A stretch of 52,275 nt of DNA from Gammaproteobacteria bacterium bin55 (GTDB lineage: Bacteria; Pseudomonadota; Gammaproteobacteria; Pseudomonadales; Azotimanducaceae), in assembly GCA_002238665.1 (NCBI GenBank), contig MPMU01000005.1:1-52275 (forward strand), written 5' to 3'. Positions 1 through 52,275 of this stretch are shown here, piece after piece; position 1 is the first letter of the stretch, and each line of letters starts with the position of its first letter. Below the pieces are notes generated by a model. That model saw nothing but the letters and a program-made list of their open reading frames with translations, made no database searches and was not told the origin of the DNA. The translations under genes were made by a program, and so were the position numbers.

Positions 1-384
1 GGTAAAGACTGAAGTTCTCACTTGCGTACGTCATCTCACAAACTACTGTGCAGAATCCTAAAACCATGAAAAAAAAGGATGAACCAATGCGAGTATGTGA
101 TGTTTGTGCCTTATAACTTATGCGTTTACGAGTCATTGATGTTCTAAGGGGTGAATTGAACCTGAATGTGTCTGTTGTCTTCCGAATTTACTTCGTTTAC
201 TGCTTGATAACCGTGATTGCTGTCTGTAAATACTTTAGCAACGTCGTGGAGCTTGGCGAAGCCAACTATTTGGTGGAGTTACATGAATCTGCAGGAAACT
301 TTGTTGCAGGATCTCGGTTCGATGTTGTCCTGCTCAGCGACAAAACCAACCACATCCGGCCAGTCTAAGTGTTTCTAGACTGAC

Positions 385-1020
385 TTAATCTAGGAGGACT
401 GTTTTAATCGACTCGAAAATTGCGTCCACAGAACCCGTACCCTCTATTACCGCATAGCTACATGGATAGTCCCCGTAGTATCGAATCAACGGTTCCGTCT
501 GATTCTTATAGACGCTGATTCGCTCATAGACAGTAGCTTCTTGGTCATCCGGACGTTGAATCAACGGTTCACCAGTATCATCGTCTTTGTCCGGTTCTTT
601 AGGTGGATTGAAAGAAACGTGGTAGACCCTCCCGCTGGCTTCGTGCACTCGACGCCCCGAAATTCGTTGTACTACCTCTTCGTCTGCTACCTCTAGCTCG
701 ATGACAAAATCAATTTTCAGACCTAGTTCTTTCAGTCCTTCAGCTTGCGCGATGGTGCGCGGAAAACCGTCAAATAGCACCCCATTCTCGCAGTCCGGCT
801 GTTTTATTCGTTCTGCCACGATACCCAGTATGACATCGTCAGACACTAGTTCTCCAGCAGCCATCACCGATTGTGCCTTCAGACCTAATTCCGTACCTTC
901 TGCGATTGCGTTTCGAAGCATATCGCCGGTTGAAACTTGAGGAATCTCAAATCTCTCAGAAATTAGTTTGGCTTGTGTACCTTTACCTGAGCCTGGCGGA
1001 CCCAAAAGTATGACGTTCAA
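385..1020 (-). CDS. adk: Adenylate kinase
   Basis: [21 protein letters not shown]-loop, [18 protein letters not shown] region. Confidence 0.97.
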
Positions 1021-2942
1021 TTGCTAGTTCCTTCGCTTTGATCAAGAAGATCTTGTATGCGTCCTCGCATTATTTCCTCAATGTCGTCCAGGTGGGAGAG
1101 ATTGTCCACCACCATTGCCAGATCTTCATGTGATTGGATGCTCAACTCAAATTCCATTCTTGCTTTCTTACTTTTGGAATCTGTACCTGCTGAGATATTC
1201 ACGATATTGAGACCTAGCTGAGAAAGGATTTCACTTACGTCGAGCAACAAATTCGAACGGTCGCGGCCAATCACACTAATCCATTGGTTGCCAACAGGAA
1301 CTTTGTACTCCCGCATCGCTCGAATCGCAATTTCTCTAACAAGCACATTACCAAGTCCTACGTCAACGAACAGATCGTCGATATCGGAATACCCATTTTG
1401 CTCGATCAATTTGTTCGGATCGAACTCCAGCTGAAGCTTCTTGAACTCAGAAATCAGCCAATCGCGGCCAGCTTCGCGGTTCTGCTCCTTGGCATGGTCC
1501 CTAAACCAGGTTTCGATCTTCTCGCGAGCTCTTGAAGTTTGAACGTAGCCTCTGTTCCGTTGTAACCAAATACGCTGAGGTGCACCGCCTGTTTTAGTGA
1601 CAATCTCGACTCTCTGTCCAGTACGGAGTTCTCGATTTAGAGGACTCCGTTTGCCATCGACCAGAGCTCCTACACACGTATGACCAATTTCTGTATGAAT
1701 CCGGTAAGCAAAGTCAATGGGCGTCGAGCCTTCAATCATCTCAACCACATGCCCTTGAGGTGTAGTCAGATATATCTGTCGGTTCTCAGAATTTTCTTCT
1801 GGCGGATTACTCGAGGAGAAATCAAATAATCCTTCTTGCCAATTCAGACCGTCACGCAACCAATCCAATTTGCCTGCACTCAAACTAGCTTTATCCATCC
1901 CTTTATACAACCAGTGAGCACATACACCAAGCTCGGATTGATAGTGCATTTCCTGCGTACGGATCTGTACTTCTAATACTTTCCCGCGTGGTCCAATCAC
2001 GGCAGTATGCAAGGATCTATAACCATTGCTCTTTGGTGAGGCAATATAGTCGTCGAATTCTTCGCTGATGTGTGGCCAGGACGAGTGGACCACACCTAAC
2101 ACCTGATAGCATTCGGACACCGTATCTACGATGACTCGAAGAGCTTGCATATCGTAAATGTGATCAAAATCAACTTGCAGATTCCGCATCTTCCGCCAAA
2201 TACCGAAAATGCTCTTTGCCCGTCCCTCTATGACAGAGGTTATCTGATTTAAGCTCAGTCGCCATTTCAGGTCTTCACGGAGTGTATCAATTTCGATCTC
2301 GCGATCAGATCGACGGGCATTCAACCGATCTCGGACATGCTTGAAGTCTTCCGGCTGCAACGTCCTGAAGGCCATGTCCTCCATCGGCCACTTTAGTTGC
2401 CAAATACCAAGTCGAGTCGCTAACGGCGCATAAAAATTCTGCAATTCCACCGCTATCTTCTTCGCTTCATCGCTGTCTCGATTGCTCGCCTGTAGCGCAA
2501 CCATTCGTTCACATAGTTTGAGTACAACCACTCGGGGATCACTAGCTAAGGAGATCAGCATTTTCCTAACTGCCTCATTCTGAGAAAGCTGTGACCGATG
2601 CTGAAACAGTGAGCTACTGGTCGCTACAGTGTCTGTTGGTGAGAAACGACGTAATAGCTCAATCAGCTCTCTGACTTGATCATGCTGGATTTTGTCAAGT
2701 GGAAGATCTTCTTCAATCACTGGATAGTAGAGCAAACCGGTGATCAGTGAGCCTTCATCAAGGTGTAGCTTCACCAAATGTTCGAAAAAGAACTTAGCTT
2801 TCTGCAGTGAGGATTTGCCCTGTAACTGCCGTGCAGTATCAATAAAAGCTTGTGTAATCTGGTAGTTATGCTCAGAAGCAAACTTGAACAACCAATCCTG
2901 AAAGACTTGATCTGGATTTAGTTCTTGTGAAATGTTCGCCAT
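1017..2942 (-). CDS. relA: RelA-type (p)ppGpp synthetase, 641 aa, short form
   Basis: Degenerate HD region; synthetase motifs [43 protein letters not shown] domain ([21 protein letters not shown]); C-terminal ACT. Confidence 0.93.
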
Positions 2943-2949
2943 TTACAAC

Positions 2950-3648
2950 CTAGCTCAAAAACGCATCGCCAAATAAGTCTCCAGCTTTGAGTTTTTCATA
3001 CCCGATGTAGCGAGAGAACGCACTTTGTAAGAGCATTTTAGCCGTTCGTCTCGTCTCCGATTCAGAGTAATCGTTGCGGTGGATGGCCAATAACGTCGAA
3101 CCCTTAATACACGGTTCTTCCAAAGATTGAACTTGAACGAAGCCCTCTGCGTCCTTAAAGCAATAGCTTTCATCTGGATGGATTGGTTCACCATTCCGCT
3201 GCGTATCGAAAACAAACTCCAGTCCTAAACCACGCAACAATTCACGTTCAAAATTTCTCAAGCAAGCATGTGTATCGGTACTTGAATCCGCGAGCTGGTA
3301 CAACAACTGCTGGTAGGCATGGAACACACCTTCCACAATAGCACCTTCAGGTAGGGTTTTCACGAGTAGCTCATGAACATACATTGCCGAGAACAGACGT
3401 TTACCCGTTAGTGTGAACTGCTCAAGGGGTTCACACTGTTGAATGGTTACCAACGAACCAGTACCCCGCCACGAAACTAAGCAACTCGTATGCAGATCGA
3501 TCGCTGATCTGCCTTTCTTTCTTGCGCCGGGATAGACCGCATTGATGAGAGAAAACCGTTCTGTAAGCAAGGTTACCAGAAAGCTCGATTCCCGGTAACG
3601 CCGTTTATGCAAAAGAAACGCAGGAGATCGTTGAGTAATGTTCTTCAT
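2950..3648 (-). CDS. recO: DNA repair protein RecO
   Basis: N-terminal PAFLLHKRRYRESSFLVTLLTERFSLI...YPGARKKGR; position directly downstream of era. Confidence 0.9.
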   Translation of the reverse strand: MKNITQRSPAFLLHKRRYRESSFLVTLLTERFSLINAVYPGARKKGRSAIDLHTSCLVSWRGTGSLVTIQQCEPLEQFTLTGKRLFSAMYVHELLVKTLPEGAIVEGVFHAYQQLLYQLADSSTDTHACLRNFERELLRGLGLEFVFDTQRNGEPIHPDESYCFKDAEGFVQVQSLEEPCIKGSTLLAIHRNDYSESETRRTAKMLLQSAFSRYIGYEKLKAGDLFGDAFLS

Positions 3649-4544
3649 TGATATCCAAGAGCTACGATCGAGTTGTGGTCACTTGTCCAATTCTGCTTCG
3701 TACGAACCCTCAAGTACAAATTCACTTTACGACCTACAAGTTCCGTAATACCTTGTCGAGCTTCAGTCCCTATTGACTTCAATCGCTGACCTCGACGACC
3801 GACCACAATACCTTTCTGAGACTCCTTTTCTACGAAAATCGTCGCGTGAATACTGATGCTTGCATCTTGTTCGTCGTACTTATCTATGACTACTGCACTT
3901 TGATAGGGAAGTTCCTCACCTAATTGTCGGAACAACTGCTCTCGCACAATCTCCCCAACAAGAAAACGACTTGAACGATCCGTCAGATCATCTTCCTCAT
4001 AGATGTGTTTGCCTTCCGGGAGTAACTTTTTCAATTCAGCTTTCAATGCCCCTAATCCATCTTTCTGGATTGCACTGGTCGGGATGAAAGCATCGAAAGT
4101 GTGGAGCTCGGAAATTTCCTTAATGCGAGTGAGGATTAGCTCCTTTTTCTCTAATTGATCAATTTTGTTAAGCACGCAAATGACTGGGATTTCCTGCTGC
4201 TTGATTTGTTCAAGCACATAACTATCCATCTGTGTCCAGCCTTTCACATCCACTACCAGGATTGCAACGTCCACCTCTGCCAATACACCAATAGATTGTT
4301 TCTTGATATAGCTCCCAAGTGCTTGGCTTCCCTCTCGAAACTCTCGTTTTAAGCCTGGTGTATCGATAAAAATCATCTGTGCAGGGCGGTCATTCAAGAC
4401 ACCGAGAATCTGATGCTGAGTCGTCTGCGGACGACGGGAAGTAATACTCAGTTTTGTACCGAGGAGATGATTCAGTAACGTGGATTTCCCGACGTTGGGT
4501 CTTCCAACGATTGCAATGTATCCGGTCCTAGTTGCTAAGGACAC
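3645..4544 (-). CDS. era: GTPase Era
   Basis: GRPNVGKSTLLNHLLGTKLSITSRRPQTTQ, DTPGL, NKID, KH domain (GIVVGRRGQRLKSIG). Confidence 0.97.
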   Translation of the reverse strand: MSLATRTGYIAIVGRPNVGKSTLLNHLLGTKLSITSRRPQTTQHQILGVLNDRPAQMIFIDTPGLKREFREGSQALGSYIKKQSIGVLAEVDVAILVVDVKGWTQMDSYVLEQIKQQEIPVICVLNKIDQLEKKELILTRIKEISELHTFDAFIPTSAIQKDGLGALKAELKKLLPEGKHIYEEDDLTDRSSRFLVGEIVREQLFRQLGEELPYQSAVVIDKYDEQDASISIHATIFVEKESQKGIVVGRRGQRLKSIGTEARQGITELVGRKVNLYLRVRTKQNWTSDHNSIVALGYQ

Positions 4545-5385
4545 CGTTCTTCCGCAACTCTTTCAGCATTAACTCGGCACACTTTTTCTCAGCTTCTCTA
4601 ATCTGTGTACCCGTTGCTCGCGTGTGAACATCTTTGAGAAGTGGCACTCTGCACTCGACCGTCCAGTTTCCGATATGTGGTACTTTAGGTTTAGAGACGA
4701 CCTTGTATCTCGGAGTCTCCTTACTTTGTTTTTGAACGATTTCCTGCAATTCAACCTTGGGATGTTTTGGCTGCCGCTTCGGTTTCGCAACCTTCGCTGT
4801 TTTTGGTTTGGCAGTCTTACCTTTTGAAGCTTTTGCTACCGACTTAGATCGCTTTCTCTCCTCGTTCACGGGCACGATAAGACCCAGCTCAAGAATGACA
4901 CGATATGCTGCTTCGTACTGCCCGTCTACAAAAACGGCACCGATGATGGCCTCAATGACATCCGCGTGAATCTTCTCCTGTTTGTCGAATCCTTGAGGAA
5001 AAGCTCTACGTTGGTAGATCATGTGATCAATTAGCTGGTTGTCTTTCGCAATTTTTGCGAGATTCATGTTGCTAACTTGACCATTTTTTAGGTGGGTTAG
5101 ACCTCCCTCATGCTCTTCCGGGTAGTGTCGGTAAACGTTGTCAGCGACTGCAAGGCCAAGAACTGAATCACCAAGGAACTCTAGCCGTTCATAATCAGAT
5201 TGACCAGTACTTGGGTGAGTCAGTGCCGCTTGTAAGTAGTGGATTTCATTAAACCTGTAGCCGATTCGAGACTCCACGGCGCGTAGTTTTTTTTGGGTGT
5301 CCCGATCAATCGTCCGTAGATGATTTAAGCGAGCACTGGACTGAACAACTCTGACGATTTGCTGAATCCTGCTCCCTAATCTCAT
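4528..5385 (-). CDS. rnc: Ribonuclease III with N-terminal extension and long basic interdomain linker
   Basis: [34 protein letters not shown]-terminal dsRBD; ATGA overlap with lepA. Confidence 0.93.
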
Positions 5386-7184
5386 TTTTCTAATCTCAGA
5401 GCGGCTAGAAACGCTGACTGAGGGATTTCTACGTTCCCGATTTTTTTCATTCGCTTCTTACCTTCCTTTTGTTTTTCCAGAAGCTTCTTCTTTCGAGACA
5501 CATCGCCACCATAACACTTGGCAGTGACGTTTTTACGGAATGCCTTGACGTTTGTCCGAGCAATGACATGCCTGCCAATCACTGCTTGTATGGCTACATC
5601 GTACATCTGTCGAGGAATCAATTCCTTCATTTTTACAGTGAGCTGATGACCTTTCGACCGCGCTCGTTCTTCGTGCACAATCATGGCTAGGGTGTCGACA
5701 GGTGAACCGTTAATCAAAATATCGATTCGCACCAACGGCGCTGCCTGGAAGTAACTGAAACCATAATCCAGTGACGCATAACCTCGACTCACCGATTTGA
5801 GTTTATCGAAGAAATCAAGTACCACCTCTGACATTGGGATTTTGTAGGTCAAAGATACTTGTGAACCTGAGTAGAGGATGGACTGCTGCTCTCCCCGACG
5901 TTCGGCGCATAGTTCCAAGACTGATCCCAAGTGGTCAGACGGTACCAGAATGTTAACCAATGCGATGGGTTCGTGGATTTCTGCAATCGTGGACATATCT
6001 CCCAGCTTAGAAGGGTTACTTACAGTACTTACGGTCCCATCCTTGTAATGCACCGCATAGACTACTGAAGGTGGCGATGTGACTAAATCGAGATCATATT
6101 CCCGCTCAAGACGCTCCTGAATGATCTCCATATGGAGCATTCCCAGGAATCCACAACGAAAACCAAATCCCAAGGCATCTGAAGTCTCGGCTTCGTACTG
6201 CAACGAAGCATCATTCAAACAGAGTTTCTCCAGGGCTGTTCTTAGTGCTCTGAAGTCATTGGAATTACTAGGAAATAGACCAGCAAACACTTGTGGCTTG
6301 GCTTTTTCAAAACCAGGTAGCGCTTCTACTTCACTCTTTGCGTGTTTCAGGGTATCACCTACAGGTGCACCACTGAGATCTTTGATTCCAGCGACTACAT
6401 ACCCTACTTCACCTACCGATAGTTTTTCCATAGGTTTTCGGTGGGGCGTGAAGATGCCCACATCATCAACGACATGGGAGCGACCGATGGATGCGGAAAC
6501 GATTCTTTCACCTGGTTTAATTTCCCCGGCGAAAACTCGTACCAGTGAAACAATGCCCAAATAGTTGTCGAACCAGGAATCAATAATCAGTGCTTGAAGT
6601 TCGTCTTCTTCCGTGACTTTCGGTGGCGGGATGTAATGTACCACTTGCTCTAGAAGAGCGTCAATTCCCTGACCTGTTTTTGCGCTGATCATGGCGACGT
6701 CGTTGGTATCTAACCCTATGATTTCCTTAATGTCCTCCGACACCTTATCCGGGTCTGCCTGTGGTAGGTCAATCTTGTTTAGGACCGGAATAACCTCCAC
6801 ACCCAATTCGATTGCCTTGTAGCTTGTCGCTACGGATTGCGCTTCTACACCTTGTGCTGCATCAACTACCAGGAGTGCACCGTCGCAGGCGACCAATGAA
6901 CGTGACACCTCATAACTGAAATCGACATGTCCAGGCGTGTCGATCAGATTCAACTGATAGGTTATACCATCTTCCGCCTCGTACTGTAACGCGACACTTT
7001 GGGACTTAATCGTGATTCCCCGTTCACGCTCAAGATCCATGTTATCCAAGACTTGATCCGACATCTCTCGTTGCGTAAGTCCACCGCAACGCTCAATCAG
7101 TCGATCAGCAAGCGTTGACTTGCCGTGGTCGATATGCGCAATGATCGAAAAATTGCGGATATTTTCGGGTGAAATTGGATTCAA
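5382..7184 (-). CDS. lepA: Elongation factor 4 (LepA)
   Basis: [40 protein letters not shown]-terminal [31 protein letters not shown]. Confidence 0.98.
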
Positions 7185-7211
7185 GGTGGTGTATGCGTCT
7201 TCCCGATGCTA

Positions 7212-8693
7212 CTAAGCCAGGTATCTAGTATGGAGATGATTTAGAAAGTAATCAACAGAGAGCGGTGAGCCAGTGACCTGTTGTATTAGATCCATGCTAG
7301 ACATCAAGCGCCCTTTTTGGTGGATATTGTGCTTTAACCAATGAACGACGCCTTCGCAATTACCTCGACGAATGTCTTCCGTTGGATCCCCTATATCTCG
7401 AACCAGTGCTGAATAAAACTGCGCGGCTGTGAGTGCGCCAAGAGTATACGAGGGGAAATAACCAATGATGCCACTGAACCAATGGGTGTCCTGCATGACA
7501 CCGTTTCGATAGTTACCGGCAGTCGACAATCCCAGCAACTCCGTCATTTCGTCGTTCCATGCACCTGGGAGGTCCGCGACGCGGAGTTCGCCTGATAGTA
7601 CCTTCTGTTCAAGCTTGTAACGCAACAATACATGAAGAGGATAGGTACACTCATCGGCATCCACACGGATGTAACTCTTCTTCACCTCTCTCACGTTATT
7701 TCGGAAGTTCTCAAAAGACCATTCCTGTGACTCCCTGTTTACATTGAAGTGGTTGCAGGCTATGGGGTGGAAAAATTGAAGAAACGCGTCGCTCCGACAT
7801 ATCTGCATTTCGATGAATAGCGACTGACTCTCATGCATCATCATTCCACACGCTGAACCCGCCGGCTCATATCTATGATCAATGGGAAGTCCCTGGGTGT
7901 ACAGAGCATGACCAGTCTCGTGAAAGGCTGCGTATACGGATTGAAGAAAGCTGTCTGACTCGAACCTTGTCGTCACACGTGAGTCGTTTACCGATCCACT
8001 CGAGAAAGGGTGGAAACTCGTGTCCATCCGAGCTCGTCCATAGTCAAGTCCCAATCTCTCCGAGAACGTTCTACTCAAGGACATCTGCTTGTCTTCACTG
8101 AAGTCACCCGTTAACGGCACCACCGGTGATTGTTGGACAAGGACATTTTCGATGATGTCTGGTAGTTCTCTCCGTAATCGATCGAACACAGGATCGATGA
8201 TCGCTTGTGTTAAGCCGCGTTCCCATGAATTAGCAAGCGCGTCGTAAGGCGTTATAGAAAGTGCATCACCAAGGCATTTGGCCTTTTGCCGGAAGAGATT
8301 GAATACCTCTTCAAGTGATTCAACGTTACTCTCCCAATCATTTTTCGCACGATTCACGCGCCATTCCTGGTCGCACCGAACAATAGCTCGCTCGATCGCC
8401 ATAAGCAAATCTGCTGGGACCGCAAATGCCTCTTGCCGTTGCAAACGAAGTTCTCGGATATTCGCTTTTGCCCACTCATCTAATTCGGCCGCATCACAAC
8501 CTTCTAAATACTCACCCAGCTGATCAGAGGTGATAAGCTCATGTGTCATTGCCTGAAGTGTGCCTGCAGCTTCCGCTCGATCCGTTGCACCTTTAGGCGG
8601 CATCATGACGAGATTATCCCAGTCGAGAATTCCCAAGGCATGATCAAGCGCAAATAAGCGTTGTTGTACCTCAACTACTTTGGTGTAACTCAC
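7212..8693 (-). CDS. M32 family (Taq) metallocarboxypeptidase
   Basis: HETGHALYTQGLP metal motif, ESQSLFIEMQICRS, IRVDADECTYPLHVLLRYKLE. Confidence 0.92.
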   Translation of the reverse strand: MSYTKVVEVQQRLFALDHALGILDWDNLVMMPPKGATDRAEAAGTLQAMTHELITSDQLGEYLEGCDAAELDEWAKANIRELRLQRQEAFAVPADLLMAIERAIVRCDQEWRVNRAKNDWESNVESLEEVFNLFRQKAKCLGDALSITPYDALANSWERGLTQAIIDPVFDRLRRELPDIIENVLVQQSPVVPLTGDFSEDKQMSLSRTFSERLGLDYGRARMDTSFHPFSSGSVNDSRVTTRFESDSFLQSVYAAFHETGHALYTQGLPIDHRYEPAGSACGMMMHESQSLFIEMQICRSDAFLQFFHPIACNHFNVNRESQEWSFENFRNNVREVKKSYIRVDADECTYPLHVLLRYKLEQKVLSGELRVADLPGAWNDEMTELLGLSTAGNYRNGVMQDTHWFSGIIGYFPSYTLGALTAAQFYSALVRDIGDPTEDIRRGNCEGVVHWLKHNIHQKGRLMSSMDLIQQVTGSPLSVDYFLNHLHTRYLA

Positions 8694-8832
8694 TTGTCTA
8701 AAGTCCTTCTCTTCTTAGGTGCGAGGTGTCATCCAAACATCTTGGAGGACTCCTAAACCGAAACTAAATTCGCGAATCAAGCTTACTAAGACGCTCTGTG
8801 CAAAACCTGCCATTGCACGACAAGAGCCCTAG

Positions 8833-9210
8833 CTATAGTAGACGTATGACCCTCGGGTGAAGGTATTTCTGGACTGCCCTCAATCGCATAAACCACACCA
8901 CAAGAAGCAAGGTCAGGATGAGAGACGTTAGGATCAGCCAAAGCTCGTTTGTCAACAACAGCAGTGTGACTAAAACTACCAACGGAACTCCGAAAACGAC
9001 GCTGGTGAGGAGCAAGAATCCTACAGAAGAGTGTTCGATCAGAACTTTCGTTCCAATGTCATATTTCTCGGAAATTCGGAGATGCGTATTCGCTGACGCA
9101 AAACGCGCACATTGATTTGCACACTGTGTACATCTTTCAACACTCAGTTGAAGTGTTGAGCTTGTTTCGTCAGAAGCTACAACCGTACCACAACACTCGA
9201 GACTTTGCAA
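8833..9210 (-). CDS. rseC: RseC/MucC-like sigma-E regulatory membrane protein
   Basis: N-terminal Cys cluster CTQCANQCARF, two hydrophobic segments, position after rseB. Confidence 0.75.
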   Translation of the reverse strand: MQSLECCGTVVASDETSSTLQLSVERCTQCANQCARFASANTHLRISEKYDIGTKVLIEHSSVGFLLLTSVVFGVPLVVLVTLLLLTNELWLILTSLILTLLLVVWFMRLRAVQKYLHPRVIRLL

Positions 9211-9222
9211 GGTTATTGTGGA

Positions 9223-10308
9223 TTAATCGAGGTAACGGACTCCCTCGGTAATCTTGATAGCGGTTTGTTCAGGAATATCACCTACCGTAGTCACAAGATA
9301 ACGAAATCCATGCTTGGTATCGATCGTTCGACTGACTGCCAATGTCGATCCTTGTTCCACTACATTGACATCTTGTGGATCGAGAAAATAAGGCTGTATG
9401 AAGACACTGAACGTCGTCAGACCGTCGCTATGAAACATCATGAGCGCAGCGAAACCTGTATGTGTCTGTGTGCCTGTTGTGCTAGTTAGCTCAAATCCTT
9501 CGGGGGCATATTCGAGTAACCAGCAATTATTTTGTGTTCTCAGACAAGGATCACGAGGAACTGTTTTTGCTCTTCTATTGGCCTTGGCAGGCTTAATTTC
9601 AAGCATGTCCACGGACTCTACTGTGACGGCGAAATCAAGTGGTGGATTTCCCGATGGATATCGTTCATCGTAGAGTGCTTCAAGTTCAGGATCTACGGAA
9701 CCTAATTGGACATTGGTAAAGCTCATGCTCTCCAGAACCTGATGAGGTGGTTCTGGCTCAATGATCTGGACTCGGAGCGGAATCGCGGTTTCTCTATCTA
9801 GCCACATCCTCATCTGGTTTCGATCGTGGGTATTTGGATCGATCTCAATCACTACGGAATGACGCCCGGCGACGGTTGCTTCACCAACCTTACCAACCTT
9901 GTAGTGTGCCCGCGTGTTTTTCAGCCAATCCTGTAAACCTGGAATGGTGGTAATACCAGATGTAAGTCCATCTGAAACAGGCGAGCGATCATCCTGCATA
10001 TAGGAAAACCGGGCATTTCGGCGTTCTACCTGCATAAATGGACTGTCCGTCCGTCTGATGATCGTCTTGATTTTCCCTTCTGCGTTGTAGTCAAACTTCA
10101 GATTGAGAGTCATGTAGTTTCGACCATTCTGGTAGAACAAATCGCCGGAATAGGGTTGCACATGAATGGCTTTATTCATAGCAAATAACCATTCTTCAGG
10201 AGTGCGTTCACCGGTGCGTTCGCTCTCTTCCTCAAGGGCAAAAGAGACTGTGGTTAACGATAGACCAAACCACAAACAGATATATCTAAACATTCGGCTA
10301 TCCAACAT
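9223..10308 (-). CDS. rseB: RseB/MucB-like periplasmic regulator of sigma E
   Basis: Signal peptide; W-MNKAIHVQPYSGDLFYQNG...; C-terminal MucB/RseB-like domain; gene order rpoE-rseA-rseB. Confidence 0.85.
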   Translation of the reverse strand: MLDSRMFRYICLWFGLSLTTVSFALEEESERTGERTPEEWLFAMNKAIHVQPYSGDLFYQNGRNYMTLNLKFDYNAEGKIKTIIRRTDSPFMQVERRNARFSYMQDDRSPVSDGLTSGITTIPGLQDWLKNTRAHYKVGKVGEATVAGRHSVVIEIDPNTHDRNQMRMWLDRETAIPLRVQIIEPEPPHQVLESMSFTNVQLGSVDPELEALYDERYPSGNPPLDFAVTVESVDMLEIKPAKANRRAKTVPRDPCLRTQNNCWLLEYAPEGFELTSTTGTQTHTGFAALMMFHSDGLTTFSVFIQPYFLDPQDVNVVEQGSTLAVSRTIDTKHGFRYLVTTVGDIPEQTAIKITEGVRYLD

Positions 10309-10314
10309 TTCTAG

Positions 10315-10965
10315 CTATTCTCTTGCAGACGTTCGATGATAGAGCTGCACATCTCTCATAGGTCGTATATTGCCTAAGATTCGAGTGACGTGTAACGCCT
10401 GATATTCCTGATTTCGTCGCTGATGTGCATCCATGGCAGTAGAAACAGCTCGGTACCAATCTCCTGCCATTCTCGGTGATACTGAGACTACCTCTGGGTT
10501 ATTGGCGAACTGGGGATTTACTACGGGCATGTAACTTGGATTGTCTGTGCCACCTGCAAAGCGATCATCAGGAGTGTAGTCAGGGGTATTTATGTAGATT
10601 GCTGTGCCTAAAAAGCCAAATAGCAAAAAGGAAGCTGCTAAAGCTAATGGCGATCGTGGAAGTTTCCACTCAATTTTGTTGGAGGAAGGAGGTTGGGGGG
10701 CATCAGTTTCGAAGGTGGTATCTGAAAGCTCTAGCTCAGATTCATAATGTTGCACCATCGCATCCCAGCTGATTACGGAATAGGAAGGTTGAGGTTGATC
10801 TACCTTTTCACCTAAGAATTCCAGCTGTTCGTATTCTTGCCACCGTTGTCGAACTGACGGGTCTTTAGCCATTGCGTTGAGGATCTTTTTCACCTCATCT
10901 GGACTGGCCTCTCCATCCATTGCTGCCGACAGTGAATCGTTAATGTCTCGAATATCGGACTCCAC
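10315..10965 (-). CDS. rseA: Anti-sigma-E factor RseA/MucA-like
   Basis: N-terminal LSAAMDGEASPDEV...RQRWQEYEQLEFLGE, single TM segment, position after rpoE. Confidence 0.8.
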   Translation of the reverse strand: MESDIRDINDSLSAAMDGEASPDEVKKILNAMAKDPSVRQRWQEYEQLEFLGEKVDQPQPSYSVISWDAMVQHYESELELSDTTFETDAPQPPSSNKIEWKLPRSPLALAASFLLFGFLGTAIYINTPDYTPDDRFAGGTDNPSYMPVVNPQFANNPEVVSVSPRMAGDWYRAVSTAMDAHQRRNQEYQALHVTRILGNIRPMRDVQLYHRTSARE

Positions 10966-11158
10966 GCATTACCTCGTTGTGTTGTTGGACATTAGTAAAG
11001 TCAAGCTCAATTTAGTTTTCACCATTCGTTGCCATAAGCTCACCATCCCTAGCTTTCAATATGGGTTGTTTCTGAAACCATAATGGATAAACTCTGCAAG
11101 AAAATAGTGAATTCCTTCATTTTGACTACTGATTTGCGATTTAGTTCAAAATCGCCTA

Positions 11159-11791
11159 TCACCCATTTGTTTTTTTCCACTCAGCCAGAACAGCCGTTCG
11201 GCTCTTACCAAACAATTTAAGGCAGATGGCATCTCGTGCTCTAGAGATGCGAGATCGTACAGTACCGGCTGGTGTATCTAGCATCGCAGCGATCTGACAG
11301 TACTTGTACTTCTCTTGCGACAGAACAAATGCATCCTTTAAATCAGGCGGTAAATCTTCAACCGCAGCGTCGTATTCTTCCTTACTGACTCGCTCTCCAA
11401 TTTTCGCTTCGTACGGTGAGGTCTTGTCAGTTCGATTCTCGATCATCTCCTCAATGGTCTGATCTTCTTCCGCCTCAATGAGGTTGCCAAGCGGTCGACG
11501 TTTTAGGTAACTTCGATAATTTGACGATTCAGAACGAGCGATCTTATAGGCCCACGTAAAAAACTGACTGTCGCCGCGAAAATTGGGCAGGTTCTTCCAG
11601 ATCTTGGCGAATGTCTGCATGAGGACATCCAACGCATCATCCTCTGTATCCGTCCAATGCCGTATATGCTTGAGTAAGCGATGCTCATATTTCTTGTAGA
11701 TCACGTTGAACGCGCTTTCATCACCTTCTTTGGCTCGCTTCAAGAGCTCACGCTCGTCGAGCTGGGAGATCTTTGCGGACGAATCAACCAA
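11159..11791 (-). CDS. rpoE: ECF RNA polymerase sigma factor, RpoE-like
   Basis: Sigma region 2 (ALDVLMQTFAKIWKNLPNFRGDSQFFTWAYKIARSE) and region 4 (LPPDLKDAFVLSQEKYKYCQIAAMLDTPAGTVRSRISRARDAI). Confidence 0.85.
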   Translation of the reverse strand: MVDSSAKISQLDERELLKRAKEGDESAFNVIYKKYEHRLLKHIRHWTDTEDDALDVLMQTFAKIWKNLPNFRGDSQFFTWAYKIARSESSNYRSYLKRRPLGNLIEAEEDQTIEEMIENRTDKTSPYEAKIGERVSKEEYDAAVEDLPPDLKDAFVLSQEKYKYCQIAAMLDTPAGTVRSRISRARDAICLKLFGKSRTAVLAEWKKTNG

Positions 11792-11935
11792 AATACTTTT
11801 TGCCTTTGTACCTAGCTACTAATGTGTCCCATGCAGGAACTTGGAGGAAGGACTACATACACCACATTTGACTCCCAATAGAATTTGGCTTCTACGGGAG
11901 TGAACCAATCATTCTAATTATTTTGTAAGTTCCCT

Positions 11936-13573
11936 TTGAGCTATAGACACGAAACGGACGTTTTAATCGTCGGAAGTGGAGCGGCAGGATTAGCTGCCGC
12001 GATTCACTTATCACCGAGCTGTGACGTACTGTTAATTTCAAAAGAAGATTTCAAAAGCGGTTCTTCCAACCGCGCACAGGGAGGTATCGCCGCGGTCTGG
12101 GACGAGGCTGATTCACTGGACTCCCATGTTGAGGACACGATCCGCGCAGGAGCTGGCTTATGCGACGAGCAGGTTGTCCAATTTGCGGTTTCTCGAGGCA
12201 AGAGAGAAGTTGATTGGCTCATCAAACAGAATCTGCAATTTGATCGAGACGAAGATGACTTTCACTTAACACAAGAAGGTGGACATTCTTTTCGACGAGT
12301 CTTACATGTAGCAGATGCTACTGGGAAAGCAATCGTTGCAAATCTCACTGAGCAGGTCATTGATCGCGACAACATTCATTTTCTACCCAACCGAATGGTC
12401 GTCGATGTGGTCACCGACGGTAATCGAAACGCTGGTCAGAGACGTGTATTAGGAGCTTATGTATACAACACCGTCAGCCGTCGTGTCGAGGTGATTCAAG
12501 CCAAAGTTGTGATTCTTGCCAGTGGCGGTGCAAGCAAGGTGTACCTCTATACCAGTAATCCAGATTCTTCCACTGGAGATGGCATCGCCATTGCAGCCAG
12601 ACGCGGTGCGCGTATCGCAAACATGGAATTCAATCAGTTCCATCCTACCTGCCTATATCACCCAAACGCTCGCTCATTTCTGATTTCCGAAGCCGTCCGA
12701 GGCGAAGGTGGAAAACTGGTGCTCCCCAATGGCGAGCGCTTCATGTCCAAATTCGATCCAAGGGGGGAACTCGCTTCGAGGGATATCGTCGCGAGAGCCA
12801 TTGACTTTGAAATGAAACGATTGGGTATTGAATGCGTATATCTGGATGTATCACATCTTGGGACCGCCCAAATCGAGTCTCGATTTCCAACGATCTCCAG
12901 CACATTACGTTCGGTTGGTATCGACATGGCGACGCAACCGATTCCGGTAGTCCCCGCAGCACACTATACGTGCGGAGGGGTCTTGGTGGATATTCACGGA
13001 CAGACAGATATTGGTTCACTCTATGCGATTGGTGAGACAGCCTACACAGGATTTCACGGTGCGAATCGACTTGCCAGTAATTCCCTACTAGAGTGTTTGG
13101 TTTTTGCCCGATCCGCAGCAGAGCACATTCTCAGTAACAAGCTAGCCCAGAGAACCAACAGTCCCAGCATCCCAGAGTGGGACGAGAGTCAGGTTACTGA
13201 TTCCGATGAGGACGTAGTCCTCCAACACAATTGGTTGGAACTACGCAGATTTATGTGGGATTACGTCGGTATCGTACGTTCTACAAAACGTCTTGAACGG
13301 GCAGCCAATCGTCTCAGATTGTTAAAACAGGAAGTTTTCGATTACTACGCCAACTTCCGAGTAAACAGCAATCTGTTGGAGTTAAGAAACCTTATCGAAG
13401 TAGCGTCGTTAATAATCGAATCTGCACAGGCGCGTAAGGAAAGTCGTGGACTCCACTTCAACATGAACTTTCCCGATCTGGCAGAAGATGTACATCCCAC
13501 GATTCTGCATCCTGCTAAGGATCCACTCGATGTACTTCAGCTAGCTCATAACCGCCGACGCAACACCTCGTAA
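11936..13573 (+). CDS. nadB: L-aspartate oxidase (TTG start)
   Basis: DVLIVGSGAAGLAAAIHL, SSNRAQGGIAAVWDE, HPTCLYHP, HYTCGGVLVD, GANRLASNSLLECLVF; divergent from rpoE as in enterics. Confidence 0.96.
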   Translation: MSYRHETDVLIVGSGAAGLAAAIHLSPSCDVLLISKEDFKSGSSNRAQGGIAAVWDEADSLDSHVEDTIRAGAGLCDEQVVQFAVSRGKREVDWLIKQNLQFDRDEDDFHLTQEGGHSFRRVLHVADATGKAIVANLTEQVIDRDNIHFLPNRMVVDVVTDGNRNAGQRRVLGAYVYNTVSRRVEVIQAKVVILASGGASKVYLYTSNPDSSTGDGIAIAARRGARIANMEFNQFHPTCLYHPNARSFLISEAVRGEGGKLVLPNGERFMSKFDPRGELASRDIVARAIDFEMKRLGIECVYLDVSHLGTAQIESRFPTISSTLRSVGIDMATQPIPVVPAAHYTCGGVLVDIHGQTDIGSLYAIGETAYTGFHGANRLASNSLLECLVFARSAAEHILSNKLAQRTNSPSIPEWDESQVTDSDEDVVLQHNWLELRRFMWDYVGIVRSTKRLERAANRLRLLKQEVFDYYANFRVNSNLLELRNLIEVASLIIESAQARKESRGLHFNMNFPDLAEDVHPTILHPAKDPLDVLQLAHNRRRNTS

Positions 13574-13581
13574 AGCACTCA

Positions 13582-14106
13582 CTAGATCTGATAACACCAG
13601 TGCCACGGCTCATAGATCACCCCGTGTGGATTATCTTTGGGAAAAGACATAGTAAATCCAAACCGGTCTGCATAGGCGGTCAACCAGCTGAATGCTCTGG
13701 ATTCTTCGAAAACCTGTTCTACAGCTTTGTAGCCAGGCGAGGTCACATCGAGAGCGAGGCCACTCTGGTGCTCGCTGAACCCAGGTGCGGCAACTCTCGT
13801 AAGGATCGACTCGATCGATTCACCGCGAGCTAGGTGCCTTTGAATCAAACCTTCCTGGTAGCTAGCTGATCGATAAGCTGAGACTACTTTCAGCTCGACT
13901 TCTTGCTCTTGAGCCCATTCAACCATTTCCAACCACTTTTCAGCAGCCGGTTTTCGAAGTTGCTGAGGTCTACCGTAAACATCTTCGCCAATTGAAACCA
14001 GATCCGTTGGAATGTCAAAGCAAGGAAGCGAAGACCGGCTGATGTAGTTTGACGAAATTCCTAGGCGATCATGAATCTCCTGGATTTGAGACGGTAACTC
14101 AAGCAA
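13582..14106 (-). CDS. D-alanyl-D-alanine carboxypeptidase (VanY/M15 family)
   Basis: VVSAYRSASYQEGLI, SEHQSGLALDV, YEPWHWCY. Confidence 0.85.
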   Translation of the reverse strand: MLELPSQIQEIHDRLGISSNYISRSSLPCFDIPTDLVSIGEDVYGRPQQLRKPAAEKWLEMVEWAQEQEVELKVVSAYRSASYQEGLIQRHLARGESIESILTRVAAPGFSEHQSGLALDVTSPGYKAVEQVFEESRAFSWLTAYADRFGFTMSFPKDNPHGVIYEPWHWCYQI

Positions 14107-14115
14107 TCTGAGAGA

Positions 14116-15345
14116 CTACCCTGCTGCCTTCGCCTCTAAGCGGTCGACTTCCTCACCTCCGATAACGCCTTTGTCTCGTAATCGACCGAGTTCACTGCGC
14201 GAAATTCCTAGGTCAGTCATCAGCACCTCGTCATTGTGCTCACCTAGTAAAGGTGCTGCTACTGGTTCCACCTTACTTTCTGACATTCTTGAAGGCCAAC
14301 CCAAGATTCTGACATTGCCGTAATCTCGATGATCGATTTCTTTAATAAAGCCGCGTTCCTGTAAATGAGGATCAGAGAATAGTTCATTGGTCTGATAAAC
14401 TGCGCTCGCGCAGACTCCCGCTTCCGCGAACAGACTCATGCACTCACGTTTAGTCTTTGTTTTCGTCCATTCGGCAATCTCGTTATAAAGACCACTTGCA
14501 TTGACATGACGTTGCCGCGGAGTCTCATACTCTGGTCGAGCAAACAAATCCGGTTTTTCTATGGTTTGGCATACACCGTCCCACATTCGTTGATTGACCG
14601 CCATGATGAAGATATAGTCGTTGGCGCCACCAGGGGCACAGGGGTAAAGTGCCATAAATGGATTCGAGCCATTGCCGCTCCGAAGTGTTGGTCTTGCACC
14701 AAATCCGGTGCTCGATACCGCGGTCCTGAGATAGTAGGTCATAGCCTCCTGCATCGACAATTCGATAGATTGACCTCTATTGGTGCGTAGACGCTGAGCA
14801 TAAGCGGCTGTGATCGCCAAAGCAGCCTGCATGCCTGTTCCAGCATCACCAGTGGTAGGACCCGGACGCATGGGTGGACCATCTGGATTACCTGTAATCG
14901 AGAAAGCACCAGCTGCGGCTTGAGCAACCATGTCCATGCATTTGTAGTGAGCATGAGGACCTGTAGTTCCAAATCCTTTGATCCGAGCGTAGATCAATTG
15001 TGGGTTAATCTCACTCATTACTTCATATCCAAGATTGAGTTTTTCCATCACGCCGGGACCGTAATTCTCGACAAACACGTCGTAGTTAGGAAGCATCTTG
15101 AGTAGCAATTCGCGACCCGCAGGATCCTGTAAATTGATGGTCACACTTCGCTTATTACTATTCCAATTGATGAAATACTCACGATCGATTGAGTTGCCTG
15201 CGCTTCGACCCCGTCCAGGATCGCCAAAATTAGGACGCTCAATCTTGACCACATCCGCACCAAGAAAAGCCAACGATTGGGTACAGCATGTCCCTGCTTC
15301 AAACTGAGTCATGTCCAGAATTCTCATTCCGTCAAGTGCAGGCAT
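14116..15345 (-). CDS. CaiB/BaiF family (class III) CoA transferase
   Basis: MRILDMTQFEAGTCCTQSLAFLGADVVKIERPNFGDPGR, FVENYGPGVMEKLNLGYE, IYARIKGFGTTGP. Confidence 0.93.
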   Translation of the reverse strand: MPALDGMRILDMTQFEAGTCCTQSLAFLGADVVKIERPNFGDPGRGRSAGNSIDREYFINWNSNKRSVTINLQDPAGRELLLKMLPNYDVFVENYGPGVMEKLNLGYEVMSEINPQLIYARIKGFGTTGPHAHYKCMDMVAQAAAGAFSITGNPDGPPMRPGPTTGDAGTGMQAALAITAAYAQRLRTNRGQSIELSMQEAMTYYLRTAVSSTGFGARPTLRSGNGSNPFMALYPCAPGGANDYIFIMAVNQRMWDGVCQTIEKPDLFARPEYETPRQRHVNASGLYNEIAEWTKTKTKRECMSLFAEAGVCASAVYQTNELFSDPHLQERGFIKEIDHRDYGNVRILGWPSRMSESKVEPVAAPLLGEHNDEVLMTDLGISRSELGRLRDKGVIGGEEVDRLEAKAAG

Positions 15346-15614
15346 AGTTCCCCTTCTGTTTCATCGGCACAATGAAAAGTTCAGTTACAACACTGTTATT
15401 AAGTTTATTTAGAGTCTTTCGAAAAACTGTGGTCTCACGACAATTCCGTTGTGCTAATAGTTTTATCTATTTGATTTAAAACGTTATTTGTTAGACAATC
15501 CAGCATCGAATTACTCCAAAAGCATGTTTTTCGACAGTCTCTTTAAAGGAGTTTTATACGTTAGTGCCAAGACCGAGTCCTCCACCGTCATGAACCAATC
15601 TGTAAGCATCCGAT

Positions 15615-15803
15615 CTACTTGTCCTTGTAAACTATATTTTCAGGTTGCAGGATAGCCTTAACGAAGTTCTCCATCTTCTCTTTGACCGTATCACCAGAGA
15701 CGTCTATATGAAACTCCGCCTCTAACTCAGCTTTGCTCAGTTGATAGGTTGACACACGGAGTTCTACAAAGGGTAATTCTTTGCGGTACTTTCGTTCTTT
15801 TAT
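15615..15803 (-). other. 62-codon open frame downstream of the methyltransferase, no canonical start (ATA); possibly a small degraded gene
   Basis: Frame reads KERKYRKELPFVELRVSTYQLSKAELEAEFHIDVSGDTVKEKMENFVKAILQPENIVYKDK*; not in the supplied ORF track; internal GTG at 15753-15755. Confidence 0.35.
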
Positions 15804-17074
15804 GCGTCAGGATTCACGCCATCAGGTAGTTTCGGTAGAGCTTTCATCCCAGCAAGTCTTGAAATCAGATATTCTGTACGATTACCTTTCAGTGAATTGC
15901 AGTAACTACACAGGAGCTGTAAATTCTCGATGTGATTAGTGCCGCCCTTGGATGTAGGGGTAATGTGGTCCACTTCTAAATTTTGCATTTTAAAATGTTC
16001 TTCGCACCCATGACAGTACCCCCCTTGTTCACCGTAAAGGATTTTCTTATTTTTTAGGGAGTTATAAGGTGGTAGCTTGCCTAGGTCTGTACGTAGTGGA
16101 ATGTCTACTCGGTCAGTAACATCTACAAATATATCTGGTTGGTCGGCTTTGATTCGTTCGTTAACTAGCCGTACTGCGATTGGACTAATATCTATACCTA
16201 CCCAGTTTCTTCCGAGTCTATCCGCTGCAACTAAGGTGGTTGCACACCCGCAGAAAGGATCTAGGACCACGTCACCTTCGTTTGAAGATGCTTTGATAAT
16301 TCTCTCGAGTAGCGCTAAAGGCTTCTGGGTAGGGTATCCCACGCGCTCTCGCTGGTTCGTCAGTACCGGAACATCTGACCACCAATCCTCAGGAATTTTG
16401 CCGTCGCCGAATTGTGCTCTCACGTCCTCAATACTGCGTTTGTCCTGGGTATTCACTGAAGGGGAAATCACACTACGAGTGCCCTCTATGCGCCCGCGTC
16501 GAGCCAATGTCTCAGCGCTGTAAGCCGTGCGGACAGCGTCTGCATTGAACGCCTCTCCCCCAAAAAACAGAATCGTATCGTGTTTGCGCGGAAACCATCG
16601 CTTCGTATTGGACGGGCCAGTGTAGCACCACACAATCTCATTTCGAAATTCCCTCCTACCAAACACTGCATCCATCAATAGCTTTAGATAGTGACTCATC
16701 GTTGGATCACAATGCAAGTAAATCGAGCCGTTCTCTTTTAGTAATCGGTGCATTTCAAGTAGCCGAATCGCCATATAAATGAGATAAGACTTATCCGAAT
16801 TATTTTGTGCCGCTTGAATCACCCGCCATAGAGCCGCTTGTTGCGGTTTCTTTTGGAGCAAATCTAGCCACTTAACGTTTAAATCTGATAATGACCATGT
16901 ATCCTTAAACTCCGAACCCGCTGCTTTGCTACCAATTGGCGCGGCGTAGTTGGCGTTGGAGTTGAAAGGGGGGTCTAGGTAGATAAGGTCCACTGAATCC
17001 GAATTCATTCCCCGCATGATTTCAAGGTTATCAGCTGTCCAAATCGTTCGATTCTTCCAGTTTGTTTCTGCCAT
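15800..17074 (-). CDS. Beta-class DNA methyltransferase fused to a C-terminal HNH nuclease domain
   Basis: DLIYLDPPFNSNANY (motif IV), DVVLDPFCGCATTLVAADRLGRNWVGIDIS (motif I); C-terminal CHGCEEHFKMQNLEVDHITPTSKGGTNHIENLQLLCSYCNSLKGNR (HNH). Confidence 0.9.
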   Translation of the reverse strand: MAETNWKNRTIWTADNLEIMRGMNSDSVDLIYLDPPFNSNANYAAPIGSKAAGSEFKDTWSLSDLNVKWLDLLQKKPQQAALWRVIQAAQNNSDKSYLIYMAIRLLEMHRLLKENGSIYLHCDPTMSHYLKLLMDAVFGRREFRNEIVWCYTGPSNTKRWFPRKHDTILFFGGEAFNADAVRTAYSAETLARRGRIEGTRSVISPSVNTQDKRSIEDVRAQFGDGKIPEDWWSDVPVLTNQRERVGYPTQKPLALLERIIKASSNEGDVVLDPFCGCATTLVAADRLGRNWVGIDISPIAVRLVNERIKADQPDIFVDVTDRVDIPLRTDLGKLPPYNSLKNKKILYGEQGGYCHGCEEHFKMQNLEVDHITPTSKGGTNHIENLQLLCSYCNSLKGNRTEYLISRLAGMKALPKLPDGVNPDA

Positions 17075-18039
17075 TACACTACTCTCTTCGCTACTTGATT
17101 GTCAGCAATCATGTCAGCATACTTCATTCGTTTACCTTGCATATTGTTCGAGAATGTCTTGAAGATGTCGAGCGTATCTGCTTTGGTTATACCGAGTTGC
17201 AAACTCGTCTACGTAGCGGTTTAAATGCTTAGCGCTAAAGAGATGGAACTTACTGTGATAACCGCGTTCGAGAATCGACCAAAATGAATCAATCCTGTAC
17301 GTTTGACCTTGTCCGTTCACATACTCAGCGACCCAATGCTTAACTTTACAGTGCTCTCTCTGTTCAATACCTTGATAAGCTCTACCTTCGACCGCATAGA
17401 CGGTAAAACCTGTAACGGTATTCTCATTTACAGAACTTTTTAAGGTTCTTTCATCCGAACAACTAACTGCTTTAGCACTGACTTGAATGATGTTTCTATC
17501 CTTCGCGCCCACTACCTCAGAATTAGCAACAGCAGTCTTAGCTGCACTTAGCTTTTTAAGTGCGTGCTTGTTCGATCCTTTACAACCTATGGAAGTTTCA
17601 TCGATTTCTATCGTCCCAAGAAACAGATTGTTACCTGTCATCATATCTTCTCTTAGTCTACGTCCTAAGTGCCACGCTGATTTCAGAGTGATATCAAGCT
17701 CTCGGTGCAATTTCATGCTCGATACCCCTTTCAGGTTTATAAATACCAAGTACACAGCAATTGCCCAGATCTGAAAGTTCAATTTAGATGCTTCCATTAA
17801 AGTACCAATCTTGACGCTGAATAGTTTTATACAACCTTACTCTATACAACGATAAGGCATGGTTTTATGTGTGCGTTGATTTTCACGGGGATAGAGCCAC
17901 AATGAGGACAAGCAGGTATGTCTCCCCAGCGTTTATTGTCAAACCATGCTTCAGCGGTTTCGGAGTTGGGAAATATTTAGTAGAGCGATTTGAAGATGAT
18001 TCCTTTTCGGTAATACTTACCGGGAGCGTTTTTAGACAT
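17074..18039 (-). pseudogene. IS1595 family (ISXO2-like) transposase pseudogene with two internal stops and at least two frameshifts
   Basis: Manual frame correction: MSKNAPGKYYRKGIIFKSLY*IFPNSETAEAWFDNKRWGDIPACPHCGSIPVKINAHIKP / MPYRCIE*GCIKLFSVKIGTLMEASKLNF...ILEQYA / GKRMKYADMIADNQVAKRVV*. The supplied ORF 17132..17797 is only the central part. Confidence 0.85.
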
Positions 18040-18208
18040 TTAAGCTCTGTTTATCAATTACTTAGAGGTAGTTTTACACAAAAGAGACACAGAATCCAAG
18101 CAATTTCTCAAGCATACTCAAGGTTTTATAGCAATAAAGTTTATAACTCTTTCATTTGGACAATCTCACTACTTCAAACTGATTTACACCAAAAGTTGTC
18201 CACGTAAT

Positions 18209-18715
18209 ATGGAAAGTTCAGATCAATATCGTCGTAAGTTCGAGATTGAGGTCGTCAGGGAATCACTGCATTTTTCTGCGGCACACTTCACCATATTCAG
18301 CTCGGTGAGTCGAGAGAATCTGCATGGCCACAACTTCAGAGTCCAGGCTGTCATCGAAGCGAAAGTCGGAGAAGATGGACTGGTTTTTGACTATTCAATC
18401 ATCAAGGATGTTCTACAGAATCACTGCGATGCACTCGACGAAAAACTCTTGCTTCCAGAGAACTCTCCCTATCTAGAAATCACTAAATCTGGCGGGTATG
18501 TTCAGGTCAAATTCGATCACGAGGTATTGCCTTTCTTGCCACGCGATGTGAAGATCCTCCCAGTCAGAAATATCACTGTGGAAGAACTCTCTGAATGGTT
18601 TATTAGCCAACTTCAAGAAGATAGCGCGTATAAATCTCTCCCCATAGATCGACTTTCCATTCGAGTAGCTTCGGGCTCTGGACAGTGGGGAGTCAGTACG
18701 ATAGAACACTCATGA
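18209..18715 (+). CDS. 6-pyruvoyltetrahydropterin synthase/QueD family protein lacking the active-site Cys (PTPS-III-like motif)
   Basis: FSAAHFTIFSSVSRENLHGHNFRV Zn-ligand His pattern; Glu but no Cys before HGH. Confidence 0.82.
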   Translation: MESSDQYRRKFEIEVVRESLHFSAAHFTIFSSVSRENLHGHNFRVQAVIEAKVGEDGLVFDYSIIKDVLQNHCDALDEKLLLPENSPYLEITKSGGYVQVKFDHEVLPFLPRDVKILPVRNITVEELSEWFISQLQEDSAYKSLPIDRLSIRVASGSGQWGVSTIEHS

Positions 18716-19407
18716 AGACTCTGATCATTACCGGTGCAAGTTCAGGCATCGGCTTAGCGACGGCCAAACTATTCTTGGAAGATGATTTCCAGGTTGTCAA
18801 TATCTCCCGTCGACTCTGTCCATTGGATGAGGTGCACAGCATTCAGTGTGACTTGTCTCAGGAAGACTTCGTGTCGCAGCTTGAACCAGCACTTCAACCT
18901 CATCTTGAAAATAGCACGCGTCTCTCTCTAATTCACAATGCCGCGATGTATGTCAACGATTCGGCCGTGAATGCCGAAATCGACGTGCTTCGTAATGCCC
19001 TCCAAATAAACATTTCAGCACCTCATCTGCTAAATAAACTATGCATTCCTCACATGCAACCAGGATCCTGCATTCTTTATGTGGGTTCTACCTTGGGTGA
19101 GAAGGCAGTCTCAGGTTGTTTCACCTATGTGACGACTAAGCATGCACAAATCGGCATGATGAAAGCCTTGTGTCAGGACCTAGCAAACACACACATACAC
19201 ACCGCTAATATCTGTCCTGGATTCACTGATACTGAGATGCTTAGAGCACATGTGCCATCCGATCAATTGGACAACGTTGCCAAGTTATCAACAATGGGGC
19301 GACTTGTGGAACCCGAAGAAATCGCTCGGTGCCTTAAATTCGTCAGCGAAAATCCGTCGTTAAACGGAGCCGTAATCCACGCAAATCTAGGTCAGGTGGA
19401 GTCGTAA
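18712..19407 (+). CDS. Short-chain dehydrogenase/reductase
   Basis: KTLIITGASSGIGLATA, catalytic YVTTKHA, ICPGFTDTEM; start taken at ATG 18712, overlapping the PTPS stop. Confidence 0.88.
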   Translation: MKTLIITGASSGIGLATAKLFLEDDFQVVNISRRLCPLDEVHSIQCDLSQEDFVSQLEPALQPHLENSTRLSLIHNAAMYVNDSAVNAEIDVLRNALQINISAPHLLNKLCIPHMQPGSCILYVGSTLGEKAVSGCFTYVTTKHAQIGMMKALCQDLANTHIHTANICPGFTDTEMLRAHVPSDQLDNVAKLSTMGRLVEPEEIARCLKFVSENPSLNGAVIHANLGQVES

Positions 19408-19414
19408 TCGACTT

Positions 19415-19732
19415 TTATTGGGTCACGGACCTCGGCGTGGGCACGATATTCTGCACATTTATGCCGCCCTTTTGAAGGAGCTGACCTACTCGAGGCGCAA
19501 TTTCAGTTTTCCAACGTTCACTGTCATAGACGGCCGCATAGAGCGCTTCTCGTTCTGCATCAGAATTAAATCGTCTCATCCACACGTAGGTCTTCTCATC
19601 CTCACCGCGAAAACTGCCGGTGATGACCATGCCGAGTCCGACTTGATAAGGGATGATCACACTCTCCATGTACTCAATCCACTCATCCATCTTGCCGTCA
19701 ACGATTTGGTATTGTCTTAGTTCATAGAACAC
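19415..19732 (-). CDS. NIPSNAP family protein
   Basis: FYELRQYQIVDGKMDEWIEYMESVIIPYQ...YVWMRRFNSDAEREALYAAVY. Confidence 0.8.
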   Translation of the reverse strand: MFYELRQYQIVDGKMDEWIEYMESVIIPYQVGLGMVITGSFRGEDEKTYVWMRRFNSDAEREALYAAVYDSERWKTEIAPRVGQLLQKGGINVQNIVPTPRSVTQ

Positions 19733-19819
19733 GCATATTTCCTTAATTTCAGTTGTGTGAAGTTCATAGATTGTAGGAGACCGCTACAATGGAATCCTCA
19801 ATTTATTATCTAAGAATCG

Positions 19820-20644
19820 ATGACCGTTTTAGAACCTAAATACCGCCTCCGTCGTCAACGAGTATTCCTGCTATTAAGCGGTATCTTTCTTGGGACCTTG
19901 GGAATGTTGAACATTCTCGGTATTACACGCTTCATTGATCTCTCTTTCGAGGTGTTCGGACTGCAAATCCCCATGACACTTGCAGTAGGTGTACTACCCT
20001 ATCCGATCACCTTCTTCTGCACCGATCTGATTAGTGAAATCTATGGGCGCAAACGAGCGACGGACATGGTGTGGGTAGGTCTGGTCGTGAATGTCTGGGT
20101 CATGATCTTTATCTGGTTAGGCGGCGCGTTACCCGGGTATGAATCTATAGATCCTAATACAGGAGAACTAGCACTGGATGCCGCAGGTAGACCACCACTG
20201 TTTTTTGAAGTTCAAACACTCGCACTGGGGTCGGTCACAGCGTCCATGATTGCATATCTGAGTGCACAATATTGCGACGTTCGACTTTTCCACTTCTGGA
20301 AGTGGTTAACCAAAGGTAAATATCTTTGGATACGAAACAATGGCTCTACTTTAATTAGTCAGCTGGTAGATACCACTGCGGTTATCCTGATCGCACATTT
20401 CTTGGCAAACGCACTTCCGATTGACGCCAATCAGAGCATTGCCAATCAATTAGTGGTGTTCATCGCCTCGGGTTATGTGTTCAAGTTGGTAGTCGCATTA
20501 GTAGACACTGGTCCAATTTATGCGGCAGTACATTTTTTACGTCCGTATCTCAATTTACAGCCAAATGAGGAAGTGGATCCTACGGATTTCTCCAGCGTTC
20601 ACTTGGTTGTAGAACAGTCCACGGACACACAAGAGGCGACATAG
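19820..20644 (+). CDS. yhhQ: Queuosine precursor transporter (YhhQ/VUT family)
   Basis: YPITFFCTDLISEIYGRKRA, multiple TM segments, VDTTAVILIAHF. Confidence 0.85.
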   Translation: MTVLEPKYRLRRQRVFLLLSGIFLGTLGMLNILGITRFIDLSFEVFGLQIPMTLAVGVLPYPITFFCTDLISEIYGRKRATDMVWVGLVVNVWVMIFIWLGGALPGYESIDPNTGELALDAAGRPPLFFEVQTLALGSVTASMIAYLSAQYCDVRLFHFWKWLTKGKYLWIRNNGSTLISQLVDTTAVILIAHFLANALPIDANQSIANQLVVFIASGYVFKLVVALVDTGPIYAAVHFLRPYLNLQPNEEVDPTDFSSVHLVVEQSTDTQEAT

Positions 20645-20656
20645 TCACCCCGTTGG

Positions 20657-21604
20657 TTAACGCAGAAGCGCATTCGCAGTCAATTCCATTGAGTTGGCAA
20701 GTGCTTCTTTCGAGACACCACCGATTCGTAGCCTAGTGGCCACCAGCTCGGTCATTCCTAGTGTTTCCGCATATTCTTGAACTGTATCTCGCAGAGACGA
20801 CGGCGTTCCAACAATCGACCAGTCATTGGCAACCACCGTCGGTTGGTTTTTGAGATCCCGACGCACCATCTGCTGAGATTCTCGATCGAGACGTTCGGAG
20901 ACTCTTTTAATTTCCGTTTCATCGCGGGATACGAACACCGACCTCATGATGGGAGTTTCTTTTGGTACAGGCGTTTTTGCGTCGATGCAAGCAGCTCGGT
21001 GCTTGGTGTAATTGTCGAGGAGTCGCTCTTTCGTTTCCATCGGCGATGCAAGATACGGAAAACCTAACGTACCCGCTTGTTTTAGAGCCAACGGACCAAA
21101 AGCTGCGACGTAGATGGTCGGATGTGGTTTCTGTACGGGTACTGGACTCACACGAATTTCCGATCCATCCGCCTCTGAATACAGTGTTTCCCCTGCCCAC
21201 GCTCTCAGCATCAGATCAAGGTTATGTGCGAAAATCTTGCGTTTCTGATGCCGGTCCACATCGAATACGTCGAACATCGAAGCGGCGTAACCTCGTCCAA
21301 TTCCTAAGATCACACGCCCATTGGAGATCTGATCCAGCACAGCCACCTGCTCCGCGGCAAGGATCGGATGACGCAAAGGCAAGAGATACGAAGTCGTACC
21401 GAGTTTGAGTTGCTTTGTTACTGCTGCTACACTAGCCAACAACATTAATGGATCAGGAATCGCACCTTCTCGTGAAAAGTGGTGTTCGGGGAGAAAAATC
21501 GATTCGTAGCCCCAGGATTCAGCCAAAACAGCTTGTTCACACAGCGAGGATACTCCGTCTACCATACCCATGTGCCAAGGGGTCAATGCCAGTTTGACTT
21601 TCAA
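20657..21604 (-). CDS. LLM class flavin-dependent oxidoreductase (luciferase-like)
   Basis: AESWGYESIFLPEHHFSREGAIPDPLMLLASVAAVTKQLKLGTTSYLLPLRHPILAAEQVAVLDQISNGRVILGIGRGY. Confidence 0.92.
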   Translation of the reverse strand: MKVKLALTPWHMGMVDGVSSLCEQAVLAESWGYESIFLPEHHFSREGAIPDPLMLLASVAAVTKQLKLGTTSYLLPLRHPILAAEQVAVLDQISNGRVILGIGRGYAASMFDVFDVDRHQKRKIFAHNLDLMLRAWAGETLYSEADGSEIRVSPVPVQKPHPTIYVAAFGPLALKQAGTLGFPYLASPMETKERLLDNYTKHRAACIDAKTPVPKETPIMRSVFVSRDETEIKRVSERLDRESQQMVRRDLKNQPTVVANDWSIVGTPSSLRDTVQEYAETLGMTELVATRLRIGGVSKEALANSMELTANALLR

Positions 21605-21762
21605 CTTACACGCAACACTTTTGTCGATTCACTACTCTAACTACTCTAAATTGTGCATAAACGGGACGGATTTGTGAGATTGGAGCAAATTTATAATTGG
21701 CTTCCCACCGCTAGGCCATGTTTCTCGTAGTTCCATTCATTATGTTCCAAGGAGATTGAATT

Positions 21763-22755
21763 TTGCCATCGGATGTGGTAGTTGAGTCCTCGATCGAAAT
21801 AGATCACATTACCCATTTCTACAAAAAGAACCAAAATATCCTTGAAGATGTAAATCTTTCACTCGGCACTGGGTTATTTGGACTGCTAGGTGCAAACGGC
21901 GCAGGTAAATCGACGCTCATGCGAATCATCTGCACGCTCCTAGTTCCAAAGGAAGGGTCAGCCAGGGTATGTGGTTACGATGTCGTAAAAGACTGTAGGC
22001 AAGTTCGGGAGCTCATAGGCTACCTGCCACAGGAGTTCAGTGCATGGCGATTACATAGGGTAGAAGAGGTGCTAGACACGCTGGCACAGATTTCTGGTAT
22101 GACGAACAAGAAAATTCGGCGTGCTCGAGTTGCTGAAGTGCTTGAATCGGTAGGACTGGATGCTGTAGCAGATCGAAAAGTCAAAAAACTCTCTGGCGGC
22201 ATGGTGAGACGTCTCGGTGTCGCACAGGCATTGGTCCACGAACCACAAGTCCTTATAGTCGACGAGCCTACCGTGGGTCTTGATCCGGAAGAACGCATGC
22301 GTTTTCGCCAGTTAATGACCCAACTAGGCCGTGATCGCACGATCCTGCTCTCAACACACATCGTCGCCGATCTAGGGAGTGGTGTGAGTCAGATAGCGAT
22401 CCTTGATGACGGAAATATCTCATTTCAAGGTGAACCCACTGAACTGCTCAACCGCGCACAGGATTTTGTATATCGGATACCTTCTTCAGAGGAAGGCCTA
22501 TTGAGCGATGAGTTGGACTTCGAAATCGTTTCCCGAGAAGGATTCGATCAAGATGCGACTGTACGAGTGGTGGTGGATGATCCCGACGCGGTTCCTTCCA
22601 GTGCTGAAAAGGTGAATGACCCTAGCCTCGAAGAAGCCTACCTAGCGTTCATGGCGGCCCGAGGGAAATTATCGACCGCGCGTCAGATCGAAGAAGAACT
22701 AGATGCCAAAGCTAAGAAAAAGCAGGAACGCATGAAACTGAAGAAGCTGCGTTAG
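21763..22755 (+). CDS. ABC transporter ATP-binding protein (TTG start)
   Basis: LLGANGAGKSTLMRI (Walker A), KLSGGMVRRLGVAQAL (signature), VLIVDEPTVGLDP (Walker B), Lys-rich C-terminal tail. Confidence 0.95.
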   Translation: MPSDVVVESSIEIDHITHFYKKNQNILEDVNLSLGTGLFGLLGANGAGKSTLMRIICTLLVPKEGSARVCGYDVVKDCRQVRELIGYLPQEFSAWRLHRVEEVLDTLAQISGMTNKKIRRARVAEVLESVGLDAVADRKVKKLSGGMVRRLGVAQALVHEPQVLIVDEPTVGLDPEERMRFRQLMTQLGRDRTILLSTHIVADLGSGVSQIAILDDGNISFQGEPTELLNRAQDFVYRIPSSEEGLLSDELDFEIVSREGFDQDATVRVVVDDPDAVPSSAEKVNDPSLEEAYLAFMAARGKLSTARQIEEELDAKAKKKQERMKLKKLR

Positions 22756-22769
22756 GAGGAATCTCACTG

Positions 22770-25700
22770 ATGGACTACGCAGCACGCATCTGGGGAGTTT
22801 CCCTTTCGGAAATGCGATCCGCATCCCGATTAGCAAGAACCTGGTTGTTTGTCGTGATTGGCTTATTAATCACGGTCCCCGCCTACCTCGGTTCAGCGTT
22901 CAGCCACTATAACCTCGGCGCGTTTGAACCGTATCTCAGCATGGTATCCAATGTTCGCTACATTTTTGCGGCTCAGATTGGTGGATCACTTATTTTGGTG
23001 TATTCCATTGGCATCGTATTCCTTGCATTTGACATCCGGGTCAGAGACAAAAATGCGCGAATGCACGAAGTCCTGGAATCGCGACCAATTGACAATTTTG
23101 GATTTCTACTAGGCAGAACCCTGGGCATTACATTTATCGCGCTACTGCCGATATTGGTCACAATGTTTCTAGCGCTCATTATTGCGTTTGCCACTCAATT
23201 CAATGTAGCTTTCCAGGTCGCCATTCCTCAACCGCACTCGTTTTGGCAATTCATTCTCATAGATCTGGTTCCGAACATCTTTTTCTATGCCGCGTTCGTG
23301 GTTTTCCTTGCAATGGTGTTGAGATTTCGACTCTTGGTGATTATTTTTGGTATCGGATTTATGGTACTGCTGTTCTACGTTGCAGCTCTCATGCCTTACC
23401 AACTCTCCGATGTGCTCACATGGATGAGTGTGCAGGAATACCCATCCGATGTCAGACCATTCTTCACGAACACCCTCACCCTACTTGAACGACTTGCGAT
23501 CATCGTTTTTAGCCTGGGAATGCTTTATCTTGCTACATTAGCACATCACAGACATGACGGTTACGTACACGCCCGCGTAACTGCACTAGGTGTTGGTTTA
23601 GTTGTAGTTGGTTGCTTGGGTTTTTATGGGGTTTACCTCAATTCAGTAAACGAGGCAGACGATCGACTCGTTTGGACTAACGAGCATCTGAAAGTCGATC
23701 AGAGTTTTCCGAACACAAGCCTAGATGTGAAGGAACTAACCGGTTCAATTGATGTAAATCCCGGTTCAATTCTTCAAGCGCAATATTCGCTTAGCGTCGA
23801 GGTGATTGATACGAACGGGACCGAGGGCCTACTATTCTCCTTCAATCCAGCGATGGACATAGAGGAAATCAGGCTGGATGGATCTACGCTACAAGATTTT
23901 GAGTTTGAAAACGGCTTACTCGTTCTAAACCCCAAAACGTTCTACCCGATCGGTTCTAAACACGAAATTGAGCTAGTAGCGGAAGGAGTTCCAGATGAGC
24001 TATTTCAGTATCTAGATAGTGGCATCGACCTCTATGGCAATACAGCATTTACTGGCATCAATTTGCGGCTACTTGGGCAATTCAATTCAATTTTCACCTC
24101 AGATGTGGTGGCCCTCCCGCCTGATGCCGCTTGGTACCCGCAAGCTGGTCCCCACGTAAACCGCGATCAAATCACACGGAGACCAAGAGATTTCTTCACG
24201 GTTGATTTACAGATCAATCTACCTGAAGACTGGGTTGTAGCAGGTCCCCGAGAGCAGAACTCCAGTCTGTCTCAAGGGGGAGTAGCTTCCTATCGAATTA
24301 ATCCAAAGATACCTGTCCCGTCGTTGGCGCTTGTGGCTGACGAATTCCACCGAGTTGCCGCTGAAATTGAAGGCATCACATTTGAGTTGCTGTTTCATCC
24401 TAAACACACCAAAAATCTAGCAATCTTCGCAGATCTCAAAGATGAAATAGTCCGTGACATTGAAGAACGGCTGCGGACTGCCGCTCGATTTGGGCTAGAT
24501 TACCCTTTCTCTACATTGTCACTGGTGGAAGTTCCCGCCAATCTGAAGATTTTCGGTGGTGGTTGGCGTATGGATACGGTTCAATCGCAACCTGGCATCC
24601 TGTTCATGCGAGAACTGAATTTCCCTACTACAAGCTTCGTCAAGCAGACGAATTTTGAGAATCGCACCGAATGGGATGAGGAAACACAGAAAGAGTACAA
24701 GTTTGGTCTCTTGGAGAGCTTCCTACGGAACGACTTACTGGGTGGCAACATTTTTTTGGGATTTGTCCGAAATCTCTTTGTTTTTCAGACAGGAGCAACC
24801 GGTTCAGGTGCTGAAGCACTCGACTTTACCGTCGAAGCATTGGTAAATCAGCTTGTTGTTGGAGATTCAGGCTTCTTCTCTGCCTACATGATGGCTGATG
24901 CCAATCCTACTGGTCAAGGCACTTTCCTCAGCAGCAGTACACAGGCAACCTATACGGGTAGGCAGGCACCAACAGTGTCGACGTCAAGAGTCCGAGAAAT
25001 GGTGTTCAACACGAACTCGACTTGGGAATCAGCCATGGATTACCCACTCAATAAACTACCGTTTTCCGAAGACCCAGGGACCTCATTGAAGGTCCTTGAG
25101 ATGAAAGGTAACAAACTTGCGAGCGCCATTATCGATGGCTTGGGAAAAGAAGAAGCAGGTGAAATCGTTAGTCATTTGATCAAGCAACACCAAGGGACAA
25201 GCTACACGTATGACGATTTGAGACAGATATCTGCCGATCTGGAAATTCCTATCGATCAAGTCGTTGGTGATTGGCTCAACGATATCAAATTGCCAGGTTA
25301 CTTGGTCTCCTCAGGTTCAATAGTTCGGGTCTCCGATGATGCCAGCAACCAACCTCGATATCAAACTTCATTTCACCTACATAATGGTGAAGACGTTCCG
25401 GGTGTTGTAACGGCATGGTACACCACCGGTTCACAAGAAGTAAATTCACAGACAAACGCGATTACTATCCCGCCTGAATCATCGATACGGATTAATTTGA
25501 TTAGCCAGGATCCACTTACCGAAGTAGGTGTGCAACCTTATCTCTCACTTAATCGAGACTCAATTCCAGTCAGATTAGGTAGGAAAACGGACGATCAGTC
25601 CATAGAGCAAGTATCCGAAGGTCCACGACCACTTGTAGAATCAAGTAATTGGATGCCCCCAGAACAAACTGGAATCATCGTCGATGACCTAGATGAGGGA

Positions 25701-26258
25701 TTCTCTACAGATAATCCTGACTTAGACGTAATTCCTGAATGGGTACCAAACTTCGTCAAGGCATTTATCCCAAAACCGGATATTGATCAAAAACTACCAG
25801 TCCATCGCAGTGGAGCGATAGGATATGCGTGGGCTAGAGAGACTACGGAAGGCGCATTCGGAACTTATCGCCGAACCACTGCGAGAATCGACAGTGGTGG
25901 AACCGAATCGACAGCTGTTTATTGCTATTTCAAAACAGAAATTCCAATGCCGGGTACATGGAAGCTTGATTTCTATCTGCCGGAGGCAAATTTCAATAAA
26001 ACTGAAGCTATGAAACTTCGAAAAGCAATGGTTGGCGAATGGAGGGACACTGCTAATCAGGGGATCTACGGCATTACACTTCAATTCTTGGATCAAGAGC
26101 ACGAAATCGAATTCGATGCCTCCGTCGGTTCCCAGGGATGGAATCAACTAGGTGAGTTTGAACTACCTGTAGCACCCGTCACCGTGAGAATTTCAAACAA
26201 ATCTGACGGCGATACCCTCTTTGCGGATGCAATTCGCTGGACACCACCAGCTTCTTGA
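22770..26258 (+). CDS. ABC-2 type permease fused to a degenerate M1-peptidase-like domain and a golvesin-like C-terminal domain (1162 aa)
   Basis: N-terminal ~290 aa with about 7 hydrophobic segments; M1-like region with EALVNQLVVG in place of HExxHxW; C-terminal GTYRRTTARIDSGGTESTAVYCYFKTEIPMPGTWKLDFYLPEA...DQEHEIEFDASVGSQGWNQLGEFELPVAPVTVRISNKSDGDTLFADAIRWTPP. Confidence 0.75.
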   Translation: MDYAARIWGVSLSEMRSASRLARTWLFVVIGLLITVPAYLGSAFSHYNLGAFEPYLSMVSNVRYIFAAQIGGSLILVYSIGIVFLAFDIRVRDKNARMHEVLESRPIDNFGFLLGRTLGITFIALLPILVTMFLALIIAFATQFNVAFQVAIPQPHSFWQFILIDLVPNIFFYAAFVVFLAMVLRFRLLVIIFGIGFMVLLFYVAALMPYQLSDVLTWMSVQEYPSDVRPFFTNTLTLLERLAIIVFSLGMLYLATLAHHRHDGYVHARVTALGVGLVVVGCLGFYGVYLNSVNEADDRLVWTNEHLKVDQSFPNTSLDVKELTGSIDVNPGSILQAQYSLSVEVIDTNGTEGLLFSFNPAMDIEEIRLDGSTLQDFEFENGLLVLNPKTFYPIGSKHEIELVAEGVPDELFQYLDSGIDLYGNTAFTGINLRLLGQFNSIFTSDVVALPPDAAWYPQAGPHVNRDQITRRPRDFFTVDLQINLPEDWVVAGPREQNSSLSQGGVASYRINPKIPVPSLALVADEFHRVAAEIEGITFELLFHPKHTKNLAIFADLKDEIVRDIEERLRTAARFGLDYPFSTLSLVEVPANLKIFGGGWRMDTVQSQPGILFMRELNFPTTSFVKQTNFENRTEWDEETQKEYKFGLLESFLRNDLLGGNIFLGFVRNLFVFQTGATGSGAEALDFTVEALVNQLVVGDSGFFSAYMMADANPTGQGTFLSSSTQATYTGRQAPTVSTSRVREMVFNTNSTWESAMDYPLNKLPFSEDPGTSLKVLEMKGNKLASAIIDGLGKEEAGEIVSHLIKQHQGTSYTYDDLRQISADLEIPIDQVVGDWLNDIKLPGYLVSSGSIVRVSDDASNQPRYQTSFHLHNGEDVPGVVTAWYTTGSQEVNSQTNAITIPPESSIRINLISQDPLTEVGVQPYLSLNRDSIPVRLGRKTDDQSIEQVSEGPRPLVESSNWMPPEQTGIIVDDLDEGFSTDNPDLDVIPEWVPNFVKAFIPKPDIDQKLPVHRSGAIGYAWARETTEGAFGTYRRTTARIDSGGTESTAVYCYFKTEIPMPGTWKLDFYLPEANFNKTEAMKLRKAMVGEWRDTANQGIYGITLQFLDQEHEIEFDASVGSQGWNQLGEFELPVAPVTVRISNKSDGDTLFADAIRWTPPAS

Positions 26259-26282
26259 GGAACGGTCACAAATTTTAAGTTA

Positions 26283-27380
26283 TTGATATTTATGTATAAA
26301 TCTGTAGTCGGCTTGATCCGATACCTAGCATGTCTGGCGACCATTGGCTTATTGGTCAGCTGTTCTCAACCCACTCCTTCCATCAATGTTGAATTTCGGA
26401 TCCCGGTGGAAGTCGCCGAGATCAACAAAGGTACGGTTGAAAGTCTTATCACGGCAACTGGCATTCTTCGAACCGCGGAAGTGGCCAATGTGTCCGTGGA
26501 GGTACCTGGATATATCTACCTCGCGAGAGATGAGAACGGCAATCGTCTAAGAGAAGGCGATACGGTAACGGTCGGCCAGCAGATCGCGCAGGTAACAGGT
26601 GAAGATGCTAGATTGAACGCAAGGATCGAATCGACCAGACTAGCGTTGAATACCGCGAAAGCAGAACTTGATCGAAGACAGGATTTGTACGACAAGGGCT
26701 TAATTGCGGAAACAGAAGTTCGTCAGCAGGAAGTAAGTTACGAAGACGCTCTGTTCAGCTATGACCAGAGTCGGAACCAGGCGGGTAAGCAAAACATCAC
26801 GTCTCCCATTGAAGGCATCATTCTCAAGCTGGCCCGAGATACGCAGGACTTGCCAATCGCAGATGGCATGCTAGTGGCACCGGGATTTGAACTCGCTCGT
26901 ATCGGCCCCGTCGAGGAGCTAATCGCCGACGTAAATCTCATTGGACCTGAACTAGGCAAGATCAAAGTGGGTCAATCGGCACGAATCCGGCACTATGCCT
27001 ATCGCGACAAAATGCACGCTGGCGAGGTCACACATTTAGCACCCACACTTGATCCCATCAATCACACGTTTAAGGCAGAAATCCTCGTTTCTAACCCAGA
27101 CGGTCTGCTACTACCCGGTATGTACGTAGAAACTTTCGTAATCCTTGATCAGCGTACGGACGTGATCGTGGTACCTCGGTCGTCGATAACCAGCCGATCA
27201 GGAAACAGCATCGTTTTCGTACTGGATGGACAACGGACTAGACAGCAGCAAGTTCAGCTTGGACTCGGAGATGACTATCAGGTTCAAGTTCTAGAAGGCG
27301 TCGATGTAGGTGACAGGGTGGTCGTCAACGGCTTGGAAACCTTAACCGACGGTACGCGAGTGCGAGTTCTAGGTAGCTAA
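26283..27380 (+). CDS. RND efflux periplasmic adaptor (membrane fusion) lipoprotein
   Basis: Lipobox LLVSC; EVPGYIYLARDENGNRLREGDTV, coiled coil, ITSPIEGIIL, beta-barrel region, ERVVVNGLETL-type ending. Confidence 0.9.
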   Translation: MIFMYKSVVGLIRYLACLATIGLLVSCSQPTPSINVEFRIPVEVAEINKGTVESLITATGILRTAEVANVSVEVPGYIYLARDENGNRLREGDTVTVGQQIAQVTGEDARLNARIESTRLALNTAKAELDRRQDLYDKGLIAETEVRQQEVSYEDALFSYDQSRNQAGKQNITSPIEGIILKLARDTQDLPIADGMLVAPGFELARIGPVEELIADVNLIGPELGKIKVGQSARIRHYAYRDKMHAGEVTHLAPTLDPINHTFKAEILVSNPDGLLLPGMYVETFVILDQRTDVIVVPRSSITSRSGNSIVFVLDGQRTRQQQVQLGLGDDYQVQVLEGVDVGDRVVVNGLETLTDGTRVRVLGS

Positions 27381-30300
27381 GTGAACTTTTTTGAGTCGCT
27401 CGCACAGTTAGCGACACGGCGACCCATTGCAGTTAGCGTCGTTGCCATTACGGTTACGATCATTGGCTATCTTGCTTGGCAACAACGGCCAATCGATTTA
27501 CTTCCTGACCTCCAAAGTCCCTCAGTCGTAGTTTCCCTACGGGCAGGTGATCGACCACCTGCGGAAATGGAGAGACTTTTTGGTGAAAACTTAGAGCAAC
27601 AAATCTTCACGGTCAAAGACGTTCGCAACATTGAGCAGGTTGCTCGAACTGGACGAATCATCGCGACAGTCACATTTGATTGGGCTGCGGATCTGGATAT
27701 TGGTCTAATCGACATTCAGAAAGCGGTGGGTAGTCTAGAAAGCGATCCGAACGTCGACGAAATCGTGGTACGAAGATTTGACCCACGACAAGATCCGATA
27801 TTGGTCTATGGCATGGTGGCCCCTTCTGGGGCACCTAATCTGATTGAACTTCGCCAACTCGCCAAGCGCCAACTCGCAAGCGCACTCGAACAGCTACCTG
27901 GTGTGGCAGAAGTCCAAGTCACGGGTGGCAGACTCAAGGAAATACGTGTTCAGGTAGACCGTTACCAGCTGGATGCGTTCAATATTCCACTGTCACTTCT
28001 TGAGAACCAACTCAACAGCGAAAATCAAGACATTACAGCAGGAACGGTCGAAGAGAATGATCGCGTACTCCAGTTACGCAGTCGATCAAGGTTCAACGAT
28101 GCACAGGATATTCGCGATCTGGTAGTGCGCTACGTCAATACCGAAGGTGGGATATTCAAACCGATTCGTGTGAAAGACTTCGCAGAAGTAATCGAAGCTG
28201 AGCAGGAAGTAGATCATGTGGTTCTTGTAGACGGTATTGAAGGTGTCGGATTATCGATTTACAAGGAAGCTGGAGCCAATACAGTCGAAGTGTCTAGAAC
28301 GCTCACGGAGACCATCGAAAAACTCTCAGTCGATTTACCCAATATTGAACTCAAACAGATTACAGATAACGCAGTACTGGTAGTCGATGCTTTGGACGAT
28401 TTACAAATCGCCGCCGTGATCGGCATATTCTTGGCCGTAGTCATACTGGCGATCTTCTTACGGTCAGCAGGTGCAACGCTCATCGTCACAGCAGCGGTTC
28501 CCGTTTCTATCTGCAGTACGTTGTTCTTCATGCATTTAGGCGACTACAGTCTAAATATTGTGACGCTGGGTGGTCTTGCTCTCGGTGCAGGTATGTTGGT
28601 GGATAACGCAATAGTCGTCGTTGAGTCAATGTATCGAAATGTCAGTCAAGGTCATGCTCCAGAAATCGCCGCAGCAAAAGGTACCAGCCAAGTAGCAGGT
28701 GCAATCACCGCTAGCACATTGACCACCTGTGTCGTGTTTTTACCTGTATTTTTTGTGCAGGGACTTGCAGCGCGTCTGATCGAGGGAATTGCATTCACAG
28801 TTGTACTGTCACTGCTCGCCTCTCTCGTAGTTGCCATTTTCCTGATTCCGGCATTGGGCAAGTGGTTCCTACCGAAAGAAACTTCTGACTTAAAACACAA
28901 TCGCGTCGAGAATCCTGGAGCGATTCGTACGGGTGTAGAGAACTTCACGAGGCTACTGCTCCGAGCGCCAAGTATCGTCGTTGGAACAGCCATCTTGATT
29001 ACCGGTACAGCAATCTACTTCCTTGTTCAGTTAGGCACGGAATTGCTTCCACCTGCAGACCCTAAGCAGTTTTCACTTCGTCTAGTGGGTACAGCGGGAC
29101 AGAGAGTGGAATCTACTGTAAACCAAGTCAAAGGAATCGAGGACATCATTCGCCAAAGTGCTCCAGATCACATCGCGGCTTCTCTGTCTGAGATAGGCCG
29201 CATTCCCGATGACGATCGCATCATTCGACAGGAGATGACTGAAGAGAATACAGCGCGCGTAAACGTTCGCGTAGCCGAAGGAGGTCCTACCGGTCGTCAT
29301 GTCGCAAGCCAGCTACAGGATGTCGTTGAGGAACTACCCAACGCGGAGATAGAGTGGGAAATTAACAAGAGCGCTTTGGCTAGTGCGCTCGGAACCTCTG
29401 GAGTACCGATATTGATTGAGGTGGCTGGACAGGAGCTACCCGACATACGTCGAGGTGTATCGCTCATACAGGAAGAACTAGAAAAACTGCCTCAGATTTG
29501 GAATATTCGTAATTCGTTCGAAGGTGGTCCTCCTGAATTGCATATTGAGCTTGATCATGCGTATGCGGATGCCTTACAGGTTAATGTTCAATCAGTTTCC
29601 CGGGTTCTCGAATCGAGTATTGATGGACGGATAGCGACACGTATGTCTGTCGGCGACGAAGAATATCCAATCACGATTCGTATGGACACTCCTCGCAAAG
29701 AGAATCTAGGTAACATAAAGTTCCGAACTGGCCAAGGGGTGGAAGTTGCTATTGGCGAGGTAGCGGAATTTAAAGAAGTAGAAGGCGCAAGAGAGGTACA
29801 TCGGCGCAACCAACGTCGCACAGGTCAGATCACCGCGCAAGTGACGGACGGCTATGAATTACCACAAGCCATTGCCGCAGTGAACGAAGTCCTAGTCAAT
29901 ACGCCTATTCCTGCAGGTCTCCAAGCATCTTTGCGTGGAGAGGAAGAGGAAAGAGTCAAGACTTTCAGTGAACTTCGCCTTGCCGGAATTCTTGCCATAC
30001 TGCTTGTCCTTATGGTACTCGCAGGATCGTTCGAATCTGTGCTTCAACCTATCACGGTGCTTGCTTCTATTCCGCTGGCATTGGTTGGTGTGTCGATTGC
30101 AATGGTCCCTATGGGAGATCCGGTAGGCGTCATGGCCATGCTAGGTTTGATTGTGTTATCAGGTGTTGCAGTCAACGACGCGGTGCTACTAATCTCCACC
30201 TCAAAACAGCTGATCCGAGATGGTGTCGAACGTCGAGAAGCATTGGCTCAAGCGGTTGGCATTCGTCTCCGTCCTGTAACCATGACTACACTCACGACTG

Positions 30301-30506
30301 CTTTGGCGTTGACTCCACTGCTCTTTGGTGGGGGAGAAGGTGCAGTACTACGACAACCGATGGCAATGACCATTATCGGTGGGATTATTACGTCAACCAT
30401 AGGATCGCTTATGGTGCTTCCTAGTCTCTACTTACTTCTAGACAACCTCTCGAGAATGGTTAGAGGGGTCAAGAGTACGCCTGACCTGGTTGAACAACCA
30501 AGTTAG
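27381..30506 (+). CDS. RND family efflux permease (GTG start)
   Basis: 1041 aa; FFESLAQLATRRPIAVSVV...RPIDLLPDLQSPSVVV; TM4 GGLALGAGMLVDNAIVVVESMYRN; MVLAGSFESVLQPITVLASIPLALVG. Confidence 0.95.
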   Translation: MNFFESLAQLATRRPIAVSVVAITVTIIGYLAWQQRPIDLLPDLQSPSVVVSLRAGDRPPAEMERLFGENLEQQIFTVKDVRNIEQVARTGRIIATVTFDWAADLDIGLIDIQKAVGSLESDPNVDEIVVRRFDPRQDPILVYGMVAPSGAPNLIELRQLAKRQLASALEQLPGVAEVQVTGGRLKEIRVQVDRYQLDAFNIPLSLLENQLNSENQDITAGTVEENDRVLQLRSRSRFNDAQDIRDLVVRYVNTEGGIFKPIRVKDFAEVIEAEQEVDHVVLVDGIEGVGLSIYKEAGANTVEVSRTLTETIEKLSVDLPNIELKQITDNAVLVVDALDDLQIAAVIGIFLAVVILAIFLRSAGATLIVTAAVPVSICSTLFFMHLGDYSLNIVTLGGLALGAGMLVDNAIVVVESMYRNVSQGHAPEIAAAKGTSQVAGAITASTLTTCVVFLPVFFVQGLAARLIEGIAFTVVLSLLASLVVAIFLIPALGKWFLPKETSDLKHNRVENPGAIRTGVENFTRLLLRAPSIVVGTAILITGTAIYFLVQLGTELLPPADPKQFSLRLVGTAGQRVESTVNQVKGIEDIIRQSAPDHIAASLSEIGRIPDDDRIIRQEMTEENTARVNVRVAEGGPTGRHVASQLQDVVEELPNAEIEWEINKSALASALGTSGVPILIEVAGQELPDIRRGVSLIQEELEKLPQIWNIRNSFEGGPPELHIELDHAYADALQVNVQSVSRVLESSIDGRIATRMSVGDEEYPITIRMDTPRKENLGNIKFRTGQGVEVAIGEVAEFKEVEGAREVHRRNQRRTGQITAQVTDGYELPQAIAAVNEVLVNTPIPAGLQASLRGEEEERVKTFSELRLAGILAILLVLMVLAGSFESVLQPITVLASIPLALVGVSIAMVPMGDPVGVMAMLGLIVLSGVAVNDAVLLISTSKQLIRDGVERREALAQAVGIRLRPVTMTTLTTALALTPLLFGGGEGAVLRQPMAMTIIGGIITSTIGSLMVLPSLYLLLDNLSRMVRGVKSTPDLVEQPS

Positions 30507-30515
30507 GTCCCGACG

Positions 30516-31616
30516 TCAATAGGAGTGTTGTTGCACAGCTCTCTCGTTCAAATCAATCCCGAATCCTGGCCTATCAGTTAGCTTCATCTTCCCATTGCTA
30601 GGGATGACATGTTCACCATAGAGTTCTGCAATCTGCTCCAAAGGAGCGGCAAACTCAATGGAGAATTCATGAGGTCGTGTTGCCGCTTGGACTGTGCTAT
30701 AAACATGAAGCGAAGCCATGCTGTTGATCCCAGCCACTGGACTGTGCGGCATGACCGGTTTATTCAATACCGTGCACATGTCGTAGATTCTCTTTACCTC
30801 AGATGGTCCCCCAGCACTCAGGATATCAGGCTGCAGAATGTCTGGATTACCTAGCACTATGAGGTGTTCAAACCACCAACGAAATGAATCCTGTTCACCA
30901 GCAGAAACTGCCACGTCCAGCGCGTCACTGACCTGTCGAAGACCTGGCAGATCCCAGTGAGGTATGGGCTCTTCGAAATGGTCAATTCCCAGAGCTTCAA
31001 ATTTCCGACCTTGCTGAATTGCAGTGGATACCGAGTAACCATTGTTTGCGTCGAAACCTAAATAGATGCCTTCAGGTAGGAAGTCCCGGACCACCTCAAA
31101 TATCTTGAAATCCTTGATTGGATCAATGTCCTGTCGCCAGCCGCGCCAATCCATACGGATCTTGAACGCGCGGTACCCGGCTTCCCATCCATCTTTAATC
31201 AAGGCAAGCATTTCCTCTGGTTGCATCTTCCAACCCGACCCTACTGACCAGTACAGAGGTATCTTTGTGCGTGCCGCACCACCCATGAGCTTATAAACCG
31301 GCATCCCAGCTTCCTTCCCCATAAGATCCCAAAGTGCGATATCGATGACGCCAAGGAACCGAGGAGGTAGCCGATAAATCCGCTCTCCCCTACCCTCGGC
31401 AAGCGTTTCCCAGTGTCTCTCGATCTGCAAGGGATCCTCACCTATCAAGACTGGTTTTATGAGATTTTCCAGATAGGCTTGGAAGACCGACGGTCTTGAA
31501 GAATCTGTAGGAATCGGATCGGCCTCAGCGAGACCTGTGACTCCTGCGTCGGTCTCAATCCGAAGCAAGCTCTTGCCAATCTTTAGAGGGCTCAGTGTGA
31601 TATCGGTGATTTTCAT
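30516..31616 (-). CDS. Mandelate racemase/muconate lactonizing enzyme (enolase superfamily)
   Basis: AFKIRMDWRGW (K-x-R-like), YLGFDANNGYS, HFEEPIP, VSAGEQDS, DILQPDILSAGG. Confidence 0.9.
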   Translation of the reverse strand: MKITDITLSPLKIGKSLLRIETDAGVTGLAEADPIPTDSSRPSVFQAYLENLIKPVLIGEDPLQIERHWETLAEGRGERIYRLPPRFLGVIDIALWDLMGKEAGMPVYKLMGGAARTKIPLYWSVGSGWKMQPEEMLALIKDGWEAGYRAFKIRMDWRGWRQDIDPIKDFKIFEVVRDFLPEGIYLGFDANNGYSVSTAIQQGRKFEALGIDHFEEPIPHWDLPGLRQVSDALDVAVSAGEQDSFRWWFEHLIVLGNPDILQPDILSAGGPSEVKRIYDMCTVLNKPVMPHSPVAGINSMASLHVYSTVQAATRPHEFSIEFAAPLEQIAELYGEHVIPSNGKMKLTDRPGFGIDLNERAVQQHSY

Positions 31617-31693
31617 GGGTACTTACACAAAATGATGGCTTGTTTGAAAGTAAATCAATTCAACGAATGTATTGATTCTGAAGTTATTTTGAC

Positions 31694-32605
31694 CTAATCG
31701 CGGAATAACCACCTAAGCGATTCAGCGAACAATGCGCCGCCGTGATTCAGGCTATGACCTCCTGTACCGAACACAAACTTGTAGTCGTACTCTGCAAAAT
31801 CTAGTGCGGCCGCCATATCTTGATTGGCTATTGCCCAACTACCTGGCACAATGTTTAGATCGTTTTCGCCGCTCTGCAGGAATACTCGGATCGGTTTCCT
31901 AGGAGTGCGCCTAAGTATTGTTGGATAGTTGTGACCACCAATGATGTTGGTAAAAGAACCACAGTGGCTGAGCACAAGTCCAAAACTCGAAGGTGAATGC
32001 CATGCGGCATTCAAAGCGCAGATACCGCCGCTTGACATACCACAAATCAGTCTTTGTTTCGGGTCTTTGTTCAGCGAGTAACCCGTGGTTGATTCAACTA
32101 ACGGGACGATCTCTGAGTCAATGAACTCGACGAATCGCGAGGACACAGTGTCATACTCAAGACTTCGTTGCTGTGGTTCCTGATCGTTCATGCCTGGATT
32201 GACGAACACCGCCACGACTGGAGGTATATCGCCAGTAGCGGTCAAATTATCGATCACGGTAGTCGCACGTACCGGACCTTCCCTCCATAAGTACCCATCT
32301 CCATCGTTAAAAAACATAAACGATGGTTGTTCAGCTTGAACGACGTTAGCAGAACAGTAAATAGATACGTTTCGCGACGTGTTGGGAAATGTCTCACTTC
32401 CATCCCAATCTCGAAAACGTTTGAATGAACCTATTGCGACATTAGGGTTTGGGTAAGCCTCAGGACAGGGGTTATATTGCTTATCCTCTTGCGCTGCGAG
32501 TTCATGATTCGTCTTAGAGGATATCCCATTCATCTCGCCTGGTGTATGTTGGTCGAAACCGACTGATTGGTAGGTCTTGTAATCCATCTTTGCTTCCTTA
32601 GCCAA
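31694..32605 (-). CDS. Esterase (alpha/beta hydrolase, Fes/esterase-D-like)
   Basis: [39 protein letters not shown] (GxSxG), [12 protein letters not shown]. Confidence 0.85.
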
Positions 32606-32705
32606 CCATGAATGATCGCATAGCCATGGTTCTCGTAATTGAATTTATCTGAAGTTATTATCTCGACTATCCGCACAAAGATCGAGTTCGTCGACAAAGA
32701 ATTAG

Positions 32706-34259
32706 CTAAGCGCTTCTTTCCACTTCAAAGGACACGATATTCCGTTCCTCGGCACTGAATTCGACACCAATCAAAGTCACTAGGGTAGAAGGCGTGCGGT
32801 ACTTATCTGCGTAGCTTCGAGATTTCAACTGTGCCAACGCAGTTCCCTCTCCAGATTGCTCGACAACCTTAAACTCGAAGATATAGACACGATCTTCCAA
32901 GCTAAACGACAGATCTAATCGGCCCTTATTGGAGCTGTCTTCAACGGATAACTTCAGACCTATTCCAGTCAGCAACGAATAAAACACACTCGCGTAGTAA
33001 CCTTCAAAGCGTGAAATGTCATTGTTCGTATACCACTCATATGGAATACTCGCAAAGAAAGCATGCAGTACATCTTTGGTAGCATCCATCTGATCAGCAG
33101 CTAGTTTGTCATAGAGTGGTTTGCTGTATGTATTGCTGCCGGAAAGATTTCCAACCATGTGATCTAACAGCGCTTCATTGAGGCTCTGACGCACTTCAAG
33201 ATTGGGATAACCCAACTGAAAATAGTTTTTTCCAGCAACGAATTCCTCTGCTTGAATTGTCAGGTAACCGGTCTGAAACAACAGAGCTTCAGGTGCAATA
33301 GCATCTACATCGAACGATGAGAGTAAATTGCTTCCAGCTTTCAACCCATCAAGATTGACAGAGCTGATCCGTCGACGTAACAAGGTCTCCACAAGAAAAG
33401 TGGGAGTGCCAGTCTCAAACCAATATCTCCCAAACTCGCGTTCCGCAAACAACAACAGAATGTCGAATGGGTTGTAAACCTTGGTGTCGCCACGCCAAGA
33501 ATAGCCGTTGTACCACTCCCGCATGGTATCGCGATCTAGACCTTCTAATTCGAGCGAAAAAACGTTTTCTAAATCCTTCTCTGTATACCCACAAATCGTA
33601 GAGTATTTGGGGGTTAGAGTAATGTCTCTTAGGTTGTTTAAACCTGAAAATAAACTGACTTTTGAGAATTTGCTAACCCCAGTAAGAAAACACAAACGAA
33701 TGTGTGCTTCGGCATACTTGATCATGCCGTATAACCCTTGTAGATAGTCTCGATGTTCGCGCGCAAGCTCTGGTTTTCTAAGCGAACTGAGGATTGGATG
33801 GTCATATTCGTCTATTAACACTACCACTCGTTGACCAGTATGCTCATGCAGGTTCTTAAGCAAAGCCCCGAACCTTTCGACCGTGGAATCTTCACTACCA
33901 GATATCCCGAACCTTTGCTCCTCATGCAGTAACTGAAACTCCACGTTCGTGGGTAAAGAATCTTGTCTAGTGAAATTACCCCCACTGAAATCGAGACGAA
34001 CGACTGGATTCTTTACGGACCAATCCCACTGGTCGTGGACCATCAATCCTTCGAAAAGCGCTTCATTGCCCTCAAACAGTTCCTTCATGGTATCCACGAA
34101 CAAACTCTTGCCAAATCGTCTAGGTCGAGACAGAAAGAAATGCTCACCTTCGTCGACCAGGTTCTTTATGAACGAAGTTTTGTCGACATAGTAGTAGCCA
34201 TCTTTTCGGACTTTCTTAAAAGTCTGAATTCCGATGGGTAGCTTTAGACGGTCTGGCAT
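32706..34259 (-). CDS. AAA-ATPase-like protein with C-terminal PD-(D/E)xK nuclease-like domain
   Basis: LPIGIQTFKKVRKDGYYYVDKTSFIKNLV, SRPRRFGKSLFVDTMKELF, VVLIDEYDHPI, C-terminal GRLDLSFSLEDRVYIFEFKV. Confidence 0.92.
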   Translation of the reverse strand: MPDRLKLPIGIQTFKKVRKDGYYYVDKTSFIKNLVDEGEHFFLSRPRRFGKSLFVDTMKELFEGNEALFEGLMVHDQWDWSVKNPVVRLDFSGGNFTRQDSLPTNVEFQLLHEEQRFGISGSEDSTVERFGALLKNLHEHTGQRVVVLIDEYDHPILSSLRKPELAREHRDYLQGLYGMIKYAEAHIRLCFLTGVSKFSKVSLFSGLNNLRDITLTPKYSTICGYTEKDLENVFSLELEGLDRDTMREWYNGYSWRGDTKVYNPFDILLLFAEREFGRYWFETGTPTFLVETLLRRRISSVNLDGLKAGSNLLSSFDVDAIAPEALLFQTGYLTIQAEEFVAGKNYFQLGYPNLEVRQSLNEALLDHMVGNLSGSNTYSKPLYDKLAADQMDATKDVLHAFFASIPYEWYTNNDISRFEGYYASVFYSLLTGIGLKLSVEDSSNKGRLDLSFSLEDRVYIFEFKVVEQSGEGTALAQLKSRSYADKYRTPSTLVTLIGVEFSAEERNIVSFEVERSA

Positions 34260-34662
34260 TACGCGTTACAAACTCTTCAGCTGACAGTCACGTTTAAACA
34301 AAGGTAGCAAGTGTATCTTGAATACATTCTCTCTTCAAAATCCTACAAAAGTTTGTCTCTGCTTTGAGGCGAGTGCATAAAGCTATAGCTGTACAGACCA
34401 CGCTGATATCAATGCAGCGTTAAACACAAGTGCGTTTGCGATAGACACTTCAGGATGTGGATACCACCGAATAGTTGGACCAGGCCCCTGGAAGCGTCAG
34501 AATTTTTGCTTTGGAATCAAGTGATTCGCGCTAAGGTATATAACTCTAATTCTAGGAGTAGCCGACGAAGCCGCCTTGATTTTCGCGCTGGGACTGTCTG
34601 CTACTCAATACCTATTTTCTAGATGTTCTTACTAAATACGCAGACCCGCTTTTAGTCCACAA

Positions 34663-35460
34663 ATGAGTCCACTTCAATTGGGGAAACCTACCAAGGTTCC
34701 TCAAACTTACTCGCCGCAAGTCCTAGTTCCTATTTCTCGACAACAGCAACGGGAAGAGATTGTTTTTGATCTTGATTCCTACAGCTGTATTGGTGTCGAT
34801 GAATGGGAATGTTTTGAACTAACTTGGTTGAATGAAATCGGCATCCCGCAAGTTGCCAAAGCACTAATTTCCGTACCTGCTGACTCTCCACAAATCATCG
34901 AAAGCAAGTCCATGAAACTGTATTTGGGCTCGTTCGCTTTCTCGAAAATTGTTGATCGCGAAGAAATACGAAGAACTATTCAATCGGATCTCAAGGGTGT
35001 TCTAAACGCGACTCCAAATGTTTTGATCACAGACAGAAATTCGGGGACACATGCGCAATCTGAAGCCGCCATCAATCTACTTGAAGTCATTGATTCCTCA
35101 CCCACGAAACTTGATTGGGAGCAAGTAATCGCTTCGGGGCCTGACCCTAGTTTGTTGCAGCTCGAGAATGGAGAGATCACAAAGACCACTTTTCTATGTG
35201 AGAGTTTCTATTGTTTGTGTCCAGTCACCGGCCAACCAGATCAAGCGAGCATCCAGGTCACATATGAAGGAACTGCACTAATACCTGAGACTTTACTTGC
35301 CTATTTTGTCTCGTACCGGTCAACTGGAATTTTTCACGAAACAGTGGTAGAACGCATCTTCATGGATTTGTGGAGCTTGCGACCACGCTCTTTAGAGATT
35401 CGAGCGTACTTCCACCAACGAGGGGGGATTGCGATAAATCCGGTGCGCAGATCGAAATAA
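34663..35460 (+). CDS. queF: NADPH-dependent 7-cyano-7-deazaguanine reductase
   Basis: ESKSMKLYLGSFAF, LCPVTGQPDQASI (active-site Cys), GIFHETVVERIF, YFHQRGGIAINPVR. Confidence 0.95.
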   Translation: MSPLQLGKPTKVPQTYSPQVLVPISRQQQREEIVFDLDSYSCIGVDEWECFELTWLNEIGIPQVAKALISVPADSPQIIESKSMKLYLGSFAFSKIVDREEIRRTIQSDLKGVLNATPNVLITDRNSGTHAQSEAAINLLEVIDSSPTKLDWEQVIASGPDPSLLQLENGEITKTTFLCESFYCLCPVTGQPDQASIQVTYEGTALIPETLLAYFVSYRSTGIFHETVVERIFMDLWSLRPRSLEIRAYFHQRGGIAINPVRRSK

Positions 35461-35488
35461 CTCTCTGATGCAGTGCAAGCAGAAGGAG

Positions 35489-36679
35489 TTAGTCCGATAC
35501 AAGACTCAGAAAATCAAATGCTGATATCACCGTAATTCCGTATTCTCTAGCTTTCCTGGTTTTTGTCGAAAAGCTCGATGTATCCGCAGCTATGAGCATG
35601 TCTAGCTTTTGTGATACTCCAGATCGCACGACTAGTCGACGCGATTCCGCAATCTGGACCATCGCCTCGCGTGGCTTCATAGCACCACCCGATCCTGTGA
35701 AGCAGACAGACATCCCAGACATGAGCTGAACTGTGTGGTCCTGAGGCGTAAATTGAGTTTCATAGTCAATATCCAGTGCCTCCGCTAATTGCATGAGATA
35801 GTTGTCTTCTGCCTCTGAAATGTGACCATCTCGACCAGTTGCTTCAAGTGCACGCTTAAAAAGTACCTCGTGTTGTTCCTGAACTTCCTTTTCGGATAAA
35901 CCGAGAATGTGAGCCAACTGATCAAGTTCAACTCTCTCATCTATTGAGATGTAGTTGTCATCTAACGCTACATTTACGGCATAGCGATAGTCCATCAGTG
36001 GATCTTGCCAAGGTGATTTGATCGTGCGTGTCGTGTTACCACCCAGTTCTGTAGCTTCTCGTCTCAATGTACGGATCACCACATCGTTGCTAGAAAATCT
36101 ACATCTTGCAGTTGAGTGCTCCGATTCTATGTCCACCTTTCCCTGTTCTAGGAGTTCGCGCAGGAGAACAACCGTTGCTCTGGCATCCTCTAAGGAGCGG
36201 TGTGCTTGTTCTAGTTGAATGTCGTGTTCTATACAAGCTTTAGCCAATGCAAGCTTTGTTAATTGAAACGTGCAAATTGGCTCTCCTTCATCAAAGGAGC
36301 CATTGGCTTTCTCTATTTCCTGACTCAAGAAACGACAGTCAAAAGGAGCATTGTGTGCAACTATGTAGCTACCGTTCAATCGCTTAGCGACAGCAGGTAG
36401 TATTTCAGCAAACGTGGGTGCTGCCTCAAGAATTGATGCCGTTAGACCATGAACCGCGGAGACCTCTGCCGAAATATCCCTCTGGGGATTGACTAGCGTG
36501 TCATACTCCTCGACCGTCTCTAGTGTGTGAGGATCGAGCGAAATGATTGAGATCTCGGTGATGCGATCTAGTGGAGTGAAGCCCGTTGTTTCGAGATCCA
36601 AAACAACAATCGGAGTTCTTGCGGCACCGGCTAGACGACCTCTTGAATGTTGTGCGGAGGGGGCACTTAATGCTGTCAT
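35489..36679 (-). CDS. DEDDh 3'-5' exonuclease (DnaQ-like) with C-terminal BRCT domain
   Basis: IVVLDLETTGFTPLDRITEISII, VAHNAPFDCRFL, QAHRSLEDARATV; C-terminal MSVCFTGSGGAMKPREAMVQIAESRRLVVRSGVSQKLDMLIAAD. Confidence 0.88.
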   Translation of the reverse strand: MTALSAPSAQHSRGRLAGAARTPIVVLDLETTGFTPLDRITEISIISLDPHTLETVEEYDTLVNPQRDISAEVSAVHGLTASILEAAPTFAEILPAVAKRLNGSYIVAHNAPFDCRFLSQEIEKANGSFDEGEPICTFQLTKLALAKACIEHDIQLEQAHRSLEDARATVVLLRELLEQGKVDIESEHSTARCRFSSNDVVIRTLRREATELGGNTTRTIKSPWQDPLMDYRYAVNVALDDNYISIDERVELDQLAHILGLSEKEVQEQHEVLFKRALEATGRDGHISEAEDNYLMQLAEALDIDYETQFTPQDHTVQLMSGMSVCFTGSGGAMKPREAMVQIAESRRLVVRSGVSQKLDMLIAADTSSFSTKTRKAREYGITVISAFDFLSLVSD

Positions 36680-36816
36680 TTATCACAAATCCTGTTCTTG
36701 AACGCGCTTCTTTAGGTCGAATCTCTCGGCTCTCGTTATATCACAAAATCCCCATGCAATTTGAGGTGCGCGAAGGTATTGAACTTCAAAAAGTACCTAC
36801 CAATCTCCGGACCGAC

Positions 36817-38220
36817 TCACGTCAGGTACTTATCCCAAAGGAGGTTGCTGAACTTTGCTGTTGGGTCAAACTTTCGTTTTAACTCAATAAACTGCTTGGA
36901 TTCAGGATAAGCGCGTTCAAACTGATCTTGGCTTGCATGCAACCGATAAGGCAAGTAATAGCGTCCTGAATTCGCAAGTACGAGATCGATGGCTTCCTGT
37001 GTCCATTTCTCAGCAGCTCGGTGCGCTCGTTTACTTCTGCCCTGTTTGTAATAGAGCACAAAAGAAAAAACATCGACTGGTGCCCAAGAAAGTAGGGATT
37101 TGGTGTCTCTGGGTGAATGGCGAACTGAAATGTTCAAGGCATTAACTCGGTGTTTCTTAAGTATCGAGGTAATTGACTCAACAAACTGCTCGAATTTCTC
37201 GACTGGAATGAAATATTCTTGCAGTAGATAGGTGGAGAATCTACGATTTGCAGGTTCTAAGGAGTCGGTATCGAGGCTTGCCTCATAGTTCCGCCATACC
37301 ACGACATCCTCCTCGTAGATTTTGTCCTCAATGCCTCGACGTAGCATCTTCCCACCCGGGATCTCGGAAACTGCCCATAACACGAATGGGTTTGCACGAT
37401 ACTTCAGATCGTGTGGTATCAGCCGTTCTGGAACAGTCGTCTCATCATTAGTGACCGTCCAACTCACCATCCTAGGTTTGTTAAACCCTGGCGGTCTGAG
37501 ATCTGCGTTGTGGAGCAAAATCTCCGGTTTCTTCTCAATGTTTGAGTGGAAATAGCTTGGATAATCGCTCAGATCAACTTTCTCGACTACTCGTCGAATA
37601 CGCTGGTTCCGATCTAGGCTTAGTTCGACTTCTGTAATCACTCCCAAGCCACCATAGCCACCCACCACAGCACAAAATAATTCATCAACAGGAGTCAGTT
37701 CAAGTACCTCCCCATTTGAAAGTACCAGCTGTAGGGCCCGGACTGAGTTGATGATCGGACCCTTGCCTAAATATCGTCCATGACAATTCACTGACACTGA
37801 TCCACCGACGGTGAAATTACTGTAGCTCTGCATAATGCTGACCGACATATCGAATTTATCAATCGCTTCTTGAAGGTCACGCCATGTCACACCTGCTTGT
37901 ACTCTAGCGGTCTGAGTCTCTGAATCGATCTTGATAATCCGATTCATGCTTCGCATATCCAGGTGAAGTGAATTAGCAGAGGCAACTTGACCTCCCATGC
38001 TGAATCGTCCACCGCCAATTGAAATGGGTCCTGCCCACTTCGCTACAGCGCTACCTACTTCAGAGGTTTCTGTAGGATGAAGCTCAGCCGCAACTTCAAT
38101 TTCTGTCAGTCCCGAGTAATCTGATACTAGTCGTAACTTCTGAGCAAGCGTTCGCAACCCAGAGAGAGATAACAGAGCCAAAGACCCGATTGTTGCTTTC
38201 AGCAATCCTCGACGATTCAT
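36817..38220 (-). CDS. FAD-binding oxidoreductase (VAO family) with N-terminal signal (Tat-like)
   Basis: NRRGLLKATIGSLALLSLSG; GPISIGGGRFSMGGQ, NFTVGGSVSVNCHGRYLGKGPIINSV, GGYGGLGVITEVEL. Confidence 0.88.
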   Translation of the reverse strand: MNRRGLLKATIGSLALLSLSGLRTLAQKLRLVSDYSGLTEIEVAAELHPTETSEVGSAVAKWAGPISIGGGRFSMGGQVASANSLHLDMRSMNRIIKIDSETQTARVQAGVTWRDLQEAIDKFDMSVSIMQSYSNFTVGGSVSVNCHGRYLGKGPIINSVRALQLVLSNGEVLELTPVDELFCAVVGGYGGLGVITEVELSLDRNQRIRRVVEKVDLSDYPSYFHSNIEKKPEILLHNADLRPPGFNKPRMVSWTVTNDETTVPERLIPHDLKYRANPFVLWAVSEIPGGKMLRRGIEDKIYEEDVVVWRNYEASLDTDSLEPANRRFSTYLLQEYFIPVEKFEQFVESITSILKKHRVNALNISVRHSPRDTKSLLSWAPVDVFSFVLYYKQGRSKRAHRAAEKWTQEAIDLVLANSGRYYLPYRLHASQDQFERAYPESKQFIELKRKFDPTAKFSNLLWDKYLT

Positions 38221-38557
38221 ATTTACCTAGAAACTAAACGAGTGAATGAAAAGTAACTCCTGTGTCCATGAGCTAAAAGCTCGGCCATTTTTGCCTTTCT
38301 TTGGATTGTAGTTTCTTGCCTAACTCTCCAACCAGCATCTCACTAATGGATTGGTCAAGCCATTTCTTCTTGTATGCAGATTTCAGTCTATATCATGAGC
38401 GATGACCAGTCTCTTGAAACGGTTCTTCCAAGGATACAAGCCTCTACGGTTTCAATTTGGTAGGTACCTACTGATGCACCAGATGATTTCGTGCGATATG
38501 CACCGATGATCACATTTGTATTTACGAACACGATCGCACCAGATGTTACGACAGAAC

Positions 38558-39682
38558 TCATGCTTCGAGAGTGAATTCAACTCCGTGGGCATCCATGATC
38601 TCGGGTAATGCTTCAAGTGGCACTCCGACCAATGTTGCCGCTCTCCGTATCGAGAGGTGACCCTGATTGAGTGCTCCAGCCAAGACCTCTACGAAGCGTT
38701 TGGAGAACAATGGAGGATTTTCTGCGTCACTAACCTTGCCACCGTTATTTCGTAGAGACGATTCTGGAATAGATTGAGCCAATGATTCTGGCAATGATCC
38801 AAGAGATACTAAGCGCCACATTAAGGCGGTGGATGTAACTTCAAGCTTTGATGCAATCCTGTTAAGTTTTTCAACAAGACTATCCTGGTCTAGTTCTCGC
38901 CACGGACCGAATTTGTTGATTATCGACGCTGGTATGAGTACAGTTGCCGCAAAATTGTTGGCAAGATGCTCGACACGATCTCCGCCTCTCTCGTCAGAAC
39001 TTTCAACATGACTCGGTGGCATTGCTTCAAAGGTCAGGATATGAAACAGTTCATGTGCTATACCGAAATTACGCCGTCCTACGATATCGTTGCGGCTAAT
39101 CAGCACCGTGTCCATCTCAGGCAGACGGCACGCAGCACCAGAGATACCTTCTTCCGCGTTCACCATGAGTACAAGAATGTTCAGGTCATCTTCCATTACC
39201 TCCACCAGACGTCGCGCTGGTACATCTCCGAGTTTGAAGTCCCGAACGAATCGTTCGCCTGCATCCATTGCGTCTTCATAGCGAGATTGCTTGGTCAAAG
39301 ATAACGATGGTCGTATGAGAGGTGGATTGACTCCTACTTTGGGTGCTAAGGTACGATACGCGCCGATCCATTCACTCGCTTTACTTTCGTATTTGACCAA
39401 TATTTCCGTTGAAACATTTTTCTGTCGCCAAGAAAACCGGACTTCGCCGTCGATTCGGAATGGGTCAGTGAAGTACTCAATCGGCACGCCGAGTTGCTCA
39501 GCTATAAGCAGTAACTCTTGCACCTTGATACTTCGAGCGCCTGTCTCGATTGCTGAGAGGATCTGCCTAGCATTTAATCCTAGGGACTGCGCTAGTTCGT
39601 CTTGAGACAAGCTCTGACGTTGACGAATCGCTCGGATCCTTGCCCCGATTCGATTATCTACGACGCTATTCTTTAGATCCAT
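38558..39682 (-). CDS. XRE-type HTH plus ImmA/IrrE (COG2856-like) metallopeptidase
   Basis: IRAIRQRQSLSQDELAQSLGLNARQILSAIETGARSI (HTH); FGIAHELFHILTFEA (HExxH). Confidence 0.92.
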   Translation of the reverse strand: MDLKNSVVDNRIGARIRAIRQRQSLSQDELAQSLGLNARQILSAIETGARSIKVQELLLIAEQLGVPIEYFTDPFRIDGEVRFSWRQKNVSTEILVKYESKASEWIGAYRTLAPKVGVNPPLIRPSLSLTKQSRYEDAMDAGERFVRDFKLGDVPARRLVEVMEDDLNILVLMVNAEEGISGAACRLPEMDTVLISRNDIVGRRNFGIAHELFHILTFEAMPPSHVESSDERGGDRVEHLANNFAATVLIPASIINKFGPWRELDQDSLVEKLNRIASKLEVTSTALMWRLVSLGSLPESLAQSIPESSLRNNGGKVSDAENPPLFSKRFVEVLAGALNQGHLSIRRAATLVGVPLEALPEIMDAHGVEFTLEA

Positions 39683-39686
39683 ATTC

Positions 39687-39708
39687 CTTGCATACTTAAA
39701 TATGCAAG
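39687..39708. promoter_or_regulatory. Perfect inverted repeat CTTGCATA-CTTAAA-TATGCAAG just upstream of the XRE-ImmA start codon; candidate operator
   Basis: 8-bp arms read directly, 6-bp spacer, 4 bp upstream of the ATG at 39682. Confidence 0.6.
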
Positions 39709-39891
39709 AATTTTAGGCAATCAAATATATGAAGTGGTATCTTGATTTGATCTAGTTTCTCTACCATCGCTTGAAAATGACGCGGTGACGCTAGTACCAC
39801 TGCAAAGGATACTGTTGGCTAGAGCGAGTGCAGAAATCGAGAGACGAGACTATGCAATTCAACACAACTGGGACATCCATACCGCAGAGAT

Positions 39892-42800
39892 CTAAAACTC
39901 CCACGTCTCAAACCTTCTTAACTTTTCGATCTGTTCCTCTAATTCTCTTTTATGCTGAGATAAGTCGTAGCCTTCTATGCAAATTTCATTTGCTGCGTGG
40001 ACTAAATCAGGCACATGATCTACAAAGTTGTAATTTGGAAATTCCTTTCCATCTCGTTGAAGGACTGATCTTGACTTTTCAAGTATTGCTTCGCTACAAA
40101 ATTCTCGACCTATTGCTTCGGCGCGCTGTCTCAATTTTTCGTTGGTGACCCACTTTGGCGGAAATCTCAGGGAATCAAATGTGGATTTTGTTACATCAAA
40201 TGCATCTCCAACCATTAGCCAGTAAGCGTGAAATACTCCCGAATTAAGGAGACAAATATACGGCCAGTAATTTTCGTCATTTGGCACTTTTAGTGATTTT
40301 CGACGATCACTAGCTAGCAATTCATCTGGTATGCACGTCAGGAAATAACCTGCGGTGGGTGGGTATGTAATAATTTCAGATGGACCCGATTTTTGTTGCA
40401 ATGATCCGGTCTCTGAGTACATATTTGTAAGAAGCTTCACAAGTAAGTTGCTTCCCGCCATCGTCCACCGTTCGATGTCAGGTTGAATTGCACTCGGTCG
40501 CTGACCGAGGATTTCCTTCCGTATATCTGCTCGTAGCCCAATGTAGCATGACGAGTAAAGAGTTGGTCCCCTTTCAGCTTCGACGCTAGTTTTATTAATA
40601 AGAGAAATCACTGTAACACGTTGCACATTTTCAGAACCCTTGGATCCACCTTTGATAAATGGGTGCGGCGGGAAAACCGCCACAGGACGATTGTTGTACG
40701 TGCGAAGATGAACAGATTTTGCATGTCTAAGGCAGATCTCCCGTATTTGGCGCTTTGCCTTTGCGAAACAAATCGAGTGTGGTACAACCATCGTAAAAAC
40801 ACCACCCCCATCTTTAATCAGGTTTGTACATAGCTCAACGAATAAGGTGTAGAGATCACCACATGAGTGCGATTGATATCCATTTTCTTTCGCACTTATT
40901 TTTGCGTCAGTGTTTTTAGAAGTGTTTTCATAGGGTGGATTACCTACCACAATATCCCAGTGGTTTCTACCAAATAGTAGTCTTAATCCAACTTTCGTGA
41001 CTACCCGTTCGCTTCCTAAAAACTCACTGTCCAACCATTCAGTTACTGACGGATGTGGAAATTTGAGATCCTCTTTAATCTTCTTCCTCGCTTCCGCTTC
41101 AAGAACTCGAATTTCATTTTTTTCCCGGGTACCATGGGCATGCATATACTTATCACGTATCTCGCGCCATGCCTGTAAATGCTCATCTGTTAGATGAATT
41201 CCGAGATCATTGTCATCTTGATCGTTCACGCGAGTTGCCAACGAATTTGCTGACACGATACGAGTTTCAAGATTTATTAACGGATCTAACATGAAATGGT
41301 CATTGCCACTAAGTTGGGCGTTGATCAGGGCGAGGTAGAACCGGAATCGGGTTATTTGAACCGCGATTGGATGTATATCTACGCCGTAGAGTTGGTTCTC
41401 GATGGCATATTTAATTCGCTCTTGATCGTTGTATTCCTCTCGTAAAATCCTGCGCTCAGTTCGCCTCAGGATATTGAGTGTGCTTACAATGAACTGGCCA
41501 CTTCCGGTGCATGGGTCTAGAACGGTAATTGCTCTTAAGTGTTCAATTAAAGCACGACTCTGTCGGGCATCTAAACCATCAGTACTGCCCCCCCATCATA
41601 TCGTATTATATTTAACATGTCATCGAATTCTACTCCTTGTACCTGTTCTACCGAAGAATGCGCTAATGCATCGCACACCATTTCCTCCGTAAGGTCCTTT
41701 GGTGTGTAATAAGCACCATCAGGTTGGCGAGCTAAAGGTCCAATGTCAACTTCGGTGGCGATTGCTAGAAATCTTTCGAAAACACTACCAATCATGCTCG
41801 GATCAAGTGCAATGTCAGAGTGCACCTGAGTGTGTTCTGTGAGTGTCCATTCATACCTCTTTAAAATTGTGAAGAGTCCAGGTCGATTGGTCCCTTCTCC
41901 ACCGAGATAGTCAATATCTCTAAGAGGTGAACGCAGAAGACCGTCCTCTTCACTGAATAAGGATCCATTCAAGAAGGGGGAGTCCGCATAGGCTTGCTCC
42001 AGAACGTCATACTCAATAGGGTGCCGTCGCAAGTTTTCCTCTACAGGAAGTATGCGTGTAAACAGGTGAACTAGCTGATCGTGGACTGAAATCCCACTGT
42101 TCTTTTCGAATACCTCCGATGGGATCACACCTTTTTCTTTCAAAAACCAAGTGAAGAGTATCCGTACTAGGTGGCGTAAATCGTCCAACTCCGTTCCAGT
42201 CCGCTTAAACCACTCCGCTAGGTCATCATAGAATTTGGACCGAATGGGATTAGCATTAAGAGAATTTACAAGATCAGAGATTCCTTGGTTAGCATACCTA
42301 GTAAGCATTTCGAGATGTTCAAGTACTAAGGTACCTGGAAGTTCTGGATCAAATGGTGCAGAGGTGACCAACTTTCCACCGTCCCATGCAAAAATCCTGC
42401 ACACACTACATCTTCCATCTTCTTGGTCAATTTCGACTGCTAGACCAGCTACTTCAATGGACTCATCGTACAGATATGTCTCCTTTAAAGCATCGTGAAT
42501 GTCCTGAACAGCGATGATTCCGTCGTCTGCTCTGCTCTTTATACTCACCAAGTACGAATTAGGTGAAATGCCATCAGAGTTACTTTTAGACACTATTTCA
42601 ATCGAGGAAAGCCAATTTGTGTGAGGCTCCAGTGTAGCTTCAGGTTCTGCCATTTGCATCAACAGGTCATCGTGAGCTACTGAATGTCTGATTTTGTCCA
42701 GGAGATTGAAACCATCCTTATTAGAAAATTTTCTGAGAATTCTTGAAGATCCTCTATGAATAAGAGGATTGAGTGCATGTTTCAAGTCTTCGTAGGTATC

Positions 42801-43220
42801 TGCCTTTTTGGACGTGAGCCATACTACATCCAGTTCTCTACGCTGGCACACTCGCCACTCTTCTCCATTTGAAAGCAGACCAAAAACGCCGTCGTCTGAA
42901 AATCTATATTTCTTAACGTACTCCTCAAGTTGGACCTTTGGAATTCGCGTCGCAGCATCGCTTCTTGAAGGGCGTTTATCAAGATCAGTATCGAGAGGCT
43001 TGCCTTCTACTATTAAGTCGAGAGAGTTATCGTCGCGGAAACACAAAAAGTCCGGTCGTTGACCCTTGTCTTGAGATTCTCTCTGAATATGTGAATACCC
43101 CAGGACATCCTCCAAGACTGAATTAATGATCTCGGTATTAACATCCTGTTCTGAAACCGATTCCCGATTCTTCAGCTTCTTTAAGGTACCTTCGTAGTCA
43201 AATCGCGGGATTTCTTTCAA
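39892..43220 (-). CDS. Type IIG (Eco57I-like) restriction-modification enzyme, split in this assembly by a frameshift at a G7 tract (41588-41594)
   Basis: N-terminal ORF 41571..43220 has PDFLCF...LIVEGK (PD-(D/E)xK); uncalled 41293-41570 reads DPCTGSGQF (motif I); ORF 39892..41292 has DIVVGNPPYENT (motif IV). One extra G in the tract joins all three. Confidence 0.88.
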
Positions 43221-43372
43221 TGCTCAACCTGTAATCTATTGCCTTGGCGGACGAGTATACCTCACAAGTTTGGCTCCTCACAAGGTCGGTCGTGAGGATT
43301 TTGAGATTGAATTAACTAACCAGTTTTTTCAGAAATGCTACTTGATGTTAGTTGGAATCCCTACGTATCTGT

Positions 43373-44263
43373 TTACCCAACTTGAGAAGTGCTAGCTTGT
43401 GTTTCCTCATCCAGAATCCAAGGATTGTCGCCTTCTCCTGCAACGGTAGTTCGTCGCATCACCCTGGGCTGATCGAACGGCCATGGATAACCACGATGTA
43501 ATACACAACGATTGTCCCAAATGACAACGTCTCCGTCGTCCCATTGATGTCTAAATAATCTTGGCGCACGGCACGCTACATCGGTTAGAGAACCTACCAG
43601 ATCCTGACTGGCCTTGAATTCCATGCCCCTGACGTGAGAGATATGCCGACCAAGATACAGACACTTCCTTCCGGTCTCAGGATGGGTTCTCACCACTGGA
43701 TGCTCAACTGGCGGCAAATCCTCTAGCTCAGCAGATTTCAATATCCCAAGACCGCCGATTAGACTCTGAGAATATTCATAGGAATGAATTGCATACAGCC
43801 CTTCTAGAGCATCCTTTTCTCGTTGATCTAATGCTTCCCAAGATGCTGTCATATCGGCCCATTCAGTGTCTCCGCCTTCATTCGGCACTTCCACTGCTCG
43901 TAAAAGAGATGCTTTTGCACCAACCACCTTGAACGATGAGTCCGAGTGCCAATATCGGTTGCCTTTAAGGAACAATCCCAAAACCTCATCAGGTTTCGCA
44001 ATCTGTCCTTCCTTCGTTACATTCGATAGAAGGGAAATCTCAGGTCGAGATGTTCTCTTTGAAAGAGTGCGCTCTAATCGACCAAATCTTCGGCTGAAGC
44101 GTATATGTTCCTCTTGGTCAATGTGGACCTGCTTGAACACTACCACTGATCGTTCAAGGAACAGTGTGTAAATACGTTGGAACTCAGAGTCTGAGATGTT
44201 GGGTACGTCCAGATCTGTGACGACCGCACCTAATGTAGACTCGCTGGGTATGTGGATATTCAT
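43373..44263 (-). CDS. TauD/TfdA family Fe(II)/2-oxoglutarate dioxygenase
   Basis: YWHSDSSF (HxD), GGDTEWADM, VIWDNRCVLHRGYPW (distal His), MRRTTVAGE. Confidence 0.92.
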   Translation of the reverse strand: MNIHIPSESTLGAVVTDLDVPNISDSEFQRIYTLFLERSVVVFKQVHIDQEEHIRFSRRFGRLERTLSKRTSRPEISLLSNVTKEGQIAKPDEVLGLFLKGNRYWHSDSSFKVVGAKASLLRAVEVPNEGGDTEWADMTASWEALDQREKDALEGLYAIHSYEYSQSLIGGLGILKSAELEDLPPVEHPVVRTHPETGRKCLYLGRHISHVRGMEFKASQDLVGSLTDVACRAPRLFRHQWDDGDVVIWDNRCVLHRGYPWPFDQPRVMRRTTVAGEGDNPWILDEETQASTSQVG

Positions 44264-44313
44264 GAAACTTCAATCACTATCTTAAAGGTCCTTTAGGCTC
44301 AAAATTACCTGCG

Positions 44314-45252
44314 CTAATTCATCAGACTCGTATACACCCGATCTACGAAACCCAAAGAGTTTTCCTCTGGACCATATTCCTCGTCGAAGTCACTCGTTAC
44401 CTTGGCCGCAAGGATTTGGTCTTTAGATTGACCTTCCTCAATTAACGCTTGAACACGATCTCTGACGACAGTAAGCATGTTGATATAGGCGGTTAGATCA
44501 TCTACATCCGTAACGGGTCCATGTCCTGGAATGACAATGGATTCATCATTCAACTCGCTCAGAATTGCATTACAGAATTCAATCATGCCATTGATGGTAC
44601 CGCCGCTATCTGCATCTATAAAAGGGTAACCGGTATTGTTGAACACGTCGCCGAAGTGAACCGCATTCTGTTGTCGAAATATCACTGCTGTATCGCCCGC
44701 TGTGTGAGCTGGTCCTGCATGAATGAGATCAATTACTCCTCCATTGAAATGAAATCTCATGCTTCGGTCAAAGGAGATTACAGGCTGTGCTTCGGGCGGG
44801 TAGGCATCTTGAGCTATCTTGTACCGAACGATATTCACGATGCTGTCCACTCGATTCATTTGAACTGAATTTTCGTGAGCGACGATGTGCGTACCAGCGG
44901 GTCCTAATGCCAAGTTTCCGTGCGCGTGGTCAAAATGCCAATGAGTATTTATCGCAAAGTCGATTGAACCACCGCCTACGTCGTTGATTGCCTTTTCGAT
45001 CTTCGGTATCAATTCTGGAAACATATCGTCCACGATTAGTACACCTTGTTCGCCTACAGATGCAGCGATATTTCCTCCTGCACCAAACAGCACATACAAG
45101 CCATCAGCTACCTTTTCCGTAGTGATTTCCACTTCATCAAAGTTCCATCCGAATATTTCATTGATCTGTTCAACCGTTACGACTTCGTGGTTGTCTGCGA
45201 AAACCGTGCACATACCGAGGCAACAGACTATAGAGGCGAGGATCTTTTTCAT
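44314..45252 (-). CDS. Secreted MBL-fold metallo-hydrolase
   Basis: Signal peptide; NTHWHFDHAHGN, HAGPAHTAGD, VIPGHGPV. Confidence 0.9.
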   Translation of the reverse strand: MKKILASIVCCLGMCTVFADNHEVVTVEQINEIFGWNFDEVEITTEKVADGLYVLFGAGGNIAASVGEQGVLIVDDMFPELIPKIEKAINDVGGGSIDFAINTHWHFDHAHGNLALGPAGTHIVAHENSVQMNRVDSIVNIVRYKIAQDAYPPEAQPVISFDRSMRFHFNGGVIDLIHAGPAHTAGDTAVIFRQQNAVHFGDVFNNTGYPFIDADSGGTINGMIEFCNAILSELNDESIVIPGHGPVTDVDDLTAYINMLTVVRDRVQALIEEGQSKDQILAAKVTSDFDEEYGPEENSLGFVDRVYTSLMN

Positions 45253-45477
45253 GGGGTTGACCTTAAACAGTGGCTTCGTTTCGGGTTGAGACTCAGCTGA
45301 TATTTTGCAAATAAATTCAATGAGTCTCTGATTCTGTCGAGAGTTTTAGCAACAATGTAGTTCATGACATGACTGACGACACGAGTGGGATTCCCTCTCA
45401 GTAGACGTGATTTTCACAATCTGACACTGCTTGCTCCGGCGGCTCATATTTCAGTGCATGGCCAACGTCGAATATCA

Positions 45478-45513
45478 ACAAAAAAGAAGGGATTGCTTCT
45501 GCAATCCCTTCTT
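45478..45513 (-). terminator. Rho-independent terminator of groES-groEL
   Basis: Perfect 13-bp stem AAGAAGGGATTGC/GCAATCCCTTCTT with 4-nt loop, followed on the minus strand by a T-run; ~50 nt after the groEL stop. Confidence 0.9.
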
Positions 45514-45565
45514 ACATACTTCTTCACGCCCTCGGTACTTCATGAGGACTAGCTTCGGACAGCTA

Positions 45566-47206
<1,641 letters not shown>

Positions 47207-47220
47207 TTAACTCCTCTTAA

Positions 47221-47511
47221 TTAACCTTCGATCACGCCGAAGATTTCGCTTTCACTCAGTATCAACAGCTCTTCGCCATCGACTTTGACGGTATTTCCGC
47301 CGTATTGACCAAAGATCACTTTATCGCCAACAGCTACTGATACGGCTTGTACTTCGCCGTTATCAAGTGATTTACCAGGACCTACTGCAAGAATTTCTCC
47401 TTGAGAAGGTTTTTCAGAAGCCGAGTCCGGGAGTACGATACCCCCAGCAGACAAGGTTTCTTCTTCTAATCGACGAACAACAACACGATCGTGTAGTGGT
47501 CGAATATTCAT
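47221..47511 (-). CDS. groES: Co-chaperonin GroES
   Basis: [46 protein letters not shown]. Confidence 0.98.
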
Positions 47512-47545
47512 TAGCTACCCCCTAATTGAATGACTATAAATCGAA

Positions 47546-47572
47546 TTAGCACTCTACCTCTTAGAGTGCTAA
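47546..47572. promoter_or_regulatory. CIRCE operator (HrcA binding site), perfect match
   Basis: TTAGCACTC-N9-GAGTGCTAA read directly. Confidence 0.95.
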
Positions 47573-47579
47573 ATGAATT

Positions 47580-47606
47580 TTAGCACTCGCGGCTTTAGAC
47601 TGCTAA
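47580..47606. promoter_or_regulatory. Second CIRCE-like operator, one mismatch
   Basis: TTAGCACTC-N9-GACTGCTAA, 7 bp from the first CIRCE. Confidence 0.85.
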
Positions 47607-47673
47607 CCTAATTCATACATGGGGTGGATGAATTAGATTTCAAGGTATTTGTTGAAGAAAATTCAAAAAACGA

Positions 47674-47997
47674 ATGCAGAATACCCAAGACTCCCAAGAC
47701 GACCGTAATGATCGCCGCATCGCAGTATTGGTCGCAGTCTCTCACGTCCCACATGGAAAAGTGGCTACGTACGGTCAAATCGCGGAAATGGCAGGACTCC
47801 CTGGCCGCTCGAGATTTGTAGGAAGTGTTCTAGCTCACGCGACTGAGGATGTGCCTTGGCACAGAATCATCCGTTCAGATGGTCGGATTGCTGAACGTAG
47901 TTCAGGCAAGGATCTCCAAATCAATCGGCTACGACAGGAAGGTATCAGAGTCATTGAGGAACGAGTTCGTCTTCAGGATTTTCAGTTTTCTCCTTGA
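47674..47997 (+). CDS. Alkyltransferase-like (ATL) protein, MGMT family without the acceptor Cys
   Basis: VPHGKVATYGQIAEMAGLPGRSRFVGSVLA; VPWHRIIRSDGRI (PWHR in place of PCHR). Confidence 0.9.
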   Translation: MQNTQDSQDDRNDRRIAVLVAVSHVPHGKVATYGQIAEMAGLPGRSRFVGSVLAHATEDVPWHRIIRSDGRIAERSSGKDLQINRLRQEGIRVIEERVRLQDFQFSP

Positions 47998-48253
47998 AAA
48001 ATCATGCTAGCTGTAATTTGCTTTAGTCCAAATGTCATGATCTTCATTTGCCTACTCCGTTTGGTCTGTTTGACAGCGCAAAACTTTAGGTGGCAATTTG
48101 ATTTAAGCGCTAACAATCAATACATCAAATGAAGTGATTTTCTAACCTGCACCGGCACGAGCTCGAGACACCAAGCTACAATTGCGAGTACTCCCTAGCG
48201 TAGACACTACCCGCGCTAGCTCAAGCTGACGACAGGAAAGTCGAGAACCAGCC

Positions 48254-49642
48254 ATGCTTAATGATTTGAAGCTGTACGTTGACGTCCGCATATTCCGCAT
48301 ACTCCTCATCGGGTTTATCAGTGGATTCCCGTGGGTACTCACAGGAGCTATTCTTTCTCTGTGGTTAAGAGATTTTGATGTCTCCCGAACCACTGTAGGT
48401 TTCGCTGGACTAATTACTGCAGTCTACGCAATCAATTTCCTGTGGGCACCGCTCATAGACCGTATCCAGATTCCTTATCTGAGTCGACGTCTAGGCCACC
48501 GGCGAGCGTGGATCGTCACACTTCAAGCGATCATCCTACTATCTCTCGTTGTGTGGTCTACGTTTTCTCCAACGGAGGACTTGACAGCAATCATCTTGGT
48601 GGGATTAATCATTTCCATCGCGTCGGCGTCACAAGACATCACCATCGATGCCCTTCGAATTGAACAGATTCCAAAAGACCACTCAAAGTTGATGGCTGCA
48701 GGGGCGGCAGCTGCCGTAGTTGGATGGTGGACCGGTTACAAACTTGGTGGTGTCATAGCGCTTACTACAGCGGATTTTTTACAAGCTAGTGGGGTCGAAA
48801 ACTATTGGCAGCAGACGATCCTAGTCATGGGTATCGTGATAGTCGCTTGCAATATTCTGCTCATGTATGTTAGAGAGGTTTCGATTGATGCTCGGGTTAA
48901 AGAGTTTGCCAATACCCAAAGAGGTTATGCGTACAAACTTGCCGGCCTAGGTCAACCTGTGGGTTGGCATCACGAAACCCTAGCTTGGTTTTCGACAACA
49001 GTCATTGAACCACTGTGGAGTTTCTTTAAACGCAATGGGCCGGTGATAGCACTTTCACTCCTTGCTTTTGTCTTTCTATTCAAGATTGGCGAAGCATTCC
49101 TCGGACGGATGTCAATCATCTTTTATCAGGAAGTCGGATTTTCGAAGAGCGACATCGCTATCTATTCAAAAGGTCTTGGATGGGTAGTTACAGTTACATT
49201 CACGATACTCGGTAGCTACTTCGCTGTTAAGGTAGGTGTTGTTCGCGCGTTGGTCGTCGCTGGCCTGGCGATGGCTGCTACTAACTTGCTCTTTTCATTA
49301 CTCTATTGGGTGGGTAAGAACGAAGCCCTGTTCGCTGTGGCAGTCCTCGTCGATGATCTCACCGGTGCTATCGCTTCGGTGATATTCGTGGCGTTTATCT
49401 CTTTGCTTGTTGATCGGAACTACACCGCTACTCAGTATGCATTACTTGCGTCTATAGGCACTGCGGGGCGCACCATATTTGCTTCTGGGTCAGGTTGGGC
49501 AGTAGATGCTTTAGGAGGAGATTGGGGAACGTTTTTCGTAATTACCGCCATCATGGTTTCCCCGTCTCTAGCATGCCTCTGGATCCTCCGCCATAAACTG
49601 AGAGAGCTCCTGGCTGGAACCAAGGCGGAAATCAGAGGTTAA
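48254..49642 (+). CDS. ampG: AmpG-like MFS muropeptide transporter
   Basis: FISGFPWVLTGAILSLWLRDFDVSRTTVGFAGLITAVYAINFLWAPLIDR; SQDITIDALRIEQIP. Confidence 0.88.
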   Translation: MLNDLKLYVDVRIFRILLIGFISGFPWVLTGAILSLWLRDFDVSRTTVGFAGLITAVYAINFLWAPLIDRIQIPYLSRRLGHRRAWIVTLQAIILLSLVVWSTFSPTEDLTAIILVGLIISIASASQDITIDALRIEQIPKDHSKLMAAGAAAAVVGWWTGYKLGGVIALTTADFLQASGVENYWQQTILVMGIVIVACNILLMYVREVSIDARVKEFANTQRGYAYKLAGLGQPVGWHHETLAWFSTTVIEPLWSFFKRNGPVIALSLLAFVFLFKIGEAFLGRMSIIFYQEVGFSKSDIAIYSKGLGWVVTVTFTILGSYFAVKVGVVRALVVAGLAMAATNLLFSLLYWVGKNEALFAVAVLVDDLTGAIASVIFVAFISLLVDRNYTATQYALLASIGTAGRTIFASGSGWAVDALGGDWGTFFVITAIMVSPSLACLWILRHKLRELLAGTKAEIRG

Positions 49643-49645
49643 GAG

Positions 49646-50128
49646 TCAGTCTCGGTAGTTATTAAACTGCACTGGAAGCTTAATTTCCAACTCCCTGACT
49701 TGTTGCATGATTTGCTGCAGGTCATCCCGCTTCCCAGCCGATACTCTTACCTTGTCGCCTTGAATCTGCACCTGAATTTTCAGCATTGATTTTCTAACCA
49801 TGTTGGCGATCACTTTACTCGTGTCACGGTCAATGCCACTATGAAGACTTAGTTTCAATCGCTGTTGCTTGCCAGACCTTTCGATACCTTCTTCTACCAG
49901 TGCATTCTGTTCGATTTTTCTACCAGCACACTTCTTATAGAGAATGTCCTTGAGTTGCGTGAGTTGAAAATCCTCTTCAGCCCATACCACAATGTGTCCA
50001 TCTCGGAACTCAAACCCTGAATCGACGTTACGGAAGTCAAACCGAGTGCGAAGTTCTCGGTTGGCCTGGTCGACCGCGTTGCGAACTTCCTGTAGATCAA
50101 CTTCCGAGACTATGTCAAATGAAGGCAT
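49646..50128 (-). CDS. yajQ: YajQ family nucleotide-binding protein
   Basis: PSFDIVSEVDLQEVRNAVDQANRELRTRFDFRN; VRVSAGKRDDLQQIMQQVRE. Confidence 0.95.
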   Translation of the reverse strand: MPSFDIVSEVDLQEVRNAVDQANRELRTRFDFRNVDSGFEFRDGHIVVWAEEDFQLTQLKDILYKKCAGRKIEQNALVEEGIERSGKQQRLKLSLHSGIDRDTSKVIANMVRKSMLKIQVQIQGDKVRVSAGKRDDLQQIMQQVRELEIKLPVQFNNYRD

Positions 50129-50586
50129 GGGCCTTTCCTCTTTCAGAATTCAAGATTGAGAGTTGTTTGGGCTATATGGCGATAGGATTAACACCTATTG
50201 CTAATGTTAATCCGTGCGATTTTTCCTATCGAGCCCGTTTATCAAAGCGGAGTCACTTGAATTTAATCGAGTTTCTTGAGCAACAGAAATTACTTTTTAA
50301 CGGGGCTTTGTAAGAACTAGTCGACTGCAAAAAGGTAGCAACCGTATCTCATCTTACGACCAGCGTAAATCCCAGACTGAGAAACTGACTGACGGTCCAG
50401 ACTCCTCTCAATTTCATTGTAATAATCAACGTTCGGCATTCTAAGGTCTGATAAGACATACAAGCAGTTCTCCAAGCGCGGCGGTTGTCCGCGATTCCGC
50501 GGCCGAAGCGTTATAGATCGTTTGAAGCTCACAACATTAAACCCTCGTTCAATGATCGTTACGGCTCAGTTAAAAATAAAGGAATA

Positions 50587-50810
50587 GGTAGTCTTAGGTG
50601 GCGCTTGGATGAACGTTGGCACCAGAATTTCGACTATCGCGTGCCAGACGATGTCTATCGCGAGGGACAGGTCCAAAGACGAGATGCAACGTAAACTACA
50701 CAGTACAGATTTTTACACCACTCTCTCCATCGAGAGGTTGGTGCAGTGGATACGCGCACAATCTATAAGAGCATCAATTTCTTGTCTAAAAAGGTGAACC
50801 ACTTGTCCTA
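50587..50810 (+). mobile_element. Remnant of an IS3-type transposase C-terminus and flanking IS end
   Basis: LDERWHQNFDYRVPDDVYREG resembles the rve C-terminus (NERRPHQ-LGYRTPDEVYR); followed by CTTGTCTAAAAAGG/CTTGTCCTAAAGG. Confidence 0.5.
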
Positions 50811-50922
50811 AAGGAACACAAATGGAACTACAAACCCATTGGATTTCCTGGACGGAGCTTGTCCTAACCTGCTACTCACGATTAGACGTAATCTCATCTC
50901 AACCTAATTTGGTACTTACTAC

Positions 50923-51813
50923 ATGCTCCTGAACAAATATGTAGAAAAGAGTGGTTTGCCACGAATCGTTCATCCCAAATCTCCACCGTTGAAAATGCAA
51001 GGCATAAAAACAAAAATCGTTCCCCTGATTGCTCAATCAATATCGTGGGAAGAAAACGGTAGATGGATAGAACCTTTTCTTGGAACAGGAGTCGTAGCCT
51101 TAAACATCGAGCCACAGAATGCGGTACTAGCAGATACGAACGAGCATGTCATCAATCTGTATCAAGGCATACTTAACGAGGAAATCAAGGGCTGTACAGT
51201 ACGCAATCATCTCGAACATGAGGGTAGCCTACTCCTCGAAAAGGGAGAGTGCCATTATTACGCTATTCGGGAGCGATTCAACGAGTTTGGTGATCCTCTG
51301 GACTTCATCTTTCTGAACCGGTCCTGTTTCAATGGAATGGTGAGATTCAATCGTAAGGGCAAGTTCAACGTTCCTTTTTGCAGAAAGCCAGAACGATTTC
51401 GTCCCGCACTCGTAACAAAAATCGTTAATCAAGTCGAATGGGTTACCACTGTGATGAAAGGAAAGAATTGGAAACTCATAGTGCAGGATTGGAGGAAGAC
51501 TATCTCGGAAGCTAAAGAAGGAGACCTGATTTATTGCGACCCACCTTACGTGGGGAGGCACACTGATTATTACAATGGATTCACTGAGGAAGATGCCAAC
51601 GAACTGGCAAATGCGCTACACAGTACTTCAGCAAAGTTCGTGATGTCCATGTGGCTTGAAAATAAGTACCGTAAAAACGAGTATGTAGAGCGTTGGTTTA
51701 CAGATTTTCCTCAACGCACAATTTCTCACTTCTATCATGTTGGAGCAACTGAGAAGCTACGCAATCAAATGACCGAGGTTTTGATACTCTCCCGTGATGC
51801 AGCCGCGGGATAA
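50923..51813 (+). CDS. D12 class (Dam/DpnM-like) N6-adenine DNA methyltransferase
   Basis: KSPPLKMQGIKTKIVPLI, WIEPFLGTGVVALNI (motif I), LIYCDPPYVGR (motif IV). Confidence 0.92.
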   Translation: MLLNKYVEKSGLPRIVHPKSPPLKMQGIKTKIVPLIAQSISWEENGRWIEPFLGTGVVALNIEPQNAVLADTNEHVINLYQGILNEEIKGCTVRNHLEHEGSLLLEKGECHYYAIRERFNEFGDPLDFIFLNRSCFNGMVRFNRKGKFNVPFCRKPERFRPALVTKIVNQVEWVTTVMKGKNWKLIVQDWRKTISEAKEGDLIYCDPPYVGRHTDYYNGFTEEDANELANALHSTSAKFVMSMWLENKYRKNEYVERWFTDFPQRTISHFYHVGATEKLRNQMTEVLILSRDAAAG

Positions 51814-52047
51814 AGTGTCATGTCGGTTCGCTTACTGGTTGAGCCGACGAAATTCTGATATGTTTGAATACAAATCTGATCGTTCGTCTGCGGTACGTCC
51901 ATAACCCTGCCAGTACTCCAGAATGCGCCCATAACATGTACAATTTTCCACTAAATAGTGTGCAGTTGCAGTGCAGATGCACTATTCCGGTTGAATTTCT
52001 GTGGCACCAAGATATATAAGTCCCGATTCATTCCATGGAGACTCGAA

Positions 52048-52275
52048 GTGAAAAGCCGTATTTCCTCTGTCGTGACCCGTCATGGTGATAGAGGCAAAAC
52101 GTCCCTGGCCGACGGCGAACGATATAACAAATTTGATCCAAGTATTGAGCTGGTAGGAGTACTTGATGAGGCGAATGCGGCACTCGGACTTGCTTCCGTG
52201 TTGATTCAATCGCCTTGGCTTGAAGAGCTACGAAGGGTGCAATCAAGACTGTTTGATGTAGGAGCAGCAGTTGCG
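52048..52275 (+). CDS. Cob(I)alamin adenosyltransferase (PduO-type), 5' part, truncated by the window end
   Basis: GTG start: VKSRISSVVTRHGDRGKTSLADGERYNKFDPSIELVGVLDEANAALGLASV...; not in the ORF track because it is partial. Confidence 0.88.
   Translation, partial: MKSRISSVVTRHGDRGKTSLADGERYNKFDPSIELVGVLDEANAALGLASVLIQSPWLEELRRVQSRLFDVGAAVA

Follow-up and report, generated by a model that had tools for sequence, protein, structure and literature searches.

The gene described here raises the question of what use an ABC permease may have for a peptidase-like domain that has lost its zinc site. We refer to it as P. It lies at positions 22770-26258 (+) of the window, the 52,275-nucleotide stretch of DNA that was analysed, and forms a single reading frame of 1162 codons with a Shine-Dalgarno-like AGGAGG upstream. 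A first-pass annotation had read its 1162-aa product (P0001) as an ABC-2 permease fused to an inactive M1 peptidase-like domain and a golvesin-like binding domain. That reading overlooked the main context: P belongs to a set of ABC and RND genes that includes an RND::ATPase chimera, and in some congeners it is massively duplicated around a single engine. The explanation that we favour, at a probability of about 0.45 for the whole, is that P, an ABC-2 export permease of half size, works with the upstream ATPase, and that interchangeable substrate-capturing permeases of this kind share one ABC engine and pass their substrate to an RND conduit.

Domains of the permease fusion

Because P0001 was only weakly matched in Pfam (an ABC-2 match, PF12698, with an E value of 0.0024), the earlier domain calls had to be checked by structure. 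No NCBIfam model matched P, a PDB search with the single sequence was uninformative, and a single-protein pattern scan of the genome contigs gave no matches for it; a profile scan of the contigs did recover it. The AlphaFold model of P0001, built with 44 sequences, reached a pLDDT of 87 and a pTM of 0.85, and consisted of an N-terminal helix (residues 3-19), seven long helices ending by residue 312, and then a large exported region. The seven helices in the membrane part (22770-23705, +) correspond to the single cluster of membrane segments that had been noted earlier, and together with the PF12698 match they uphold the ABC-2 call. The cytoplasmic TM2-TM3 loop (residues 84-119) was the best-conserved piece of this part. 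Both the membrane fold and the TM2-TM3 coupling loop of an ABC-2 export permease were thus recognised from the Pfam match, the model, conservation and homology, and the dedicated ATPase subunit of such a permease was found in the neighbouring gene, whose product has intact motifs. A periplasmic location of the ectodomain is consistent with seven membrane helices and an N terminus inside the cell.

The exported region at residues ~315-953 (23712-25628, +) has the M1 fold, as it matched M1 aminopeptidases in Foldseek with a probability of 1.00 and an E value of 1.8e-18 over about 680 alignment columns, confirming the M1-like call. However, the HExxH motif of catalytic family M1 was present at the aligned site in 0/134 family members, and the string occurred at other positions in 4/134. 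The loss of the zinc motif claimed for the single sequence is therefore not confined to the window's copy but belongs to the whole P family, and, judging from these sequences, the inactivation is probably ancestral.

The position assigned to the lost motif had to be changed. EALVNQLVVG (residues 689-698; 24834-24863) had been taken for a degenerate HELAHQWFG site. In global and local profile alignments, the HELAH of intact ABC-2/M1 fusions aligned to L663-G-F-V-R667 instead (LGFVR, 663-667; 24756-24770, +), whereas EALVNQ (689-694; 24834-24851, +) aligned on or beside the ETLAQY/NEGFA helix carrying the third zinc ligand in catalytic relatives. Profile support for this catalytic subdomain was moderate (hhalign probability 40-89%), and the AlphaFold model, with a helix at 661-669 followed by one at 681-696, agreed with the placement. 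The motif GGGWRMD (596-602; 24555-24575, +) does lie near the GxMEN position, as had been stated, but it sits a few residues ahead of that position and was rejected as a kept remnant of GxMEN. It is a near-invariant hallmark of the family, with G597 and W599 each found in 130/134 members.

The last domain, residues 955-1162 (25632-26255, +), bears out the proposed golvesin/xanthan lyase type. Pfam Golvesin_C was matched in 17/20 P family members (best 1.9e-9), so the HMM evidence comes from these members rather than from P0001, which was itself unmatched. When the 208 residues were modelled alone, the pLDDT was 86, and the top PDB match in Foldseek was the Paenibacillus xanthan lyase 6f2p, with CBM35/CBM6 carbohydrate-binding modules (CBMs) among the next. 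Structure prediction thus returned both the M1 fold and the golvesin-type fold. The domain has its fold and HMM family in common with the golvesin/xanthan lyase C-terminal domain (PF25275; 6f2p); unlike that domain, it is fused to a transporter, and its sugar binding is putative. Along with the golvesin/xanthan lyase C-terminal domain, the CBM6-CBM35-CBM36_like_2 lectins (PMC9166713) were named as closest known. A paper on the CBM84 xanthanase was rejected as a match, as it concerns a different module.

P is a variant of the fusions of TC 3.A.1.145 (Myxococcus xanthus Q1D520; PMC3924187), in which an ABC-2 part is likewise followed by an exported M1 domain and the ATPase gene is adjacent. The P family profile matched catalytic ABC-2/M1 fusions with a probability of 99.2 and an E value of 1.9e-19, and residues 11-589 of P0001 aligned to 314-895 of a catalytic fusion, that is, to the second ABC-2 half and the M1 N-terminal domain. 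The M. xanthus protein has a double membrane part of 13 TMS (PMC3924187), which would fit 6 plus 7, whereas P has the second half only and must therefore pair up. P further differs in lacking HExxH, in its added golvesin-type domain and in its association with RND genes; among the catalytic relatives recovered, the site read HELAHQWW and no golvesin domain was matched. Such intact fusions (HELAHQWW...ETLAQY) occurred in members of the taxonomic family that lack P, three of them at L142:7836-11423, L143:6020-9583 and L144:1-3348, and in two further Gammaproteobacteria. The dead-M1 P and a catalytic fusion were together in 0/25 genomes of the family covered by both searches, a small sample dominated by one genus. 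The P family is a clear case of an exporter-linked peptidase converted into a probable binding head. Among openly licensed papers, nothing relevant was found on inactive M1 domains with ABC transporters, or on ABC-2/M1 fusions beyond PMC3924187.

The ABC-RND gene set and its chimera

Directly upstream of P lies the gene of its cognate nucleotide-binding subunit, the ABC ATPase A (21763-22755, +; Pfam ABC_tran 5.1e-29), in which Walker A, LSGGM, Walker B and the H-loop are present. Downstream follow a periplasmic adaptor (MFP; 26283-27380, +; TIGR01730 RND_mfp above cut-off), whose start, LVSC, is of lipoprotein type, and the RND pump R1 (27381-30506, +; ACR_tran 8.2e-193). The RND permease and the periplasmic adaptor of a tripartite efflux system are therefore both there; no outer-membrane factor was recognised among the neighbours examined. 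By profile, the adaptor and R1 are ordinary members of the HAE-type RND tripartite pumps. The order A-P-adaptor-R1 is also seen in other genera of the family, as well as in MAGs labelled Acidobacteria, Deltaproteobacteria and Bacteroides SM23_62. Such labels may be in error, but most of these distant loci cluster in the tree, which makes stray contamination of single bins unlikely. On the other side of A, genes for a PTPS-like protein, an SDR and a Vut_1-type transporter (18209-20644) mark a chromosomal slot that is conserved in the genus. At the edge of this slot (15800-17797), an ORF resembling a DNA methyltransferase, its C-terminal end HNH-like, was seen beside a transposase-like ORF, the translations being judged by eye.

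Six genes, namely A, P, the adaptor, R1, R2 and T, make up the conserved set. R2 follows as a second RND gene in most operons found beyond the window's genus, whereas within that genus the set is divided between two loci and R2 sits at the separate one, once per genome tested; in the window's own genome this is L174:1556-6340 (contig C116). A further copy was located at L036:4182-8969. R2 had been considered a plain second RND pump, an idea that was dropped when Pfam revealed an ABC domain. In its ~1600 aa, the RND part spans residues 1-1032 and the ABC ATPase domain about 1302-1525. Walker A (GPNGAGKTT), LSGGM, Walker B (VDEPT) and STHV were intact in 8/8 aligned full-length copies. By our own reading of the alignment, rather than by a tool, an insertion of ~200 residues with membrane segments appears to interrupt the ATPase domain after its first strand (LEVxxLxKIYG). 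The nearest PDB relatives of the domain were ABCA4, ABCA7 and ABCA3, with NosF and LptB further down; the likeness to ABCA lipid transporters, NosF and LptB concerns the ATPase domain alone and is uninformative on substrate.

Directly after R2, in 7/7 loci, comes T, a ~238-aa membrane protein that is small and ABC-2-like, with weak ABC-2 matches in 2/4 tested. Examples were noted at L174:838-1554, L036:3484-4185 and L177:10182-10901, with the motif RxLEIxYTVPGGCERxWxxKL.

The R2 chimera was present in 22/23 P-bearing and 0/35 P-less relatives (58 genomes), a co-occurrence that is inflated because 18 congeners are related and hence not independent. Outside the window's genus, four other genera agreed with it, and the exception was a single genome, G019. 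R2 was also found at full length in 7/7 further P-bearing genomes and in MAGs of other phyla. HAE-type pumps differ from this system in that here the RND pump is linked to an ABC-2 exporter and R2 has a C-terminal ABC ATPase domain. Tripartite ABC pumps (MacAB-TolC; Vibrio cholerae VarACDEF, PMC5595328) likewise combine an ABC exporter with a periplasmic adaptor but have no RND permease, as confirmed for Var; the Var pump was accordingly rejected as an ABC-RND precedent, being purely ABC (PMC5595328). No published description of the six-gene set or of an RND-ABC fusion was found among openly licensed papers.

Copy number of P and the single set of engine genes

To count P copies across genomes, the C-terminal domain was used as the search probe. 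Nine congeners carried 32, 27, 26, 25, 24, 21, 20, 18 and 13 copies, respectively. Among the remaining congeners, one had 5 copies and the rest 1-3, the window's own genome having 3. At ~3.5 kb each, 32 copies make up about 4% of a 2.6-Mb genome. The copies were both dispersed and in tandem arrays; in G002, eight lie upstream of the single ATPase and one more between the ATPase and the adaptor. The engine genes were not multiplied along with them. Each of the nine expanded genomes had one R2 chimera. A single close ATPase A (58-70% identity to the window's, with the next best at about 40% or less) was found in each of ten genomes tested, with nine congeners searched, and one close copy of R1 was likewise present in each of ten genomes.

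Several of the expanded genomes appear to derive from sponges. The MAG bin prefixes COS, IRC, RHO and APA fit a demosponge survey covering Coscinoderma, Ircinia, Rhopaloeides and Aplysina (PMC8163846); we infer this link, and likewise the sponge origin of the SB bins. The expansion is not general among such bins, as G016, which was matched to a COS bin, has 3 copies of P.

Several neighbourhoods of P copies were recorded in passing. In the window's own genome, three consecutive proteins of ~615-627 aa, of which two or more are clearly similar, are encoded beside the second P copy (contig C112, L033:4277-10250); two had no Pfam match and the third had sub-threshold matches only. At L046, L047 and L048, P pairs are flanked by luciferase-like (LLM) genes and a gene for a thiamine-diphosphate enzyme, with a TonB-dependent receptor gene also at L048, a recurrent and catabolic-looking setting of orphan P copies. 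Genes for a Cu/Zn superoxide dismutase and a thioredoxin-like protein (L045:11099-11770 and L102:6771-7814) belong to clusters that recur beside orphan P in several loci.

Whether so many permeases could run on one ATPase was judged from conservation. Helix 3-19 and loop 84-119, which we took as the elements expected to contact the ATPase, were the best-conserved pieces of the membrane part, and their consensus was near-identical in 86 unlinked and 41 ATPase-linked P. This agreement at the expected contacts supports a single ATPase serving many permeases. Group II ECF importers offer a parallel, in that their S-components share one energising module. As there, one energising module is apparently common to many dispersed membrane subunits; the resemblance is in logic only, since ECF systems are importers and their S-components are unrelated. 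Orphan P could, however, pair with other ATPases, since distant ones are present by the dozen in each genome. The other membrane parts were among the most variable of P, as variable as the head or more so. Looked for as a mark of substrate diversification, hypervariability of the head was not found among the paralogues, and the greater variation of the membrane part does not speak for a specialisation of heads for many ligands. It hints that part of the selectivity may reside in the membrane.

These data also bear on the possibility that two unrelated pumps are merely co-regulated, A and P being an ordinary ABC-2 exporter with a relic ectodomain, and the adaptor and RND pumps a separate multidrug-type efflux system. 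Each half is self-complete, and most P copies in the expanded genomes have no RND neighbour. We nevertheless hold this unlikely, given that the gene order is conserved across distant MAGs, that P and the R2 chimera co-occur almost perfectly even where the genes are unlinked, and that an ectodomain so strongly conserved is unlikely to be a relic.

Envelope defence is the other explanation that we regard as improbable without dismissing it. At the outer face of the inner membrane, P would bind toxic amphiphiles that come from neighbours or host (antimicrobial peptides, glycopeptides or others), for the ABC/RND machinery to expel, and the paralogues would track different toxins in dense communities. 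The expansions in apparently sponge-derived MAGs favour this reading, sponges being a setting of intense chemical conflict, and so do the dispersed gene copies and an RND pump and adaptor of efflux type. However, many P copies have orthologues in other species and so are old, which is unlike fast turnover, and the head is not hypervariable. Moreover, neither a sensor kinase nor a regulator was seen to recur in the neighbour clusters that were examined; the envelope-sensing role once suggested for P thus has no specific support either.

Proposed mechanism and its meaning

On the favoured reading of one engine shared by capturing permeases, an ATP-driven A2P2 complex would move an amphipathic substrate to the outer face of the inner membrane; we infer the direction, export, because of the ABC-2 fold. 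The zinc-free M1 domain, extended by the CBM-type domain, is the presumed substrate-binding head that would hold the substrate there. Substrate capture had been proposed in the first-pass annotation and is compatible with the evidence, although the motif evidence cited for it was misassigned. The CBM fold and the M1 ancestry prompt the guess that the substrate is glycan-, peptide- or lipid-linked. The adaptor and the RND pumps would then hand it on to an outer-membrane channel. Coupling of RND cycling to T or A would fall to the ATPase domain of R2, for which T may serve as membrane partner. Where congeners have 13-32 P but one A, R1 and R2, these P copies would act as interchangeable heads on a common engine, much like ECF S-components. 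A new, zinc-independent enzyme activity of the M1-like domain on exported cargo is very improbable: E587, P589, W599, P608, E615 and H546 are highly conserved near the former active site, but no known catalytic arrangement was recognised among them and they could equally be structural or line a binding pocket.

We raise, tentatively, the possibility of a hitherto undescribed class of envelope exporter, in which ABC-2 and RND parts work as one machine, an RND pump is fused to an ABC ATPase, and one engine serves up to about 30 permeases whose dead-peptidase/CBM heads present different substrates. Should the parts indeed function as one hybrid machine, that machine would constitute a new class. 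ABC exporters run on ATP, whereas RND pumps draw on ion gradients. R2, near-exclusive to one ABC exporter, would be a test bed for asking whether both energy sources can serve one export path, and the 13-32 copies around one ATPase make a shared-engine exporter testable. For some apparently sponge-associated Gammaproteobacteria, the expansion of P is a lead on the use of up to about 4% of the genome.

Follow-up and report, generated by a model that had tools for sequence, protein, structure and literature searches.

A poly-G run divides a type IIG-like restriction-modification gene of an uncultured Pseudomonadales bacterium: a candidate phase-variable switch

When a restriction-modification gene is interrupted at a homopolymer, is it dead, or has it been caught in one state of a switch? 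We addressed this question for a gene in the window, by which we mean the whole stretch of DNA that was analysed (52,275 nt), belonging to a MAG of 2.93 Mb in 183 contigs (87.8% complete; G000 below). A G7 run on the minus strand (41588–41594) is the boundary between two reading frames of one type IIG-like gene; a preliminary description had placed it there, splitting the gene just before methyltransferase motif I, and both the position and the split were confirmed. The upstream frame (41571..43220) starts with TTG at 43220 and ends at TAG (41571–41573) shortly past the run. The frame past the run does stay open, as had been claimed: the −1 frame has no stop from 41595 to 39892 (567 codons), and position 41292 merely marks its first ATG/GTG/TTG, the downstream half being open from the G7 run itself. 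With the −1 frame open through the whole downstream half, a change in tract length would toggle a single ORF, as expected of a contingency locus. The features are listed below, the homologs being those of two congeners, G008 and G009.

39892..43220, minus strand: whole type IIG-like restriction-modification gene, in two frames (intact homologs in G008 and G009)
41571..43220, minus strand: upstream half, nuclease-like and helical, with TTG start and premature TAG (PADLOC type IIG model PDLC03601, 2.8e-14)
42999..43055, minus strand: PD...EGK nuclease-like motif, RPDF...VEGK (sequence; RPDF...VEAK in the G009 homolog, the EAK part in the cut G008 locus)
41588..41594, minus strand: G7 homopolymer, the proposed contingency tract (sequence, run count)
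41571..41573, minus strand: TAG stop met past the run in the upstream frame (sequence)
39892..41595, minus strand: downstream half, −1 frame, 567 codons open, methyltransferase and presumed target-recognition part (Eco57I 4.6e-24, MmeI_Mtase 6.8e-12)
41491..41517, minus strand: methyltransferase motif I, DPCTGSGQF (sequence; DPCTGSGEF in both homologs)
40930..40941, minus strand: methyltransferase motif IV, NPPY (sequence; kept in both homologs)

The two Pfam matches of the C-half (Eco57I and MmeI_Mtase), together with motifs I and IV being kept in the homologs, place it among the Gamma/N6 adenine methyltransferases. Both halves were matched by PADLOC type IIG models, and the closest solved chains by profile were MmeI, BrxX/PglX, TaqI, and BsaXI. 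The nuclease-like and methyltransferase parts, which the window has in two frames, form a single open frame in both G008 and G009. Domain order, the MmeI/Eco57I-like methyltransferase, and the PD...E(G/A)K motif support the prediction of a type IIG-like enzyme, and to that extent the earlier assignment to type IIG stands; its nuclease domain is the weaker part, and we write "type IIG-like" because the N-half matched MmeI_N at just E = 0.048. Membership in the BREX PglX family was rejected (45–76 bits against family cut-offs of 400–900), and a predicted structure of the intact homolog was set aside (pLDDT 39).

Re-initiation past the run was rejected as a source of active methyltransferase, since the first ATG/GTG/TTG of the downstream frame (41292) follows motif I and simple re-initiation would lose that motif. 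The preliminary description had held that an OFF product keeping the nuclease region without the methyltransferase needs explaining; instead, one frameshift in a fused enzyme is expected to abolish both activities, as is argued for Cj0031 (PMC4889913). Downstream of the restriction-modification gene lies an XRE/ImmA-like gene (38558–39682, minus strand) that RmrA-like PADLOC models match; the flanking sequence retrieved around the two homologs (G008 and G009) contained no match to it.

The G7 run is the sole G/C run of at least seven in the 52-kb window. Runs of exactly six, seven, eight, nine, and ten numbered 90, 4, 1, 3, and 2, respectively, in the 2.93 Mb of the MAG. The fall from 90 to 4 between G6 and G7 would predict almost no runs of nine or ten, and the five runs of at least nine are therefore a separate class; the G7 lies outside that class by length. 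The PhasomeIt cut-off for a poly-G contingency tract, G/C ≥ 7 in a reading frame (PMC6321876), includes it, and the Campylobacter survey counts G ≥ 7 and cites tracts of at least eight as shown to switch expression (PMC6321876). A tract of seven is at the short end for switching. With 10 runs of at least seven in 2.93 Mb, about 0.01 would be expected in a gene of this length; it is location, rather than length, that makes the G7 notable.

Comparison with related genomes, proposed in the preliminary description as a check, found the gene intact in 2 of 17 congeners, with open frames of 1135 aa in G009 and 1110 aa in G008; both homologs are 52–54% identical to the C-half of the window gene. The G009 linker between YYTP and motif I reads GTC GGG GGG GGG GGT ATA, an in-frame G11. 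In the alignment this tract precedes the window's G7 by about a dozen codons, within the same variable linker; the corresponding G008 linker has no tract. Because their positions differ, we infer that the two tracts arose independently. Among the three gene parts compared, the linker is the most diverged on the window branch. A scan of genome contigs for close relatives returned nothing beyond the G009 homolog, and that of viral contigs none; a viral-contig pattern scan that kept the flanks and let the tract length differ was also negative, and 387 sampled genomes of the class yielded no further close homolog at E ≤ 1e-60.

We then searched the 17 congeners and the MAG itself (18 genomes of the genus) for runs of G ≥ 9. 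Run-bearing and adjacent ORFs were annotated by Pfam and PADLOC, with gene classes assigned by hand; likely artefacts, namely runs near the edges of contigs and the N-flanked G002 C30 and G008 C45, were left out. Restriction or DNA-methyltransferase genes, by these hand-assigned classes, hold 17 of the 38 internal runs (binomial P ~ 8e-13 against an assumed 5% of the genome being such genes); about 11 of the 17 disrupt the reading frame, 4 preserve it, and 2 are unclear. They were distributed as follows.

D12 class: G000 (in frame) and G005 (out of frame), both runs at motif I
Type III Mod: G000 (out of frame)
N6_N4 methyltransferases, several with HNH: G009, G010, G014, G016, and G017
Type IIG-like genes with runs of G ≥ 9: G003 (twice), G006, G009, G010, and G013
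ResIII/Mrr helicase gene: G013
REase-ARP gene: G005
Type ISP specificity domain: G015

G013 and G003 have homologous type IIG-like genes (identity 69% on one side and 65% on the other) that are interrupted within the same linker, G013 by a G10 tract and G003 by a C9 tract. In the control, 19 genomes, each from a different further genus of the family, gave a list of 47 loci with an internal run, and none of the 20 run-bearing ORFs scanned there was a restriction or methyltransferase gene. The difference is significant (17/38 vs. 0/20, Fisher P = 1.8e-4), with uneven sampling, as runs were partly fetched and the 20 were picked for ORF length.

Restriction and methyltransferase genes abound in the genus, and N6_N4_Mtase matches are unusually many (21 in G000, 2.9 Mb; 41 in G010, 2.5 Mb). 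The window itself has an N6_N4-type methyltransferase at 15800–17074 (minus strand); this gene is intact, ends in an HNH-like C-terminal part, and contains two G/C6 runs, and its homologs in G009, G010, G014, and G016 bear poly-G tracts. In the MAG's own type III Mod gene (L086, contig C101), the frame is broken once more upstream of the G10 run, which could mean decay or an additional switch. Elsewhere in the MAG, a G8 lies between two long ORFs that read, by sequence appearance, like rpoB and rpoC (contig C17), a G9 lies between dnaA and a phoX gene (C137), and two related stretches (C159 and C176) each have a G9 close to an ORF of the same type. Six loci of G029, a genome of another genus (L125, L127, L129, L132, L134, and L135), have poly-G/C runs at ORF starts where the first residues are signal-peptide-like, which suggests phase-variable exported proteins.

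We consider the G7 run to be probably a poly-G contingency tract in a type IIG-like gene, subject to slipped-strand phase variation and caught OFF. This is the best reading because of the G11 in the G009 linker and the concentration of the genus's long runs in such genes, with 0/20 elsewhere; the split, moreover, falls exactly at the window's only G/C run of at least seven, with both sides open. The intact homologs in two congeners, the linker breaks in the type IIG-like genes of G013 and G003, and a C-half without relaxed constraint also speak for it. The switch proposed in the preliminary description thus gains the in-frame G11 of G009 and the long G runs concentrated in the genus's restriction-modification genes, and is weakened by the shortness of G7. 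Against it, G7 belongs to the decaying background class (four such runs in the MAG), and G008 lacks a tract. The tract would sit in the variable linker between the N-terminal nuclease-like part and the methyltransferase, where slipped-strand mispairing at replication would add or drop G's and shift the frame; at the OFF length presumed for the MAG, translation would end soon past the run, with simultaneous loss of methylation and sequence-specific restriction. Reversibility of the tract, its switching rate, and its benefit, whether variable phage defence, a methylation-controlled regulon, or both, we infer as well.

The main rival, which we regard as possible but rather unlikely, is a fixed or slowly reverting loss, in which an ordinary one-base indel struck a short homopolymer recently and without selected switching. 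It would account for a G7 in the background length class and a G008 homolog without a tract; restriction genes are, moreover, often lost, and the second break upstream of G10 in the type III Mod gene suggests that some tract-bearing genes of this MAG may be decayed. The claim that no other decay is visible held, however, as there is no second lesion across 1,100 codons, both halves are open, and the window-branch length ratio of C-half to N-half is 0.89 (95% 0.71–1.12), so that the C-half is not faster and gives no sign of relaxed constraint. This ratio speaks against old decay only, because the homologs are too distant to show a recent lesion. The sister tract (G11 of G009) in the same linker and the genus-wide concentration of long tracts also count against a fixed loss.

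An assembly or sequencing error, with a true tract of another length and an intact gene, is in our judgement very unlikely: homopolymers are error-prone, above all in long-read assemblies, but the window's remaining long homopolymers inside genes (T8, T7, G6) all lie in intact ORFs, and no further split gene was seen in the window. Programmed ribosomal or transcriptional slippage at the run, yielding some full-length protein, would suit a required shift of −1 and a homopolymeric run; with no slippery site conserved, since the homologs read in frame through another tract or lack one altogether, we hold it to be very improbable.

Beyond phase variation of this one gene, we see an even chance that an uncultured, restriction-rich Pseudomonadales genus switches mainly restriction-modification genes by poly-G, in several enzyme classes and with tracts recurring in the same linkers, unlike Campylobacter, the window gene being one member. 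The majority of poly-G tracts in Campylobacter are in surface-structure genes, and the best-known cases of phase-variable methyltransferases come from host-adapted pathogens. In the literature searched, mainly at title and abstract level and with subscription papers thinly covered, we found no report of restriction-modification genes that phase-vary through poly-G tracts in uncultured Pseudomonadales. If true, the genus-wide reading would carry random epigenetic switching into another part of the bacterial world and provide a natural setting for asking which role, phage defence or gene regulation, it plays. A further suggestion is that a restriction gene found split in a MAG may be off and not dead.

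Among known systems, MmeI and the BREX BrxX/PglX methyltransferases are the nearest solved relatives of the window's methyltransferase half, although the similarity is distant; the window gene does not approach the PglX family cut-offs and has a nuclease-like motif. In Helicobacter pylori, type III mod and type II methyltransferase genes have internal poly-G with a truncated basal state and a shift that restores the fusion, as proposed here, but these are of a different enzyme class and the tracts cited there are G9 and longer (PMC12003011). The slipped-strand poly-G mechanism is already known from Cj0031 of Campylobacter jejuni NCTC11168, to which the window locus would add another example. 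Cj0031 is a poly-G phase-variable type IIG enzyme of the kind that the preliminary description had mentioned from Campylobacter; its G9 changes length to give two annotated frames, G10 being OFF (PMC4889913). Its tract is past the mid-point (2573 of 3732 bp), whereas the window's G7 lies between the N-terminal part and motif I, and its switching has been observed, whereas that of the window gene is proposed from sequence (PMC4889913). Many Cj0031 homologs are described as having no tract, as is the case for G008 here (PMC4889913). Common to Cj0031 (PMC4889913) and the window gene, which is predicted to encode a fused restriction-modification enzyme as Cj0031 does, is an internal poly-G run at which a change of length would lead to two frames.
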